A stretch of DNA of 64,000 nucleotides, taken from assembly GCA_036490475.1 (NCBI GenBank), contig DASXDT010000006.1:744001-808000 (forward strand). The letters run 5' to 3'. Source of the DNA: Candidatus Tumulicola sp. (GTDB lineage: Bacteria > Vulcanimicrobiota > Vulcanimicrobiia > Vulcanimicrobiales > Vulcanimicrobiaceae). Below are positions 1-64,000 of this stretch, in pieces; position 1 is the first letter of the stretch; every line of letters begins with the position of its first letter. The position numbers were made by a program, and so were the translations under genes. Under the pieces are notes generated by a model. It saw only the letters and a list, made by a program, of their open reading frames with translations. It searched no databases and was not told the DNA's origin.

Positions 1-119
1 TCGCGCGTCTTCTTCGAGCCTGCCTGGCTAATCTGCCGGTCAGAAATGTCGTTGAGCAAGGCAGTTAGCGCAGCTCCGACCTTTTTCCGTGCTGCTGCTA
101 CGGACTCCACATCTGGCAA
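1..119 (-). CDS. Partial unknown protein, N-terminal end only
   Basis: The last 119 bases read leftward as an open frame that leaves the window. The best start is TTG at 117-119: a strong AAGGAGGT lies 8 nt upstream of it, while the nearby in-frame GTG is spaced too far. The visible residues begin MPDVESVAAARKKVG and look helical and basic. The frame lies 57 nt downstream of the methyltransferase stop on the same strand, so the two may form an operon. A cognate restriction enzyme would fit that position, but nothing in the 39 visible residues shows function. Confidence 0.45.
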   Translation of the reverse strand, partial: MPDVESVAAARKKVGAALTALLNDISDRQISQAGSKKTR

Positions 120-175
120 AAGACAGCACCTCCTTCGACGGCGCCTTCGCCGGGAAGAAGCGAGAAACTAGCCAC

Positions 176-1453
176 TCAGGCGAAGGTTGGTGTCGATCGA
201 ACGAGCCGACTCACACCAGCGCTCTCTTGAGTTTCACAATGTTCTTCAGCAACATATCGCTGAGGCCGCCGAGCGCCACCGTCGGCCGGCAACGGCTCGT
301 CTCTGCCAGAATCTAACGGGAGAGCGCAGGGTTGATGGATCGCGTACTTGACCGGCGTCGGTCGCTCCGGTGTGCCGTCGCTGAGGAACCGGCCACGCGC
401 ACCCTCCAAATATGTTTGCTCGAGTTCGCAGCAGAGCCAGCGGCGCTTTAGAGTTTCCGCAACCTCGCCGGTTACACACGAACCGGCGAATGGATCTAAC
501 ACGGTGTCCCCCGGATCGGTTAGCATTCGGATGAAGTATTCAGGGAGCGCTGCGGGATAGCGTGCGGGGTGAGGCTGGATGCCGTGTTGCTTGCAATATG
601 CCTGATAACGACCGTTAGATTCGGTGTTTGCTACTGCGAGTAAGTTCGGCGGAACAGATCCGGCATTTCGTTTCGAAAAGTTCTCGGAAATGTCGTGCCC
701 GGACGGACGCAATTTCGCCTTATAACCGTTTTTCAAGAGGTATTCCATGGCTTCGGAGTACGGAGCAAGAACGCGCTTATTGCTTGCTTTCGGCCACGGC
801 GTTTTGCTCAACCACCAAACGGTATTGATCGCATCCTTGACGCGTACGCGACGGATGTTCACCCACTCCGCAGGCGTGGGAAGTTTGGCCGGGTTCCACC
901 AGTAGTGCTCCTGACACAAATGAAAGCCGTACTCTCTGCAGAGCATGATCAACAATTCGAAGTGATAGAGCGATCTGGCGGGGATACCGGGCTTCCACGA
1001 TCCGCCAATATCTATGACCAAGCTTCCTTTTGGAGCAAGTACTCGGTTAAAGCCTTCAGCAAATGGGCGGAACCATTGCAAGTATGCATCCGCGTCCTCA
1101 TTCCCATACGATTTTTTTCGCACCAAGCCGAATGGGGGCGAGGTCATAATTAAGTTCACAGAATTCGGGGCGAGCGTGTGATGCATCAACCCCAGTGAAT
1201 CACCCAGGTACATAGTCCCGCTCGGTGTGTGGTGGAACTGACGCGGCCGCCCGTAACGGGAATCGGCTTTTTTCCTTTGCGCATTTTCTGCTGACATACT
1301 CTGCCTGTACGCGACGTGAAGGTAACGCACGTACTGGCTGAGTGACTCGAACCCCAAGGTTCGATACTCGGCTTCCATTTGGGAGCGCTCAGTTGACGTT
1401 AGGCGGACGTTGGCGATCGAGATCCTAGGGGCGGGGGACTTCGGTCTGCCCAT
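176..1453 (-). CDS. Site-specific DNA methyltransferase with N-terminal ribbon-helix-helix-like segment
   Basis: 425 aa. The permuted (beta-class) order of motifs is visible: catalytic TSPPF at about residues 104-108 and the AdoMet-binding DPFAGS at about 320-325. This class transfers methyl from AdoMet to an exocyclic amine, either N4-cytosine or N6-adenine; which one cannot be told here. Residues 1-50 precede the catalytic domain and resemble ribbon-helix-helix segments of DNA-binding or mobilisation proteins (ERSQMEAEYRTLGFESLSQY). The start at 1453 is chosen because AGGAGA lies 4 nt upstream; the frame stays open for another 151 codons, but these are low-complexity read-through overlapping the divergent gene. 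A small unknown gene follows downstream, and a small HTH gene diverges upstream. No recognisable restriction endonuclease is present in the window. Confidence 0.88.
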   Translation of the reverse strand: MGRPKSPAPRISIANVRLTSTERSQMEAEYRTLGFESLSQYVRYLHVAYRQSMSAENAQRKKADSRYGRPRQFHHTPSGTMYLGDSLGLMHHTLAPNSVNLIMTSPPFGLVRKKSYGNEDADAYLQWFRPFAEGFNRVLAPKGSLVIDIGGSWKPGIPARSLYHFELLIMLCREYGFHLCQEHYWWNPAKLPTPAEWVNIRRVRVKDAINTVWWLSKTPWPKASNKRVLAPYSEAMEYLLKNGYKAKLRPSGHDISENFSKRNAGSVPPNLLAVANTESNGRYQAYCKQHGIQPHPARYPAALPEYFIRMLTDPGDTVLDPFAGSCVTGEVAETLKRRWLCCELEQTYLEGARGRFLSDGTPERPTPVKYAIHQPCALPLDSGRDEPLPADGGARRPQRYVAEEHCETQESAGVSRLVRSTPTFA

Positions 1454-1482
1454 TGTTCTCCTAGCAGGCTTCGGCTGAAACG

Positions 1483-1511
1483 AGTATAGCTCAGGGTTTC
1501 TTGTATTACAA
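1483..1511 (-). promoter_or_regulatory. Probable promoter of the methyltransferase gene
   Basis: On the minus strand TTGTAA (1511-1506) and TATACT (1488-1483) are separated by 17 nt, a good sigma70-type match. The -10 lies about 30 nt upstream of the methyltransferase ATG at 1453. The -35 hexamer sits inside the palindrome at 1494-1518. Confidence 0.55.
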
Positions 1512-1518
1512 GAACCCC
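1494..1518. promoter_or_regulatory. Palindromic operator candidate between methyltransferase and HTH gene
   Basis: A 25-bp inverted repeat with arms 1494-1505 and 1507-1518 around one central T; 11 of 12 pairs match and the core is CTTGTA-T-TACAAG. It covers the -35 of the methyltransferase promoter and lies 43 bp before the small HTH gene, the arrangement expected for a controller-protein operator. Confidence 0.5.
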
Positions 1519-1560
1519 TCTGGGAGGAATCAACCCAGTGTGGCTCGTTGCTAGAGGGCC

Positions 1561-1779
1561 ATGAAGAGCAGCTTGACCTACCGGGACGCAGAACATGAGG
1601 GAAGAGCCTCCGCGCTCCGCAACCGAATAGAGACAGCCGGCTTGACGATTGCGGAATTTCGTCGGCGAGCCGGCTTCTCTCGAAATATTGCCTACGCCAT
1701 TTCCAAGGGGCGCGAGATGACACCAGATGAGCGAAAGCGAGCCGACAAGGCCCTGGAGGGCGGCAAGGCCCCAAACTAG
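1561..1779 (+). CDS. Small XRE-like helix-turn-helix protein, possible controller
   Basis: 72 aa. Residues about 17-65 fit a compact XRE-type helix-turn-helix (AGLTIAEFRRRAGFSR as recognition region, then a basic C-terminal helix). It is transcribed divergently from the methyltransferase with a palindrome between them, so control of the methyltransferase, and perhaps itself, is a reasonable inference. The ribosome-binding site is weak (GAGGG very close to the ATG). The gene overlaps the read-through extension of the methyltransferase frame, which supports the shorter methyltransferase start. Confidence 0.6.
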   Translation: MKSSLTYRDAEHEGRASALRNRIETAGLTIAEFRRRAGFSRNIAYAISKGREMTPDERKRADKALEGGKAPN

Positions 1780-2444
1780 CCGAGTCGTAGGTGGTTCGGA
1801 ACGTCCTGAGCGCTCCAGGAGCACCAGGTGTCCCGAGTCCGACCGCTGGTTCTAGTTGCGGGTCTACAATGAAGTCGCGCTGAGGGCCAGAGCTACCGAA
1901 AGACATGCGCAGGAGAACTCATTCTGCTCGTCTGCATCGCAATAGGTCTGGCGATCGAAACCATTCAATGAGGACAGGCCACCTACGTTCCATACCGGAG
2001 CGGGAATGTGCGAGACTCAGTTCGCAAGTAATTAGAAAGTTGCGTTCGACCTGGACTGCGACGAAGCTTCGGAGCCAACCCACAGGTGCGTGCCAGCAGA
2101 TTAGGCGCTCATCGTCGGCTTCTCAGGAAGATCCTGACAACGGCTTGCTCGCCAGCGTGGCCCGTGTGTTGCACTCTACAATCTGACCGGCTGTGACGAG
2201 GTGCGCTGATCACGGGAGGTCGAAGCGGCCTGAGCGCAACGCCCGCGCTTCGCTAGTGGATCGCCACGTCGGGGCGCAGAAGGCACATGAATGCTCTGCG
2301 GAACCCGCCTTGTTTTTGCTGTAGTGACCGTGGATCTCAGCGAGATACTACGCTGGTTATCAATCGTTTGAGGTCGACATTCCGATCGGGATCTTTGCGG
2401 CCCTAATACTTAAGGGACATACCCTATCCCGAGGAAACGACGAT
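1780..2444. other. 665-bp stretch without a convincing gene
   Basis: The open frames here (for example 1905-2186 on the plus strand) are rich in R, S and T, lack a ribosome-binding site and resemble nothing known. I see no tRNA, repeat array or clear terminator. It may be remains of decayed cargo. Confidence 0.4.
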
Positions 2445-3416
2445 ATGCTTTGCATCTTCTGTATTCAAGAGCGACCAGCACGTTCCGGTGCTGGCGAACA
2501 CCCTATCCCGCTTTCTGTCGGAGGTTCGTGGGCTATTGATCGCGTGTGTGAAAAGTGCGATAACGAGTTCGGTTACACACACGATGCGCTGCTGACAAGG
2601 GTGACAAGCGTAGCTGCGCGGAGAGCCCAACTTGGCCTTGCCGGCAATTCCGGCCGAGTTCCAGTTAATCCGAGTGAAGTGCTGCCTCGCCATCCAGTCA
2701 GTGTCGTCGACGCGCCGTATCACAAAATGATATTGCGTCGGGATGTCGCCGGCAAGATCAAGGCAAGATCAATTCCGAACATCGAATTCGATATATCGGA
2801 TGGAGACGGCGAGGGAGTGCTGGTCGCCATACGGCCTGAAACCTTCGTGATCGACGTGATTCCCGAAATTGAAGCGGTAGAACTTATCACGCGACGACTA
2901 ACGCGCGCTCTGGAAGAGCGGGGCTTCCAATTTAATAACGAAATTATCGAAGCGGCCGCTGAAAAGCTATTTAGCCAAGTCTCCGTCTTCGAGCGACCGA
3001 TTACGGTGCGTGTGGAGCGCAAGACCGTGAATAGGGGCTTCGCAGCGTCGCTGTTCAAGGCCGCATACGAGGCCGCATGGTACTGGCTCGGCGACGATTG
3101 GCTATCCGACCCCGAAGCAGATCGCATGCGGCGTCACTTGAGAGGGGACGAATCGATTCTTATAAGGGGCGCTATTCAGGCAGGAGAGATTCGTCCAGTT
3201 CGTGTCGCACCTGCCACACGATCTGCGGCCCACGTAATTTACTTAGTAAATGCCGTTGCCTGCTTTACGGTCGAGCTTCAGCTTTTTGATATCTTTAGCA
3301 TCGGCGTACTTGTCACGAATGAGCCGGGCCGCTACACGGTCCGGAAGTTCTCGGCAATTATTATGGACGCGGTCGGCGGCACTTTTCGAGAACTCGCGTC
3401 GAATGAGCTTTTCTAA
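2445..3416 (+). CDS. HNH-endonuclease-like protein with N-terminal zinc site
   Basis: 323 aa, with GAGGAA about 8 nt upstream of the ATG. The first 42 residues carry an HNH/McrA-type pattern: C3-x2-C6, then E18-H19-x-IP, then C35-x2-C38-D-N40, the usual zinc-plus-metal finger order of small HNH nucleases. The remaining 280 residues, mixed alpha/beta with a conserved-looking IVDVIPEIE-like middle, are not recognised and could determine target or partner. HNH proteins of this form occur in restriction and other defence loci; here it lies among accessory genes 0.7 kb from a methyltransferase. Nuclease activity is inference from the motif only. Confidence 0.6.
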   Translation: MLCIFCIQERPARSGAGEHPIPLSVGGSWAIDRVCEKCDNEFGYTHDALLTRVTSVAARRAQLGLAGNSGRVPVNPSEVLPRHPVSVVDAPYHKMILRRDVAGKIKARSIPNIEFDISDGDGEGVLVAIRPETFVIDVIPEIEAVELITRRLTRALEERGFQFNNEIIEAAAEKLFSQVSVFERPITVRVERKTVNRGFAASLFKAAYEAAWYWLGDDWLSDPEADRMRRHLRGDESILIRGAIQAGEIRPVRVAPATRSAAHVIYLVNAVACFTVELQLFDIFSIGVLVTNEPGRYTVRKFSAIIMDAVGGTFRELASNELF

Positions 3417-3733
3417 ACCGTAGGTTTGCGATCTGATCGAAGCCTACTCGGAGCATATATCATCGACGACATCGGTAGTTTCTAAGCTCCTGTATATGAG
3501 TCGGTGTTGAGGATGCGAGATCAACCTTCTGTTCATTGTCGTGCTGGAGTATGCGGTGTACGCCCGTGCAACTCAAGAAGCAGACCAACGCCCATGTCGA
3601 TTTGAGCGTATCGGATGCTAGCCTCGTTCGTTCCGAGGTTGTATCCCTTTACGTTTATGTTTTACCACGGAAAGAGTTCGTTATCGGTTCATCCCGATTG
3701 AAAAAAGACTTCGGAAGTGAGACCCCGATCTGT
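3417..3733. other. Intergenic gap, no gene seen
   Basis: About 317 bp between the convergent ends of the HNH-like gene and the LuxR-type gene. The short plus-strand frame at 3536-3871 is antisense to the LuxR C-terminus and is not supported. Confidence 0.4.
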
Positions 3734-5272
3734 TCAGATCAATCCGTCGCTCATCACCTTGACGACCAAAGCCTCTCTAGAGTTGACGCCAAGTTTCTTA
3801 TAGACAGCCTTCAAGTGATTCAGGACGGTATTGCGACTAATATTAAGGTGCGCGGCTATCAAATCTGTTGACAAACCTCGACATACGAGTTGTACAACCT
3901 GGTTCTGCATCTTAGGAAGCTCGATTTTCTTTGATCCGACAGCAGAAGACGAAGCAATCAACGTCTTCAACAGCCACGAGTGACCATAGTTTTCTAGCTT
4001 ATCTTCGGCCAAATGTAACCATCTTGCTTTATCGGTCGCTCTGTATAAGGCTATCGCAGCGCGAGCCGCTCGAACATCGTAACTGATGCGGTCGAACGTC
4101 GACCAAGCTGACCGCAGATGCTCTTGGGCTTTTGGAATGTCACCTGCGCTTGCGCTCACGACACCTGATGCATAGGCCACCATTGCTGTTAAGCGTTCAT
4201 CGAATGCCAGGTGTTGAAGATGGCTACGCAATCGGCCCAACTCATTAAATCGAGCCAAATAGTAGGGCGCGCGTTTTGGTGCTTGTGATGCGGCAAGCTC
4301 TGCGAGTAGCAGCAAGGCGACTCGCTCCTCTCCCGAAGTTTGTTGCCATTCGATAGAATCGGCAAGCTCTTCTGCGGCGCTAAACTCATTTGCAGCCCAG
4401 CGCTCCTCGCCAACGATGGATGCAAAATAGGCCCTATCACAAAATAGAACGACTTGCCAGACAGGATGCGGTGCAATATGACCTGCCAGGCGAAGATAGC
4501 GTAGGCAACTGAGTTCGTCCCCGCTGAGAGCCTGGCACCACGCTACACCCTTGAGGGCTTGAAATCGATATGTTTTGAAGTCTTCGGGCCATGCGAATGC
4601 AGAATCGATCTCGCTCTTCGCGCGGCGAGCCAAACTCGGGACAGGAAGCTCACGAGCAAGAACGGATAACGTGTATGTAGCGACGCAATAGTCTTCAACA
4701 AAATTCTCTCGTTTTTCCCCAATCAGATCCAGTACGCGGACTAGACTGAGTGCCTGGTCTTTGTACGCTTCTGTGCGAGCGAAAATATAGGACTGCAGGT
4801 GCTCGCTGCGAACTTTACCGACTAAGCTTCGATCAACCAGGCTTTCTCGTTGCCATTCCTGCGCGGACTCAATGTCGCGCTGTGCGAGGTAGCGCCTTGT
4901 CAAATGGGCTGCGAGCTCTGCCCTTATCGCGCCAGTCTTCATTGCAGCCTTCGCATCAGCGAAGTATTTGTCAGCTTCGGCGAAGTCGCCCAAGCGCGTG
5001 TAACTTGTCCCTAAATACAATGCTCGCCGGGCAATTTGAATCTCGCTTGGATTGACCAGCTTTGACCTGAGCAGGAAGGACGTCAGCTTTTCATTATCCG
5101 TTTTGAGGAAGAGGCGAGCCCGTAGCAGTATGGCGTCTACCTCCGGGCGCTGCCCTTCTCGAATAGCGTCATCATAGTATTGCGCCGATGCCCTAAAGCG
5201 CCCCCGCTGGAAATGCTCCTTCATTTGAGAGAACCAGTCGCCATTGGCGATCTTCCTGCCCGTGCGCGCCAT
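3734..5272 (-). CDS. LuxR-type transcription regulator with long TPR-like sensor part
   Basis: 512 aa. The C-terminal 65 residues are a LuxR/GerE helix-turn-helix (VVQLVCRGLSTDLIAAHLNI then NTVLNHLKAVYKKLGV), the DNA-binding module of the NarL/MalT families. Residues about 15-430 are repeated helical pairs typical of tetratricopeptide arrays (for example RALYLGTSYTRLGDFAEADK), so this is MalT/LAL-like in plan but lacks the P-loop ATPase domain of those large regulators. No receiver domain is visible, so it probably responds through protein binding. The next gene upstream is on the same strand and encodes a small lipoprotein. The target genes are unknown. Confidence 0.8.
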   Translation of the reverse strand: MARTGRKIANGDWFSQMKEHFQRGRFRASAQYYDDAIREGQRPEVDAILLRARLFLKTDNEKLTSFLLRSKLVNPSEIQIARRALYLGTSYTRLGDFAEADKYFADAKAAMKTGAIRAELAAHLTRRYLAQRDIESAQEWQRESLVDRSLVGKVRSEHLQSYIFARTEAYKDQALSLVRVLDLIGEKRENFVEDYCVATYTLSVLARELPVPSLARRAKSEIDSAFAWPEDFKTYRFQALKGVAWCQALSGDELSCLRYLRLAGHIAPHPVWQVVLFCDRAYFASIVGEERWAANEFSAAEELADSIEWQQTSGEERVALLLLAELAASQAPKRAPYYLARFNELGRLRSHLQHLAFDERLTAMVAYASGVVSASAGDIPKAQEHLRSAWSTFDRISYDVRAARAAIALYRATDKARWLHLAEDKLENYGHSWLLKTLIASSSAVGSKKIELPKMQNQVVQLVCRGLSTDLIAAHLNISRNTVLNHLKAVYKKLGVNSREALVVKVMSDGLI

Positions 5273-5325
5273 CCAAACAGAGATTAGGACGGCGGGCGCA
5301 TAGTCCCGCCATCCTTTCGCGGCGA

Positions 5326-5628
5326 TCAGACCTTGCGATGCGATTTCGTGTGGTGGGGCTCTACCATATGTGTTCTCGTGGCTCTTCTCAGAGAGGTGGC
5401 GTTGGCTGTTCCGATCTTTGTCGATGGGCCAGCCACGTCGCGGGTTGTAGCGCGGGCCGAACCGTCACCGGTCATGGCGCCGCCCGAATCGTCACCGGTC
5501 ATCGCTCCGCCCGAATCGTTTTGATGGGCAGCACTCGGGTGGGCCGAGGGTAGAACGCCTTGAGACGCGCAACCCGAAATAGAGAAAGCTAGCAACGCCA
5601 AAAGCGCCGCCTTACTAAGCGTCTTCAC
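5326..5628 (-). CDS. Small lipoprotein with a short tandem repeat
   Basis: 100 aa. An n-region MKTLSK, a hydrophobic stretch and the lipobox SISGC (cysteine at about residue 20) mark a lipoprotein. The mature part is low complexity and holds two adjacent copies of DSGGAMTGD, encoded by an imperfect DNA direct repeat at about 5465-5518. The C-terminus is basic and His-rich. No function can be assigned. It lies 53 nt upstream of the LuxR-type gene on the same strand, so cotranscription is possible. Confidence 0.6.
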   Translation of the reverse strand: MKTLSKAALLALLAFSISGCASQGVLPSAHPSAAHQNDSGGAMTGDDSGGAMTGDGSARATTRDVAGPSTKIGTANATSLRRATRTHMVEPHHTKSHRKV

Positions 5629-6224
5629 AGGAGCAACCTTTCGCAGGTCATAGCCTGACCTGACTAGTAGATGGTTCCGACCTGTTCTAGCTAGTTTCTC
5701 TTAGGCCTGGGTGGTTTGAGCAGGCCCGTAGGGCCGCACAGGCGCGCCCTAGTCTTGGTAAAAAGGCGCCTCAGCCGTTCAAAGTGCAGAGTTTTGACGG
5801 TGCGCGCTTCGGCGCGTCAAGAAGCTGATAAATTGCGATCCGTGGAGGTGCGCCGACCAAGTAACCTCTGCGGTCTTGACGATGCCACTAAACGGCAGAG
5901 GCCGGTAGGGAAGTCACAACTTACACGACGAGACCGATGGCCCGGGCCGAATCCGGTTCGTTGCGTCGGGTTCCATTAGTAGTCTGAATTGTCGGCGAAG
6001 TACCTTAGCTGCGGCAATATCCGGGAGCGGTCGGTGCTGGTTGGCTTATCGGTGAAGGGCTTACATCGTCAAATCACAATTTGGCTGAGCGCCCGATTCA
6101 CGGCGGAAAGCGAGTTACGGTTCCCTCGTATTCAAAGAACGCAAGAATGCTTGTCGACTGCGGCCCATCAGGAGGAGCCAGTCTAGATCAAGCTAAGACC
6201 ACTTTCGCTGTAGGAGAAGATCAG
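5629..6224. other. 600-bp stretch without a convincing gene
   Basis: It contains the upstream region of the lipoprotein gene at its left edge and of the small ORF at its right edge. Frames at 5716-5979 and 5989-6186 lack ribosome-binding sites and are Arg/Ser-rich read-through. No RNA gene is recognised. Confidence 0.35.
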
Positions 6225-6368
6225 ATGGGTTACACACCTGGGGACAAAGCCTGGAAGTCGGGCGCGATTTACTGTAAGCAACACCCGGACGTGAAAGCTC
6301 ACGTAGAGAAAGACAAGGCTTTTCCCCCGACGCACACTGCTGACTGCCAGTGGGAATACGCACGATAA
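6225..6368 (+). CDS. Small 47-aa protein, YjzC-like pattern
   Basis: The ATG at 6225 has a strong GGAGAAG 7 nt upstream, which decides the start against the longer open frame from 6081. The peptide MGYTPGDKAWKSGAIYC... followed by KAFPPT and a late Trp follows the pattern of small YjzC-like proteins (G-x-PG-x-K-x-x-x-SG-x-IY, FPP, W). Two Cys and two His might hold a metal, but the pairs are not canonical zinc-ribbon spacings. The role of this family is not known to me. Confidence 0.5.
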   Translation: MGYTPGDKAWKSGAIYCKQHPDVKAHVEKDKAFPPTHTADCQWEYAR

Positions 6369-6656
6369 AAATTCCAAACCGAGTCTCGTGGATCACCTGG
6401 CTGAGCCTGATCCCCGTAGAGGAACAAAGCGCGACTCTTTGCTCGCCTTTCAGGCACCATAGAACCGACACGAGTTCTCGTTAAAACTGCATGGTTCGGA
6501 AGCCGTTCTTAGCAGTTAAATTCTTACAACTCATCCACGATGCTCCTAGAGCGAAACATCGTGAGGATGTAGAACGCTGCGAAGAAGCCGAAGCTGCGAC
6601 TGCTCCCGGTACATCTTAAATCGGTAGTTACACGCATTCGATAAGGGAGGGCAATA
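6369..6656. other. Intergenic gap upstream of the muramidase gene
   Basis: 288 bp with no gene. The right edge carries AAGGGAGG, the ribosome-binding site of the next gene. Confidence 0.35.
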
Positions 6657-7187
6657 ATGGACTTTGTGCCGTTTGACGATTCGACGCATCCAGACTTGAT
6701 GCGCTATCAGAACGATATCCAGTACGCCGCCGCGCAGGCGAAGATACCATCATGCTTCCTCGCCACGATCGTATGGCGCGAGACTGGCGGCCAAAATATT
6801 TTCCAGACTGGGAAATCGCGTGGTCCGGGTTGCGGTGTTGGCCTCGCTCAGATAACGAGCGATGTGATTTGGGACAACTCGGAAGATCCGACCTATGGAA
6901 AATATCGTCTCATGGTGCCGAGCGATAACCTTTATGTGGCCGCCAACTACTTTATTGTGAGCGATCTCAGGAACGCACAACTCGCTCAGATCAACGATTC
7001 AAAGGCGTTTAACCAATCGTGCCGCGGTCAACTGGCGTTTGCGGCAGCGTGTGCGTACAACGCAGGATGGCATGCTGTAGAATTGGCGTTGACTGGCGGA
7101 ACAGACGCAGATATCACCACGACTCACGGTTATGGGGCAGACGTCCTAAGTAAGTATATCGAGCTTTGCAATAATTCCCACAAATGA
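6657..7187 (+). CDS. SLT-fold muramidase (lytic-transglycosylase-like), no signal peptide
   Basis: 176 aa. The goose-lysozyme/SLT signature is visible in order: the catalytic Glu of WRETGG (E42), GVGLAQIT (60-67) and AYNAG (about 133-137). Such enzymes cleave the MurNAc-GlcNAc bond of peptidoglycan. The protein begins with an acidic stretch and has no signal peptide, lipobox or membrane segment, unlike the housekeeping transglycosylase at 29040. That suggests export by a specialised route, phage-type release, or action after lysis. GGGAGG lies 7 nt before the ATG. Its neighbours are accessory or decayed genes, which does not settle the role. Confidence 0.75.
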   Translation: MDFVPFDDSTHPDLMRYQNDIQYAAAQAKIPSCFLATIVWRETGGQNIFQTGKSRGPGCGVGLAQITSDVIWDNSEDPTYGKYRLMVPSDNLYVAANYFIVSDLRNAQLAQINDSKAFNQSCRGQLAFAAACAYNAGWHAVELALTGGTDADITTTHGYGADVLSKYIELCNNSHK

Positions 7188-7526
7188 GTTGCGTTGACGT
7201 ACCCACCCGGGTTGGTGCGGCGTTTAACGTAATGTTTCGAAGGAGTAAGGTCGAGAGCCCGTTCAACTGTAACCTTGAAGTGGTCAGCAATCAGGATTGT
7301 TCGACCAGCACAACGCGAGGATCGGATTTCGGCTTGATCGCGTCGCGCGATTACTGATTTCCGTGAGCGCAATTTCGTACTTCCTCCCCGCTACTCGCGG
7401 ATCATCTCATCAAGGTTGTTCCTCGGCGCTAAAAGACCACTCACACGCCACGAAAGTGAGCGAAGCAACGTTGCATAATTCAAACAGCGAGGGCCTTTCT
7501 AAGGTCCCTTAGCGCTCGATCAAGTT
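7188..7526. other. Gene-free 340-bp stretch
   Basis: The frames at 7130-7372 (minus) and 7297-7512 (plus) have no ribosome-binding site or recognisable content. Nothing else is seen. Confidence 0.35.
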
Positions 7527-7778
7527 GTGGAAGTGAGTCCGACCGTGGTTGTGCACGAGCTTGTAGAAGCATTCAGTGCACAGCTAGTTGCGGCGATCGC
7601 GGGCGTTACAAATACGAGGGACGTTCGGACTTGGGAAGACGGGGACACGCCCGCACAACTGGATTCGCTGCGTGCGGCGCTGGAAGCCACGCGGACTTAT
7701 CATTATGACCTCCACGTCCGCCACGGCGCGCGCCTGCTTCATACGGTAACGCTGCCGCGCTTCAGGATAAAATCATAA
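7527..7778 (+). pseudogene. Remnant of a ParS/MbcA-type antitoxin-like HTH protein
   Basis: The GTG-started frame encodes 83 aa. Residues about 9-50 (LVAAIAGVTNTRDVRTWEDG, then a helix LDSLRAALEAT) match the N-terminal HTH of Xre/MbcA/ParS-type antitoxins, which are usually about 120 aa. After ALEATR the expected helical toxin-binding part is replaced by an unrelated basic tail, and there is no good ribosome-binding site. I read it as a truncated or frameshifted copy; an intact short variant cannot be excluded. No partner toxin gene is adjacent. Confidence 0.4.
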
Positions 7779-7946
7779 GATGCGCGTCTCACGTCAGGGC
7801 TGCGTTGGCTGAGGACCAACATCGAATAAAAAGGAGTCATGGGCGGTTAATATTTTTGGCGGCGGAACATTCTCCATGCTAAACGAAGGGGAAAGGCGCC
7901 AAGCTGGCGCGATATTTCGACCGGCAAGTTCTTCTTAGGAGGCATT

Positions 7947-8979
7947 ATGCGTATTACGAAGCTTGTTGGTCTTGCTCTCGCCACGATTGGGGTTTCTGGC
8001 TGCGGCACGGCCGGTTCATCGACACCAACGTTTGTGCCAAAAGCATTGAAAACAGCCGATTACAAACGCAGTTCATGGATGGAGCATGCAGCTTCCGGAA
8101 AGGATTTGCTGTATATCGCTGATCCGGATATAGGCGGCCTCACTGTCTATTCGTACGAACCGCCGAACTATGCTCGTCGGAGTCTTAGCTACCCCGCGCA
8201 ATGCCGAAGGCGTGTGCGTTGACGCTGCGCAAGACGTATTCGCGCCCGCTGAGGCGGGTGAAGGCCACGGTGCTGTGGTTGAATATGCGCATGGCGGGAC
8301 GACGCCGATCGCAATCCTCGGCGGCATACCAGGCACCGTTGAGAATTGCGCAGTGGATCAATCGGCAGGAACGCTTGCGGTGCCGGCCATCCCCCCAGCG
8401 GTGACGTATCAACAACCTACTCCGCAAGTCGCATTCTTCAAGAACGCGAAGGGAACGCCGTCGCTTATCTCCTTACCGAAAGGATATGCGCTTCTAACGT
8501 ATTGTGCCTACGACAGCAGCGGCAAATTCCTTGTATCAACCTATGTGGGGGCGCAGTCGGGTGACAAGTTCGCATCGCTCGAGTTACCCAAGGGAACAAA
8601 GCAATTCGTCCCCATTACGCTCAAACAAGCGTTCACGAGTCCATTTTCAGGTGGAATCGTTTGGGACGGTAAGTATCTCGACATCGCGGACCCTTCTCAA
8701 GATATCATCTATCAGTTTGCGATCTCCGGAAACGCTGGTACACTGAAAGCGAAGGTTACGTTGGAGAAGTCGTACGATATTACCGGCTTCTTTATTGACG
8801 ATGGGAGATTGATCGCGCCAGCGTTTAGTACGCCGGCTGACGGGCCTTCGGGAACTGGAATTGTTAACATCTACGACTATCCAGCAGGCGGGAAGAAGGT
8901 CGGTGCAATTACAGGCGTCGAGTACCCCGCTGGGCTTGTCGTGAGTCGCGCGCTAAGTGGCAAGAAGCGCTTGAAGTGA
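7947..8979 (+). pseudogene. Frameshifted beta-propeller lipoprotein
   Basis: Two frames make one protein. 7947-8222 gives a lipoprotein signal peptide (lipobox VSGC) and the first propeller strands (LLYIADPDIGGLTVYSY). The following frame, open from 8170 to 8979, resumes with GVLATPRNAEGVCVDAAQD and VVEYAHGGTTPIAIL. The switch falls near 8165-8175. The order matches the intact homologue at 25879-26838 (LLYVSS...VYVYSYPGGK...VEYAHGGTKPIATL), so a single indel has split the gene, unless it is a sequencing error. AGGAGG before the ATG is intact. The family appears to be extracytoplasmic NHL-like propellers of unknown ligand. Confidence 0.7.
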
Positions 8980-9064
8980 AGTGCGCATAGGCAGCTAGAA
9001 CCGCGCTTCAGTTCGAGAAGATTGGCGGTGTGTTAAAAAAATCGACAAAAAGGAGAGGACGTCC

Positions 9065-9966
9065 GTGTCAGATTTTGCCTTGCGTGAGATCCATGACCTT
9101 ATGAATCGCCGAGCGACATCGCCGCACGAAAAGCAAATCCTGTGGTATGTTTGCGCTTTATTCCCGGCGCTAGCGTATGAGCACATTCCCCAAAACGAAA
9201 TTGATCACCAAAGGCGTGTTAAATTCGTTCCTTGTGATTCTTATCAGAGGCTCGCAGCAAAGGGTTCCGCCGTAGACGTGGCCACGATCTTTCAAAGTAT
9301 CGACATCGACCTGCCCGCGCCATTTGTGGTTGTTAGCCAGGGAGTAATCGCCGTCGGAACGCTCGTGAGAAGCGAGTTGTTCATCGCGTTCCGCGGAACG
9401 GAACACACATTTGCCGACTGGTCGACCAACCTTTTTTGTTGCCTTAGGCTGGCGACCGCGTACCGCCCTTGTTCCCCGTCCTTTGCGTTTAGTTCTGCGC
9501 ATGGCCGAGTCCACGCGGGCTTCGGTCGCGGGGCGATGCGCATCAGTGGAGGTATCTGCAAGGAAATATTGCAGCGATATGGCGGGCGGAAGATAGATCA
9601 CATTTTCTTTACCGGCCATTCTTTGGGCGGCGCGGTTGCGGCCATCGTCGGGCGGTTTATGGATTTTGCGCCTGACGGGTAGCCATGAGTTATGCCACTG
9701 ATAGGTGGATGGGTAGCAAGTTTAGTTTGGGTCGGTCAGCCTAACTGGGTCCGTGGCCCACAAATTGGCCCACCTACCTGCGGCGACGGGTCACAACAGG
9801 AGACTACACGCCGACCGGATTTCTCTTTAGAGGGTCTGTTTTCGTCGTCGCCCGTAGTCACGGGTTGTCCTGGTATATCGCTTTCGATTTCCGTTGGGAT
9901 CACCGAGTAGCATCTTACTATAAGCGTTCGTACGAGATTGGCACTCCGTTCATCCTATTTCGATAG
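9065..9966 (+). pseudogene. Decayed class 3 lipase
   Basis: The GTG at 9065 has AGGAGAGG upstream. The first frame (to 9682) carries the lipase_3 core: FIAFRGTE for the oxyanion region, GFGRG, and the nucleophile elbow TGHSLGGA. It then stops before the rest of the catalytic triad. The family C-terminus is found in another frame: from about 9790 the frame ending at 9966 reads GDYTPTGFLFRGSVFVV and then WDHRVASYYKR, where the His fits the catalytic histidine of class 3 lipases. The segment between (9683-9790) is shifted at least twice. No signal peptide is seen at the N-terminus. The gene is probably inactive. Confidence 0.6.
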
Positions 9967-10155
9967 AACAGGCCGATGCATGCGCATGACGACGGAAGGC
10001 TGGTCCGTCGACACGAGGCCGGCCGACTTCGTCGTAGCAACACTCCAAAACTCGCCGGCGAGTCGGGGGCGATCTCGTAAGATTTACCTAATTCCCAAAC
10101 CTTTATGACGACTCCGAACCGGGCTGGACGGTCGACATTTATTCCCCAAGCAGCT

Positions 10156-10202
10156 AGCTAGCAAGCAAGCGACTCTTTTCAAGCTTAGTATCCTTGCTAG
10201 CT
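10156..10202. repeat. Inverted repeat upstream of lipoprotein 1
   Basis: Arms AGCTAGCAAG (10156-10165) and CTTGCTAGCT (10193-10202) pair perfectly across a 27-nt loop. The right arm is followed by TTTT, so it may act as a terminator for upstream transcription; an operator role is also possible. Confidence 0.4.
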
Positions 10203-10206
10203 TTTA

Positions 10207-10241
10207 ATTGGCTATTGTTCTTTTCAAGCGCCGGGGATAAT
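10207..10241 (+). promoter_or_regulatory. Conserved promoter element of lipoprotein 1
   Basis: The 21-bp block at 10207-10227 recurs with one change at 11830-11850 ahead of the paralogue. It contains TTGTTC (10215-10220), and 15 nt later GATAAT (10236-10241) gives a sigma70-like pair. The start codon follows 41 nt downstream. Confidence 0.45.
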
Positions 10242-10282
10242 GTTAAACTCTACCTACAAGACTAAAACTGAGGAGCATCTAA

Positions 10283-11299
10283 ATGCGTCTCTTATTCGGA
10301 TCGGCTGCGGCAGTTGCCGCGATAACCCTCTGCTCATGCGCTGCCTCGAGTGACGTCACAACTTCGAACCCCACGACTCATGAGGCGGCGGTCAAGTCAC
10401 TTCGTCACGCTACTTTCAGCCAACTGTTAGTTGTGGCGAGCCAAGGCAACAAGTCGATCTTATCGTTCGGCATCCCGACGACGAGTACGGCCCAGTCGCC
10501 GTACCAAGATATACATGGGTCAAGCACGGACATAACCACAACGCTAACTTCAGTGTCAGTTGGACCTTCCGGGCACATTTTTTCAAGCAACTTCGGAGAC
10601 TCCGGTTTACGGTTGTACAAGTACGCGACTGGCGCCAGCGGAAATGTTTCTCCTCAGGCGACCCCTGATGCCGAAGGATTCCCCCTTGGCGTAGCTGTTG
10701 ATTCCGGTGGCAATATTTGGAATGGCTGGTACGCGCCGTCAGAATACGATTCGATATCCGTCCAGTCGAGCAGTTTTGCTTACATAAAAACAATTGGTGG
10801 AGCGCATACAGGCCTAGTTGGACCTTACAGCCTGGCTTTTGATGCTTCCGGCAACGTGTACGTCGCGAATGATTATCCCTATCCTTCCACCGTCTCCGGC
10901 AACGTAGAAGAGTTCGCATCTAGCGCTACGGGCAACGCTTACCCCAGTAAAGTTATATCGGGATCGCACACTCTTATTGTTCAACCAACAGAAGTTTGGG
11001 TCGACCAGAGCACCACCGGGATGGGAAGACTTCTGGTGTCCGATTATGACGGGAACGTGTTAGTATTCGGCAGTACCGCATCGGGCAATGCGACTCCAGT
11101 CCAAGATATCACTAGCGTCGCGCATCCGACGGGCGTTACTACAGACAGCTCAGGAAATATTTACGTATCAGTGCCAAACGATAACTCGATACGCGTATTC
11201 TCACCCGGAGCAACCGGAAACGCTACGCCGACAACAGTTATAAAAGGATCCTCGACGAACATTAGCAACCCGAAACAACTTTACATGGCTCCCTTCTGA
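10283..11299 (+). CDS. Beta-propeller lipoprotein, copy 1 of a tandem pair
   Basis: 338 aa. The signal peptide ends in a lipobox-like LCSC (cysteine at about residue 19), so export and lipidation are likely. The mature part is a run of roughly 40-residue NHL/SMP-30-like blades, each with a D-x-x-G-N-I/V-Y-V strand (FDASGNVYVANDY, TDSSGNIYVSVP) and a following F-x-S/P-x-A-T-G-N-A-x-P segment. Such propellers bind ligands or form surfaces; no catalytic site is visible. The ribosome-binding site is AGGAG. The gene is nearly identical in plan to the one at 11903 and is also related to 25879-26838 and the broken copy at 7947. It ends before a hairpin at 11369. Confidence 0.8.
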   Translation: MRLLFGSAAAVAAITLCSCAASSDVTTSNPTTHEAAVKSLRHATFSQLLVVASQGNKSILSFGIPTTSTAQSPYQDIHGSSTDITTTLTSVSVGPSGHIFSSNFGDSGLRLYKYATGASGNVSPQATPDAEGFPLGVAVDSGGNIWNGWYAPSEYDSISVQSSSFAYIKTIGGAHTGLVGPYSLAFDASGNVYVANDYPYPSTVSGNVEEFASSATGNAYPSKVISGSHTLIVQPTEVWVDQSTTGMGRLLVSDYDGNVLVFGSTASGNATPVQDITSVAHPTGVTTDSSGNIYVSVPNDNSIRVFSPGATGNATPTTVIKGSSTNISNPKQLYMAPF

Positions 11300-11368
11300 A
11301 CGGTTAACCGCTTTCGACGCCTTATAGGCGTGCGCCGAAGAGGTGCCGACAGTTTGCCGGCTTGATGA

Positions 11369-11415
11369 CCTAGAAGACGCTCCCGGAAGTGCGTTTCCGA
11401 AAGCGTCTTTCTAGG
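11369..11415 (+). terminator. Hairpin after lipoprotein 1
   Basis: A 13-bp stem (11369-11381 with 11402-11415, one bulged T) lies 70 bp after the stop. The stem contains AGACGCT/AGCGTCT, the same sequence as the hairpin after the second copy. There is no long T run, so terminator function is inferred. Confidence 0.45.
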
Positions 11416-11829
11416 CCACCGTTAGATTGTGTCCCGGCTGGTGATCTATGAACACAACTGTGCTGCATGGGCGTTTTGAGTATGTCCTGGAATGGACCGA
11501 GATCACGGTGGAGTTTCCCAAGCGCAAAACTTAAGAAGACCCAACATGCCCGAAGTCACTTGACGGAGCATGTCGCCGTCCTTAAATGCGATGCGCATCT
11601 CACTTGACGAACTCACTCGCCGACATGGTGCATGCAAACGACGTTCGTATTGGCAAGTCGAACCACAATACCGCTAAAAAGCGTTTTCCTAATCAACATC
11701 TCGCACGCGGTTAGAAACCAATCTTCGACTTGCACGGTAAGTCAAACTTCTGACCTGAGTGCTTCCTCAGCTCGTCGAAGTGCACAAACAACCGATTAGT
11801 CATAAGCTAACCCTATTTACTAGCGCCTG
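11416..11829. other. Spacer between the tandem lipoprotein genes
   Basis: No supported gene. The right edge becomes similar to the region upstream of copy 1, which marks the left boundary of the duplicated unit near 11825. Confidence 0.4.
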
Positions 11830-11864
11830 ATTGGCTATTGTCCTTTTCAACCTTGAGCGATACC
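11830..11864 (+). promoter_or_regulatory. Conserved promoter element of lipoprotein 2
   Basis: The 21-bp block at 11830-11850 matches 10207-10227 except for one T-to-C change. TTGTCC (11838-11843) and GATACC (11859-11864) keep the 15-nt spacing of copy 1. Confidence 0.45.
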
Positions 11865-11902
11865 ATTGACATACTTGCCGAAATAAGTTAGGAGCCCTTA
11901 AA

Positions 11903-12919
11903 ATGCGTATCTTTCTTGCGTCAACCGCAGTTGTTGTGGCATCAACTCTGTGCGCTTGCGCCGCCTCCAATGGTTTCGCAAATTCGAATCCCTCGACTCA
12001 AGGAGCAGCAACGAAGTCACTTCGCCACGCTACTTTCGGCCAACTATTAGTCGTGGCTAGCCAGGGTAATAAATCGATCTTGTCTTTCGGCATCCCGACG
12101 ACGAGTACGGCCCAGTCGCCATACCAAGATATACATGGTTCAAGCACGGACATAACCGCCGCACTAAAGTCAGTGTCAGTCGGACCGTCCGGGCACATCT
12201 TCTCGAGTAACTTCAGCGACCCGCATATTCGGTTGTACAAGTACGCAACGGGCGCAACCGGAAATGTGGCGCCGCAAGCGACTCCTGGCTCTGAAGGACT
12301 TCCACTCGGTGTAGCTGTTGATTCTAGCGGCGACATTTGGAACGGCTGGTACGCGCCCTCCGAAGACACTTCGATAACCGTTCGGTCTAGCGGCTTTACA
12401 TACATAAGAACGATCGGCGGATCCCACACCGGCCTATTTGGACCCGACAGCCTAGCTTTTGACGCCTCAGGCAATGTGTACGTTGCGAATGATAACGCTT
12501 ATCCCTCTACTAATCCCGGCAACGTGGAAGAGTTCGCATCTAGCGCTACGGGCAACGCTTATCCCAGTAAGGTTATATCGGGCCCCCACACTCTTATTGT
12601 TCAACCAACCGAAGTGTGGATCGACCAGAGCACGTCCGGGATGGGAAGACTTCTTGTATCCGACTATGGTGGGAACGTGCTAGTCTTCAACAGCACCGCT
12701 TCGGGCAATGCGACTCCAGTCCAAGATATTACTAGCGTCGCGCATCCGACGGGCGTTGCTACAGACAGCTCGGGAAATATTTACGTATCAGTGCCGAACG
12801 ACGACTCGATACGCATATTCTCACCCGGAGCAACCGGAAACGCCACGCCGACAGCGGTCATAAAAGGATCCACGACGAACATCAGCAACCCAAAGCAGCT
12901 TTATATGGCTCCGTTCTAA
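11903..12919 (+). CDS. Beta-propeller lipoprotein, copy 2 of a tandem pair
   Basis: 338 aa, exactly the length of copy 1 and without gaps by eye. The signal peptide ends LCAC. The mature propeller keeps the same blades; long DNA stretches are identical, for example around 12090-12120 compared with 10470-10500. Differences are concentrated in the N-terminal 40 residues and around residues 100-165, and many are conservative. This indicates a tandem duplication with a unit of about 1620 bp, followed by divergence or partial gene conversion. The ribosome-binding site is AGGAG. The ligand and role are unknown. Confidence 0.8.
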   Translation: MRIFLASTAVVVASTLCACAASNGFANSNPSTQGAATKSLRHATFGQLLVVASQGNKSILSFGIPTTSTAQSPYQDIHGSSTDITAALKSVSVGPSGHIFSSNFSDPHIRLYKYATGATGNVAPQATPGSEGLPLGVAVDSSGDIWNGWYAPSEDTSITVRSSGFTYIRTIGGSHTGLFGPDSLAFDASGNVYVANDNAYPSTNPGNVEEFASSATGNAYPSKVISGPHTLIVQPTEVWIDQSTSGMGRLLVSDYGGNVLVFNSTASGNATPVQDITSVAHPTGVATDSSGNIYVSVPNDDSIRIFSPGATGNATPTAVIKGSTTNISNPKQLYMAPF

Positions 12920-13002
12920 CGGCCAACGTACTCCGCGCCGACGTGCTCGACCGTTCGATGCCTCTGAGGGACTACGTCGACGGTTACCAGGATGTTGCCT
13001 TG

Positions 13003-13035
13003 AGACGCTCTCGTAACTCACTTCCGAGAGCGTCT
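13003..13035 (+). terminator. Hairpin after lipoprotein 2
   Basis: A perfect 11-bp stem, AGACGCTCTCG (13003-13013) and its complement (13025-13035), with an 11-nt loop, 83 bp after the stop. It shares the AGACGCT stem with the hairpin after copy 1. No T tract follows. Confidence 0.5.
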
Positions 13036-13185
13036 TGAAATTCGAGAAAAGGCTTCGTCCTTACCTCGTCGCAAGTGCCTAGGAGCCGCATCCCGGCGCG
13101 ACCGTTTATTGCGTCTTAGGTACGTCTAGGCCCATTGCCGATAGGGACGCGCGGCAGCTTCTAAATATTTTAACGGAAGGGTATC

Positions 13186-13398
13186 TCAACGCGTCAGAGT
13201 TTCTTGGGCCATGGTGCTGTCTCCAAGAGCAGCATTCAATTCGGGAAGGTTTTTGATGCGACTAACGATCGAGCGATGCTCGTATTGTCGCTTGAGTAGT
13301 TCGAACAGCCGTTGCTGATACGCTTTGCGACGATATTGTTTGGCTTTACATTTGGAGTGGCCGCCAACGTCGATGTCGTGTAAAGCTTCGCAAAAATG
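13186..13398 (-). pseudogene. Start-less coding remnant, Cys/His and basic helix
   Basis: The minus strand is open for 70 codons between TAG (13399-13401) and TGA (13186-13188), with no ATG/GTG/TTG in its first half. The translation HFCEALHDIDVGGHSKCKAK, then a long basic helix with QQRLFELLKRQYEH, looks like genuine protein, similar in style to the C-terminal Cys-rich and basic tails of small DNA-binding proteins. It is probably the end of a broken gene. The identity is unknown. Confidence 0.3.
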
Positions 13399-13401
13399 CT
13401 A

Positions 13402-14313
13402 AGGATGGTTCCCCTAGCCTCCAGGATCCCTTATGAGACGTTCTCCTGGTTCGTTGGCGTCTCGCGTCCAGCAATGCGGTAAAACCTATGATCGCTCTTT
13501 CGCGGTGTACATAGTGAATACGTAGATCCTATGAACGAGCGCTCGCGCAAAGTGGTCGAGTAGACGCCACCTTCGACCCGCGGACCGCGCAGCTACAAGG
13601 ATGGTTAGCCCGCACCTCAAGAGCCGGAATAACACATCGCGACTTGAAGTAACTCGTCTGACAATCACCACCGAACATCGGCCGAGAAAGAGGTGGCCAT
13701 GCCGTCGTATTTGGTTCGTGTGGAGCTTCATTGAGCTCCGGCCGCACCTTATACGCAACTTCACGCTTCAATGGAAGCGCAGGGTTTGACGCTGGGTTAG
13801 ATTCCCTGACGGACGATATGATTGCCGATCGCCGAGTATCGGATCGAAATGTTACGGAACAGCGTGCAAACGTTTCGGCAAAGGGCCGTCAATGGTTCTT
13901 GCGTCGCCAGTTATAACTCGAGTACTCAAGCGCTAAGGGGCGTACGCGAAGTCATCGTGCCGCTCCACACCTACGGAGACTTTCTGTGTCAGACTTCAAC
14001 GAGATACCACTAAACGGCACGGATGACGCCGGAAACATCTATCTCAACTGCTTTGTCCGTTTGCCCGTTCCGGATGGACTAAACGAAATACGTTGCAGCA
14101 AGAATTTGTTAGAAAACAGCAAACTAGAATAGTCGCGCTTCGTTATGATCTGCGCTTCGGCAAATGCATTTTGCAACGTGCAGTTCAAGACACGTCTGAG
14201 GCAGCAAATCACAGGTGGGCTGCGACCGGCCGTCGACGATCGGAGTTACAAGGTTATTTGTTACTAACTATGGAGCAAACTAGTTGAAACGGTAAGTTGA
14301 TTCGAAGCAGGCT
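13402..14313. other. 900-bp gene-poor stretch
   Basis: Several short frames occur on both strands (for example 13486-13764 minus and 14093-14287 plus), but none has a ribosome-binding site, a motif or normal composition. No RNA gene or array is recognised. Confidence 0.4.
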
Positions 14314-14835
14314 TCATGACTTGAGAGAAGACGCGCCACGAACATCTATCCGCACGACCTCTGCCTGGTTAGCTTTGCCGCGCAAGGTAATAATGATCGC
14401 GTTCGGTTGAACTTCGAAAAAGGCTGCCGCGAGCAAGAGCCTTGCAAGGCTCAAAGTTGTGCGTCCCTTCTCGAACTGTGAAACGGCGGACTGCGAAACG
14501 CCAATAGCTGACGCCAATGCTCCTTGCGTAACCTTCGCTCGACGTAGAACTTGAAACGCGCCGCGATCGGGTTCCCACCTTCCCGTATTTAGACCCCGGG
14601 CATCAAGAAACTGCCGAAGTTTCGTGAAGGCGACGCTGAAATTTCCGGTTCGATACTCGATCTGAATATCCCGAAGTAGCCCATCTTTAGATTCGGGAAT
14701 TCGATCGTCCGCCAATGCGCGACAGAGAAAGACCAAGTCGGGATCGTTTTCATGAATCGCCGCGCTTACAAAATCCATCCAGGTCAACTCAGCTTCGCAC
14801 GCCGTGGCAGGCTTGTCAAGTATATGCGACATCAC
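14314..14835 (-). CDS. XRE-family regulator of the HD-PRTase cassette
   Basis: 173 aa. The C-terminal half holds an XRE helix-turn-helix at about residues 95-150 (KVTQGALASAIGVSQSAVSQ, then FEKGRTTLSLARLLL). The N-terminal 75 residues form a helical domain, TWMDFVSAAIHENDPD..., which loosely resembles the YozE SAM-like fold. The start is GTG 14835 or ATG 14832. Neither has a Shine-Dalgarno sequence, so leaderless translation is possible. A nested 30-bp palindrome (14834-14863) covers the start, which implies autorepression. The gene diverges from the two-gene unit beginning at 14963, which it probably also controls. Confidence 0.75.
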   Translation of the reverse strand: MMSHILDKPATACEAELTWMDFVSAAIHENDPDLVFLCRALADDRIPESKDGLLRDIQIEYRTGNFSVAFTKLRQFLDARGLNTGRWEPDRGAFQVLRRAKVTQGALASAIGVSQSAVSQFEKGRTTLSLARLLLAAAFFEVQPNAIIITLRGKANQAEVVRIDVRGASSLKS

Positions 14836-14863
14836 TTATACTAGTAATGTTACTTCTATAAGT
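14834..14863. promoter_or_regulatory. Nested 30-bp palindromic operator
   Basis: Two inverted repeats share the same centre (between 14848 and 14849): outer arms ACTTATA (14834-14840) and TATAAGT (14857-14863), inner arms AGTAA and TTACT (14843-14854) around TG. Only the 2-nt linkers do not pair. The site is AT-rich, overlaps the regulator start codon and lies 100 bp from the divergent gene, as expected for an XRE dimer operator. Confidence 0.6.
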
Positions 14864-14962
14864 ACTATTTAGAATACAGTAGTGCGGCCGGGTTGGACCG
14901 GGGAGACCTTGCTGGCCACACGAACATATGTTCGATTGATTTTTAGTAGAGAGGTTCCCAAA

Positions 14963-15346
14963 ATGGCTTCAGTGGGTAGTGACGAGTTTTTTGCCGGCTT
15001 CTTGGCCGGAGTGGCGCTTCTTCGTCTTCGCCTTACGGGCGGCCGGGTGGTCCTCAATCGTGCCTTCTGGAGTGCCCTTAAGGCTCCAGAGGGCGACTTC
15101 GTCGATCGTGATGCCCTAGCGATTGACTATGATCCGCTTTACGCGGTAAGCCCGTGGTTCGAACGTGCCCTCACCCGCGCACAGAGAGATTTGCTGATTG
15201 GCTTTCCCAATCCGAGCTATCAGGATGTGGAGATTAGGCTGAGCCCCGAGCAAGCGCAACAGCTTCTTCGTGCGACTCCTGATGGAGAAAAGTTGAAGGC
15301 GCTCGCGAAGCGCTTTGTGGAGAACATTAGTTGCGCTGCGTCGTGA
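14963..15346 (+). CDS. Small protein preceding the HD-PRTase gene
   Basis: 127 aa. The ATG at 14963 is chosen for GAGAGG about 6 nt upstream; the longer open frame from 14882 has no such site. The sequence has an N-terminal helix rich in small and hydrophobic residues (EFFAGFLAGVALLRLRL), too short and polar for a clear membrane anchor, then an Asp-rich middle and a helical C-terminus. No family is recognised. Its last 32 nt overlap the start of the HD-PRTase gene, so the two are translationally coupled and probably act together. Confidence 0.7.
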   Translation: MASVGSDEFFAGFLAGVALLRLRLTGGRVVLNRAFWSALKAPEGDFVDRDALAIDYDPLYAVSPWFERALTRAQRDLLIGFPNPSYQDVEIRLSPEQAQQLLRATPDGEKLKALAKRFVENISCAAS

Positions 15347-18041
15347 CATTTCGAAATTGAGGCCGCTCCCTCCCATTCTGGGCGGCTTATCCGCTGATCT
15401 GCAGGCGTTTTTCGGCCCCCGACTACGCGAATATTCTGAACGACAGCGGCATACCAAGCCGAGGCCGACAAGGCCAAAAATCATCAACGACGCGATTTGG
15501 AAAACCGTTCGCCTGGAGCCGTGGGAAGGCATCATCCTCGACACATATCCGCTCCAACGGCTGCGAAGTGTTTGTCAGCTAGGACTAGCCCGACTCGTTT
15601 ATCCTGGAGCGGGTTATACGCGATTCGAACATAGTGTCGGAGTGCTTTATCAAACGCAACGAATGATCGATTCAATCAATCATAACGCTCGCTCAGAAGG
15701 TCGAGGTATCAATCCTCTACTTCCGCGCGATGAAGCTTTGCTACGATTAGCTGGGCTATTACACGATATCGGGCACGGTTTTTTAAGCCACGTTTCTGAA
15801 CGCGCAATGTCTCGGATATCCGCGCTTCCCCACAGCGGATCGGCCGAGGACGCGAGAGCCGAAGCGAGGGTTTATTTCTCCACTAGAAAGCTGCCCGCAT
15901 TCGCAGAGCTTCTAGCCAGCTTGATAATCCTATTGCCGGAGTTCACGGAAATCCTGGAACTCGCCAACATCCCAACCTGGCCTGATGCGGAGAACCTCGC
16001 AGATCACATTGCTCATTTAATCGTTGGTGGAAACTTGAATTCATCTCGTCCTTTCCTAGGCGAGATAATCTCAGGGGCCGTGGACGCGGACAAACTCGAT
16101 TATATGACACGTGATTGCGTTCTAGCGGGGTTACCAATGCCCGTCGATGTCGAGCGCCTACTCCAAAAGCTGCAAACCGTTGCAATATCAACAAGTAGCG
16201 AACAAGGCCGCCCCTGGGCCGAGTTCGCTGGCCTGCCGCCAAATCAGTCGATTTACATGATGGCCATGGACGAACGGGGCGGGATTGCTGCCGAAGAGCT
16301 CGTTGTCAGCCGCGTGCTCTTATATGACAAACTATATCATCACCAGAAGATTCGGGCTTTCGAAGGCCTCGCCGAAGCGGCACTTGATGTACTTATCGAC
16401 TGCGTTCCCACCTTCCAGTCTCCCGTAACGTATCTAGAACTGAGCGATGCCGATTTTTTGGAAGCAAAATGGCCGACGCAAGGTTGTACTGACAAAGACA
16501 AATTGGCTTTAGCTAAGGACTTGGTACGAAGAATTTCAGATCGGCACGACATCGCTCGGGCCATTGCCTTTGGTCCAAACTTGATCGACAGCGCGACCCC
16601 TGTGATGGTCTGGCGAAGATTGTTACCATTTGTAACGCGCGAACGCAATGCCAACACCACGAAGTTCAGATCACTTATTACGGAACGTGCCAAACAATAT
16701 CTCATCGCAGCCGGAAAAGCATCGTTATCCGACTCCCTTATTGAAGAACTGATAATTGTCGATTTACCGGATCCTCAGGGGATAACGGAAAAAACTCGTT
16801 TCCTCGTAGGAAACGAAAGCACCGGTGTGCGACTATATGCCGAAGTTGCTCGGGTGGATCGCTGGGCCGAGGCATACGAAGCTGACAAGAGCATTGGCTA
16901 CGTCTATTGTCCCCCTGAGCATGTGTACGCAGTTCACTTAGCCGCACGTTCGGTAATTAAGGACCTGTCGGGCGTCGAGATGGAAGATCGGCAACTGACG
17001 CTGACAAAGATGGACGCCAATAGGCTGAATGAATTTGCCGAAATCGTCCGCGGTCAAAATATCGATGTGCCAGCGGTTCATGTATCCGCCGGTTTAAAGC
17101 AGGACACTCCGATGGTTCTAGCTCATGATGTAGAAAAGACATATCAATCGGATATTGAATTCCTAGGCGAACAATTTCGAAGTTATGAACCGTTCGATGG
17201 TCCGCGCATAGACGCAGCGTACATCGTAAACTGGCTCGTGCAGTTTCCCCGTGATGATATTCCGTTGGTTATCCGGGTTCTACGCAACGTGCAATTTTGG
17301 ACGAGGCAAAGAGTAGCGGACGGTTTCAAAGTATTTTTCGAAGATTGCACCTGTACATCAATGCAGCTTCTAGCGCTTGGGGGACCGACGACAAGCGCAG
17401 GTCATCTCCAGTATTTGATGCACGATCTGCGCGATTTAACGATCGATCTGAAAATACTAGGCTCCCCTGGTGAAATCGATCCAGCAGTTCCGCTAGTTCT
17501 GTTTGACGATTTCATAGGCTCAGGTGGGCAAAGCCGCACCGCCGTTATGCAGTGGTACGACGCGCCGCCGAATGAATGGATCGTTCACGAAAGACACTTT
17601 GAGCCGCTTAGTCCGGACGTGCGCGCAAAAATTGAAGCATCTAACATCACCTGTTTATTTGTCGCCGGTCGTCGGCCGGGCCTGCGCGCATTGCGTGATA
17701 CAATGAAAGAATACACCGGGCTCGATGTGGCCGGATACATCGCTGAGCCCCGTGACTATGACTGTTTTAGATTAGTCTCCAATATTTTTGAACGCTCCGC
17801 AGACGCTTCTCGAGCGAGAGACATATTTTTCGACGCTGGAATGAAGGCTCTCGCTGATGAAGACTGGACTCCTGAAAAGAAGCGTGGACGAGCACTTGGA
17901 TACGGTAACAAAGCTGATCTCAATGTTTTTTATTACAACACGCCATCATCCACACTAAGCGCACTCTGGAGCGGCACAGTTCAAGCGGCCGACCCTTGGA
18001 TGCCGCTATTCAAACGCCGTCGCCGCCCGGCAATAGTCTGA
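15315..18041 (+). CDS. HD phosphohydrolase - phosphoribosyltransferase fusion (conflict-system type)
   Basis: 908 aa from TTG 15315; a start slightly downstream is possible. Residues 60-270 carry a SAMHD1/dNTPase-like HD domain with all metal ligands: H106 in RFEHSVGV, H150-D151 in LLHDIGHG, and D259 in VDADKLDYMTRD. A long linking region follows. Near residues 727-737, LVLFDDFIGSGGQS matches a PRPP-binding loop of type I phosphoribosyltransferases. The last 40 residues (GYGNKADLNVFYYNTPSSTL, then LW and PLFKRR) match the C-terminal pattern of the PRTase-CE family described from conflict systems. The known activities of these folds are removal of phosphates from (d)NTPs and PRPP-dependent transfer or sensing. 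Which one operates here is inference. The gene follows the 127-aa partner and faces tniQ, in the cargo slot beside the Tn7-like module. Confidence 0.8.
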   Translation: MWRTLVALRRDISKLRPLPPILGGLSADLQAFFGPRLREYSERQRHTKPRPTRPKIINDAIWKTVRLEPWEGIILDTYPLQRLRSVCQLGLARLVYPGAGYTRFEHSVGVLYQTQRMIDSINHNARSEGRGINPLLPRDEALLRLAGLLHDIGHGFLSHVSERAMSRISALPHSGSAEDARAEARVYFSTRKLPAFAELLASLIILLPEFTEILELANIPTWPDAENLADHIAHLIVGGNLNSSRPFLGEIISGAVDADKLDYMTRDCVLAGLPMPVDVERLLQKLQTVAISTSSEQGRPWAEFAGLPPNQSIYMMAMDERGGIAAEELVVSRVLLYDKLYHHQKIRAFEGLAEAALDVLIDCVPTFQSPVTYLELSDADFLEAKWPTQGCTDKDKLALAKDLVRRISDRHDIARAIAFGPNLIDSATPVMVWRRLLPFVTRERNANTTKFRSLITERAKQYLIAAGKASLSDSLIEELIIVDLPDPQGITEKTRFLVGNESTGVRLYAEVARVDRWAEAYEADKSIGYVYCPPEHVYAVHLAARSVIKDLSGVEMEDRQLTLTKMDANRLNEFAEIVRGQNIDVPAVHVSAGLKQDTPMVLAHDVEKTYQSDIEFLGEQFRSYEPFDGPRIDAAYIVNWLVQFPRDDIPLVIRVLRNVQFWTRQRVADGFKVFFEDCTCTSMQLLALGGPTTSAGHLQYLMHDLRDLTIDLKILGSPGEIDPAVPLVLFDDFIGSGGQSRTAVMQWYDAPPNEWIVHERHFEPLSPDVRAKIEASNITCLFVAGRRPGLRALRDTMKEYTGLDVAGYIAEPRDYDCFRLVSNIFERSADASRARDIFFDAGMKALADEDWTPEKKRGRALGYGNKADLNVFYYNTPSSTLSALWSGTVQAADPWMPLFKRRRRPAIV

Positions 18042-18085
18042 CGCTGCGTCTATGTTAAAGGTTCTTGCTAGGAAAGTCCATGTAG

Positions 18086-18931
18086 CTAGATCCTAAACAT
18101 TCGATCGATTGCTTGTAGATCGGCACCAGGTCTTTCGTACTTGCAAATTAACGTCATTAGGGTGCTACTGCGAGTCCGCACCCGTTGCCGGCCAAACCTG
18201 GCCTTACGGCTCCACGACGAAATAGTTCGATGCGTACCATGAAACAATGAGCTCGATACGTTGTTCATCAGGTAGTTATGCAAGTGTACCAATTCATCAG
18301 GTGCTGCCTTCGACGGACCTTGAAGGTCACCGCCACACGACGTACAAACGAATCGAAGCGCGATATTTTTGTGGGTGGGCGGCTGCTGGGTGCATATTCG
18401 AATCGGACGATCGCAAATATCGCAGGCATCTGAGAGATAGACTCCATGCCTCGGGCAAATGGTGGAAACCGCTAGACGCCACGCCTTTCTATAGTACGCA
18501 ACATGATCATCGAGAATGCAAAGGTGACAATACTGCAAGCCGTACGTTCGTCGCTTTCCAGAGCCGTTAGAGAGTGGCATTACCGCTATTTCCACCGGAT
18601 GCCGGGTCGACATAACGTCTTCCGTTAGGAAGGTCGTCTGAACTACCCGCTTAACGAGCACTCCGGTACCAATCGAGATTGCTTCGATAAGGCCTTGGGG
18701 CGCCTGCATATCGATGTCTCGAGTCCAGATCGGGCCGCCGAGAGCGGCTCGCGCAAAATTCGTGAGACTCATTCCGTGCCCAAGCGCGATGCGCGTAAGC
18801 CACGAAGAAAGCAGCTCGTCGGGTAATGGTGCCGGATGATACGGCCAGCGCACTGGAGCCGTTTCGAACGCTGCCCTACCCAGCATGCCGTCGCTTTCGC
18901 TGCGACGGGGTGACGTAATCGACTTTTTCAA
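18086..18931 (-). CDS. tniQ: TniQ/TnsD-family target-selection protein
   Basis: 281 aa from TTG 18931, or 266 aa from ATG 18886. The N-terminus PYHPAPLPDELLSSWLTRIA is the typical TniQ opening, and four Cys pairs follow: CHLC, the C-PRHG pair, CDIC, and CTSCGG. TniQ proteins bind the attachment site, or a CRISPR effector in CAST elements, and recruit TniB/TnsC. The length is well below TnsD and Tn5053 TniQ, so the C-terminal target-reading part is short. It is the last gene of the leftward tnsA-tniA-tniB-tniQ operon and overlaps tniB. It converges on the HD-PRTase gene, 44 bp away. Confidence 0.88.
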   Translation of the reverse strand: MKKSITSPRRSESDGMLGRAAFETAPVRWPYHPAPLPDELLSSWLTRIALGHGMSLTNFARAALGGPIWTRDIDMQAPQGLIEAISIGTGVLVKRVVQTTFLTEDVMSTRHPVEIAVMPLSNGSGKRRTYGLQYCHLCILDDHVAYYRKAWRLAVSTICPRHGVYLSDACDICDRPIRICTQQPPTHKNIALRFVCTSCGGDLQGPSKAAPDELVHLHNYLMNNVSSSLFHGTHRTISSWSRKARFGRQRVRTRSSTLMTLICKYERPGADLQAIDRMFRI

Positions 18932-19760
18932 TCAATTTCGCGTCTATACGTTCGCGCTTTGTCTCTACAGCGAGCACGGCTGCTCGAGTAAGCAATGTGG
19001 CGATTTCGCCGATTGTTCCTTCACTTTTCCCGAGAATCGTGGCTGCTAGTGTCGTCTCGACGAGATCGGAACGTTCGCGAAGTGGGAGCATCGCTTCGAA
19101 GCTCGCCAATAGCCGGAGAAATTCTTCATCGAACTTCCAGCGAGGGAGCAGTACTGGTTCGAAGCGATTCGCCAGTTGCGGATCCGATTGAAGCGCATGC
19201 AGCGCATCGCTCGTTCCTACGCCCACAATCGGAATTTGGAGTTCGTTTCCAAGATATTTGATAGTGTTGAGGAATACGCGCTGGCGCTGAAGGCTGCCGG
19301 CGATTATGTGGTGGATCTCGTCGATGACGAGCACCCTGATGCCGATCGCTTTGAAAAGTGTGAGTACCTGCAGCAATCGTTGCTCAGCATTGCTGCTTGG
19401 GCGCATTGGCGCGTACAACGTATGCAGTATCTCGCCATAGAAGCGCGTTTCGGTTGGGTTGCTTGGCGCCTGAACAACCAACACCGGAGCACTGATGGCG
19501 TCGATTGTGCGATTATCCGAAGGAGGATGCCGAAGCCGGAACTCGTTTACGATCTTGGTCTTACCATTGTTTGTTTCGCCGACGATGACCATGTTCGGCA
19601 TGCGATGCGTCTTGGGATGGTGTAATAGGTCTTCAAGTTTCTTGAGGAGGTCGCTCGCCCTGCTATATCCGATCCAACGGTCGCTTCGGATGTGCTGGAT
19701 ACGCTCCGCTTCCGTAAGCTCCAGCGCTTGACGCGCCCGCTCTTGCAGATGCTCGGTCAC
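18876..19760 (-). CDS. tniB: TniB/TnsC-family AAA+ transposition ATPase
   Basis: 294 aa. Walker A GETNNGKT (residues 61-68) and Walker B VLVIDEIHH (D147, E148) are intact, with a sensor-like GVGTSDAL after them. In Tn7-like transposition this AAA+ protein forms filaments on target DNA, links TniQ to the transposase and provides target immunity. The GTG start overlaps the tniA stop as GTGA, so the genes are translationally coupled. Its length is normal for TniB and shorter than Tn7 TnsC. Confidence 0.92.
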   Translation of the reverse strand: MTEHLQERARQALELTEAERIQHIRSDRWIGYSRASDLLKKLEDLLHHPKTHRMPNMVIVGETNNGKTKIVNEFRLRHPPSDNRTIDAISAPVLVVQAPSNPTETRFYGEILHTLYAPMRPSSNAEQRLLQVLTLFKAIGIRVLVIDEIHHIIAGSLQRQRVFLNTIKYLGNELQIPIVGVGTSDALHALQSDPQLANRFEPVLLPRWKFDEEFLRLLASFEAMLPLRERSDLVETTLAATILGKSEGTIGEIATLLTRAAVLAVETKRERIDAKLIEKVDYVTPSQRKRRHAG

Positions 19761-21610
19761 GTCTCGCGCAGGTCTTCAAAGGGTCGAATTTTACTGTAAT
19801 CAATTTTTTGGGCTAACGGGCTTGTATCAGTATCCGTTACGCGCGGCTTACTAATGCGCGCGTGTTCAAGACGCCGCTGCCGATTGCGTCGCACAGTCCG
19901 CGTTTCTTTCGCCGCTTCATCTTGGTAGGATCGTAGCCGCACGGCGGACTCCATGAGCGCCCCCTCATCAACCGATGCCCTTCCCTCACGCAGTAGCGCT
20001 GCCCGAGCCTCGCGCAGTTCCCAGATGCTTATGGCGGGAAATGCACTGTTACGATACGGAATTGCACAATAATGCTTAAGTTCCGGATCGAAGAAGTATA
20101 GGACGCTAATGTCCCTTGGGTCTCGACGAAAAAGGTACTTTCGGTTTCGCTCTTTCCCCGTCGAATGGATGTAAGGACGTAAGACGTCATGGTAATAATG
20201 AATATCGTCCGCCACGACGCCATACGGCTGAACGGTACGCTGCACGAACGGCATAAAGTCCAAGCGAAATTTGTCTTCGTCGACAACCTTTCGCGGCAGG
20301 CCAATGGCTGGTTTACTCGCGTCCCCTCGAAATCCATGTTCGTAGCGGTCAGCCGGGCTGGCCTTTATGGAAGTATGCAAACGTTGATGATAGCTGCCCG
20401 TAAAAAATTCGGCAATTGACTTCTCAAGCTCGGTGACAGTAAAAACGGCCTTCTGGCCGGAGTCATACTCGGCTTTCTGTTTCGGATTGGAAAATGTAGC
20501 TCCCAGCCAATTCTTGAGTTCAATGGCCACCGTTCCCATTAGGCGTTCAATATGCGCCCCGAAGTGTGGAACCTTGACGGGCCGGAACTCGAGATTGAAG
20601 CCATACTCCTGCGCGCAGCGATGTAGCATCTTACTATGAAACTCGCGACCGTTATCAGCATGCACCGTATGGGGAATCCCCCAGCATCGCCAGGTTGTGG
20701 AAAGACCCAGACCCGCGAGATACACGTCTTTTTGTAAGATACTGTTAACGAGGCACAATCCGACGGCTGCATCGCCCGGGGGGTCGAGCGAAAGATAGAA
20801 GCCGGTGACCATGCGACTGTAAACGTCAATCGCCAGTGTCAGCCAGGGACGTCCCAGCGGTCGACGGCTGATTTCGTCGACGCACTCAATATCAACTTTG
20901 GTGTGATCGATTTGAACGATCTGAAGCGGCCACTCGGCGGCGAACCGGCCGGGACGCGGCTCGAAACGATCCGCGGCTTTCTTTTTATTTGCGCGGCGTC
21001 GCAAACGAACTTCTTCGGTAATGGTCAAGATGCGCCGCCGCACCGTCGTTAAATGCGGGGCTTGAATGCCTGCGGTCGCGCATCGCTGCATTACCGTTTT
21101 AGTGGTAGCTTGAATCGAAGGCTGCTGTTCCTGAAGATACGTGTCGTCGATTGTCGCCGTCAGAATTGCCTCAACGGCACTCTCTAAGCGACTCTTACCA
21201 CGGCCGCCGGTCGGCTTATGTGGCAGTAGCCCGGAAATTTTGCCCACCGACTCATAATCGGCGATCCAGCGGTACATCGTCGTGACATGAACGCCAGCGC
21301 CCGCAGCGACACGCTCGACATCTGCCCGCCGCCGCCCAGTCTCGGTGAGGATCTGTTGCACGTACGAAAACCGGCGCTGCGCTTCTTGCCAATCTGCATC
21401 GTTAACTAAGGCCAGTTCGACGTCATCGCTTTTTTCGGTTGATTCAGATCTGACGGGAAGCATGTCGGCAATAAACAAGCGTTGGCATTTGCCGGTTTGA
21501 GGATCCTCGGCGAGTACGCTTTCAACGTCAATGTAGCTGATAACCAGGTACCGGTGCCCCTTGACCATTACCTCGCTCCCAGGGGCGATCGTGAGTGTGG
21601 CTAGAGCCAT
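19757..21610 (-). CDS. tniA: TniA/TnsB-family DDE transposase
   Basis: 617 aa. N-terminal HTH regions (about 85-200, including GVHVTTMYRWI) for end binding are followed by a retroviral-integrase-like core. The catalytic triad is D235 (VQIDHTK), D319 (VHADNGREFH) and E355 (HIERLMGT). A Mu-type beta-barrel domain lies at about 440-530, and the basic tail after 560 is the part that usually contacts TnsC. It carries out 3' strand cleavage and joining at the element ends. The first 10 nt overlap tnsA. The gene looks intact. Confidence 0.93.
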   Translation of the reverse strand: MALATLTIAPGSEVMVKGHRYLVISYIDVESVLAEDPQTGKCQRLFIADMLPVRSESTEKSDDVELALVNDADWQEAQRRFSYVQQILTETGRRRADVERVAAGAGVHVTTMYRWIADYESVGKISGLLPHKPTGGRGKSRLESAVEAILTATIDDTYLQEQQPSIQATTKTVMQRCATAGIQAPHLTTVRRRILTITEEVRLRRRANKKKAADRFEPRPGRFAAEWPLQIVQIDHTKVDIECVDEISRRPLGRPWLTLAIDVYSRMVTGFYLSLDPPGDAAVGLCLVNSILQKDVYLAGLGLSTTWRCWGIPHTVHADNGREFHSKMLHRCAQEYGFNLEFRPVKVPHFGAHIERLMGTVAIELKNWLGATFSNPKQKAEYDSGQKAVFTVTELEKSIAEFFTGSYHQRLHTSIKASPADRYEHGFRGDASKPAIGLPRKVVDEDKFRLDFMPFVQRTVQPYGVVADDIHYYHDVLRPYIHSTGKERNRKYLFRRDPRDISVLYFFDPELKHYCAIPYRNSAFPAISIWELREARAALLREGRASVDEGALMESAVRLRSYQDEAAKETRTVRRNRQRRLEHARISKPRVTDTDTSPLAQKIDYSKIRPFEDLRET

Positions 21611-22344
21611 AGCCGACTCGCCATCGTGAGCGGCTGATCCAAATCGACGCTAATCCGTCGCGTTCCGACCAAGTTCCAAAGGGTGGGGACGAGCTGGGCT
21701 TGATTTCCGACGTCGAGATAGATAGAGGCCAACAGGCCATCGGCGGTCGCCTCTCGGAGCTCATTGAGACTGTCGAGCAGCACTGCCGCGTCGTCCTGAT
21801 TGGGAGCGTACCGCACGTACGGGAGCAGAAAGCGAGCATTGGAGAGGTACGTGGTTCGTATATGGCGGTCAGTGATGATCTGGAACTCCCAGCCGTGTTC
21901 CTTGGCGTACCTGCTGGCCGCAAGCAAGGCTGGTTTGAAGTCTCGCCATTTTGCGCGTAGTTCGGCATCGTATTTCACCTGATAGAGGCGAGACCGCTGA
22001 CCCGGCAGCCGCTCCTGGTCGAAATGGACGAGGAAGTCCGGGACGTGATAATGACGGCGACCGTCCCGGCCACGGAAGGCGATACGGACCGGCTGCTCGT
22101 CATAATCGTGGACCGTGGGATCGAATTCCACCAGCGTGATGAAGTCGCGCTCGAGGGTCGATTCGAAAGCATGACTACGGCCAGTTTTATGGCTTGCATG
22201 ATGGCCCGTGACGCTCATTCGGTTCGGCGGAACCTGCCGTACACTCACGTCATCTTTACCTTCCCAGAACTGGTAGCTCCGACTTAGCACGAATTTCGAA
22301 CTAGTCGCGCCAACTCCCCTTCTTGGTCGCGTCGACTTAGACAT
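21601..22344 (-). CDS. tnsA: TnsA-like endonuclease
   Basis: 247 aa. The restriction-enzyme-like TnsA core is visible: E61/E65 in FESTLERDF, D103 in HVPDFLVHF, and Q122-x-K124 in YQVKYD. In Tn7, TnsA cuts the 5' strands at the transposon ends so that the element moves by cut-and-paste. Its presence next to a TnsB-type transposase separates this element from Tn5053-like and type V-K elements, which lack TnsA and form cointegrates. It is the first gene of the operon and lies nearest the element end, as in Tn7. Confidence 0.9.
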   Translation of the reverse strand: MSKSTRPRRGVGATSSKFVLSRSYQFWEGKDDVSVRQVPPNRMSVTGHHASHKTGRSHAFESTLERDFITLVEFDPTVHDYDEQPVRIAFRGRDGRRHYHVPDFLVHFDQERLPGQRSRLYQVKYDAELRAKWRDFKPALLAASRYAKEHGWEFQIITDRHIRTTYLSNARFLLPYVRYAPNQDDAAVLLDSLNELREATADGLLASIYLDVGNQAQLVPTLWNLVGTRRISVDLDQPLTMASRLWL

Positions 22345-23472
<1,128 letters not shown>

Positions 23473-23479
23473 GCGCCCG

Positions 23480-24418
23480 CTAGGGATAGGTCGACGATGA
23501 GGCTGCGGGCTTCTCGGACGTGAGCGTCAGCGACGACGAGTTCACCGAGTAGTTGCCCGCGGCGACCAGATGATTCGGCTGCGCACAGATGACGCTGCTG
23601 TTCGGGCCGTAGATCACGACGAGGTTCGGCGGTCCGCACGGCGTCTGCGTTAGTTGATAGCTCTGGAGCAATTTCGCTCCGGGGCTGCTGGTTTGAACTT
23701 GATACGACGCAACGGCTGCGTTGTTCGCAGCCACGACCGAACCGTAAGCCGCTGCAGTCACCGCTCCGACCGCGAACGGACCCCAAAAGCCGCCGCCGTA
23801 GTAATACGGCGCGGGGTACCATGCAACGCCTGCGTTCCATCCCCACGCAGGATAGTGGTAGTAGACCGGATTGCCGACCACGGCTCCGTGATATACGTAG
23901 CCATTATTCGCGTACGTGCTCGTGTGGTACGTCTGGCCGTAGGCGTTGGTTGCGGTGCCGGAGCCGCTATACGTATGGTTGTAGGCGTTACCGGTTCCAG
24001 AGTTGCTGTAGGAGCCGTATTGATTGCTGCCGCTGCCGCTGTGGTAGACACTACCGTTCTGCGTGTTGCCGTTGGTGGCGCTATGCTGGCTACCGTACGC
24101 GGTCGACGTGCTGCTGTTGTGATTGAAATTTCCGGTCGAGGTATTGTAACCGCCGTTGGTCGTCCGATTGTAATCGCCGTTCGAAGCCGTCGTCGTTCGA
24201 TGATAGCTGTCGCCGCTATTTGTAACGGTCGTGGAACGACTCGTGCCGGCCGGTCCGGTGCTCGAGTGCGTGCCGGTGTCGCCGTGGAAATCCCAGCCTC
24301 CGCCGCCGCGGCCTCCACCACCGCCGCCGCCGCGTCCCCCTGCGATCGCACCGGCTTCGGCAAGAACGAGCAGAGCCGAGCAAACGATAAGGATGCGCGA
24401 AAAATATGTTGTGTTCAC
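23480..24418 (-). CDS. Secreted Gly/Ser/Asn/Tyr-rich low-complexity protein
   Basis: 312 aa. The signal peptide ends near residue 24. It is followed by a run of glycines (GRGGGGGGGRGGGG), then about 120 residues rich in T, S, N, G and Y without hydrophobic core, then a Tyr/Trp/Gly segment (YHYPAWGWNAGVAWYP) and a short ordered C-terminus with two Cys. It is probably a cell-surface or matrix component; no enzyme motif is present. The GTG start overlaps the stop of the preceding gene (GTGA), so it is the third gene of an operon starting at 25535. Confidence 0.65.
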   Translation of the reverse strand: MNTTYFSRILIVCSALLVLAEAGAIAGGRGGGGGGGRGGGGWDFHGDTGTHSSTGPAGTSRSTTVTNSGDSYHRTTTASNGDYNRTTNGGYNTSTGNFNHNSSTSTAYGSQHSATNGNTQNGSVYHSGSGSNQYGSYSNSGTGNAYNHTYSGSGTATNAYGQTYHTSTYANNGYVYHGAVVGNPVYYHYPAWGWNAGVAWYPAPYYYGGGFWGPFAVGAVTAAAYGSVVAANNAAVASYQVQTSSPGAKLLQSYQLTQTPCGPPNLVVIYGPNSSVICAQPNHLVAAGNYSVNSSSLTLTSEKPAASSSTYP

Positions 24419-24876
24419 TTGGTCATCCGATCAACCGTTCCGGTCAGCGAGAAATAGGTTCCCCGTTTCGTCGTCGCGGATACGAGTACGCCGTGCGGGG
24501 CGAGCCGGGCCGAGGTCATGGAAAGGGGTTGGCTCGACGTGGTCGGATTCAACCAAACCGTACCCGACTTGAGCATAATGCGAACTTTGTGGCCACCCTG
24601 ATACAACGTTGCGTCGTACGGCAAACATTCGACGAGCTCGGCGACCTTCGTGCATGCGGCCTTTCCGATAACGAGCGTACCGACGCCGTCGGAAGTCGTC
24701 ACTTCCATTTGTTGGTCGCGAATCGCGATCACGACGTTCTTGTACACCTTCGTCGTACCGTCGCTCTGTTGAACGGTAGCCGTTCCGGTGGCGTTTGCCG
24801 CGCACGGCAAGAGGATGAAAGCGAACCCTAGAGTGATCGCCGTCGATATAGAACGCGTCATGTTACGAACTTTCAT
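24415..24876 (-). CDS. Secreted protein of unknown function
   Basis: 153 aa. The ATG at 24876 overlaps the previous stop as ATGA; a second ATG at 24861 is also possible. The signal peptide is cleaved near ANA. The mature part is a small beta-rich domain of repeated strands (GTATVQQSDGTTKVYKNVVI, VTTSDGVGTLVIGKAACTKV) with two cysteines. No family is recognised. It is the middle gene of a three-gene secreted-protein operon. Confidence 0.65.
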   Translation of the reverse strand: MKVRNMTRSISTAITLGFAFILLPCAANATGTATVQQSDGTTKVYKNVVIAIRDQQMEVTTSDGVGTLVIGKAACTKVAELVECLPYDATLYQGGHKVRIMLKSGTVWLNPTTSSQPLSMTSARLAPHGVLVSATTKRGTYFSLTGTVDRMTK

Positions 24877-25535
24877 TGAGCCGGCGCGATCGTCCACGAA
24901 CTGCTGTACTGCTTCTCCCGGCCGAGCCGCCCGACGTGAACCACGATCGTGACGTTGCTCGACGCCGAGGCGATCGTGAAATCTGCTCCCAGGGCGATGT
25001 TCGTCGTGGCGTTGACGTTGGTTGGAAACTGGCGCACTCCGGGCTGAATCTTGGTCGAACCCGAACCGCTGCCGGAGATCGTCGCATGCGTGTGAGAGGC
25101 TTGTAACGACCGCATCAGCATCGACACGTTGACGGTGTCGCTGTCGATGGGAACCGGGAGGTTGACCGACCACGTCGCGTTCGCCGACAACGGCTGCGGC
25201 GCGCTCTTGAGGAGGAGCCCGATCTGCGCGAACGGCTTAAGCACGTCCTTGAGCTGCGGCGGTACGTTTAACGTGCCGTTTGCGCCGGCGGAAATCGTTT
25301 GGCCCGGCGCGCCGTCGACGCTCACGCTAAACGATGTCGGCGTCGAGTGCGTAAACTTGATGTAGTGGCTCGCGCTTTGCGGGCCGCTTTGCGTTACGGA
25401 CTGCGACGTAACGTGATACGTCATCGTGCGCCCGACCGGAATCGCAGCCAACGCCGAGCCTGCCGCCGCCGGCAACGGTGCGGTAACTGCCGCGACGAGT
25501 AGCCCCGCCGACGCAAAAGCAACGACTGACTTCAT
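24873..25535 (-). CDS. Secreted or envelope protein of unknown function
   Basis: 220 aa with an Ala-rich signal peptide (to about residue 26). The mature part is beta-rich and Ser/Thr-rich: TYHVTSQSVTQSG, SFSVSVDG, then a helix QLKDVLKPFAQIGLLL and repeated VNVS/TNIA strands. The pattern is that of a surface beta-sandwich, but no family is recognised. It is first in an operon with the next two genes, linked by 4-nt overlaps. Confidence 0.65.
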   Translation of the reverse strand: MKSVVAFASAGLLVAAVTAPLPAAAGSALAAIPVGRTMTYHVTSQSVTQSGPQSASHYIKFTHSTPTSFSVSVDGAPGQTISAGANGTLNVPPQLKDVLKPFAQIGLLLKSAPQPLSANATWSVNLPVPIDSDTVNVSMLMRSLQASHTHATISGSGSGSTKIQPGVRQFPTNVNATTNIALGADFTIASASSNVTIVVHVGRLGREKQYSSSWTIAPAQ

Positions 25536-25614
25536 ATGGTCTCCCCTATTGTTTGCTTAGGCACATCATAAGGCCCCGGATGGGCTATCGCCTATCCTGA
25601 AAGCGAAAGTGCGT

Positions 25615-25860
25615 CTAGGGCTGACAGCCTTGGTCGGCCCAAGTTTTAAACGTTGCGCTCATCTCGGGGGTCCAGCGTTCGCCGGTTCCGCTGGGCGGCA
25701 TGCTGCCGTCGGTGACGGTCCGAAGAATCGCCTGCGAATGTTTTTCGACGTCGTCGCGATCGCTCAGATCCATGCCAGCGTGCTTCATGTGGTCGACGTC
25801 GAGGTCGGTGAACAGCGGGCGGATGTCCCGTGCAAAGCTCAGGTTGACGTTATCTGACAT
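25615..25860 (-). CDS. Small soluble protein, cytochrome-like sequence without haem motif
   Basis: 81 aa with a strong AAGGAGAG before the ATG. The sequence SFARDIRPLFTDLDVDHMKH and the ending MPPSGTGERW...FKTWADQGC resemble the flanks of small c-type cytochrome or tyrosinase-associated proteins, but no CxxCH is present and there is no signal peptide. It lies 18 nt downstream of the propeller lipoprotein gene and is probably cotranscribed with it. The function is unknown. Confidence 0.65.
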   Translation of the reverse strand: MSDNVNLSFARDIRPLFTDLDVDHMKHAGMDLSDRDDVEKHSQAILRTVTDGSMPPSGTGERWTPEMSATFKTWADQGCQP

Positions 25861-25878
25861 GGTACTCTCCTTGTGGCG

Positions 25879-26838
25879 CTAGATCGTACTAACGGTCGCG
25901 CCGAACGGCTCATACACGGTTATCTGCTTTTCCGGAGCGTTTCCCGCCGGATATGCGTAGAAACCCACGACGTCGCCATCTTGACTCGGTGCTACGAGCA
26001 CGGCGTTGGCTTTTCCCTTGGTTGCCGGAACGATCCAGAATTGATTGACGTAGTTGGCATCGCTTAACATAACCGTGCCGGCAATTTTCCCCTTTTTCCC
26101 GCTCGTCAGATACACTTCCGACGTATCGGTGTCGCCCACGGCGATATCCTTGCCGTCGAACGAAACGCCACCCGGCCACTCAATCGATCGTTTGAGCTTA
26201 ATCGTCAAGAAGACGTTCTTGCCATGCGGTAATTCTGCGAACACGAACTCTGCGCTCGACGTAACGCCGCCGACATACAGGTCACCCTTGTTGTCGTAGC
26301 CGCAGAAGCGATATTCCTCGAACTGTGGATCCGAGATCACCTTCGGCGAGCCGGTCGCACGGGCGTAAATCGAAACGCTACCAGCGCCAGATGTTGCATA
26401 AAAATTCGTTACGGCTAGATTACCGGTGACGGGATCCACGGAGCACCCTTCGGGGTATTCACCGGGATCACCGAGCGTCGCGATCGGCTTGGTTCCGCCG
26501 TGGGCGTACTCGACGATTTCTTTAGCACCGTCGTCCACGATCCACACGTCGCCGGCCGCATCGCTGCACAGCCCGTAGGGATCGTCGAAGCCGGTCAACG
26601 TACCCTCCGCTTTTCCGCCGGGATACGAATAGACGTACACCTCGTTGGTGAGAATCGACGATACATACAACAACGATGGCTGCATCTTCGCATCGGGTAA
26701 CAAGTGCGATCCGACGATGGCGCGAGCGGCCGGTGCGAAGGCGGTGGCCGTTTGCGTGCCCGCAGGCCCGGAGCACGACACGAGGACGGCAGAGGCGACG
26801 AGACACGCAAAGTCAGAACGAATCGAGCGAAACATCAT
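25879..26838 (-). CDS. Beta-propeller lipoprotein
   Basis: 319 aa. The lipobox VLVSC gives a lipidated cysteine near residue 22. The mature part has propeller blades: LLYVSS...VYVYSYPGGK, GLCSDAAGDVWIVDDGAKEI, VEYAHGGTKPIATL, and CGYDNKGDLYVGG. It is the intact homologue of the frameshifted gene at 7947-8979 and a more distant relative of the tandem pair at 10283 and 11903. GGAGGG lies before the ATG. The ligand is unknown; no catalytic residues are apparent. Confidence 0.8.
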   Translation of the reverse strand: MMFRSIRSDFACLVASAVLVSCSGPAGTQTATAFAPAARAIVGSHLLPDAKMQPSLLYVSSILTNEVYVYSYPGGKAEGTLTGFDDPYGLCSDAAGDVWIVDDGAKEIVEYAHGGTKPIATLGDPGEYPEGCSVDPVTGNLAVTNFYATSGAGSVSIYARATGSPKVISDPQFEEYRFCGYDNKGDLYVGGVTSSAEFVFAELPHGKNVFLTIKLKRSIEWPGGVSFDGKDIAVGDTDTSEVYLTSGKKGKIAGTVMLSDANYVNQFWIVPATKGKANAVLVAPSQDGDVVGFYAYPAGNAPEKQITVYEPFGATVSTI

Positions 26839-26969
26839 GCGATGACCCTCCAGCCCAAGCGATACAAGCTAGCGTCGCCCGTCCCTGCTAAACGAGGCTA
26901 GTTATCGAATCACCAAATGGACTTCGGGCCGGACGCGACCGCAAGCGCCAGAATCGTCCGGCGTCGGGT

Positions 26970-28835
26970 TTAGACGAAGTCTTGTAAGGTCAACGTGAGC
27001 GTGGCATGGGTTCCGTCTTTATGCGTGACGCCGATTTGCAGTTGCGTACCGGCCGGCTGGAAGAAGAGCTCCCGCACCGCCTGCAGACTCATACCGGCAG
27101 CCGGCTTTCCTCCGATCGAATCGATGGTATCGCCTTTAACGAATCCCGCGCTCGCCGCCGCCGTCTGCGGCCGCACGTCGTAAACGACGGCCGTACCGTT
27201 ACGATTAATCAGGAAGAGGCCGGCGCGCTCGTAGTCGTCGGGCGTCATGAAGGCGTTGTTGGAGGTGAGCGCCATCGTCTGCTTCTCGTAATCCAGCGTG
27301 AGGCTAAAGCGTTTGAACACGGCGCCGCCGACATTGCCGGCAACGAACGGTGCTGCGAACGCACCCTTCTGCGCCGCGCTGAAATCGGTGATAACGTTCG
27401 ACAGAATGAAGTTGCCGAAGCCGAGCGTTTTGATCCGCCCTAAACGGCCCATCGCGCCACCGCCCACACCGAAACCATTGACGCCGATGCCGCTCATCTT
27501 CGACGGAACGACCTGCGGGTGCGCCGCTATCCACGGCGTCATCAACGAAATCGAAGAGCGCGAACCGGTATCGAGCGTACACTGCGCGGCGATCGAGTCG
27601 ATGGTGCACGGAAACTGCGGTTGGCGTCCGTCCAGTACGAAGGGGACGACGTTTGCTCCGGCCGGCACCGTTGCCGCATCCGGCATTTGGAAGATTACCG
27701 TGTTGCCGGCGTAGTCGAAGGTCGTGACGAAGCGCGACAGCACTTCAAAGCCGATCAGACCATCGACGCGCTGACCGCCGGCGATGCCGAAGCCCTGGCG
27801 CGTCGGAGCCACCGCAAACAACTGGTTGGTGATTTTTGCCGTGCCGATCTGCATGCTGTCGACGTTGGCGAAGGCCAGCGATTCGGTCGTGTTGCCGACG
27901 CCGCCGCCTTGTACCGAGCCGTGGCCGGCCGCGCCGATCTCGCGCGCAACCGCCGGATCGACGTAGTTCGCGCCGCCGGTATCGAGGATGAAGCGGTACG
28001 GGCCGCGTCCGTTCAGGAGCAGCGACAGATACACGTGGTTGTCGACCAAATCGAACGGAACGCTGGTCTGCGTTCCGCCGCCGACGATCGAGAAGTCGTG
28101 AACGTTCGACGCGGGCTTTTTGAGATGCGCGTCGAGGTCCGGCGGGTTTGCCACAACCGAGGTAACGGTGACGGAGGTCGAGTTTCCATCGCTGGTTGCC
28201 GACTCGACCGAATAAGGGATCTGCAGTCCATTGACCGGACGGTAATCCGAGTAGGTAGAGGTCGACACGATCGGCCCGATCGATTGCACGGATCGCCACG
28301 GCAAATGCGTCGTTCGGTCCAACCACAGTTGAAATGGAACGAGCGAGTTGGGAGCGGTCACTTCGAGCACATCGTACTGGTTTCCAGCGGCCGTCTGAAC
28401 GCCGGCCGAGCGAACCGTCGCGCCACCGTTATTCGCCGTCCATAATGCGTAGCTCGACATGAAGTCGCCGCTAATCGTAGCCGATCTGCCGGCGTCGCCG
28501 CCATCCACCGACACGAGTCCGGAACCGTCGAGGTTCCACACGTCGGTCCCGTCGTAGCCATCGCCGCCCGACACCGGTGGCGTGTTGTAGGACTCCGCCG
28601 AGAGCGGCCGTCCGATTGCTTGCCACGAAATGTCGGTGCCCGTCAGCCCCCCGAAGCTGATCTTCGAAGTAACCTCGAGTCCCGACACGTTTTCGACCGC
28701 CGAACCGCCCAGAGCGGCGCGCGAGGCAGCGAGCAGAGCCGCCGTTTGGTCGTCGGTGGGAGCGGCCTGCACGGCGGCGGGCCCGAGGCACGCAAAAAAG
28801 GCGCCCATACAAGCAGCGAGACGGTTAACGTTCAT
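26970..28835 (-). CDS. Exported retropepsin-like aspartic protease with PDZ domain
   Basis: 621 aa. A signal peptide (to about residue 24) is followed by a LolA-like beta domain (about 30-230). Then come two aspartyl-protease half sites, RFILDTGGANY (D285) and CTLDTGSRSS (D422), and a C-terminal PDZ domain (about 530-620, GDTIDSIGGKPAAGMSLQAV). Bacterial retropepsin-like proteins usually have one DTG and dimerise; two copies in one chain would allow an internal pepsin-like pair. It is probably a periplasmic or secreted protease, with PDZ binding substrate C-termini. The substrate is unknown. Confidence 0.8.
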   Translation of the reverse strand: MNVNRLAACMGAFFACLGPAAVQAAPTDDQTAALLAASRAALGGSAVENVSGLEVTSKISFGGLTGTDISWQAIGRPLSAESYNTPPVSGGDGYDGTDVWNLDGSGLVSVDGGDAGRSATISGDFMSSYALWTANNGGATVRSAGVQTAAGNQYDVLEVTAPNSLVPFQLWLDRTTHLPWRSVQSIGPIVSTSTYSDYRPVNGLQIPYSVESATSDGNSTSVTVTSVVANPPDLDAHLKKPASNVHDFSIVGGGTQTSVPFDLVDNHVYLSLLLNGRGPYRFILDTGGANYVDPAVAREIGAAGHGSVQGGGVGNTTESLAFANVDSMQIGTAKITNQLFAVAPTRQGFGIAGGQRVDGLIGFEVLSRFVTTFDYAGNTVIFQMPDAATVPAGANVVPFVLDGRQPQFPCTIDSIAAQCTLDTGSRSSISLMTPWIAAHPQVVPSKMSGIGVNGFGVGGGAMGRLGRIKTLGFGNFILSNVITDFSAAQKGAFAAPFVAGNVGGAVFKRFSLTLDYEKQTMALTSNNAFMTPDDYERAGLFLINRNGTAVVYDVRPQTAAASAGFVKGDTIDSIGGKPAAGMSLQAVRELFFQPAGTQLQIGVTHKDGTHATLTLTLQDFV

Positions 28836-29039
28836 GCGCTTCTATACGACGTCGAGAGCCCGCTTGTTTCGCCGGCGCCACTCAGCGGTTCAACAGGGAA
28901 CATCGATAGGATGATGCCTATTCTTGCACTCCGCGAAAGGTCCGGGACCAGGCCCGCCGGGAGCGTTAGAAGAAAGCGCGGTTAGAGATTCGGCGTTCCC
29001 ATCGCGGAACACCGGCACCCATGGTACCTTGAGGAACGG

Positions 29040-29513
29040 ATGCGGCGATTACTCGCGATGTTCGGCTCGTTGAGCCTCCTGTACGCCTGCAGCGGCTCGG
29101 GCTATATTCCGTATGGCTCGCACTCGCTCGCCCCGTCGCAGATTCGCTCGCTCGTGTCGGGCGCATCGCAGGAGACCGGCGTGCCGCAAGGGCTCATCAA
29201 CGCGGTCGTTATGGCCGAGTCGGCCGGCAATCCGTCCGCGATTAGTTCGGCTGGCGCGCAAGGGCTGATGCAACTGATGCCGGGCACCTCGTCCGGCTGC
29301 GGTATTTCGGATGCCTTCGATCCGCAGCAGAACGTGCATTGCGGAACGAGCTACCTGCACTCGCTGTTGCGCCGTTATCACAATAACGTGACGCTGGCGG
29401 TCGCGGCGTACAACGCCGGACCAGGCGCGGTAGACCGGTACCACGGCGTTCCGCCGTATGCCGAAACGCGTGCGTACGTTACGCGCGTGATCTCGGCATA
29501 CCGCAGCTACTAA
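29040..29513 (+). CDS. Lytic transglycosylase lipoprotein, SLT family
   Basis: 157 aa. The lipobox LLYAC anchors it to a membrane. The SLT signature is complete: catalytic Glu in VVMAESAGNP, SAGAQGLMQLMP, NVHCGTSYL and AYNAGPGAV. Such enzymes cut peptidoglycan glycan strands, leaving 1,6-anhydroMurNAc ends. GAGGAA precedes the ATG. It is followed 16 nt later by the LptF/G gene and probably shares its operon, linking wall turnover to envelope assembly. Confidence 0.9.
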   Translation: MRRLLAMFGSLSLLYACSGSGYIPYGSHSLAPSQIRSLVSGASQETGVPQGLINAVVMAESAGNPSAISSAGAQGLMQLMPGTSSGCGISDAFDPQQNVHCGTSYLHSLLRRYHNNVTLAVAAYNAGPGAVDRYHGVPPYAETRAYVTRVISAYRSY

Positions 29514-29529
29514 CGAGGCGCCGCCTCCG

Positions 29530-30684
29530 ATGGCGACCCTAACCCGACCTCAGCCGATGCCGCGAGTTCGTGCGGCGTGGCCGCGCCTGCGTCTACTCGA
29601 CAGCTACTTGCTGCGCGAGATGGTTGGGCCGTTCTTGTTTGCGTTCGGCGCGTTCTTGTTGTTCTGGGCGCTCAACATTTTCTTCTTGGCGGCCGACTAC
29701 ATTATCAATCAGCACGCACCGTTCTTCTTGGTGTTGCGGTTTGTGGTGTTCCGTATCCCGCAAGCGATTCCGATGGCGTTTCCGTTCGCATGTTTGTTCG
29801 CAGCGTTGCTGGCGATGGGCCGAGTGATGGGCGACAACGAAGTGACGGCGCTGCGCACCGCAGGCATCTCGGTCATGCGAATCGCAGTCGCGCCGCTCGC
29901 CTTCGGCTTTTTCATGTTCCTGGTTTGTTACGCAACGAACGAGTGGGTCGAACCGCCGTCGGTCGAGCTATCGACGCGGACGTTCTATCAGATCATCTAC
30001 CATACGGCGTCGCTTCCGGTCGAACCGCAGTTCTTCCGCAAAGATCAGGACACCGGCAACGTCTTCTATGTGAGTCAAGTGGCTCCCGACAACCATACGA
30101 TGATCGGCGTGCAAATTTTCAAGCCGGCCAAGTACGGTCCGTGGAACGAAACGCTGCAAGCGCGCACAGCGTCGGTCAATGGAAGTACGCTAGTCTTGCA
30201 TGACGTGATCGATACGCGCTTTAACAACGACGGCTACATGACGAGCCAGCAAAAGGTCAAGGACATTTCGATCGGCTTACCGCTGGGCGAAACGGCGTCA
30301 CAATTCGTCAGCAACGTCAACAACGACCCGTGGACGATGAGCAGCAAGTCGTTGAAAACGCAGGTCAACGCGCTGCAATCGCAGGGCATCGGTGGAACCG
30401 CCCTCGGCACGCTGCAAGTGAATCTCGCGAACAAGCTGGCTTGGCCGTTCGCATGTTTCATCGGCGTCGTCCTCGCCGTCCCCGTCGCCCTACGATTTGG
30501 CAAGCGCGGCCGTACGCTCGGCATCGCGCTGGCGATTATTCTCTTCTTCGTCTACTACCTCATGACGTCGGCGGCGGCCGCCTTCGGTCGCAACGGTGCG
30601 ATCAATCCGTTTATTGCGGCCTGGGTTCCCAACGTCATCATGGGAGTTACCGGCACGGTACTACTGTGGATGGAAGAACGCTAA
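29530..30684 (+). CDS. LptF/LptG-family LPS export permease
   Basis: 384 aa of the YjgP/YjgQ family. Three N-terminal membrane helices (about 25-120), a periplasmic beta-jellyroll (about 140-290) and three C-terminal helices give the expected plan. With the LptB ATPase these permeases extract LPS from the inner membrane and feed it to the Lpt bridge. Only one permease gene is present here; the partner permease and LptB are outside the window or one permease forms a homodimer. lptD starts 4 nt after its stop. Confidence 0.88.
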   Translation: MATLTRPQPMPRVRAAWPRLRLLDSYLLREMVGPFLFAFGAFLLFWALNIFFLAADYIINQHAPFFLVLRFVVFRIPQAIPMAFPFACLFAALLAMGRVMGDNEVTALRTAGISVMRIAVAPLAFGFFMFLVCYATNEWVEPPSVELSTRTFYQIIYHTASLPVEPQFFRKDQDTGNVFYVSQVAPDNHTMIGVQIFKPAKYGPWNETLQARTASVNGSTLVLHDVIDTRFNNDGYMTSQQKVKDISIGLPLGETASQFVSNVNNDPWTMSSKSLKTQVNALQSQGIGGTALGTLQVNLANKLAWPFACFIGVVLAVPVALRFGKRGRTLGIALAIILFFVYYLMTSAAAAFGRNGAINPFIAAWVPNVIMGVTGTVLLWMEER

Positions 30685-30688
30685 CGCC

Positions 30689-33397
30689 ATGCGTTCGAGG
30701 TGGTTAAACCATCGCGGCATCACCGCGATCGCGGCCTTCGTCATATTCATAACCGGCTCGGTGCCGGCGGGCGCCGAGGTTTCGGGTATGGACCAAGTCC
30801 AGACCGGCCCGCAGGCATTGCCCGGAGCGCCGACTGCTGCCCCCGATCCGACGGCGGCTACGGCGTTGATGCTGTTCAGCAAACAGACCTGCGCGCAAAA
30901 GAACGCGGCGTCGGCAGATCAAATCGTACAAGCCGCGCAGGCCGACCAGGCTGCGCAGACCCCCCCGCCTTCGCAGGTCGACCAGGTCGCACAAACCGGC
31001 CAGCCGGATCAAGACGATCGGGCCACGGATGCTCCGTTGCCCCCTCCGTCGGTACGGTTCGCGCAAGCGACGACGCAGCCGTCCGCCTCTCCTGACGACC
31101 AGGAAACCGAGGCGCCGGGCGTTCCGGGACCGGCTACTCCGGGCCCGGTCAACACGCCCGGGCTTCCGAACGTTCAGCCCGGCGTGGGAAACGGAACGTA
31201 TCAATTGCGTGCCACGGCCAGGCCCTCGCCCGAGGTGTCGCCGCCGCCGGTTCCCACGCCTACGCCCAATCCCTCGCCCTCAGCGGGAGCGATTTTTCTG
31301 GAGCGCGGCGGAAATACGCCGCCGCCCATTACGCCCGCCGGCCGAGCGACCCCGACGCCGAGCCCCGAACCCAGCGGCGTGCCGACACTCGCGCCTAACT
31401 ATGTGGCGGTTATCGCCGACCGCGTGACGGGCGGCGCCGGCAAAGGACAACCGGGCGACGCCGACGGCAACGTTCACATCTTTTATCGCGACGAAGAAAT
31501 CGTCGGCGACCACGCGCATTTCGACGGCGTGCGAACGGTGACGATCACCGGCCATCCGTTCTTGATCAACCACACGCACGACTCGGTGCTCAAAGCCGAC
31601 GAAATTAAATTCGACACGCTCGCCGAAACCGCGCAATTGCTGAAGGGCAACGGCGAAACGGCCGAAGGCGTCGAGATCGGCTTCGTCCATTTTCAAGCCG
31701 ACGATCTGCACACCAACACCGACGGCACCGCACAGGGCGCCAATCCGTACGTAACGACCTGTGAGAACCCGCGCGCCGGCTATCACATTACGGGAAAAAC
31801 CATCGAGGTCGTTCCCGGCGACGCAATTATCATCACGAAAGCCATACTGTGGCTTGGCGCCGCGGCGGTGTTCTATCTGCCGCGGTTAGTGATTCCGCTT
31901 CGCACCGTTACCGATCAGCGTGCGCGGCCGCACTTCTTTCCGGAAGTGGGTTACGACTCATACGAAGGCGCCTGGATCAAGATGCAGCTGCCGTTCGGAA
32001 AAGATCAGTATTACTACGGCTACTACATCGTCAACTATTACACGAAAATGGGTCTCGGACTGGGGTACGTCGGCTTCTATGCCAGCCGCCGTGGACGACG
32101 AACCTTGAGCATCAACTTTTACGGAATGAACGACCGGCTCGAGGGGCAACGCACGTACAACGTCGCGATCCAAGAGCAAGAGAACTTCGATCCGCATCTT
32201 CGGGGCAATTTTCAGTTCGGCTATCAATCGAATTATGGCGCCTTGACGCAGATCCCGCCCAACGAGTCGCTCACCGGCGCGATCGTGCATCAAACGCAGA
32301 ACACGTCGCAGAATTACTCGTTCACCCGCAGCACGGTCGGCACGGAATCCGAAAGCAACAGCCTTTCGTTTACCGATTCTCGGCAGTTCAACGAAAATCT
32401 AAGCCAAGACATCAGTTACAATATTTCCAACAGCTCGTCGAACTACGGCGAATCGTCGTTTAACGCGCAGTCGGAGTTCGACTATCTGATGCATTACACG
32501 ACCGAGGGCGCAGATTACCAACTAGAGTACGATAAGACGTTCGCGCAGCAGCCGTACGGTATCAACAAGATACCGGAAGTCACCGTGCGTCCGAACGACT
32601 TCTTCCAGCATTTTATCTTTCCGATGTCGGCGCAGCTGGTGGTGGGCGAATACAGCGAACCGACGAGTCAGCTCGCGACCTGGCGCACCGACGCGGGTGT
32701 GGTGTTCGGGCCGGCCACCGCAAAGGTGTTCGGCAGCGATTTCGAAGGCACGATCAACGTCGATCAGTATGCGTACGGCACGGGCGATCTCAAAGCGGCG
32801 ATCGAACAAGACTTCAGCTTGACGACGCCGATCGGCAAGCATTTTTTGAACTCGATTACCTACAACGAGGACAACTACAACGGGCCGGCCTTCGTGCCGT
32901 TTCAGTATCTCGACCAACAGCCCACTGAAAACACGAAGAATGCCCAAGACCTTTTCCGCGTGTTCAACGACGACGTGTACGATTTTTCGCTCGGCTATTC
33001 AACGAACTTCGACGGCGTCGCGCAGCCGTGGAGCTATCAGCTTACGGCCAGGCCGTCTCTTCGTTCGGTGGTGCTGCTCAGCGGATCGTTCATTCCCGGT
33101 CCGGGTCAGGGATTCGAAACGACCAACCTACAGTTGTCGATGCCGTTCGGACGCGACGCATCGATCCAGTTCGTTACCGACTTGAATTGGAAAGGCGGCC
33201 CGGGCGTAGAATTGTTTTCCGATAAGGTGCTTTACTACACCCGCACGTTCGGCAACTGTTACCAAGTGCAAGTGTTGTATAGCGAGGCGTCGCAGTCGAT
33301 CAACGTCGGCTTGAGCCTATTGGCGTTTCCGAATCAAACGGCGACGTTCGCGGTCGGTCAGCCTGGCCAGATCGTCCCGTCGACGTTCAACTTCTAA
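30689..33397 (+). CDS. lptD: LptD-like outer-membrane LPS assembly protein
   Basis: 902 aa from ATG 30689, four bases after the permease stop; the open frame upstream is read-through. The signal peptide is followed by about 200 residues of Pro/Gln/Ala-rich low complexity (QVDQVAQTGQPDQDD). Next comes an OstA/LptA-like jellyroll (about 250-360, GNVHIFYRDEEIVGDHAHF) and a long beta-barrel (about 400-900) with alternating aromatic strands. This is the outer-membrane translocon that inserts LPS. The disordered N-terminal insert is unusual for the family. The last bases overlap the convergent metallothionein gene. Confidence 0.85.
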   Translation: MRSRWLNHRGITAIAAFVIFITGSVPAGAEVSGMDQVQTGPQALPGAPTAAPDPTAATALMLFSKQTCAQKNAASADQIVQAAQADQAAQTPPPSQVDQVAQTGQPDQDDRATDAPLPPPSVRFAQATTQPSASPDDQETEAPGVPGPATPGPVNTPGLPNVQPGVGNGTYQLRATARPSPEVSPPPVPTPTPNPSPSAGAIFLERGGNTPPPITPAGRATPTPSPEPSGVPTLAPNYVAVIADRVTGGAGKGQPGDADGNVHIFYRDEEIVGDHAHFDGVRTVTITGHPFLINHTHDSVLKADEIKFDTLAETAQLLKGNGETAEGVEIGFVHFQADDLHTNTDGTAQGANPYVTTCENPRAGYHITGKTIEVVPGDAIIITKAILWLGAAAVFYLPRLVIPLRTVTDQRARPHFFPEVGYDSYEGAWIKMQLPFGKDQYYYGYYIVNYYTKMGLGLGYVGFYASRRGRRTLSINFYGMNDRLEGQRTYNVAIQEQENFDPHLRGNFQFGYQSNYGALTQIPPNESLTGAIVHQTQNTSQNYSFTRSTVGTESESNSLSFTDSRQFNENLSQDISYNISNSSSNYGESSFNAQSEFDYLMHYTTEGADYQLEYDKTFAQQPYGINKIPEVTVRPNDFFQHFIFPMSAQLVVGEYSEPTSQLATWRTDAGVVFGPATAKVFGSDFEGTINVDQYAYGTGDLKAAIEQDFSLTTPIGKHFLNSITYNEDNYNGPAFVPFQYLDQQPTENTKNAQDLFRVFNDDVYDFSLGYSTNFDGVAQPWSYQLTARPSLRSVVLLSGSFIPGPGQGFETTNLQLSMPFGRDASIQFVTDLNWKGGPGVELFSDKVLYYTRTFGNCYQVQVLYSEASQSINVGLSLLAFPNQTATFAVGQPGQIVPSTFNF

Positions 33398-33552
33398 TTT
33401 TCGTCGCACGGCGGGTGGCCGCAGTCGCACATATCGCTCTCGATGGTCGCGACTTCCGCGTCGCGACAGCCTTCGGAACAGTACGCCTCGCCGCCGACTT
33501 CGCCGGTGATCGTGCAGTTGCACGGGGCGTGACTACATTCGAGAAGTTGCAT
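33394..33552 (-). CDS. Bacterial metallothionein-like protein
   Basis: 52 aa with nine cysteines, among them CSHAPCNC, YCSEGC and CDCGHPPCD, plus histidines in the pattern of SmtA/BmtA metallothioneins, which bind Zn or Cd in a cluster. The start at 33552 is chosen because GGAG lies 9 nt upstream; the ATG at 33561 would be too close to it. The start lies inside the end of the upstream lipoprotein gene (20-nt overlap), and the stop overlaps that of lptD. Intracellular metal buffering is the likely role. Confidence 0.8.
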   Translation of the reverse strand: MQLLECSHAPCNCTITGEVGGEAYCSEGCRDAEVATIESDMCDCGHPPCDEN

Positions 33553-34300
33553 GTTTGGCATCTCCAGTATCTGCCGAGCACGGCACCGCGTTCGGAGCGG
33601 GGCTCGGATTATTAGCAATTTCTACGCTAACGATTTCGGCCGGCGGATCGATCTGCAAGCCGCTCGACAACGAGTACAACGTTTGATCGAAGCACTGGTA
33701 GGTCGGCAATGCGGGAGAGCTGTACTGCGGAGTGTTGGGACCGCCGGCGCCCATCGAATCGACAAACACGAGATTATTTTGCACGCTAGCCTGCGTCGTA
33801 AACCCATTGAACAACCAGTTGGCGGCCAAGGGCGCCGGGCTCGCCAGCGGCCCCAAAAAGATCGATCGCTGAAAAATAACGTTGAACTCGGTGCCGCTTC
33901 CGTTGCTATTAACATTGAACTGCAGCTGCTGCGGCGTTGTTTGCAACGTCAAAAATGCGGGCGGAACGTGCGGGTTGGACGGGTTTTTTACGAATTGCAC
34001 CGCGCGAGCGAAGGCCGAGCCGCCGTTTCCGGCCACTTCGATCGCCTCCGAATATGCCGCCCAATTGTTGAGGAACGGTTGGGTTCCGGGAGTAAGCCCG
34101 TTTCCACTCGTGTTGAAGACGATCCAATACTGATAATTCGAAAAGTTGAACTGCGCCGAGACGTCAAAGAAGACGCTCATGTACCCTTCGGGCGCGCCGC
34201 CCGGGCCAATTCCCGGAGGATTGGGCGTCACTTGCCGCCCGCATGCAACGACCGTGACCGCCGCTAGTAGTACCAGTACGAAACCGAGTCTGCGTATCAT
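33533..34300 (-). CDS. Lipoprotein of unknown function
   Basis: 255 aa from ATG 34300, supported by AGAGGA 4 nt upstream. The signal peptide ends at lipobox VVAC (cysteine at about 20). The mature part is beta-rich with aromatic strands (FNFSNYQYWIVFN, QQLQFNVNSNGSGTEFNVIF) and two late Cys; no family is recognised. Its ATG and that of the divergent lnt gene share the same CATG, so the control regions of each lie inside the other gene. It overlaps the metallothionein gene downstream. Confidence 0.7.
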   Translation of the reverse strand: MIRRLGFVLVLLAAVTVVACGRQVTPNPPGIGPGGAPEGYMSVFFDVSAQFNFSNYQYWIVFNTSGNGLTPGTQPFLNNWAAYSEAIEVAGNGGSAFARAVQFVKNPSNPHVPPAFLTLQTTPQQLQFNVNSNGSGTEFNVIFQRSIFLGPLASPAPLAANWLFNGFTTQASVQNNLVFVDSMGAGGPNTPQYSSPALPTYQCFDQTLYSLSSGLQIDPPAEIVSVEIANNPSPAPNAVPCSADTGDAKHATSRM

Positions 34301-35777
34301 GCGTTCCTCTTGGCTGCGCGACGCAGGCGTCGCGGCTTGTGCCGCACTCGCGTTAGCTGCGGCTTTCCCCAAGTTCGGCGCGGCGTGGCTGGTACCGTTC
34401 GGGACGGCCGCGCTTTTTTGGACATGGCAAGGCGCCTCCTGGAAACGGGCCGGAGCACTCGGATGGTTCGCAGGGGTCATTTTCTTCACGATCGGTTTTT
34501 CGTGGATCGGCCATACGGTCGGCAGCTATATCGGCGTTTTCGGACCGGTCTTGCCCTTGGCAGTGGCGATGATCGAAGCGCCGTTTTTCGCCCTGGCTGC
34601 GATCTTAGCGTCGTTCGCATATCGTCACGTTCGGCCGGCGTTCGCGCCGTTAGCTGCGGCGGCCGCGTTCACCGCGTGTGATTGGATTCGAACGATCGGC
34701 GTGCTCGGAGCTCCGTTCGACCAGCTCGGTTATTCGCAAGCCGATACACCGTTGCGAGCCATCGCGGCGTATGCCGGTACCTACGGCATAACGTTCGTGC
34801 TGTGCGCGATCGGCGCATATTTCGCCGACGCCGTGATTCGACGAACGTGGAAGCCGTTCGCCGCAACGATCGCCGCCGTCATCGTCGCGACATCGTTCGC
34901 GTGGCTCGCATGGCCCGCGCGTCGCGTGCCGCCTCCGACCATTCCGGTTGCGGCAGTACAAGGCAACATCGCGCAATCGCTCAAATGGAATTCGCTGGAC
35001 TTAGCTGTCATACGTTACATCGGAATGACGCATCAAGCACTGCTGCACCATCCGAAGCTCGTCGTATGGCCCGAAACCGTTATTCCGACCATCTTGAATA
35101 CCGATCCGTACTTTATTCAATCCTTTCGGACGCTCTCCGTCGGTTGGAAATCGACGCTCGTCGCCGGCAGTCAAAGTCTGCGCGGGCGCAGCGTGTATAA
35201 CTCGCTGTACATATTCGCGCCGAGCGGCGGTCTTGCAATCTACGATAAACGGCAGCTCGTACCGTTTGCTGAGTCGTTTCCGGGGCGCAAGTTTTTGTCG
35301 TGGCTTCCGTACGTCGCGAAGCTGAGCGGCCAATTCGGCACCGGTCGCATCGACGGTGTCTATCAAACCGAAGCGCTACCGATCGCACCGCTGATCTGCT
35401 GGGAGTCGGGTTTTTCGGATCTGGCGTTCGCACAGATTCGCCGCGGCGCGCAACTGCTAGTCATCAGCACCGACGACGCGTGGTTCGGCACGACATCCGG
35501 ACCATACATGCACGCACAGATCGCGCAACTGCGCGCGATCGAAAGCGGCGCATACGTGGTGCGCGCGGCAGCGACCGGTATCAGCGGTATCATCAACCCC
35601 GACGGATCGTGGCAAGCGCGCAGCAAGATGGAAGAACGCATCGTTGTCTACGGAAAGGTCGGGCGGCGAGTCGACACGGTTTTCTCGCACGTCGGTCCGA
35701 CGGCAATCGGTTTGGGGGCGTTCCTGTTATACGCGTTGCTGATCGTTTTGCCCGACAACAGGCGGCGGCGGAGCTGA
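34299..35777 (+). CDS. lnt: Apolipoprotein N-acyltransferase
   Basis: 492 aa from ATG 34299. Several N-terminal membrane helices (to about 210) lead into a nitrilase-like domain: the catalytic Glu in VVWPETVIP, the Lys in IYDKRQLVPFAE, and the Cys in APLICWESGF. It N-acylates the lipidated cysteine of apolipoproteins in the inner membrane, consistent with the many lipobox proteins here. The shared CATG with the leftward lipoprotein fixes the two starts within one base. The next gene is 4 nt downstream. Confidence 0.92.
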   Translation: MRSSWLRDAGVAACAALALAAAFPKFGAAWLVPFGTAALFWTWQGASWKRAGALGWFAGVIFFTIGFSWIGHTVGSYIGVFGPVLPLAVAMIEAPFFALAAILASFAYRHVRPAFAPLAAAAAFTACDWIRTIGVLGAPFDQLGYSQADTPLRAIAAYAGTYGITFVLCAIGAYFADAVIRRTWKPFAATIAAVIVATSFAWLAWPARRVPPPTIPVAAVQGNIAQSLKWNSLDLAVIRYIGMTHQALLHHPKLVVWPETVIPTILNTDPYFIQSFRTLSVGWKSTLVAGSQSLRGRSVYNSLYIFAPSGGLAIYDKRQLVPFAESFPGRKFLSWLPYVAKLSGQFGTGRIDGVYQTEALPIAPLICWESGFSDLAFAQIRRGAQLLVISTDDAWFGTTSGPYMHAQIAQLRAIESGAYVVRAAATGISGIINPDGSWQARSKMEERIVVYGKVGRRVDTVFSHVGPTAIGLGAFLLYALLIVLPDNRRRRS

Positions 35778-35781
35778 TCGG

Positions 35782-36555
35782 ATGCTGCTCGCGATATCGT
35801 TAGCAATCGTGGCGGGCTTAGGTTTTGGCGCCGCGACCTACATCGTGTCCGCCTTAAGCTGGCGCGGCGGCTTTTTATCGTTCGTTCTCGGCTTTCTCTT
35901 GGGTCCGATCGGTCTGTTGATCGCACTTGCGGGTGCACGCCGGGCTCGGCTCGAGGACCCCGACCGAAAGCCCCCGCGTCTCAAGAAAGTTCTCGTGCGG
36001 TGTGGCTACCTCGTTTTCGGCTTCGGAATCGCCGCATGGGTGGTGATCGAAATTCTTCTCGCAGACAGCGGGAAAGTTCCGCCGCCGCCGGCGACGGTCA
36101 GCATGGATTTGCACGGCGGCCATGTGGTCGGCAACCGCATTCAGACGAAGTCTTGGACGTTCGACTATACCAAGGCGCACCTGTCGCCGGACGGACTCAC
36201 CGGCAGCGTCGACGGCGTTCGTGACGGCGTAATCTTTCGCAAAGGTAAGCCGTACCTACGCATATCCGCGCAGCACATTCAAGTCGACGTGCAGTCGCTC
36301 AACTTTACGGCGATCGGAAAGATGCACATCGAACGGATCGGCGACCCGCAGCATCTGGCGTTCGACACCGATCACGTGGTCTGGACCAACGATGCTAAAT
36401 CGCTCAAGATCGACCATCCGGCATTCATCCACACCAACGGACAAACGCTTCGGGTCGACCATATCTCGGTCGACTTCGATGCGAATACGGTTCATATTGG
36501 AAAAATCGGTGGACAGCTCGACGTCCACACTGGAAAGGTAGCGCCGGAGATCTAG
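35782..36555 (+). CDS. LptC-like membrane protein
   Basis: 257 aa. Three predicted N-terminal membrane helices (about 1-95) are followed by a beta-jellyroll with regularly spaced strands (FDYTKAHLSPDGLTG, YLRISAQHIQVDVQS, VDHISVDFDANTVHIGKIGG) typical of the LptC/OstA fold. LptC passes LPS from the permease to LptA. The extra membrane helices are unusual, since classical LptC has one. It follows lnt by 4 nt and is probably cotranscribed. Confidence 0.65.
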   Translation: MLLAISLAIVAGLGFGAATYIVSALSWRGGFLSFVLGFLLGPIGLLIALAGARRARLEDPDRKPPRLKKVLVRCGYLVFGFGIAAWVVIEILLADSGKVPPPPATVSMDLHGGHVVGNRIQTKSWTFDYTKAHLSPDGLTGSVDGVRDGVIFRKGKPYLRISAQHIQVDVQSLNFTAIGKMHIERIGDPQHLAFDTDHVVWTNDAKSLKIDHPAFIHTNGQTLRVDHISVDFDANTVHIGKIGGQLDVHTGKVAPEI

Positions 36556-36583
36556 GCGCCGCTACGGCACCTAAAACTCCGGA

Positions 36584-36898
36584 CTACGTGTTGCCTTCTT
36601 CGGCAATCTTTTTCTTGGCCTCGGCGATCAGTTTCTTTACTTTCTGACCACCCTTATGGCCGATTTCCTCGTAGAAATCGGAACCATACTTTTCCTTGAC
36701 GACCTTCCCACCTTTTTGTCCGATCGATTCGTAAAATTCTACGCCGTGGCGGTCGCGCGTCGCTTTGCCGCCCTTGCGGCCGATGTCTTCATAGAACGTA
36801 GAACCGTAGCGGTCGCGCACGGTGTCGCCACCTTTTTTGCCAGCCTCGCGGACGGACATTTCGCGTTTCGCCGCGACTTCGTTTGTTTTTTCAGCCAT
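36584..36898 (-). CDS. KGG-repeat stress protein, three repeats
   Basis: 104 aa. After MSVREAGKKGG the sequence has three roughly 20-residue repeats of the form Y/H-G-x-x-F-Y-E-x-I-G-x-K-G-G, ending in a Lys-rich tail. This is the GsiB/KGG family of small hydrophilic desiccation and general-stress proteins. Its neighbour upstream is a two-repeat paralogue on the same strand (36931-37152), 32 nt away. Confidence 0.85.
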   Translation of the reverse strand: MAEKTNEVAAKREMSVREAGKKGGDTVRDRYGSTFYEDIGRKGGKATRDRHGVEFYESIGQKGGKVVKEKYGSDFYEEIGHKGGQKVKKLIAEAKKKIAEEGNT

Positions 36899-36930
36899 GG
36901 GTCCTTACGGGGTCGGATGGGCGAGAAATG

Positions 36931-37152
36931 TTAAGAAGCCGTTCCAGCTTTTTTTTTGGGGCGCTGTCCGCCTTTTTGGCCAATCACCTCGTAGAAGGAC
37001 GGGCCGTACTTGGTTTTCGTCGCCTGGCCGCCTTTGCGACCGATCTCCTCGTAAAATTCTGAACCATATTTGGCTTTGACGCGTTCGCCTCCACGACGTC
37101 CCGCTTCGCGAACGCTCATGCCGCCGGACGGTCCCGGTTCTTGCGTGGTCAT
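36931..37152 (-). CDS. KGG-repeat stress protein, two repeats
   Basis: 73 aa with the same MSVREAGRRGG opening and two FYEEIGRKGG-type repeats, ending in a short basic tail. It is a tandem paralogue of the following gene with one repeat fewer, and probably has the same protective role. The two are likely cotranscribed. Confidence 0.82.
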   Translation of the reverse strand: MTTQEPGPSGGMSVREAGRRGGERVKAKYGSEFYEEIGRKGGQATKTKYGPSFYEVIGQKGGQRPKKKAGTAS

Positions 37153-37253
37153 GCCTGCCTCGTATCTGGGAAGAGTGATGATCAGTTTTTTCCCAAGTAG
37201 GCGCCAGGCAAACTAAGAAAACTCACAGGAACGGGCGCTCGCCTGAAAACTTG

Positions 37254-37832
37254 TCATATTAGCAGCCGGTCGTAGACGTCGCGGGAGCGCAGCCGAAGCT
37301 GCTCGAGCGATCCGTCATTAGCGATCGCGAAGTCGGCGAGTTCGACGGCGCGCTCGGGCGCCAATTGCGCGGCCATACGCTGCTCGATGGCGTCGGCGTT
37401 CAATCCGTCGCGCGCTTCGACCCGCCGCAGACGTTCGGCGATGGGTGCCGTTACGACGATCGTTCGATCGACCAATTTGTCGTAGCCGGTCTCGAACAAG
37501 AGCGGTACGACGTGCACCACCACTTGTCCGGGCGCCGCGTGGGCCCCCCGCTCTGCCGCAATCCGCCGCACTTGCGGATGCACGATTGCGTTGAGACGTT
37601 CGCGCTGTGCGGGATCGGCGAATACGATGTCTGCGAGCGCGCCGCGGTTGAGTTCGCCGTCGCGAATCGTCTCGGGCCAAGCGCGCGCAATTTGCAAGAA
37701 GCCGTCGCTATTGGGCGCGACGGCTTCTCGTGCGATAAGGTCGGTATCGATGACCAGCGCTCCAAACGAATGGAAAAACGCCGCCACGGCCGACTTGCCC
37801 GAACCGATTCCTCCGGTGAGGCCGGCGAGCAT
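37254..37832 (-). CDS. coaE: Dephospho-CoA kinase
   Basis: 192 aa, the normal length. The P-loop GLTGGIGSGKS is at residues 4-14, and the CoA-site HPQVRR and lid region (RRVEARDGLNADAIEQRM) are present. It phosphorylates the 3'-hydroxyl of dephospho-CoA with ATP, the last step of CoA synthesis. It lies 8 nt after rpsA, as the last gene of the leftward polA-mutM-rpsA operon. Confidence 0.95.
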   Translation of the reverse strand: MLAGLTGGIGSGKSAVAAFFHSFGALVIDTDLIAREAVAPNSDGFLQIARAWPETIRDGELNRGALADIVFADPAQRERLNAIVHPQVRRIAAERGAHAAPGQVVVHVVPLLFETGYDKLVDRTIVVTAPIAERLRRVEARDGLNADAIEQRMAAQLAPERAVELADFAIANDGSLEQLRLRSRDVYDRLLI

Positions 37833-37840
37833 TTGGGCTG

Positions 37841-39118
37841 CTAGGGAGCCGGCTCCGCCGAAGGAGCGGCGTCGGGCAATGCAGCTTCAGAGGTAACGGC
37901 TTCGGACGGAGCCACATCGGGCGATGCAGCTTCGGACGGAGCCGTGTCCGACGATGCAGCTTCGGGCGACGACGTCTCTATCGGCGCAGCGGCCGACGGC
38001 GCGATGACGTCGATCTCGGGAACGACGATCTGTTCGATTTCCTCGAGCGGAACGTCGGCCACGTGTTGGATCGACGCGGTGATGCGCCGGGTCGCGTGAT
38101 TGATCGTCAGCAGCGTCACTTCGACGTCTTGCCCGGGACTGTACTGGGCGACCGAGTCGAACTCGCCCTTCGGAACCATCGCCAGAATGCCCGGAATGAT
38201 CTCGACCAGCAAATAGTTCGGCGTAACTTTGACGACTTGCGCCGTCAGTTTATTGGTTTCGTACAACTTGTCCGCATGCTCGTCCCACGGATCGGGAAGC
38301 GCGTGTTTGAGCGACAAGCTCACCTTTTTCGCGTCGGGATCGAACTTCATGATCTCGACTTGCACCACATCGCCGATACGCGCGACTTCCGAAGGATGCT
38401 TGATGCGTGCGTACGACAGCTCGCTGTTGTGAATTAACCCGTCGATGCCGCCGAGATCGACGAACGCACCGAAATCGGCGAGACGCACGACGATGCCTTC
38501 GCGGATCTGTCCCACTTCCAACGTGTCGAGCAGCTCTTGCTTCTTGGCCTGCAGCTCTTCCTCGAGTACTAAGCGCTGCGACAGGACGACGCGATGGCGT
38601 TTGTGATCGAGATCGATTACTTTCAAACGCAAACGCTGGCCGACCAACTCATCGAGATTACCGACGGGTTGGCGGCGAATCTGCGAGGCCGGGACGAATC
38701 CGCGCATGCCCAGATCGACGAGCACACCGCCCTTAACGACTTGCGTTACCGTCGCTTCGATCACTTCATCGCGTTCGTGCGCTTCGATGACCTTTTCCCA
38801 CGTCTTGAGCGCGCGGGCACGACGCTCCGACAGGAACAGCGTTCCGTCGAGATCGTCGATGCGGTGAATCATGACTTCGAGCGTATCGCCGACTTTGAGC
38901 AGCTTCGGCTCGACAGCGAGCGAGAGCTCGCGGAACGGAAGCACGCCTTCGGACTTACCACCGACGTCGACGAGTAATTCGTCTTTGTCTTTCTGGACGA
39001 TCGTGCCGGTTAGAACTTGGCCTTCGTCGAGAACTTTGAGCGACTCTTCGTAAAGTTGCTGTTCGAGCGCGAGCTGATCTTCTTCGGGCTGTACGGGAGA
39101 GATTTCAGTCGTAGTGAT
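37841..39118 (-). CDS. rpsA: Ribosomal protein S1, four S1 domains, apparent ATC start
   Basis: 425 aa if begun at ATC 39118. Four S1 domains (about 35-100, 120-185, 200-270, 285-355) are followed by an Ala/Ser/Pro/Glu-rich tail of about 55 residues made of near-repeats of PSEAAS. The first canonical start, GTG 38944, would cut away most of the first S1 domain (GQVLTGTIVQKDKDELLVDV). Upstream of it the frame stays open and continues as S1 sequence to a TTTEISPVQ N-terminus preceded by ATC. GGTAGGA lies 9 nt before this ATC. S1 helps mRNA binding at the 30S subunit. The gene lies between mutM (45 nt) and coaE (8 nt). Confidence 0.88.
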   Translation of the reverse strand: MTTTEISPVQPEEDQLALEQQLYEESLKVLDEGQVLTGTIVQKDKDELLVDVGGKSEGVLPFRELSLAVEPKLLKVGDTLEVMIHRIDDLDGTLFLSERRARALKTWEKVIEAHERDEVIEATVTQVVKGGVLVDLGMRGFVPASQIRRQPVGNLDELVGQRLRLKVIDLDHKRHRVVLSQRLVLEEELQAKKQELLDTLEVGQIREGIVVRLADFGAFVDLGGIDGLIHNSELSYARIKHPSEVARIGDVVQVEIMKFDPDAKKVSLSLKHALPDPWDEHADKLYETNKLTAQVVKVTPNYLLVEIIPGILAMVPKGEFDSVAQYSPGQDVEVTLLTINHATRRITASIQHVADVPLEEIEQIVVPEIDVIAPSAAAPIETSSPEAASSDTAPSEAASPDVAPSEAVTSEAALPDAAPSAEPAP

Positions 39119-39163
39119 GTTGGAGTTCCTACCTTCGTTATATTTTTTTGTTGCGAACGAACG

Positions 39164-39976
39164 TTATCGTTGGCATCCGCGGCACCACCAGGTTCCGCGT
39201 TGACCGAGTACCGTCCGGATGACGGGCTTGCCACATCGTAGGCACGGTTCGCCGAGCCGGCCGTATACCGACAAGACGTTTTGAAAGCCTCCCCGCAACC
39301 CCCCGGCGTCGACATAGTCGTCGATGCTCGAACCGCGCATGGTCACCGCGCGATCCAGCACGTTGACGATAGCACGATGGAGCCGGAGAATCCGCGGAGC
39401 GGTCAACGACTTGGAGGGACGGCTCGGGCGGATGCCCGCCTCCCAGAGCGCTTCGCAAGCATAGATGTTGCCGATGCCCGCTATGCGCCGCTGGTCGAGA
39501 AGTGCCACCTTGACCGGCGTCGTTCGCCCCGCCAGCATACCCGTTACGGCCTTGACTGTAAAGTCTGGCGAGAGGGGCTCCACGCCGAGGTCGCGATCCC
39601 ACGCTTCGCCGGGTTCGACCAGGCGCATCCGGCCGAAGGTGCGCACGTCGGCGAAACTCAGGCGGGTATCGTCGGTGAAGTGCAAGACGATATGGGTGCC
39701 GGGATAATCCGGCTCTCCGGCGCGCTGCATCAACATGCGCCCGGTCATGCGTAGGCTGGTTACGAGGCTACGGCCCGAGGCCAAGTCAAGGATCGCGTAC
39801 TTACCGCGCCGCCGTGCCCCCACGATTCGCTCGCCCGCCGCGGCGTCGACGAACACGACACCGGGCGGCGCCACACCGATTTTCGCAAGCCGCACCTCGG
39901 CGCGCTCGATCCGTTTGCCGACCGCTGCCGCGGCTAAGCCGCGCACGATCGTTTCTACTTCAGGAAGTTCAGGCAC
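39164..39976 (-). CDS. mutM: Formamidopyrimidine-DNA glycosylase
   Basis: 270 aa, the normal length. The N-terminal MPELPEVETI supplies catalytic P2 and E3, a GKYAILDL lysine and the MTGRM loop follow, and the C-terminal zinc finger has four cysteines (CLRCGK ... CRGC). It removes 8-oxoguanine and ring-opened purines and cuts the abasic site. The start overlaps the DUF192 gene by 8 nt. Operon context with polA fits base-excision repair. Confidence 0.95.
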   Translation of the reverse strand: MPELPEVETIVRGLAAAAVGKRIERAEVRLAKIGVAPPGVVFVDAAAGERIVGARRRGKYAILDLASGRSLVTSLRMTGRMLMQRAGEPDYPGTHIVLHFTDDTRLSFADVRTFGRMRLVEPGEAWDRDLGVEPLSPDFTVKAVTGMLAGRTTPVKVALLDQRRIAGIGNIYACEALWEAGIRPSRPSKSLTAPRILRLHRAIVNVLDRAVTMRGSSIDDYVDAGGLRGGFQNVLSVYGRLGEPCLRCGKPVIRTVLGQRGTWWCRGCQR

Positions 39977-40406
39977 CAGGCGGAATGGTCAAGTGGGTTC
40001 CGCGTTTGATCCCGTCGCGCGCCGCCTCGCCCGACGGAAGCTCGATCACGTACTTCGCAGCGCCCGGCTCTATTGGAATAGCCGGATCGGCGGCATTCCG
40101 CGGTGCCGGCGCCACCGCCGCGTCGACCAAACGAACCGTGCCGTCGGCAGCGACGAATACCATATCGAGCGGAATCAGTGTATCTTTCATCCAGAACGTC
40201 ACCGGTCCGTCGCTGTCGAAAACGAACAGCATTCCGGTGTGTTCGGGCAACGACGTTCGATCCATCAAGCCGCGTTCGCGCTGTGGGTCGTTGCGCGCCA
40301 CTTCGAGGTGCAGCGTCGCTTGCGGAGCGTGCAGCGCTATCACCGGCAATGGGCTGGGCGCAGGCGACGCAGCGGCCACGATCGACGCCAGCAACAGATC
40401 AAACAT
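39969..40406 (-). CDS. Exported DUF192 protein
   Basis: 145 aa. A short hydrophobic N-terminus is a likely signal peptide (AAASPAPSP). The DUF192 core follows: LEVARNDPQRERGLMDRTSL, then MLFVFDSDGPVTFWMKDTLIPLDMVFV. The family is widespread and small, and its biochemical role is unknown. It overlaps both neighbours, polA and mutM, by 8 nt, so it is fully embedded in the repair operon. Confidence 0.85.
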   Translation of the reverse strand: MFDLLLASIVAAASPAPSPLPVIALHAPQATLHLEVARNDPQRERGLMDRTSLPEHTGMLFVFDSDGPVTFWMKDTLIPLDMVFVAADGTVRLVDAAVAPAPRNAADPAIPIEPGAAKYVIELPSGEAARDGIKRGTHLTIPPGA

Positions 40407-43020
40407 TCGCGCCTTCCTCCTCGAGCAACGGCTCGACGTCGTACCAGTTGTGGCCGGTTTTTACCGTGACTTCCAGCGGCACGCTCAGCGCGACCGCGCT
40501 TTCCATATGTTCGCGCACCAGTGCGGCCAATGCATCGCGTTGCGACACGAGCACCTCGAAAATCAACTCGTCATGAATTTGCAGCAGCATACGCGCATCC
40601 AGTCCGGAGCGGGTCAGCGCTGCATCGATGCGGACCATCGCCAGCTTCATGAGATCTGCCGCACTGCCTTGCAGCGGGGCATTGGTCGCTTCTCGCTCGG
40701 CGGCCGCACGCAACATATAATTACCCGAAGTCAAACCCGGCATGTAGCGCCGGCGCCCGAGCATCGTCGAAACGTAGCCGTTACGCCGGCCCTCTGCAAT
40801 CGTTCGATCGATGTACGCGCGCACCGACGGAAAACGCGCGAAATATGCCGCGGTGATCTCCCTCGCTTCAGCCCGGCCGATCTCGAGCCGTTGCGCTAAT
40901 CCGAAATCCGACATGCCGTAGAGCAATCCGAAGTTTACGCTCTTGGCCATGCGGCGCTGATTGCCGTCGACGTTGTCGCCGGCGGCCACGTTGAAGATCT
41001 GACGCGCGGTGAAATCGTGAATGTCTTGACCTTCATGAAACGCCGCGCGCATCGCTTCATCGCCGGACAGATGGGCCATCAAGCGCAGCTCGATTTGACT
41101 GTAATCGGCTGCGACCAAGAGATACTCTTCGCCGCCGGCGACGAACGCTTTGCGGATCTTTCGCCCGAGCTCGCCGCGCACCGGCACGTTTTGCAGGTTA
41201 GGGTTGGTCGACGACAGCCGGCCGGTTGCTGTCGATGTTTGATTGAATACCGTATGCAGCCGTCCGTCGGCGGGGTCGACCGACGACCCAATGACGTCGA
41301 CGTACGTGTTCTTGAGTTTGGTGACTTCGCGCCATTCGAGCACCAACGCACAAATCGGATACTCACGCGACAATCCTTGGAGAACTTCCACGCCGGTCGC
41401 CCAACCGGTCTTGCTCTTTTTCCCGTTCGGAATCTGGAGTTTGTCGAAGAGAATCTTGCCGAGTTGCAACGGAGAGCCGATGTTGAACTCTTCGCCGGCA
41501 AAGTCGAAGATGTGCCGCTGCAGCCTGCTCGCTGCCGATTCCACCTCGCGGCCGACGATGGCCAGTTCGCCAAGGTCGATGGCGACGCCGGCGGCTTCCA
41601 TTTTCGCCAGGACGGGCGCGAGAGGAAGTTCGACATTGCGGTAGAGATCGAGCTGCTCGCGCTCTTGTAACGAGGCTCGTTCGGGTTCGATCATGCGTAG
41701 CGTCGCATCGGCGACGGCGGCTGCACTCGATTCGGTCGAAGCGCCCAATATCGCCGCCGCAGCATCTTGGGGATCGGCGAAGCCGCGGCCCGGATCCAAT
41801 AGATGCGCCGCGAGCATCGCGTCGTCGGCGAATTGCGGAACGTCGATGCCGCGATCCAACAGCGCGCGCATGAGGCGTTTCGCATCGTACGCAACGAGCA
41901 ACGCGTCCGACCGCAACAGCGTTTGTAACGCGTCGCGCACTCCGCCGTGCGCCAGGGCTGCGAGCGGAAAGTCGAGTCCGGTTTCGGGAGCCGCGCTCGC
42001 ACCTAGGTCGTGGCCCAATACCGCAAGCGCGATGCGCGCGGCACTCGCCAATTCTCGCAGTTCCCCGGCGAGCCGTTCGAACTCCGGCGGATCGGCGGCG
42101 GCGGCATACGAGCGGTACGAACCATTCAATCCCGTTCGCGCGTCGAGCAAGAGCAGTTCGGGCGGTGCCTGTAGCTTTGCGACTAACGATTTGAATTCGA
42201 GATCGCTGTACAGTTCAAAGAGTTCGGCCTTATCGGGTGCGCGGTATCGACTGGCTTCCCAATCGACGGTGACCGGCAAGTCCCGAACCACGATCGAAAC
42301 CGTGCGGCACAAACAGGCCTGATCGCCGTATTGCTCGATCAGCTTTTGCAACTTTGGCGTTCCGGCCAGCGTGGGATTTGCAACGAGCGCGTCCAGCGAA
42401 CCGGCCGCCTGCAATAACTTCGTCGCGGTCTTTTCGCCGACGCCCGGGATACCCGGCAGATTATCCGACGGATCGCCCTTGAGCCCGCGATAATCCGGCA
42501 ACTGCGACGGGTCCAGTCCGAAGCGTGCGCGCACCGCTTCTGGGTCGTATCGGGCCAGATCGGTGATTCCGCGGCGCGTCACGAGCGCAGTCGTGCGTTC
42601 GTCCACGACCTGTAACAAATCGAGATCGCCGGTGACGATGACGGTTTGCTCGCCGGCTTCTTCGGCTTGCCGAGCCAAGGTTGCGATCACGTCATCGGCT
42701 TCTTGCCCGTCGAGTTCGACGATCGGAATACCGAACACGTCGAGGATTCGGCGCACGAGCGCGAACTGGCTGCGCAATTCGTCGGGCATCTTTTCGCGTT
42801 GCGCTTTGTATTTTTTATACAACGCGATGCGATGCGCCGGCATGCCTTTATCGAACGCCGCAATCACGTGTACCGGTTTTTCGTCGGCGATGATCTTGTT
42901 GAGCATCATCGTAAAACCGTAGGCTGCGTTGATCGGCACGCCCTTGCTGGTCGTCAGACCGGGCAGCGCAAAAAATGCGCGATACACTAACCCGTAGGTA
43001 TCGAGCAACATCAAGCTCAC
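40399..43020 (-). CDS. polA: DNA polymerase I
   Basis: 873 aa. The GTG at 43020 overlaps the upstream stop as GTGA and gives MLLDTYGLVYRAFFAL right after four residues. The 5'-nuclease domain (about 1-290) keeps its Asp residues (DGQEADDVIA, TGDLDLLQ). The middle 3'-5' exonuclease fold (about 310-480) lacks the DxE motif, so proofreading is probably lost. The polymerase domain has DYSQIELR, RRMAKSVNFGLLYG and QIHDELIFE. Its role is Okazaki-fragment processing and repair. It is cotranscribed with mutM, rpsA and coaE. Confidence 0.95.
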   Translation of the reverse strand: MSLMLLDTYGLVYRAFFALPGLTTSKGVPINAAYGFTMMLNKIIADEKPVHVIAAFDKGMPAHRIALYKKYKAQREKMPDELRSQFALVRRILDVFGIPIVELDGQEADDVIATLARQAEEAGEQTVIVTGDLDLLQVVDERTTALVTRRGITDLARYDPEAVRARFGLDPSQLPDYRGLKGDPSDNLPGIPGVGEKTATKLLQAAGSLDALVANPTLAGTPKLQKLIEQYGDQACLCRTVSIVVRDLPVTVDWEASRYRAPDKAELFELYSDLEFKSLVAKLQAPPELLLLDARTGLNGSYRSYAAAADPPEFERLAGELRELASAARIALAVLGHDLGASAAPETGLDFPLAALAHGGVRDALQTLLRSDALLVAYDAKRLMRALLDRGIDVPQFADDAMLAAHLLDPGRGFADPQDAAAAILGASTESSAAAVADATLRMIEPERASLQEREQLDLYRNVELPLAPVLAKMEAAGVAIDLGELAIVGREVESAASRLQRHIFDFAGEEFNIGSPLQLGKILFDKLQIPNGKKSKTGWATGVEVLQGLSREYPICALVLEWREVTKLKNTYVDVIGSSVDPADGRLHTVFNQTSTATGRLSSTNPNLQNVPVRGELGRKIRKAFVAGGEEYLLVAADYSQIELRLMAHLSGDEAMRAAFHEGQDIHDFTARQIFNVAAGDNVDGNQRRMAKSVNFGLLYGMSDFGLAQRLEIGRAEAREITAAYFARFPSVRAYIDRTIAEGRRNGYVSTMLGRRRYMPGLTSGNYMLRAAAEREATNAPLQGSAADLMKLAMVRIDAALTRSGLDARMLLQIHDELIFEVLVSQRDALAALVREHMESAVALSVPLEVTVKTGHNWYDVEPLLEEEGANV

Positions 43021-45371
43021 GAGTGCACCACCAAGATCGCAGAACCTGCGCCGACGCTGCCATCGTTTGCGATTCGCAACACCGACAGCGTGTAACGTCC
43101 GGCCTGCGATGGAACCGGAATCGTTATGTCGCCGCGAGTCGCCGGGACGATTTTCCAATACACCGGTTGTGTATCGGATTGCGCCAGCGATAGTTGCGCG
43201 GGCGGCTGAGTGCGCCGCACGAAACCCAAGACTTGCGCGTGATTACCGGTCGAGTCGACCCACGGGTGCCAGCTTTCGGTCGACAGAGCGCTGGTTTGCG
43301 TCGCCGCGACGTCGACTGCCAGCAAGTCCGGCGCGGAGTCGAACAGCGCGCTACCCGATGGTTGTTCTCTGCTGATACGTATCGCTAACGTCGCGATCGA
43401 GGGCGCGTCGGGAATCGTTACCGCAGCAATCTGGGCCGGCGCAAAGCTGGCGCCCCCCAGCGACGGGACCACCGCCGCCGGACGCCCGGGTGCATAGACC
43501 TGTAACGGCAGCGTCGACCATTCGATCGCTCCGTCGCGAACGAAACTCGATCCGGCGAGCAACTCTCCCGGCGCGCTCGACGCGCGAAAACTCGCGCCGG
43601 CACCGCCGCCGTTTGCATCGACGACGTCCGCATCGACGCCGAGTGCGCTCTCGAGCGTCACTAGGGCTTGCCCTTGTCCGCCGGCAAGATGCGCGTCGAC
43701 TCGAATCGAGTCGCCGGAACGATACGTCTGGCGATCGACGGCGAGCGAGACGTTACCACTTCCCCGATCGACGCTTTGCCCGGACGATTCGGCGTCGACC
43801 TGCACCGAGACGGCATCGGTCGCACGTCCGCCGAGGTCGACGCTGGCGAAAATTAAATCGGTTCCGAGAAGTGGAGACGCGAACGAACCTCGTCCGCGAC
43901 CGTCGGCGTCCAGTTTGAGCGTTTGGAGGTTCGTCGATGTACCGTGCACCATACGCACCGTTACGGTCGCACCGGCCAACGGTTTGCCGGTGGCAACCTC
44001 GCGCGCTTCGATATCGAAGCCGATGGGCGAACCGACGCGCTGCTCTTCGCGATCGACCGCGACGCGGATCGCGGCTTGCGCCGTGGCGACGACGATGCGC
44101 GTGTCCGCGGTAGCTTCGTTGGAATCGACGTGAACGCCATAGGTGGATCCGAGTTCGTCGGTCGGATGCGGAATCGTAACTGTCGCATCGCCTTGCGCGT
44201 CGGTCTGTACCGTTTGATCGAGCCACATGCTAGTCGCCCATGGCGTAACGTCAGGCACGGCCCCGACGTACACGTGCGGCGAGCGCACGACTTGCACGCG
44301 AACCGTAGCGCCACCGCGAGACGCATGCACGCGCAGCGGAACGTCCTGGTGTGGGTCGCACGAATCTCCGCACCCGGCCGCAACCGAAAGCGACAAACCG
44401 CCGACATCGGCGTCGACGTGCACGGTCGCGCCGCCGGCACCGCTTCCGCTTTGTGCCAGCAGCGTATACTCGCCCGAACGCGCGCCGGCCGGAACGGAGA
44501 ATTGCGTTGCGAACGCACCGGCGGAATCGAGTGCCACGCGTTGTTCCCCGACGAGCGTCGCGCCCGAACGCAGCGTGACCGTCACCGAGCCTGAAGCGGG
44601 GCGAAACGACGTTCCGTTCCGCGAGCGTGCGAAGCCGACGGCTCGAACGATGTCGCCCGCATGCACCACCGCGGAGTCGGTGCGCACCGCAACGATTGCT
44701 GTCGGCAACGGCGCTTGCGCCAGCGGGCTCAGAAAGGCGTAACTGGATCCCCACTGCGCGAGCGCAAACACCGGTCGCGGAAAGTGCTTCCAGCGTACGA
44801 TTCCATGCGCGTCGGTTTGTGCCGTTTCGAACCTGCTACCGACCACGAACTGCACGCGCATGCGTGCCATCGCGCGGCCCGTGCCGAGATCGGTTCCATA
44901 CAGCAACAGTTCGGCGGGCGTTTCTTTGGAAATCAGGCCGACCCGCGTGCGGTTGATCCACACTTGCTCGCCTACGTCGCCGCGCCGTGCCTCGACGACG
45001 AAGAATCCCTCACGCGAGCCAAGTTGCACGTCGATATAATTGGATTGAAACTGATAGCCGCCGGGGGGTGAGAACGTAAACGAAGCGACCGGACGCCGTC
45101 CGCGCGTAACGATCGCGCGTGGTCTCGCATTCGAACCAGCCGTCAACACTTCGGCCGGGTCGGCCGCATACACCCCGATCGAAACCGGTGCGCTGGAGTA
45201 GGTATCCAAGCGAACCGTCGTCGGCTTCCATGGTACGTTCGAATCGTTGGCAAACAACGCGAAGTACGCATCGAATCGATGTAAGTCGACGATCTGACGT
45301 TCGGCACGTACGGGTGCGCTGCTAAATGCGAGCACGACCGCGAGCGCTGCCAGCGCGCGGCGAGAGAACAC
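43017..45371 (-). CDS. Large exported MG-domain (macroglobulin-like) protein
   Basis: 784 aa from GTG 45371; a GTG at 45392 with GAGG upstream is an alternative. The signal peptide ends near APVRA. The rest is an array of about seven Ig-like or macroglobulin-type beta domains (YRSGDSIRVDAHLAGGQG, VHAGDIVRAVGFARSRNG, GSPIGFDIEAREVATGKPLA), as in the N-terminal half of bacterial alpha-2-macroglobulins. No thioester CxEQ and no complement-like helical domain is present. It may be a periplasmic or surface scaffold. It overlaps polA by 4 nt, an unusual partner. Confidence 0.7.
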   Translation of the reverse strand: MFSRRALAALAVVLAFSSAPVRAERQIVDLHRFDAYFALFANDSNVPWKPTTVRLDTYSSAPVSIGVYAADPAEVLTAGSNARPRAIVTRGRRPVASFTFSPPGGYQFQSNYIDVQLGSREGFFVVEARRGDVGEQVWINRTRVGLISKETPAELLLYGTDLGTGRAMARMRVQFVVGSRFETAQTDAHGIVRWKHFPRPVFALAQWGSSYAFLSPLAQAPLPTAIVAVRTDSAVVHAGDIVRAVGFARSRNGTSFRPASGSVTVTLRSGATLVGEQRVALDSAGAFATQFSVPAGARSGEYTLLAQSGSGAGGATVHVDADVGGLSLSVAAGCGDSCDPHQDVPLRVHASRGGATVRVQVVRSPHVYVGAVPDVTPWATSMWLDQTVQTDAQGDATVTIPHPTDELGSTYGVHVDSNEATADTRIVVATAQAAIRVAVDREEQRVGSPIGFDIEAREVATGKPLAGATVTVRMVHGTSTNLQTLKLDADGRGRGSFASPLLGTDLIFASVDLGGRATDAVSVQVDAESSGQSVDRGSGNVSLAVDRQTYRSGDSIRVDAHLAGGQGQALVTLESALGVDADVVDANGGGAGASFRASSAPGELLAGSSFVRDGAIEWSTLPLQVYAPGRPAAVVPSLGGASFAPAQIAAVTIPDAPSIATLAIRISREQPSGSALFDSAPDLLAVDVAATQTSALSTESWHPWVDSTGNHAQVLGFVRRTQPPAQLSLAQSDTQPVYWKIVPATRGDITIPVPSQAGRYTLSVLRIANDGSVGAGSAILVVHS

Positions 45372-45451
45372 GCAAGCCCATTCGCCGGGCACTATCGTGG
45401 GCCTCGCGTAGAGAGAGGTCGCGGCCGAGGGCGCGGGTAAAGCCGACCGGA

Positions 45452-45619
45452 GTGGACGAGCAACCCGTCGGAGGAAATCCGACTTCCACCCGCTGCCGGT
45501 TTTGCGGCACCCCTGAAAACGAAAGCGACGAATCGAAAGCACGAGACAAGTCGCACGTCCAGGTGGTTATCGCGTGCGGTTCGTGCGGCCACCCCTTCGC
45601 CGTCCTGTCGCGTAATTAG
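45452..45619 (+). CDS. Small zinc-ribbon protein
   Basis: 55 aa from GTG 45452. Two CxxC pairs, CRFC and CGSC, are separated by about 25 polar residues, giving a zinc ribbon. The ribosome-binding site is weak, so the start is uncertain. It lies divergent to the MG-domain gene and 15 nt before the next gene. The role is unknown; binding to nucleic acid or a protein is typical for such ribbons. Confidence 0.5.
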   Translation: MDEQPVGGNPTSTRCRFCGTPENESDESKARDKSHVQVVIACGSCGHPFAVLSRN

Positions 45620-45634
45620 GAGTCGTTTTCACCC

Positions 45635-46174
45635 GTGACCATCGATCGCACGCGCGCTGCCGTACTGTTCGCCCTCGCGCTAACGTTGGCCGGCGGCGCA
45701 GCACGCGCCGCGACACCGTCGCCGCATCCCACGATCCCGCCGCCGCCCTTTCCAAAGGTGAAACTGCACGCGGAGTACGTCGTCGAGGTGAACAGCAAAG
45801 GCCAGGTCGTTAAAGTCAAATCCGGGCACGGCACCAAGTTCGCGACGTTCAACGCGCAGACTTACGGCAACGCTTTGCAGATGTGGATCCGCAAGGCAGA
45901 CGGAACGGCGGTCGTCGGCTTATTCCGCGTTTCGTACGACTACAACCCGACCACGCATCATGTCGACCGGAAGATCGCGCTTTTGTCCACAGGCGGAAAC
46001 TGGGGCAACCAGCCGGGCGCCGCTACCGTAATGATCGACACGGCAAAGAAAGAATACGCCGCGTCGGAAGCGGCCGCCAAGAAACAACAGGCCGCGTCGC
46101 ATGCCAAGCTGCCGTCTCTGAACGAGATTACCGGCAAGCCGACACCGTCGCCGTCGCCTTCGCCGCACCCATAA
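45635..46174 (+). CDS. Secreted protein of unknown function
   Basis: 179 aa from GTG 45635. The signal peptide ends at GGAARA. A Pro-rich stretch is followed by a beta domain (LHAEYVVEVNSKGQVVKVKSG, MWIRKADGTAVVGLFRVSY), an Ala/Lys helix and a PSPSPSPHP tail. No family is recognised. It lies 7 nt before the FAH-family gene. Confidence 0.65.
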   Translation: MTIDRTRAAVLFALALTLAGGAARAATPSPHPTIPPPPFPKVKLHAEYVVEVNSKGQVVKVKSGHGTKFATFNAQTYGNALQMWIRKADGTAVVGLFRVSYDYNPTTHHVDRKIALLSTGGNWGNQPGAATVMIDTAKKEYAASEAAAKKQQAASHAKLPSLNEITGKPTPSPSPSPHP

Positions 46175-46181
46175 CGCCGGT

Positions 46182-47030
46182 ATGCGGCTGGTTACGTTTC
46201 GAACGCGCGACGGGCGAACGCTCCCGGGAGCGCTCGAGGGGGATGCCATCCGCACGATCTCGACGGCAACGATGCGCGACTACATCGCGTTGGCGCCGCA
46301 CGAGCGCATCGCCTGGCACTCACCCGAACCGTTGATTCCGCTCGCCGACGTCGAGCTCGACGCACCGGTGCGCCCGGCGCGCAACGTGTTTTGCGTCGGC
46401 CGTAATTATTTGGAGCACGCAAAAGAGGGCGCCAAAGCCTCGGGACGTGAGCTCAAGCTTCCAGACGTTCCGACGTTCTTTACCAAAGCGCCGACGGCCA
46501 TCGTCGGCCCGGGCGCGACCGTGCGCCTCGAGCGTTCGATCTCGAGCGAGTACGATTTCGAGGCCGAGCTGGCCGTCGTGATCGGAGCACGTTGCAAAAA
46601 CGTAACCGAGAGCGAGGCCTTGGACGTGGTGTTCGGATATACGGCGTTCAACGACGTCACCGCGCGCGATCTCCAGCGCGCACACGTGCAGTGGTTCAAG
46701 GGAAAAAGTTTAGACGATAGCGCGCCCATCGGCCCGTGGATCGTGACACCCGAGGAGATCGGCGATCCGCAGGCGCTCTCCATCGGCTTCCGTTTAAACG
46801 GCATCGAGAAGCAGCGCAGCAACACGTCGGAAATGATCTTTTCGATACCGCGCCTAATCGCCGAACTTAGTCGCGGTATGACGTTACTTCCGGGCGACGT
46901 CATCGCAACCGGAACTCCGGCCGGCGTAGGATTCGCTCGAACGCCGCCGGAATTTTTATCGGACGGAGACGCAATGCAAGTAGAAATCGGCGGTATCGGT
47001 TCCCTTCGCAACCCGGTATCGATCGCGTGA
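46182..47030 (+). CDS. Fumarylacetoacetate hydrolase-family protein
   Basis: 282 aa. The FAH core is at about 65-280: FCVGRNYLEHAKE, the metal ligands in SEYDFEAELAVVIG, DVTARDLQ, and the C-terminal LLPGDVIATGTPAGVG. Family members hydrolyse or decarboxylate beta-diketo or oxalo compounds such as oxaloacetate, acylpyruvates and 2-hydroxyhepta-dienedioates. The substrate here is not shown by the sequence. Its stop overlaps the next gene as GTGA. Confidence 0.9.
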   Translation: MRLVTFRTRDGRTLPGALEGDAIRTISTATMRDYIALAPHERIAWHSPEPLIPLADVELDAPVRPARNVFCVGRNYLEHAKEGAKASGRELKLPDVPTFFTKAPTAIVGPGATVRLERSISSEYDFEAELAVVIGARCKNVTESEALDVVFGYTAFNDVTARDLQRAHVQWFKGKSLDDSAPIGPWIVTPEEIGDPQALSIGFRLNGIEKQRSNTSEMIFSIPRLIAELSRGMTLLPGDVIATGTPAGVGFARTPPEFLSDGDAMQVEIGGIGSLRNPVSIA

Positions 47031-47404
47031 CGGCCGCATTCATTGCCGGCGGCGTCGTCGCGGCCGGACTCATTTTGGTCGGCCTCTGGGCGCTGTTCGA
47101 TCCGCGTCGCATGGCACACGCATACGGTCTTCCCGCCGAAGGTTCGCACGCACACGGCTTTACGCGCGCGACCGGCATTCGCGATCTCATCATCGGTGGG
47201 GTGCTCGGCGCCGCCGTCGTGCTGCACGATTTGCCATTCATCGCCGTTTTGGCCGTCGCTGGAATCGTGTTATCGATCGCCGATTTCGTCATTGCGTATC
47301 ACGGCGCAGGGCGGCGGATTCGTCCCGCGCACGCAAATCATGCGGCCGGCGTTATCGCATTCATCTTGGTACTGGCAATGGCGTTGCTGGCGATCGGCAT
47401 ATAA
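47027..47404 (+). CDS. DUF4267-type small membrane protein
   Basis: 125 aa with four predicted membrane helices and the conserved ARG/DIxxG region of DUF4267 (TRATGIRDLIIGGVLG). The function of the family is unknown. The GTG start overlaps the FAH-family stop, indicating translational coupling. Confidence 0.75.
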   Translation: MTAAFIAGGVVAAGLILVGLWALFDPRRMAHAYGLPAEGSHAHGFTRATGIRDLIIGGVLGAAVVLHDLPFIAVLAVAGIVLSIADFVIAYHGAGRRIRPAHANHAAGVIAFILVLAMALLAIGI

Positions 47405-47443
47405 ATCGTAGGACTCCTTCCGTATTAGCCGTATGAACGGCGC

Positions 47444-48556
47444 ATGATCGTCGCCGTACCTCGCGAGAGCTCGGCCGCCGAACGTCGCGTCGCACTCGTG
47501 CCCGAAACGGTTGTTAAGCTCGTGAAATCGGGTATCGATGTGCGCATCGCACGCGGAGCGGGCGCGGGCGCTTCTTTTCCGGACGAAACCTATGCGGCCG
47601 CCGGGGCCACCTTGATCGACGACCAGCCGCAATCGTACGCGGATGTCGACGCGTTGATTACGGTCGGACGTCCACCCGGAGCAATACTGCAAGCTCTGCG
47701 ACCGGGTACCGTGGTCGTCGGATTTTTCAATCCATTGGGCGATCCGCAGTACGTCGAAACGCTGAAAAGCGCCGGCGTCAACGCGCTGGCTATGGAAATG
47801 ATACCGCGTATCACACGCGCGCAATCGATGGACGCCTTGTCGTCGCAAAGCAACATCGCAGGCTATAAAGCGGTGCTACTCGGTGCGGCCACACTACCGA
47901 GATTCTTTCCGATGCTCACGACGGCAGCCGGAACGATTCCGCCCGCCAAAGTACTGATACTGGGCGCCGGCGTTGCCGGTCTACAGGCGATCGCTACGGC
48001 GCGACGGTTGGGCGCGGTCGTGAGCGGATACGACGTACGCGCCGCCGTCAAAGAGCAAATACAGTCGTTGGGCGCGACCTTTTTAGAATTCGATCTTGGC
48101 GGCGACGCCGAAGGCGCCGGCGGCTACGCGAAAGAGCTGACGCCCGAACAACAAGAGCGACAACGCGCGTGGATGGTCGATCAAATTGGAGCCAACGACG
48201 TCGTCGTTACCACCGCGCTCATTCCCGGACGCAAAGCACCGATCTTGATCAGTGAAGCGGCTGTCGCCGCCATGAAGCCCGGAAGCGTCGTCGTCGACCT
48301 TTCCGCCGAAGCCGGCGGCAACTGCGCCTTGACCGTCGCGGGCGAAACGATCGTCTCGCCCAATGGCGTGACGATTATCGGAACCACCAACTTGCCCGGC
48401 ACGATGCCCTACCACGCCAGCCAGCTGTACTCGCGTAACGTGTACGCGTTGTTGTCGCCGTGGATCAAAGACGGCAATCTCATTATCGATTCGAACGACG
48501 AAGTCGCTCGCGGCGCGTGCGTCGCCGGCGCGGCTGCGACCGGAGGTTCCGCGTGA
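47444..48556 (+). CDS. pntAA: NAD(P) transhydrogenase subunit alpha part 1
   Basis: 370 aa, the soluble NAD(H)-binding domain I. It begins MIVAVPRESSAAERRVALVP as in alanine dehydrogenase relatives, and has the dinucleotide fold GAGVAGLQAIATARRLGAVV near residue 170. The proton-translocating transhydrogenase passes hydride from NADH to NADP+ using the proton motive force. The alpha subunit is split, as in Rhodospirillum; the membrane part is the next gene, joined by GTGA. Confidence 0.95.
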   Translation: MIVAVPRESSAAERRVALVPETVVKLVKSGIDVRIARGAGAGASFPDETYAAAGATLIDDQPQSYADVDALITVGRPPGAILQALRPGTVVVGFFNPLGDPQYVETLKSAGVNALAMEMIPRITRAQSMDALSSQSNIAGYKAVLLGAATLPRFFPMLTTAAGTIPPAKVLILGAGVAGLQAIATARRLGAVVSGYDVRAAVKEQIQSLGATFLEFDLGGDAEGAGGYAKELTPEQQERQRAWMVDQIGANDVVVTTALIPGRKAPILISEAAVAAMKPGSVVVDLSAEAGGNCALTVAGETIVSPNGVTIIGTTNLPGTMPYHASQLYSRNVYALLSPWIKDGNLIIDSNDEVARGACVAGAAATGGSA

Positions 48557-48867
48557 GCGACGTTTCTCATTATATCAGCCTGCTGACCGTGTTATTGCTG
48601 GCAGTGTTCGTCGGCTTCGAAGTCATCTCGAAAGTGCCGACCACCCTGCACACACCGCTCATGTCGGCGACCAATGCTATCCACGGCATCGTGCTGGCGG
48701 GCGCAATCGTCATCGTCGCGCAACTCTTTGGGGCGACAACGCAAGGTCCGCTCATGACGATCCTGGCGATCGTCGCGGTAACGCTCGGCGCGATCAACGT
48801 GTTCGGCGGATTCGCAGTCACCGAACGCATGCTGCAAATGTTCCGCCGCAAGGATTCCAAGAAGTGA
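48553..48867 (+). CDS. pntAB: NAD(P) transhydrogenase subunit alpha part 2
   Basis: 104 aa from GTG 48553, overlapping the pntAA stop. Three or four membrane helices with the SKVPTTLHTPLMSATNAIHG signature of the alpha-subunit membrane domain are visible. It forms the proton channel together with PntB, whose GTG overlaps its stop as GTGA. Confidence 0.93.
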   Translation: MSDVSHYISLLTVLLLAVFVGFEVISKVPTTLHTPLMSATNAIHGIVLAGAIVIVAQLFGATTQGPLMTILAIVAVTLGAINVFGGFAVTERMLQMFRRKDSKK

Positions 48868-50270
48868 GCGCCGGTTCGATCGTTATCGCGCTGGCCGACC
48901 TCGTCGCCATCGCACTGTTTATCTACGGCCTGCACGACTTGAATTCGCCGGCCACAGCGCGACGCGGCAATCGTCTCGCGATGGCCGGCATGTTCATCGC
49001 GCTGGTCGGCGTCGGCGCATCGACGCAAGGCGTCGGCTGGTGGGCAATCGCGATCGGCACCGTTATCGGCGGCGTGATCGGCGTTTACGCGGCGCTCAAA
49101 GTAAAGATGACCGCCATGCCGCAAATGGTCGCGCTGTATAACGGCGCGGGCGGCGGCGCGGCCGCATTGATATCAACTGTCGAGTTCTACGTGGTTCGCG
49201 GCGGCACCGTCGGGATGGACGACGTCATCGCGATCTCGTTGGTCCTATCCGCGATCATCGGTGCGATCAGCTTCGCCGGTTCGATCGTTGCGTTTCTCAA
49301 GCTCCAAGAGCTGATGACGGGCCGTCCGATCACGTATCCCGGCCAACAATTCGTCAACGCGCTGGTGGCTATCTCGATTCTCGCGCTAGCGGGCTGGTTC
49401 GTCGTGACGTTGGGCATTTTGCCGCTGTGGGCGTTTGGCATCATGATGGCGGCGGCACTGGTACTCGGCGTGCTGTTCGTGCTGCCGATCGGCGGCGCCG
49501 ACATGCCGGTCGTGATCTCGCTCCTCAACTCGTTCACCGGTTTAGCCGTCGCGATCACCGGCTTCGAAATTTCGAGCACGCTGTTGATTATCTGCGGCGC
49601 GCTGGTCGGCGCCAGCGGCACGTTACTGACGGTCCTAATGGGCCGCGCGATGAATCGCCCGCTTACCAACGTGCTGTTCGGCGCGTTCGGTGCGGCCGGC
49701 GGTTCGGAGCCCGCAGCAAGCGGCAGCGGGGCAGCGCAGCAAGTACGCAGTGCCAGCGCCGACGACGTCGCCGTCATGTTGGCCTACGCGAGCAAAGTAA
49801 TCTTCGTTCCGGGCTACGGCATGGCCGTCGCACAAGCGCAACACAGCGTGAAAGCGCTAGCCGATCAGCTCGAAAAACGCGGCGTCAAGGTGGCGTACGC
49901 GATCCATCCCGTTGCCGGGCGGATGCCCGGCCACATGAACGTCTTGCTAGCCGAATCGAACGTGCCCTACAACCAATTGCTCGACATGGAAGACGTGAAC
50001 CCCGAGTTTCCCACCACCGACGTCGCGCTGGTGATCGGCGCGAACGACGTTACCAATCCGGCGGCGCGTAATGTGACCAGTTCGCCGATTTATGGCATGC
50101 CGATTCTCGACGTAGATAAAGCCGCCAACGTCGTCGTGCTCAAGCGCTCGATGCGTTCCGGCTTCGCCGGCATCGAGAATCCACTCTACGAACTTCCCAA
50201 CACTTCGATGCTGTTCGGCGACGCAAAGGCATCGGTCGACGAACTTACCGCAGCGGTAAAGGCACTGTAA
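48864..50270 (+). CDS. pntB: NAD(P) transhydrogenase subunit beta
   Basis: 468 aa. About nine membrane helices (1-260) are followed by the NADP(H)-binding domain III (about 290-468) with VIFVPGYGMAVAQAQH and HPVAGRMPGHMNVLLAE. It is complete and of normal length. Together with PntAA and PntAB it supplies NADPH to anabolic and stress pathways. Confidence 0.95.
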   Translation: MSAGSIVIALADLVAIALFIYGLHDLNSPATARRGNRLAMAGMFIALVGVGASTQGVGWWAIAIGTVIGGVIGVYAALKVKMTAMPQMVALYNGAGGGAAALISTVEFYVVRGGTVGMDDVIAISLVLSAIIGAISFAGSIVAFLKLQELMTGRPITYPGQQFVNALVAISILALAGWFVVTLGILPLWAFGIMMAAALVLGVLFVLPIGGADMPVVISLLNSFTGLAVAITGFEISSTLLIICGALVGASGTLLTVLMGRAMNRPLTNVLFGAFGAAGGSEPAASGSGAAQQVRSASADDVAVMLAYASKVIFVPGYGMAVAQAQHSVKALADQLEKRGVKVAYAIHPVAGRMPGHMNVLLAESNVPYNQLLDMEDVNPEFPTTDVALVIGANDVTNPAARNVTSSPIYGMPILDVDKAANVVVLKRSMRSGFAGIENPLYELPNTSMLFGDAKASVDELTAAVKAL

Positions 50271-50337
50271 AACGCTCGGCGCGCACGTCGTTCTTAGCGT
50301 CGCAATATGCGCCGGAACGCCAGCGCAAGGTTCTAGT

Positions 50338-50970
50338 TTGCACGTCCAGATCGAAGATCGCGTCGGGCACGCGTACGCCGATCGTACGGTTTTAGTCGAG
50401 CCGCAACGACGTGAGTACACGCTCGAGCTCGACGCACCGCCGGGCGTCTATCGCCTCAGCGCAGCAACCACGGCGCCGCAATGTTCGGCCAACACATTCC
50501 TGTATTTTTTACCGCGTTCCGACCGGCACATCGGGTTGACGCTCCTCGATCGGCCAACTTCCGCGCCGCGGCCAATCTATCTATTTGCCGGACTCGTTTC
50601 GCAATCCAACGCACCGTATGCGCGTCCCGCACCGATCCTGTTCGACCAGAACGCGCAATGCGATGAGCCTGCCGGTAAGCCGCTGCAGCTGCACGCACTG
50701 ACCGAGAGCGAACCAGGATCGTACTACGTCACGCTGTTTGCCGAGCCAAACGTTCCCGCCGCGTCACAAATGGTAACGCTCGACCTGCAAAAGCCGGCGG
50801 AAACACACCATTACGTGTATATTCCAATGCCGTTTCCGATCCCCGTACCAAGCGATGGTTGGCCCGTGTCGTTTCGCCTCGACATTTCGCCGGCACTCGT
50901 CGAACCACTCGACGAACGAACTGCATCCTGGGTGGTGTGCGGACTTTTTCGAATCTCGTCGTCGAGATAA
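50338..50970 (+). CDS. Secreted-type protein of unknown function with unclear start
   Basis: 210 aa from TTG 50338. The frame is open back to 50269, and the residues before the TTG, AHVVLSVAICAGTPAQG, look like the end of a signal peptide, but no ATG/GTG/TTG precedes them. The mature part is beta-rich (YTLELDAPPGVYRLSAAT, PGSYYVTLFAEPNVPA) with three Cys. No family is recognised. It begins soon after pntB and may be read from the same transcript. Confidence 0.5.
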   Translation: MHVQIEDRVGHAYADRTVLVEPQRREYTLELDAPPGVYRLSAATTAPQCSANTFLYFLPRSDRHIGLTLLDRPTSAPRPIYLFAGLVSQSNAPYARPAPILFDQNAQCDEPAGKPLQLHALTESEPGSYYVTLFAEPNVPAASQMVTLDLQKPAETHHYVYIPMPFPIPVPSDGWPVSFRLDISPALVEPLDERTASWVVCGLFRISSSR

Positions 50971-50982
50971 ATTCTTACGAGG

Positions 50983-51159
50983 ATGAACGCCGCGAGGATT
51001 GGGTTGGGGGTTGCCGGCATTCTCGCGTTACTCGTGGCAAGAACTGCGTTGTGGCAAGGCGGCGCTGAAGCTCGGTTCCAGTGGCCGGCGCTCGGCATCG
51101 CATGCCTGTGCACCGCTATCTTGTTGCTGACGTTCGCATTCTCGCGCCCCAAATCTTAG
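50983..51159 (+). CDS. Small two-helix membrane protein
   Basis: 58 aa from ATG 50983. Two hydrophobic helices (GLGVAGILALLVART and ALGIACLCTAILLLTFAF) flank a short polar loop, ending in basic residues. Its stop overlaps the stop of the convergent esterase. The Shine-Dalgarno GAGG is very close to the ATG, so the start is uncertain. The role is unknown. Confidence 0.5.
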   Translation: MNAARIGLGVAGILALLVARTALWQGGAEARFQWPALGIACLCTAILLLTFAFSRPKS

Positions 51160-52190
51160 GGCTTTTCGAGCGCTCCTCGTGGCGCCGAAGTTAGTAACGG
51201 CACGAATCCCAGCGTCGGCGGCGGCGCTCGCACGATGCCGTCGTGCATATCCTCCCATGCCTGCGAAAGCAGCGGCAGCAACGTGATCAAGCTATGCGTT
51301 CCGCCGGTTTGCGAGTAAAACGAAACCGGTACCCCTTCGGACTGTAAGAATACAGCCGTCGACGTGGGGTATTGCGTTGGAACGACGTTGTCGCGCGAGC
51401 CGGTGATTACGTAGAACGGTGTCTCGCGCATGCTCGAAAGCACGCGCTGCGACTGGCGATCGATCAGACCGCCTGAGATCGACATGACCGCCGTCCAGTC
51501 GTCGGGATGCAGCGGGCCGACTTGAAATACGGAAAAGCCGCCGGCGGAGTATCCCGCGAGATACCGCTTGCGGGAATCGATTGTAAACGCGCTCGTCGCT
51601 GCCGCGAGCGCGTCGTAGACGTCGCTCGCCATTTTAGGTATATCGTATTCGCCCCGAACGTAGGGCGCGATAATGATGCTCCCACTTCGCTCCGCCAATG
51701 CGGCAATAAACGGCGGCGCGAGCAGGTTGGTCTCCGATTGCGGTCGCCCGTGCAAGAACATGACCAAGGGAGCGGGACGCCCCGCCCGATACGTGGATGG
51801 CACATAGACGGCGACGGGCTGCATCGTTCCGTCGACGCTCGAGCGCAATAACGTTTCGCCGAGTCCGCGGATCGATCCGAGCGGCTGAAACTGCCGCGTC
51901 ATGATTTGATGAATAAGGCTCAGATCGAGCGTGGCTTCGTTGACCAGATACGCCTGTCGCTGTTCTTGCGTATATCCATGCCAGCTCGTCGTATCTCCGA
52001 GCGCATCGTAATCGTCGTTGAGCCGCTGGAGATAGTCCATCGCCGTATCGCGGCCGACGAGCGGTGCAAGATCGGCGACCTTATCGTAGTAGACTGCTGC
52101 CGTGGCGTGTAGATCCTGACGCAACTGCGTCGATGATGCGCTAACGCCCGTCAGCATCGCAATTGCTGCGGCTGCAGCGATTGCTCGCAA
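51156..52190 (-). CDS. Secreted alpha/beta-hydrolase esterase, copy A
   Basis: 344 aa from TTG 52190. An in-frame ATA at 52199 has GGAG 6 nt upstream and gives a better signal peptide (MKGLRAIAAAAAIAML). The esterase/PHB-depolymerase-like hydrolase fold has the oxyanion region PLVMFLHGRPQSE, nucleophile GYSAGGFS, Asp in TGSRDNVVP and His in GGTHSLI. It hydrolyses esters or short peptides outside the cytoplasm. It is a tandem paralogue of the gene 30 nt upstream. Confidence 0.82.
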   Translation of the reverse strand: MRAIAAAAAIAMLTGVSASSTQLRQDLHATAAVYYDKVADLAPLVGRDTAMDYLQRLNDDYDALGDTTSWHGYTQEQRQAYLVNEATLDLSLIHQIMTRQFQPLGSIRGLGETLLRSSVDGTMQPVAVYVPSTYRAGRPAPLVMFLHGRPQSETNLLAPPFIAALAERSGSIIIAPYVRGEYDIPKMASDVYDALAAATSAFTIDSRKRYLAGYSAGGFSVFQVGPLHPDDWTAVMSISGGLIDRQSQRVLSSMRETPFYVITGSRDNVVPTQYPTSTAVFLQSEGVPVSFYSQTGGTHSLITLLPLLSQAWEDMHDGIVRAPPPTLGFVPLLTSAPRGALEKP

Positions 52191-52220
52191 ACCTTTTATG
52201 ACTGTCTCCTCATCGTTGGT

Positions 52221-53261
52221 TCACTGTTTTTCGGGCGTTCCCGAGGGCGCCGTCAGCGGCAGTGGCACTTGGCCGAGCAACGGCGGCGACGCGCGCACGA
52301 TACCGCCGTGCATGTCGTCCCACGCTTGCGAAAGCACCGGCAGCAGCGTTATCAGGCGATGCAATCCGCCGGGCTGCGAATAGAACGACACCGGCATACC
52401 TTTGGATTGTAAGAACGCAGCGGTTGCGGTCGGGTATTGCGTGGGAATGCTCTGGTCGGCCGAGCCCGTAAGCACGTAAAACGGCTTCTGACTCATCGTC
52501 GAAACGACGGCCCGCGCATCGTGACCGAGTAGGCCGCCGGCGATCGACATTACCGCGTCCCAGTCGTCCGGATGAAGCGGCGCGACCTCGTACACCGAAA
52601 AACCGCCCATCGAATAACCCGCGAGAAATCGTCTGCGACGATCGACTGCAAACGCGCTCGTCGCCGCATCGAGTGCGTCGTACACATCGCCGGCAGTCTT
52701 TCGAAAATCGTATTCTCCGCGTCCGTACGGTGCGATGAGGATGCTCCCGGTTCGCTCGGCAAGCGCGGCGACGAACGGTGGCGAGAGAAGATCGGTTTCG
52801 GATTGCGGACGGCCGTGTAAGAAAACGACCAACGGCGCCGGACGATCCGTACGATACGACGACGGTACGTAGACGGCGACGGGTTGCATGGTGCCGTCGA
52901 CGCTGGAACGCACGAGTGTTTCACCTAAGCCGCGTATTGTGCCAAGCGGCCGAAAATGCCGCGCCATGATTTGGTTCACCAGGCTAAGGTCGAGCGTCGC
53001 CTCGTTGTCCAGATACGCCTTCCACTCGTCCTGCGTGTATCCGTGCGACAGCGTCGAATCGCCAAGGACCTCGTCGTCGTCGTACAGGCGCTGGAGATAA
53101 TCGATGGCCGACTCGCGGCCGACAAGCGGCGCGAGATCGACGACGTTCGCGTAGTAGGCCGATGCGGCCGCGTGTAATTCGTTGCGGAGGTCCGTGCTCG
53201 ACGAGTTGACGCCGGTTAGGGTCGCGATCGCCGCGACAGCCGCAATAATCCGGCCAACCAT
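52221..53261 (-). CDS. Secreted alpha/beta-hydrolase esterase, copy B
   Basis: 346 aa. A signal peptide (MVGRIIAAVAAIATLTGVNS) and the same layout as copy A: FLHGRPQSETD, nucleophile GYSMGGFSV, Asp in TGSADQSIP and His in GGLHRLI. The two proteins align over their whole length without large gaps, so this is a tandem duplication. An N-terminal helical part of about 110 residues precedes the hydrolase fold in both. The substrate is unknown. Confidence 0.85.
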   Translation of the reverse strand: MVGRIIAAVAAIATLTGVNSSSTDLRNELHAAASAYYANVVDLAPLVGRESAIDYLQRLYDDDEVLGDSTLSHGYTQDEWKAYLDNEATLDLSLVNQIMARHFRPLGTIRGLGETLVRSSVDGTMQPVAVYVPSSYRTDRPAPLVVFLHGRPQSETDLLSPPFVAALAERTGSILIAPYGRGEYDFRKTAGDVYDALDAATSAFAVDRRRRFLAGYSMGGFSVYEVAPLHPDDWDAVMSIAGGLLGHDARAVVSTMSQKPFYVLTGSADQSIPTQYPTATAAFLQSKGMPVSFYSQPGGLHRLITLLPVLSQAWDDMHGGIVRASPPLLGQVPLPLTAPSGTPEKQ

Positions 53262-53324
53262 AGCTACCCTAACGAACCATCTGCGACTTCGTGACCGAAA
53301 TCGACCGGCAGGCTCGCGACCACC

Positions 53325-53729
53325 TCAGTCGGGGAAGCGCTCCTCATGTACGCCCGCGTCGCGTCCGATATAGAGCACGCGCTTTCCGGAAAACGAGACG
53401 AAGTATCCGGCGCATCCGGCGGCTGCCGCCTTCTCGCAAAAACCAAGGTACGTGTATCCGGCAACGAGCTGCTGCGCTTCCCGTATTGCAGCTTGTAATG
53501 TTACAGCGTCGAGCGCGGCGGCAACGGGTGTCTTGACGACGTGGGTGGCAAGCGAAACGCTGCGTCCGTCCGGAGTATAATACGTTGCGAGCGAACATCG
53601 AAAATTGATCGTATAACCCTCGAAGCCCTGGCGTTGCAGCGACCCGACGATTTCCGGAAATGTCAGCGTATTTTGCTGCGCGCCGTTCAAACAAAAGGAC
53701 GCTGCGGCTTCCATCTCGTCGTCGAGCAT
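53325..53729 (-). CDS. DUF1398-family protein
   Basis: 134 aa. The family pattern is clear: LTFPEIVGSLQRQGFEGYTI, YYTPDGRSVSL, then FCEKAAAAGCAGYFVSFSGK and VLYIGRDAGVHEE. Members are small soluble proteins of unknown function, some annotated as phage-envelope-like. It begins one base after the RND pump stop, with GGAG inside the pump gene. Confidence 0.8.
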   Translation of the reverse strand: MLDDEMEAAASFCLNGAQQNTLTFPEIVGSLQRQGFEGYTINFRCSLATYYTPDGRSVSLATHVVKTPVAAALDAVTLQAAIREAQQLVAGYTYLGFCEKAAAAGCAGYFVSFSGKRVLYIGRDAGVHEERFPD

Positions 53730-53730
53730 G

Positions 53731-56700
53731 TTATATCGTCTCCGGTGGAGGAGGTGTTTGCGGCAGCGTCTGCTTGGCGACGACCGCCGTTTTCTGATGG
53801 CCGGGCTTCTTCTTGCGGTCGGTCCAGTTGACGACGATTACGTACAGCACCGGAACGATGGCGAGGTTCATGATCGTCGAAACGATCATACCGCCGAGCA
53901 CGGCGGTACCCAGCGAGATGCGCGACTGCGCGCCGTCGCCGTGCGCGAAGGCGAGCGGCAAAATACCCAGGATAAATGCGATCGACGTCATGAGAATTGG
54001 CCGCAAACGCTCGGTCGCCGCGTGCGCGACGGCGTCGACCGTTTCCATACCGTGCTCGCGAAGTTGATTTGCGAACTCCACGATCAAGATCGCGTTCTTG
54101 GCCGCCAGACCGATCAGCATGACGTAGCCGATTTGCGCGTAGATGTCGCTCGACGTCTGCGGTACCAGCACGAGATGACCGGCCAGCTTCGAGTGAATGA
54201 CGGTGCTGAGAATTTCGCACCAGCGCCGAACGTAGATGCCGCCGACCGCGCCGACCAACGCTAACGGTACCGCCATCATGATGACGAGCGGCGTCGTCAA
54301 GCTTTCGTACTGCGCGACGAGCACTAAGAACACGAATAGCAAACCCATCGCGAAGACGATAATCGTCTGCGGTCCGCTCTGCACTTGCTGACGTGCGATG
54401 CCGGCCCAATCGTACTTCATGCCCTTTGGCATTTTTTCCGTCGCGATTTGGGCGATCGCGTCGAGCGCCTGGCCGGAGCTCGAATTCGTGCCGGGCGATC
54501 CGTCGACCTCGTATGCGTTGTATTCGTTGAACCGCATGATCGTCACGTTGGACGTCTCTTTTGTGATGTCCAAAAACTGCGAAACGGGCATCATGTTCCC
54601 GTTTTGGTTGGCGACGTAAATGCGATTGAGATCCTGGGGGACGGTACGGTATTTCGCACCGGCCTGGACCAGCACGTTATACGAACGGCTACCATAGTCG
54701 AAAAAGTTAACGAACGCCGCACCGGTCGTTGCATCGAGTGTATTGAAGAAGCTCGTCGGGGTTACGCCGAGCGACAAGGCCTTGGCGCGATTGAACTTTG
54801 CGACGACGTACGGTCCGGTGAGCAGCGTTGGAATGTAAACTTGCGATAGCCGATTATCTTTCTTCGCTGCCGCCAGGATCGAGTCGCCGACCTTATTTAA
54901 CGTCGGCAATCCGAGATTATTGATGTCTTGAATTTCGAGAGCAAAACCGCCCGTCGAGCCGAGACCGGGAATCGCGGGCGGGTTGGCGGGAAGAGCGGTG
55001 ACGCCCGAGATCTTACTGAATTTTTGGTACAGCGCGTACTGCAGGTTGAGCGAACTGTTTTCGAGCCCCTTACGCTTGTCGAGTGGCCATAGCTGCACGA
55101 ACAGTGTCGCCTGATTGGCGCTGCTATTGGCGAAGCCGAAACCGATGCCCGACGTTACCGCTTCGACTTGCGGCATCTGCAGCATCATCGCTTCCATGCG
55201 TTTCACGACGTCGGTCGTCTGGTCGAGCGATGCGCTGGTCGGCAGCGTCACCAATACGTAGAGCAAACTCTGATCTTCGGTCGGAAGAAACCCTTGCGGC
55301 GTTATCACGAACAGAATACCCAGCAATGCCAAGCCGGCCAGAAAGATGCAGACCATCACCCGCGTGTGGGCCACGAGCTTTGGAACCAACGCCGAGTACC
55401 AACGTTTCAGACCGTCCAACTGACGGTTGAACCACTGCATGAAGACGTTCTTGATGGGTTCCTCGCTATGCACCAACTCGTACGTCAGCACGGGCGCGAG
55501 GGTCAACGCGGTGAAGAGCGAGATACCGATCGACGCAGCCATCGTTAACGCGAACTGCTGATAGAGCAGGCCCGTCGTGCCGGGCAAGAACGCAACCGGT
55601 ATGAAGACCGACATCAACACCAGCGAGGTCGCGACGACCGCTCCGGTGATCTCCTTCATAGCGCGTTTGGTGGCTTCGAAGTTGTCGACTTTATCATCGA
55701 CGATATGGCGGACGATATTCTCTAAGACGACGATCGCGTCGTCGACAACCAATCCGGTGGCGAGCGTTAATCCAAACAACGTCAGCGTGTTGATCGTGAA
55801 GTTCATCATCTTCATCGCCGCAAACGTTCCGATCAGCGAGACCGGAATCGTAATCGAAGGAATCAGCGTACTCTGCCAATTCTGCAAGAAAATGAAGATG
55901 ACGAGAACGACCAGCAGGATGGCAATGAAGAGCGTGATCACCACTTCTTTGATCGAAGCTTGCACGAAGTCGGACGTATCGAACGCAATCGCGTAGTCCA
56001 TGCCGGTCGGGAAGTAGGCTTTGAGCCGTTCCATTGTGGCGCGTACGTTTTTCGAAATTTGCAACGAATTGGCGGTTGGTTGGCCTTCGATCGCCAGCAC
56101 GACGGCCGTTTGACTGTTGTAGCGGCCCGAGGTTACGTAATTCTGCGCGCCGAGCTCGACCGTGGCGACGTCGCCCAGCCGGATGTATCCACCGTTGGGC
56201 TGCGAGGCGACGACGATTTGCCTGAACTCGTCCGGCGTCTGCAATCGTCCGTTGACTTTGATGGGAATTTGAAAGGGTTGCGACCCGGTCGTCGGCGCTT
56301 GGCCGATGGCTCCCGGAGCGACGTCGACGTTTTGTTGCTGGATCGAGCTCAATACGGTGTCGAGCGATATGCCGTTGGCTTGCAGTTTATGTGGGTCGAC
56401 CCAAATGCGCATGCCGTAGGTGCGATCGCCGAGTACGTTGACGAGGCCAACACCGGGGATGCGTTTGAGATCTTCGATGACGTTGATGTCGGCGTAGTTG
56501 CTGACGGCGACGTCGCTGACCGCCGAACTTTTCGAAAGCATTGCGACGGCGATCGTGATATTGCCCGAGCTCTTCTGAACGGATACGCCCTGTTGTTGCA
56601 CTGCCGTCGGCAGTTGCGCGAGCGTAAGGTCGACGCCGTGCTGGACGTTGGTTTGATCGGTCGTCGGGTCGGTGCCGAGTGCGAACGTGCACGTGATCGT

Positions 56701-56964
56701 CACGATGCCGTTGGAACTCGAGTACGATTGCATGTATTGCAACCCGTCGGAACCGTTGATGTTGATCTCGAGCGGCGTCGTTACCGAGCGAACGACGGCC
56801 TCGGCATCGGCGCCCGGAAAATTCGCCGTCACCGTGACCGTCGGCGGCGAAATCTGAGGATATTGCGCTATCGGCAAGGCCGGAATGCAAATCAAACCGG
56901 CGAGCAATACCACGAAACTCAAGACGCCGGCAAAAAGCGGGCGCTTGAGGAAGACCTCAATCAT
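53731..56964 (-). CDS. RND multidrug efflux transporter, AcrB/HAE1 family
   Basis: 1077 aa, full length. MIEVFLKRPLFAGVLSFVV and the QYPQISPPTVTV start are typical of HAE1 pumps. The proton-relay aspartates are in TGLVVDDAIVVLENI, and the second half repeats the fold. It is driven by proton influx and exports drugs or lipids through an outer-membrane channel. The usual membrane-fusion protein gene is not adjacent. Instead its ATG overlaps (ATGA) the stop of a peptide-binding lipoprotein gene. Confidence 0.93.
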   Translation of the reverse strand: MIEVFLKRPLFAGVLSFVVLLAGLICIPALPIAQYPQISPPTVTVTANFPGADAEAVVRSVTTPLEININGSDGLQYMQSYSSSNGIVTITCTFALGTDPTTDQTNVQHGVDLTLAQLPTAVQQQGVSVQKSSGNITIAVAMLSKSSAVSDVAVSNYADINVIEDLKRIPGVGLVNVLGDRTYGMRIWVDPHKLQANGISLDTVLSSIQQQNVDVAPGAIGQAPTTGSQPFQIPIKVNGRLQTPDEFRQIVVASQPNGGYIRLGDVATVELGAQNYVTSGRYNSQTAVVLAIEGQPTANSLQISKNVRATMERLKAYFPTGMDYAIAFDTSDFVQASIKEVVITLFIAILLVVLVIFIFLQNWQSTLIPSITIPVSLIGTFAAMKMMNFTINTLTLFGLTLATGLVVDDAIVVLENIVRHIVDDKVDNFEATKRAMKEITGAVVATSLVLMSVFIPVAFLPGTTGLLYQQFALTMAASIGISLFTALTLAPVLTYELVHSEEPIKNVFMQWFNRQLDGLKRWYSALVPKLVAHTRVMVCIFLAGLALLGILFVITPQGFLPTEDQSLLYVLVTLPTSASLDQTTDVVKRMEAMMLQMPQVEAVTSGIGFGFANSSANQATLFVQLWPLDKRKGLENSSLNLQYALYQKFSKISGVTALPANPPAIPGLGSTGGFALEIQDINNLGLPTLNKVGDSILAAAKKDNRLSQVYIPTLLTGPYVVAKFNRAKALSLGVTPTSFFNTLDATTGAAFVNFFDYGSRSYNVLVQAGAKYRTVPQDLNRIYVANQNGNMMPVSQFLDITKETSNVTIMRFNEYNAYEVDGSPGTNSSSGQALDAIAQIATEKMPKGMKYDWAGIARQQVQSGPQTIIVFAMGLLFVFLVLVAQYESLTTPLVIMMAVPLALVGAVGGIYVRRWCEILSTVIHSKLAGHLVLVPQTSSDIYAQIGYVMLIGLAAKNAILIVEFANQLREHGMETVDAVAHAATERLRPILMTSIAFILGILPLAFAHGDGAQSRISLGTAVLGGMIVSTIMNLAIVPVLYVIVVNWTDRKKKPGHQKTAVVAKQTLPQTPPPPETI

Positions 56965-58661
56965 TCTGCAGTATTAGTACGGACGAGCGCGCCCGCTCCC
57001 TTTGCCCGTCGCCACATCCACGCATTCCACGTCGGAACGAACGGGCCCGGATCGAAGCGTTGTAGGCCCCGAACGTACGCATACGTGTAGTCGGCATCGA
57101 ACAAGTAGAGGATGGGGACCTCGCGGGCCGCGATCGACGCGATCCGCCGATACAGTCCGCGCCGCGCCGACTTGTCGGTATGAACGAGCGCGGCCGATTC
57201 GAGTGCCGTCACGGCTGGGTCGCACCAGCGCATGTAGTTAGATGTACCGTCGCACGCGAGCACGGCCGAATCGTCCGGGTCGGGTCCCATCGTCCACGGC
57301 ACGTAGGCAACGTCGAACCTTCCCGTGGCGAGGGCGCCGGTGCGCGGCATGAAGAGCTGCGCGTTCGAAATCGACTTCACCTCGACCGAAATACCGCGCT
57401 CGCGTAACGCCGCTTGGACGGCCGCCGCCACGCGCACGCCGGTGTTCGATTCCGGAAACTGCACGTACAGCACCTCGAACGCACGACCGTTCTTCTGTAA
57501 TATTCCGGCCGGGTCGCGATGCCAGCCGGCCGCCGAGAACAGCCGGTCGGCTCCGGCCGGATCGTAGGCGGGCTGTCGAATCGAAGGGTCGTACGCCCAC
57601 GAAAACGGCGGCTGGATGGAGTTCGCGACGGGATAGTACCCGAGCGTAATCTTACGCGAGATCGCCGCGCGATCGATCGACATTGCGACCGCTCTCCGCA
57701 TTGTGGGATCGTCGAAGGGCGCTCGCGCCGTATTGAAGGCGAGCCCGGCCACCACCGCCGACGGCGCGCGCAAGAACCACAGCCGGTCGTTACCGCGGAG
57801 GGTGGTCAGTTGCGACGGTGCGATCAGATTCCAGTCGAGCTGCGCGGACTGCAGCATCACGAGATTGGTCGACGGGTCGGGGGCGATGCGAACGTCGAGA
57901 CCGACCTGCGGCGCGCCTTGCCAGTAACGGACGTTCGGGGCGTATCGCAGGCCTTCGCCACGATGCCACCAGAGCAAACGGAACGGTCCATCGCCAACCG
58001 GCGCGGCCCCGAACGGCGATTGCGCAAGCGGACCGGCGCCGGCCAACAGGTGCGCCGGAAGCACCGCCTGCGGCACGACGCCGTATGAGAAGTACGTCGC
58101 GACGGCCGGCGCCCACGCGTGACGCAGATGAAGAACGACGGTATCGTCACCGCGCGCCGTGGCCCGATCGATCAGCTCGTAGCCCTCGTGCGAGCGAACC
58201 GGATTGCGCGGGTCGAGAATTGCGTGCAACGTGAACAGGATGTCCCGCGACGTCACGGGCACGCCGTCGCTCCACCGAACGCCGTGCCGCAGACGGAAGA
58301 CGATCGTCCGGCCATCGGCCGAAACGCCGCCGTTTCGATCGGTCGGAATCTCGGCGAGCAACGCCGGCACGGCGTTGCCGCGAGCGTCGAAATCCAGGAA
58401 CGGTTCGAACATCAGGCGCGCCAGTTGCTGCTCGACCGAGGCGGCGTCGGGGTGGATGAAGAGTGGGTCGAGCGTCTGGGGATCGGCCGCGATGCTGAAC
58501 CGGATCAGGTTGGCGGGCGGAGCCGGATGAGCTGGTGCGCAAGCCGCCAGCAAGGAGGCTAGCCCAAGCGCGCGGAGCCATCGTATTGCGCCGAACGAAT
58601 CATCGGTGCTATAGTGATTGCGCCGAAGATTTCTCGGTATTTTGCTCTCCTTGACGAACAT
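56961..58661 (-). CDS. Extracytoplasmic peptide-binding lipoprotein (SBP family 5)
   Basis: 566 aa from ATG 58661, but the signal peptide (RWLRALGLASLLAAC) starts about 25 residues later, right after an in-frame ATA at 58586, which may be the true start. The SBP_bac_5 core begins IRFSIAADPQTLDPLFIHPD and includes RHGVRWSDGVPVTSRDILFT. Such lipoproteins deliver oligopeptides or similar solutes to ABC importers, yet no ABC permease is adjacent. It is translationally coupled to the RND pump. The 5' region overlaps the divergent lrp gene if the long start is used. Confidence 0.82.
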   Translation of the reverse strand: MFVKESKIPRNLRRNHYSTDDSFGAIRWLRALGLASLLAACAPAHPAPPANLIRFSIAADPQTLDPLFIHPDAASVEQQLARLMFEPFLDFDARGNAVPALLAEIPTDRNGGVSADGRTIVFRLRHGVRWSDGVPVTSRDILFTLHAILDPRNPVRSHEGYELIDRATARGDDTVVLHLRHAWAPAVATYFSYGVVPQAVLPAHLLAGAGPLAQSPFGAAPVGDGPFRLLWWHRGEGLRYAPNVRYWQGAPQVGLDVRIAPDPSTNLVMLQSAQLDWNLIAPSQLTTLRGNDRLWFLRAPSAVVAGLAFNTARAPFDDPTMRRAVAMSIDRAAISRKITLGYYPVANSIQPPFSWAYDPSIRQPAYDPAGADRLFSAAGWHRDPAGILQKNGRAFEVLYVQFPESNTGVRVAAAVQAALRERGISVEVKSISNAQLFMPRTGALATGRFDVAYVPWTMGPDPDDSAVLACDGTSNYMRWCDPAVTALESAALVHTDKSARRGLYRRIASIAAREVPILYLFDADYTYAYVRGLQRFDPGPFVPTWNAWMWRRAKGAGALVRTNTAE

Positions 58662-59130
58662 GATAGCGCCAACTGAAGAATTAGACGAACTCGACCTGCA
58701 ACTGCTGGATGCCCTCCAGACCAACGCTCGCTCGACATTTGCCGAGCTGGGCTCGTTGGTCGGATTGCGCGCACCGTCGGTTCACGATCGCGTGAAGCGG
58801 CTCGAGCAACGCGGGTACATTCAACGATATTCGGCTCAGCTCGACGCCAAGCGGCTCGGCTTGGAGCTGACCGCGTTCGTCTCGCTGTATACGACCCCGG
58901 ACTGCGCCTACGAGACCTTCACGGCCGAACTCGGACGCATGCCGGAAATCTGCGAAGTCCATTCGGTAGCTGGCGAAGAGACCTTCGTTTGTAAAGTCGT
59001 AACCAGCTCGACGCGCCACCTCGACGATCTGCTCGCGCGCCTGAAAGGCATGCGGGGGATGGCGCGCACGCGCACGACGATCGTTCTGACGACGCCCTAC
59101 GATCGCGGCGGCGTCACGGTGCAATCGTGA
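58660..59130 (+). CDS. Lrp/AsnC-family regulator
   Basis: 156 aa from ATG 58660. The N-terminal HTH is at about 8-60 (ELDLQLLDALQTNARSTFAE, APSVHDRVKRLEQRGYIQRY) and the RAM ligand-binding domain at about 70-145. This family senses amino acids. Its stop overlaps the start of kdd (GTGA), so it very probably controls the lysine-degradation operon in response to lysine or a product. Confidence 0.92.
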   Translation: MIAPTEELDELDLQLLDALQTNARSTFAELGSLVGLRAPSVHDRVKRLEQRGYIQRYSAQLDAKRLGLELTAFVSLYTTPDCAYETFTAELGRMPEICEVHSVAGEETFVCKVVTSSTRHLDDLLARLKGMRGMARTRTTIVLTTPYDRGGVTVQS

Positions 59131-60182
59131 ACGCGACCGATCTGCATCCGCTCGGCGCGCATCGCGTGCTCGAGCCGCCCGGCTCCATGCCGCAGACGGC
59201 GTGGAAGGTCGACAATACGCCGGTCGCGCTTGCCAACGAAATTTTGTGCGACGTCGAGACGCTGAACATCGACTCGGCCTCGTTCAAGCAAATCGCCGAC
59301 GCCTGCGGCGGCGACGCAGCTGCGATCGCCGATCACATCGCTGCGAACGTCGAGCAGCGCGGCAAACAACACAATCCTGTGACCGGTAGCGGCGGCATGT
59401 TCGTCGGACGCATCGCAGCCGTCGGCGAGCGTCTACGCGGCCGGCCCGGCCTCGAGGTGGGTGCGCGCATCGCGTCGCTCGTCTCACTAACGCTGACGCC
59501 ACTGCACATCGATGAGATCGTACGAGTCGACGTTCCAACCGGACGCGTGTGGATTCGGGGCCGCGCTATTTTATTTGAAAGCGGCCTGTGGGCGCGACTT
59601 CCCGAGGACATCGATGAAGGCGTTGCGCTGGCCGTGCTCGACGTCGCGGGGGCTCCGGCGCAAGTCGCGCGCATGTGTTCGCCGGGTCAGACCGTGGTCG
59701 TGATCGGCGCCGACGGCAAATCCGGTTTGCTCTCGTGCGCGCAAGCCAAAGCGCGTGTCGGCAACGGCCGAGTGATCGCCGTCGTTCCCGACGCGTCGAC
59801 CGCCGGCGCGCAACTGCTGCGCGATGCCGGCTTGGCGGATGCGATCGTCGTCGCCGACGCGCGCGACACGCTCGACATCAGCGGTAAAGTCGCCGTCGTC
59901 GCACCCGCGCTCGCCGACATCGTGATTAACTGCGTCAACGTGCCCGGCACCGAGCTCGGCTCGATCTTGTGCGCGAAGGACGACGGCATCGTCTACTTCT
60001 TTTCGATGTCGACATCGTTTACCGCAGCGGCGCTCGGCGCCGAAGGCGCGGGCCGCGACGTCACCATGATCGTCGGAAACGGCTACACCAAAGGTCACGC
60101 CGATACCGCGCTGCAGACGCTGCGCGCCAACCCGAAAGTACACGACTATTTCAACGCCAAATACGCACCGTCCAACGCCTGA
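59127..60182 (+). CDS. kdd: L-erythro-3,5-diaminohexanoate dehydrogenase
   Basis: 351 aa. The start MNATDLHPLGAHRVLEPPGS and the central Rossmann segment QTVVVIGADGKSGLLS follow the Kdd family. The enzyme oxidatively deaminates L-erythro-3,5-diaminohexanoate to 5-amino-3-oxohexanoate with NAD+, a step of lysine fermentation. It is translationally coupled to the Lrp-type regulator and lies 10 nt before kamA. The lysine 5,6-aminomutase (kamDE) and the kce/kal genes are not in the window. Confidence 0.85.
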   Translation: MNATDLHPLGAHRVLEPPGSMPQTAWKVDNTPVALANEILCDVETLNIDSASFKQIADACGGDAAAIADHIAANVEQRGKQHNPVTGSGGMFVGRIAAVGERLRGRPGLEVGARIASLVSLTLTPLHIDEIVRVDVPTGRVWIRGRAILFESGLWARLPEDIDEGVALAVLDVAGAPAQVARMCSPGQTVVVIGADGKSGLLSCAQAKARVGNGRVIAVVPDASTAGAQLLRDAGLADAIVVADARDTLDISGKVAVVAPALADIVINCVNVPGTELGSILCAKDDGIVYFFSMSTSFTAAALGAEGAGRDVTMIVGNGYTKGHADTALQTLRANPKVHDYFNAKYAPSNA

Positions 60183-60192
60183 GGATAACAAC

Positions 60193-61572
60193 ATGAACGA
60201 CACGATCGCACGTCATCGTAAGCCGCCCGTGGGTCCGGAGGCCTTCGAGTACAAACAGCTCAAGCAGGGCGAGTTTTGGCGCCATATTCCCGCCTATAAG
60301 GAAATCGACGAAGCGACGTTCCTCGATCATTTATGGCAACAGAAGAACGCCGTCAAGACCGCCGACGAGTTGCTCTCCACGATCAAGGGCGTGTGCTCGC
60401 CGCAGTTCTACGCCGACGCAGAGGCCGGCTTTCAGCAAGCGCCGATGGCGGTGCGCGTTTCGCCCTACGCGATATCGCTGATCGACTGGAACGATCCAAT
60501 CGCGGATCCGATCCGGCGTCAGTTCGTGCCGCTCGCCTCCGGCTTGCTACCCGACCATCCACGCCTTACGCTCGATTCGCTGCACGAGCAGGACGATTCG
60601 CCCGTCCCGGGCCTCGTGCACCGTTACGTCGATAAAGCGCTGTTTTTGCCGCTTAACACGTGCCCGGTATACTGCCGGTTCTGCACGCGCAGCTACGCCA
60701 TCGGACCGGACACCGAAAACGTGGATAAAGTCGGACTCGCCAAGACACCCAAACAGTGGGAAGAAGCGTTCGCGTATATTGCGGAACGCCCCGAGCTCGA
60801 AGACATCGTGATTTCAGGCGGCGACACGTATCAGTTAGCTCCGCGCAATATCGAGATGATCGGCAACGCGTTGCTCGACATTCCGCACGTACGCCGGATG
60901 CGCTTTGCCACCAAAGGCCCGGCCATCATGCCTATGAAAATCATCACCCACGGCGAATGGCTCGACGCGATCACAAAGGTCGTCGAACGCGGCCGTGGTA
61001 TGGGCAAGGAAGTCGTGTTGCACACGCACTTCAACGCTCCCGAAGAGATTACGTGGATCACCGAAAAGGCGATGCGCATGTTGTTCGAACGCGGCATCTT
61101 CACGCGCAATCAGTCGGTTTTGATTCGCGGCGTCAACGATACGCGCGAGCGGATGACGTTGCTGGTCAAGCGGCTGGGCCACATAAACGTCCACGCGTAT
61201 TACGTGTATATGCACGATATGGTGCGCGGCGTCGAAGATCTGCGCACGACCATCTACAGCGCGACCGATACCGAGAAGTTCGTGCGCGGCAGCACGGCCG
61301 GCTTCAACACGCCGACGTTCGTTTGCGACGCACCGGGCGGCGGCGGCAAGCGCGACGTGCACTCGTACGAGTACTACGATCGCGAGAACGGTATCGCGGT
61401 TTACGCGGCGCCGAGCGTGAAACCGGGCCAAGCGTTCGTCTACTTCGATCCGATCGACAAGCTCTCGCCCGACGCGCAAGCGCGCTGGGCAGTGCGCGAG
61501 ATCCAAGATCAGATGATCGCCGAGGCAGTGCGCAAGGCCGGCGTCGGAGACGAACAGCTCGTCCTAGCCTAA
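60193..61572 (+). CDS. kamA: KamA-family radical SAM lysine 2,3-aminomutase
   Basis: 459 aa. The radical-SAM cluster cysteines are C157, C161 and C164 (CPVYCRFC). The KamA scaffold includes the N-terminal EFWRHIPAYKEI, VISGGDTYQLAP and the PLP/Lys region near KPGQAFVYFDP. It converts L-lysine to L-beta-lysine with AdoMet, PLP and a 4Fe-4S cluster. AGGATAACA precedes the ATG. The context beside kdd supports lysine as substrate; the sequence around the third cysteine (RSYAIGPDTE) differs from the clostridial enzyme, so a variant amino acid is possible. Confidence 0.88.
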   Translation: MNDTIARHRKPPVGPEAFEYKQLKQGEFWRHIPAYKEIDEATFLDHLWQQKNAVKTADELLSTIKGVCSPQFYADAEAGFQQAPMAVRVSPYAISLIDWNDPIADPIRRQFVPLASGLLPDHPRLTLDSLHEQDDSPVPGLVHRYVDKALFLPLNTCPVYCRFCTRSYAIGPDTENVDKVGLAKTPKQWEEAFAYIAERPELEDIVISGGDTYQLAPRNIEMIGNALLDIPHVRRMRFATKGPAIMPMKIITHGEWLDAITKVVERGRGMGKEVVLHTHFNAPEEITWITEKAMRMLFERGIFTRNQSVLIRGVNDTRERMTLLVKRLGHINVHAYYVYMHDMVRGVEDLRTTIYSATDTEKFVRGSTAGFNTPTFVCDAPGGGGKRDVHSYEYYDRENGIAVYAAPSVKPGQAFVYFDPIDKLSPDAQARWAVREIQDQMIAEAVRKAGVGDEQLVLA

Positions 61573-61585
61573 AACGCCGTACCCG

Positions 61586-62266
61586 TTAGCGAAGCCGTAC
61601 CGGCCGCGAGAGTTCCGAGTTGTCGATCACGATCGAGGCTCGCTCTTGCGGCCGGCATTCGTTGAGATAGCGTGTTTCACCGACGACGTACCGCCGATTA
61701 GACGGGTCGGCCGCTCCGCGTGCCGATCCGTCGCGCAGCGCGCAACGTTCGATCGCGACTTCGAACGAAACCGCGAGAAAGATCGATACGTCCCAATATT
61801 GACGTAGTTCGTCTCGATTGAGAAATAAGCCGTCGACGATAAGAATCGTGCCGTCGTATGCGCGCAGCCGGTCGCTCTCGATCGGCGAATCGAGCTCGCA
61901 ATCGAATATCGCGGTCCGGTACCGTCGCGATCCACCGGGCTGCAGCGGATCGAGGAGTTCGCGTCTTAGGCCCTCGTAATCGTACGATTCTACATAGTGG
62001 CCGTCGGGCGAATCGCGGCCCAGCCGGTAGCGCTGCGCCTTCGGCCGGTGAAAGTCGTCCACACTTGCGCGAACTATAACGCGCCCGCCCGATTGCAATT
62101 GCACTGCCAACTCGTGGGCAAAGGTCGATTTGCCGGCACCGGATATGCCGTCGATGGCGACGCGCACGATCGGTTCGACCCGCGCCAGCACGATATCGGC
62201 CACGGATGCGATCAGTCGCCGCCGTTCGACGCTAATTGCGGTCGTCACGAATGGGGTCTCACCCAT
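61586..62266 (-). CDS. Uridine-kinase-like P-loop kinase
   Basis: 226 aa from ATG 62266; ATG 62287 is also open. Walker A is VAIDGISGAGKST (P-loop near residues 41-48), followed by SVDDFHRPKAQRY and the LIVDGLFLNRDELR segment, as in uridine kinase/phosphoribulokinase-type P-loop proteins. It probably phosphorylates a nucleoside or sugar-like compound. The gene converges on kamA and starts within 20 bp of a divergent membrane-protein gene, with no clear ribosome-binding site for either. Confidence 0.78.
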   Translation of the reverse strand: MGETPFVTTAISVERRRLIASVADIVLARVEPIVRVAIDGISGAGKSTFAHELAVQLQSGGRVIVRASVDDFHRPKAQRYRLGRDSPDGHYVESYDYEGLRRELLDPLQPGGSRRYRTAIFDCELDSPIESDRLRAYDGTILIVDGLFLNRDELRQYWDVSIFLAVSFEVAIERCALRDGSARGAADPSNRRYVVGETRYLNECRPQERASIVIDNSELSRPVRLR

Positions 62267-62285
62267 GCATGCTGAATACGCGGGC

Positions 62286-62870
62286 ATGGATGAGAAACGC
62301 TTTCGAGTCGATCTCTACATCGCCTCACTAGCACTGATATTCAGCGGATTGGCCGCCGCGGCCGCGGCCTACCAGACCTACGTCATCCGGCAACAGTTTA
62401 GCGCGACCGTATGGCCGTACTTGACCTTTATTAGCTCGACGTCGGGCAAAGGATGGTTCGAACTCGACCTCAACAACGCCGGAATCGGGCCCGCGCTCAT
62501 TCGTACGGCCGTTATCTCTCGCGACGGCAAACCGGTGAAAGAAGGCCTCGGACCGACTTCGCTAACCGCGTTGGGAACGGCGATCGCTCCCGAACGCGCG
62601 GAGGCCAGCGGGGACGAGGCGCGCGCGAACTCGCACATTCATAACGACCTAACCGTCACCTCGCTCACTCGCGGCGACGTGATCCCGGCCGGCAGCAGAA
62701 TCCAACTCATCCGCATCGTTGGATCGTTCCTGACGAAGCGCGTGGTTGCCGACGCACATCACATCGATATCTCTGTGTGCTACTGTTCGCTGCTCGGTGA
62801 TTGCTGGACGAAGCGCTTATGGGATCCGGCGGCCGAACCGCATTCTATTCGGGCCTGCCCGACTACGTAG
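62286..62870 (+). CDS. Single-pass membrane protein of unknown function
   Basis: 194 aa from ATG 62286; a second in-frame ATG lies at 62265. One N-terminal membrane helix (LYIASLALIFSGLAAAAAAY) is followed by a soluble beta-rich domain (FELDLNNAGIGPALIRTAVI). This layout is common in small conserved bacterial proteins of unknown role. Its last 8 nt overlap the convergent P450 gene. Confidence 0.65.
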   Translation: MDEKRFRVDLYIASLALIFSGLAAAAAAYQTYVIRQQFSATVWPYLTFISSTSGKGWFELDLNNAGIGPALIRTAVISRDGKPVKEGLGPTSLTALGTAIAPERAEASGDEARANSHIHNDLTVTSLTRGDVIPAGSRIQLIRIVGSFLTKRVVADAHHIDISVCYCSLLGDCWTKRLWDPAAEPHSIRACPTT

Positions 62871-64000
62871 TTACTGCAGACGTGGTACGAACGCGTTCGA
62901 CGGCGCGCATCTCGACCGCACCGCCCGGGCGTAACGTCACCAACGGCGCTATTTTTACCGGTTCGCTCGAATCGCGCACGAACGAATAGTTGCGGCCTAC
63001 CGCTTCGAGTACGACGGCCGCTTCCGACAATGCAAACTCGGTGCCGATGCATTGCCGCGCGCCCGCGCCAAACGGCAGGTATGCGAACGGCGGCGCGTCC
63101 CAATCGATCCAGCGATCCGGGTCGAAGCGCAACGGATCGCGATACAACGACGGTAGGCGATGCAAGAAGAGCGGAGCAAACAGCACCGTCGTCCCCTTCG
63201 CTATGCGATACCCGCCGGTCAGCTCGACGTCTTCGAACGGTTCCCGGCCGATCACCCAAGCCGGCGGATAAAGCCGTAGACTTTCGCGGATAACGCGTTC
63301 CACGTACCCGCGGTCGCCGCGCGCCACCGCTTCGCCGAAGCGCCCATCGACGTCGGGATTTTGCGCTAAGAGATACAGCGTCCACGTCAGCAGGTTGGCG
63401 GTCGTTTCGTGTCCGGCTGTAAACAGCGTCATCACTTCGTCGCGAATCTGACGGTCGTCCGGACGATACCCGCTTTCAGCGTCGCGCGCATCCAACAGCA
63501 TCGAAAGCGCGTCATCGCCCGCATCGCTGGGCCGCTCGCGCCGGCGCGCGATGATTCCGTAAATGATATCGTCGAGCGTGCGTTCGGCCCGCTCGAACCG
63601 CTTCGTCGAAGGCAAAGGCAGTCGACGACGCAGCTGACCGAACGGCATCAACACGTACGGAAATTCTTGCATCATGTCGTGCAGCGCAGCACTCACCCGC
63701 TGGGTCGAATCGCTTTCGTCGCTACCGAAGAGCGTGGTCGAGGCGATCCGCAACGTCAACGCCGTTATCGATGCATGCACGTCGAACATCTTACCGGGTT
63801 CGATCGATGCTGCAAAATCGTCGGCCGCCTCGTGCATCATCTCGACGTAACGCGCGACACGAGCTCGGTGAAATGCCGGCTGCACGATGCGCCGCATCTG
63901 CCGGTGCAGCGGCTCTTCGCTCGTCAACAATCCGTCGCCGAGCAGATAGCGCAACATGCGCGTGCCCATCGACTTGCCGAACGAGTGCTGCTGGGTTACC
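62863..64000 (-). CDS. Cytochrome P450, 5' end outside the window
   Basis: The frame is open to the right edge; about 379 residues are visible and the first part is missing. The I-helix AGHETT, K-helix ExxR (ESLRLYPP) and haem-ligand loop FGAGARQCIG with its Cys are all present. It is a monooxygenase of the bacterial class, close to CYP102/CYP4-like fatty-acid or terpene hydroxylases by general style only. The substrate is unknown. Confidence 0.92.
   Translation of the reverse strand, partial: VTQQHSFGKSMGTRMLRYLLGDGLLTSEEPLHRQMRRIVQPAFHRARVARYVEMMHEAADDFAASIEPGKMFDVHASITALTLRIASTTLFGSDESDSTQRVSAALHDMMQEFPYVLMPFGQLRRRLPLPSTKRFERAERTLDDIIYGIIARRRERPSDAGDDALSMLLDARDAESGYRPDDRQIRDEVMTLFTAGHETTANLLTWTLYLLAQNPDVDGRFGEAVARGDRGYVERVIRESLRLYPPAWVIGREPFEDVELTGGYRIAKGTTVLFAPLFLHRLPSLYRDPLRFDPDRWIDWDAPPFAYLPFGAGARQCIGTEFALSEAAVVLEAVGRNYSFVRDSSEPVKIAPLVTLRPGGAVEMRAVERVRTTSAVTT

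Follow-up and report, generated by a model that had tools for sequence, protein, structure and literature searches.

A SAMHD1-like HD domain fused to PRTase-CE, with a predicted winged-helix partner, in a candidate mobile defence cassette of Candidatus Tumulicola sp.

Phosphoribosyltransferase-type (PRTase) proteins take part in several antiphage systems. A PRTase is a component of retron type III-A, in which it accompanies a reverse transcriptase (RT) and a winged-helix protein (PMC12548924), DprA and PRTase together protect against T7 and lambda (PMC9122126), and a further validated system carries the PRTase label (PMC13092281). In the literature searched, we found no statement on the biochemical activity of PRTase-CE and no paper under that term. 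HD-domain dNTPases serve as effectors in Clover, which combines the dGTPase CloA with the nucleotidyltransferase CloB; CloA, a related effector, turns toxic once its regulatory enzyme is lost (PMC12265719).

Here, we analyzed a locus of Candidatus Tumulicola sp. in which both enzyme types are joined in a single polypeptide. The window is the 64,000-nt stretch of contig DASXDT010000006.1 to whose forward strand all positions refer (Table 1). The three ORFs of the cassette, encoding an XRE regulator, a 127-aa protein and a 908-aa fusion, lie where the original prediction placed them. The proposed 32-nt overlap of the latter two genes holds if the fusion starts at the TTG at 15315; were translation to begin at the in-frame TTG at 15357, the two genes would instead be 10 nt apart. 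One relative, a phage homolog (L033), aligns with the fusion from about residue 18. We consider it somewhat more probable than otherwise that the cassette is mobile and forms a tightly repressed module directed against phages or other mobile elements. Beyond what was predicted originally, the analysis adds a predicted winged-helix fold for the partner, a modular C terminus of the HD protein, and a LexA-type box at the promoter.

Table 1. Features of the cassette and the adjoining Tn7-like transposon (positions in the window).
Feature	Position	Strand	Details
XRE (HTH_3) regulator, 173 aa, divergent from operon	14314..14835	-	PF01381, E 2.3e-9
Operator-like inverted repeat, 14-nt arms, 86% complementary	14834..14863	unstranded	overlaps sigma-70-like match 14813-14842
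Perfect LexA-type (SOS) box CGAACATATGTTCG	14921..14934	unstranded	28 nt before start codon of 127-aa gene
127-aa partner, predicted winged-helix fold	14963..15346	+	AF2 model, held-out HMM, VIA
HD + PRTase-CE fusion, 908 aa	15315..18041	+	SAMHD1-like core residues ~53-560, PRTase-CE 639-901
HD active-site region	15630..15800	+	alignments of 20 and of 30 sequences
PRPP-binding-type loop DDFIGSGGQ, residues 731-739	17505..17531	+	alignment of PRTase-fused proteins
TniQ of adjoining Tn7-like transposon	18086..18931	-	PF06527, E 8e-23
TnsC/TniB ATPase	18876..19760	-	PF05621, E 8e-74
TnsB transposase	19757..21610	-	PADLOC TnsB, E 2e-37
TnsA endonuclease	21601..22344	-	PF08722, E 3e-15

The N-terminal part of the fusion matches SAMHD1 and its relatives at the sequence level, and its predicted fold superimposes on 7a5y with a VIA Z of 34.4 (rmsd 3.0, 411 residues aligned). 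The active-site residues that had been predicted, H106 (codon 15630-15632), H150-D151 (15762-15767) and D259 (16089-16091), are all present. Together with H154, H159 and E162 (encoded within 15774-15800), they are invariant both in an alignment of 20 relatives and in the 30-sequence alignment used for the HD tree, so that, as judged from sequence, the metal ligands and catalytic residues of a SAMHD1-like core are intact. A profile search recovered the expected HD and PRTase-CE domains but did not identify the former as HD-CE: Pfam assigned it to PF01966 and HD_assoc_2, that is, to the SAMHD1/dGTPase-like type, and HD-CE was absent from the matches to the fusion at E values up to 1, although the HMMER filters can lose weak matches. 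Relative to SAMHD1 and the HD-type dNTPases of Enterococcus faecalis, the cassette protein has the full catalytic-core fold (Z 33-34), the metal ligands, the catalytic residues and the equivalents of the A1 allosteric residues, whereas the C-terminal PRTase-CE domain and the operon partner are additions; its dNTPase activity is predicted. The A1-site equivalents (D76, Q81, R84) are no pointer to defence, since this genome also encodes a housekeeping HD protein that has kept them.

The C-terminal domain matches PRTase-CE (PF24390) at 83.8 bits, against a gathering cutoff of 27 (E 2e-23). As predicted, a PRPP-type loop lies near residue 730, and it is an intact motif of the DDxxGxGxQ type. The D, D, F, G, G and Q of this loop are invariant in four aligned PRTase-fused proteins, and the loop of a further protein (L095) is similar. 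This part of the structural model has low pLDDT, and in BFVD it has weak matches to a PRTase-CE protein (E 9.5e-4) and to a second protein with a phosphoribosyltransferase domain (E 5.5e-3); no significant sequence relative of the domain was found in the PDB. PRTase-CE is sparse, occurring in 4 of 148 genomes from the phylum. Its stand-alone forms in the sampled genomes adjoin NADAR, ORC-CDC6-like ATPases or, in the retron III-A arrangement, an RT, and these neighborhoods, like the literature, bear out the expectation that PRTase-CE recurs in defence systems. The domain is probably an effector or sensor of the same class as in the PRTase-CE systems with an ORC-CDC6-like ATPase, NADAR or DprA (NCBIfam DS32_1). 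The cassette shares PF24390 and an intact loop with those containing the ATPase or NADAR, but in these systems PRTase-CE is a separate protein of ~300-440 aa, whereas the cassette has it joined to a dNTPase core. The chemistry expected of the other half of this natural fusion, SAMHD1-like dNTP hydrolysis, is well understood, which makes a question about PRTase-CE testable: does the domain work as an effector on the nucleotide pool that the HD domain would attack, or does it sense that pool?

The PADLOC match to PRTase_III-A (E 3.5e-18) raised retron type III-A as an identity for the locus, which likewise combines a PRTase-CE-type domain with a small winged-helix protein. This was ruled out, as no RT was found near the cassette (the neighbors being the XRE gene, the partner and tnsABC-tniQ) and no Rfam match in the 10-24 kb region. 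Moreover, the partner family tracks the HD clade rather than the PRTase. At a type III-A-like PRTase/RT locus (L106), the HMM of the family found no relative, and we therefore rejected the idea that the small ORF there is homologous to the partner.

The 127-aa partner has no Pfam match and no significant sequence relative in the PDB. Its AF2 model (pLDDT 88.5) matches winged-helix domains at a VIA Z of about 6, and a held-out HMM places the protein in a divergent partner family (E 9.3e-13) that is predicted to be winged-helix. No specific winged-helix relative could be assigned, as the best Z of about 6 is common to many unrelated proteins (MukE, JetB, ORC, RTP, LmuC). The co-occurrence of the HD gene and its small partner in other genomes, anticipated originally, was found at 25 of 27 HD-clade loci: all five with a PRTase fusion, all ten of a nuclease type, and 10 of 12 that are HD-only. 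The strong divergence of the HD protein and the 127-aa family together suggests protein contact. We regard it as quite improbable that the 127-aa protein is a transcriptional autoregulator only, with the fusion acting alone. Such a role would suit the predicted fold and the position of the Nocardioides partner gene on the opposite strand, but the shared divergence argues for contact, and the partner is kept with the HD clade while the adjoining regulator swaps between XRE and MerR-like types, which suggests that it is more than a transcription factor.

Clover likewise pairs an effector of the HD dNTPase kind with a regulatory partner of its own, and its catalytic motif is spaced in the same way (HD followed by H at +9 and E at +12). 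However, the cassette encodes a predicted winged-helix protein in place of the Pol-beta nucleotidyltransferase, and its HD core is of SAMHD1 type with a fused PRTase-CE. No nucleotidyltransferase was present among the genes scanned at 14.3-22.3 kb, and membership in Clover was ruled out by the identity of the partner. The conserved winged-helix protein may represent a second way, besides the nucleotide signal of Clover, to keep a dNTPase safe in uninfected cells.

The operator expected between the divergent genes exists as sequence, in the form of the inverted repeat of Table 1, but the number of promoter-like matches in this region is at chance level. The LexA-type box of the window was noticed post hoc; the genome has LexA and carries the same motif at SOS genes, and LexA binding to the box upstream of the cassette is predicted. 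This motif occurs at 26 sites in the genome, compared with 5 in a reversed control, including one at the cassette and others near lexA, ftsY-recA and a DnaE-type polymerase gene. In Nocardioides there are 13 sites (0 in the control), one of them upstream of the cassette homolog. LexA-type boxes were thus present at two of the five PRTase loci, and none was found at the three proteobacterial or phage loci. Such a box would put the module under the influence of DNA damage or of prophage induction. In the defence module that we favor, XRE and LexA would hold the operon off until DNA damage or phage replication lifts repression. The HD enzyme, possibly activated by nucleotides like SAMHD1, would then hydrolyze dNTPs and starve replication; the winged-helix protein would bind this enzyme and restrain or gate it, and PRTase-CE, like the exchangeable C termini of relatives, would add a second nucleotide- or PRPP-directed activity or a nucleotide sensor.

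SAMHD1-like enzymes have housekeeping roles as well. These roles, the LexA-type boxes and the location of one HD-only relative with a partner (L056) between gyrA and gyrB would fit an SOS-induced dNTPase that slows replication or sanitizes the nucleotide pool, with PRTase-CE recycling bases. We judge this alternative to immunity rather improbable, given a very patchy distribution, relatives in phage structural modules and on plasmids, and the company of defence genes that PRTase-CE keeps elsewhere. Two other HD-only relatives with the partner (L054, L062) are in apparently ordinary neighborhoods of housekeeping genes; with several HD-only loci so placed, the combination of HD protein and partner is not defensive by nature, and it may have a metabolic role.

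Most HD matches in the phylum are housekeeping proteins of about 400-500 aa, which were left out of our counts. Within the HD clade, the C terminus varies: it is lacking, a putative PD-(D/E)XK nuclease (by motif only), or PRTase-CE, and the five PRTase fusions found are set off from the remaining types in the HD tree. Homologs of the cassette include one from Sulfuritalea. The XRE gene did not prove to be an obligatory third component, since a MerR-like gene takes its place in nuclease-type relatives and no XRE gene could be identified at three of the PRTase loci. Tentatively, the cassette could represent an undescribed modular immune family, in which a winged-helix-gated SAMHD1-like dNTPase carries these swappable C termini and, in some hosts, is induced by the SOS response. 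With PRTase-CE as the C terminus, the two domains might work one after the other or regulate each other; the PRTase could, for instance, sense or consume PRPP or nucleotides while the HD domain destroys dNTPs.

An addiction module resembling a toxin-antitoxin pair, with the dNTPase as toxin, the 127-aa protein as antitoxin, XRE as repressor, and defence secondary if present at all, would stabilize the mobile element instead. The small gene precedes the gene of an enzyme that may be toxic and is tightly linked to it, the HTH of the XRE regulator resembles HipB, relatives reside on plasmids and phages, the cassette lies beside a transposon, and CloA sets a precedent for toxicity upon loss of regulation. 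This reading is nevertheless unlikely, as HD-only proteins also have this partner when they are encoded among chromosomal housekeeping genes, where addiction is not expected, and accessory C-terminal domains would be superfluous for such a role.

The prediction that the cassette is transposon-borne stands in part: tnsABC-tniQ adjoins it and relatives occupy mobile contexts, but no transposon ends were found: neither repeats nor local alignment of the tnsA side with the sequence to the left of the cassette exceeded what shuffled sequences gave. The aldo/keto reductase loci of relatives do not have the flanks of the cassette in common with it. Phage structural genes adjoin some relatives and others are on plasmids; one HD-only relative lies within an Hma island, and an integrase adjoins the second half of the gene of another relative (L047).

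The novelty of the cassette is the fusion of a predicted SAMHD1-like dNTPase to a PRTase-CE domain, together with a putative winged-helix partner. No published description of this architecture was found in open-licence PMC papers; earlier notice elsewhere is possible. The three predicted ORFs were confirmed, with the XRE gene divergent from the other two. The proposed 32-nt overlap of the two plus-strand genes holds with a TTG start at 15315, but starting instead from the in-frame TTG at 15357 would leave the genes 10 nt apart. Where an operator was predicted, between the XRE and 127-aa genes, there is an operator-like 14-nt inverted repeat (14834-14863) overlapping a sigma-70-like match.

Features of the cassette and its surroundings
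Feature	Coordinates	Strand	Remark
XRE protein gene, 173 aa	14314-14835	-	faces the two + strand genes over the intergenic region
Perfect CGAACATATGTTCG, LexA-type box	14921-14934		
127-aa protein gene	14963-15346	+	precedes the 908-aa gene
908-aa protein gene	15315-18041	+	follows the 127-aa gene
tniQ-tnsC-tnsB-tnsA			adjoining the cassette (Pfam)

The 908-aa protein is matched by Pfam HD (PF01966, 5e-9) and HD_assoc_2 (2e-7) and, weakly, by a PADLOC dGTPase profile; the HD-CE family suggested for it is absent among its Pfam matches. The HD residues originally named (H106, H150-D151, D259) are correct and, with H154, H159, and E162, invariant across aligned relatives. By sequence, the nearest solved relatives of the HD region are HD phosphohydrolases and SAMHD1. 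AF2 modelling with 20 homologues gave a confident prediction for most of this region, and residues 53-560 of the model superpose on SAMHD1 114-581 (Z 34.4, rmsd 3.0, 411 residues). The guanine-specific allosteric site of SAMHD1 (D137, Q142, R145) corresponds in the printed alignment to D76, Q81, and R84, which would fit nucleotide activation yet are not cassette-specific, because the same genome encodes a housekeeping HD protein that also keeps them. The nearest functional precedent is the Clover system, in which a dNTPase is restrained by the product of its partner (PMC12265719). The spacing of the residues described for its HD dGTPase CloA (H117/D118, H126, E129; PMC12265719) is identical in the 908-aa protein (HD, H+9, E+12). 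Clover membership was rejected, as the partner is not a nucleotidyltransferase.

PRTase-CE (PF24390) spans residues 639-901 (2.3e-23, Pfam), with matches to PADLOC PRTase_III-A (3.5e-18) and, weakly, of the C-terminal 80 residues to NCBIfam DS32_1 (0.001). In the four aligned fusions, the 731-739 loop (DDFIGSGGQ) is conserved, as is a C-terminal motif, LGYG. AF2 confidence is low here, so the PRTase fold is putative; in a viral-structure library, one PRTase-CE protein and one protein with a phosphoribosyltransferase domain matched weakly. The domain is rare, exceeding the cut-off in three of 148 phylum genomes (four at E 0.001) and occurring in 6/369 genomes of the class of L044, one of the six fused. 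In the sampled genomes, the neighbor of a stand-alone PRTase-CE gene is an ORC-CDC6-like ATPase gene (L093, L099, L105), a NADAR gene (L103 and, judging by sequence resemblance, also L102 and L104), or, at the retron III-A-like locus L106, an RT gene. The PRTase-CE/NADAR-like pair apparently recurs in three genomes, two of which also have a type I restriction methyltransferase-like gene. Retron III-A is a defense system with a PRTase (PMC12548924), DprA with a PRTase protects against T7 and lambda (PMC9122126), and one PRTase-labelled system is among those validated in PMC13092281. Retron identity of the cassette was rejected, there being no RT near it and no Rfam match in 10-24 kb.

The 127-aa protein has no Pfam match. 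A small ORF (~125-180 aa) lies upstream of nearly all HD genes in homologous loci. With each partner held out in turn and an HMM built from the others, the search of 6,679 ORFs recovered the 127-aa protein at E 9.3e-13; for the full HMM, the top non-family ORF reached only E 0.16. In Nocardioides, the same HMM detected the partner as an opposite-strand gene at L049:7039-7470 (E 1e-8). The two-gene association recurs at 5/5 PRTase-fused loci, 10/10 nuclease-type loci (two of them, L048 and L055, with broken HD genes assigned by similarity alone), and 10/12 HD-only loci, the exceptions being L050 and L051. In the AF2 model of the 127-aa protein (pLDDT 88.5), the elements follow a winged-helix-like order, and the model is weakly similar (Z ~6) to many winged-helix domains, none singled out.

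Homologues from plasmids, viral contigs, and GTDB genomes carry one of three C-termini: none (~510-570 aa), PRTase-CE, or a GGExD...ENK-pattern domain without a Pfam match, by motif a putative PD-(D/E)XK nuclease. In the HD-core tree, the nuclease type (support 1.00) and the HD-only type (0.97, with two Clostridia proteins among its members) form clades, and a 0.89 split sets the PRTase type apart; this grouping suggests a single gain of each C-terminal domain. One gene, broken at a contig end (L047), resumes on L095 of the same genome, the first part matching the phage-borne L033 protein up to residue 387 and the second from residue 389 onward. Longer relatives (866-933 aa) with N-terminal extensions, a further architecture among SAMHD1-like HD proteins, occur at L043:4882-7482, L077:3111-5912, and L079:6891-9647; in L043, the extension resembles a protein kinase joined to an HD domain.

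The LexA-type box in the window was found post hoc, and other loci were then tested. GAACN4GTTC is the B. subtilis-type LexA box (PMC4234289). The genome encodes LexA, has two one-mismatch boxes upstream of lexA, and contains 26 CGAACN4GTTCG sites versus 5 for the reversed control, including sites upstream of a DnaE-type polymerase, ftsY-recA, and darT-macro. The last of these boxes (C5 ~355 kb) has genes for DarT and a DarG-like macro-domain protein (L136:713-1390 and 1-699) downstream. In Nocardioides, CGAACAAATGTTCG lies upstream of the XRE gene of the cassette; such sites number 13 in 4.9 Mb (control, 0), and by our arithmetic the chance of one of the 13 landing in a given 150-bp stretch is ~4e-4. 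The remaining three PRTase loci have no box of the searched types. Derepression of the cassette would lead to dNTP depletion, with PRTase-CE as a possible second effector or sensor. Because the predicted winged-helix protein is kept while XRE/MerR-like regulators swap, it may be a bound regulator. The original interpretation is, as a whole, partly supported, its underlying observation being confirmed.

Transposon carriage, also predicted, is likely; transposition genes adjoin the cassette, but transposon ends were looked for around it and not found. Elsewhere, L033 and L034 lie within phage tail/head modules, L035-L037 are plasmids, L095 adjoins an integrase, and a weaker match to an integrase lies ~5 kb from L044. 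At L039:1852-12160, in a distant genome of the phylum, an HD-only member and its small partner sit between HmaA and HmaB of the Hma defense system. In contrast to the mobile contexts, L056 is flanked by gyrA and gyrB, and the chromosomal neighborhoods of L054 and L062 appear ordinary, as read from sequence. A second perfect LexA-type box, CGAACGTTTGTTCG (22425-22438), is intergenic between tnsA and an aldo-keto reductase gene; the transposition genes could themselves be SOS-controlled. Left of the cassette, two tandem, near-alike 338-aa repeat proteins (10283-11299, 11903-12919) have signal-peptide-like N-termini, and DNA methyltransferase-like and HNH-like genes at the left window end (176-3416) possibly mark another mobile or restriction segment.
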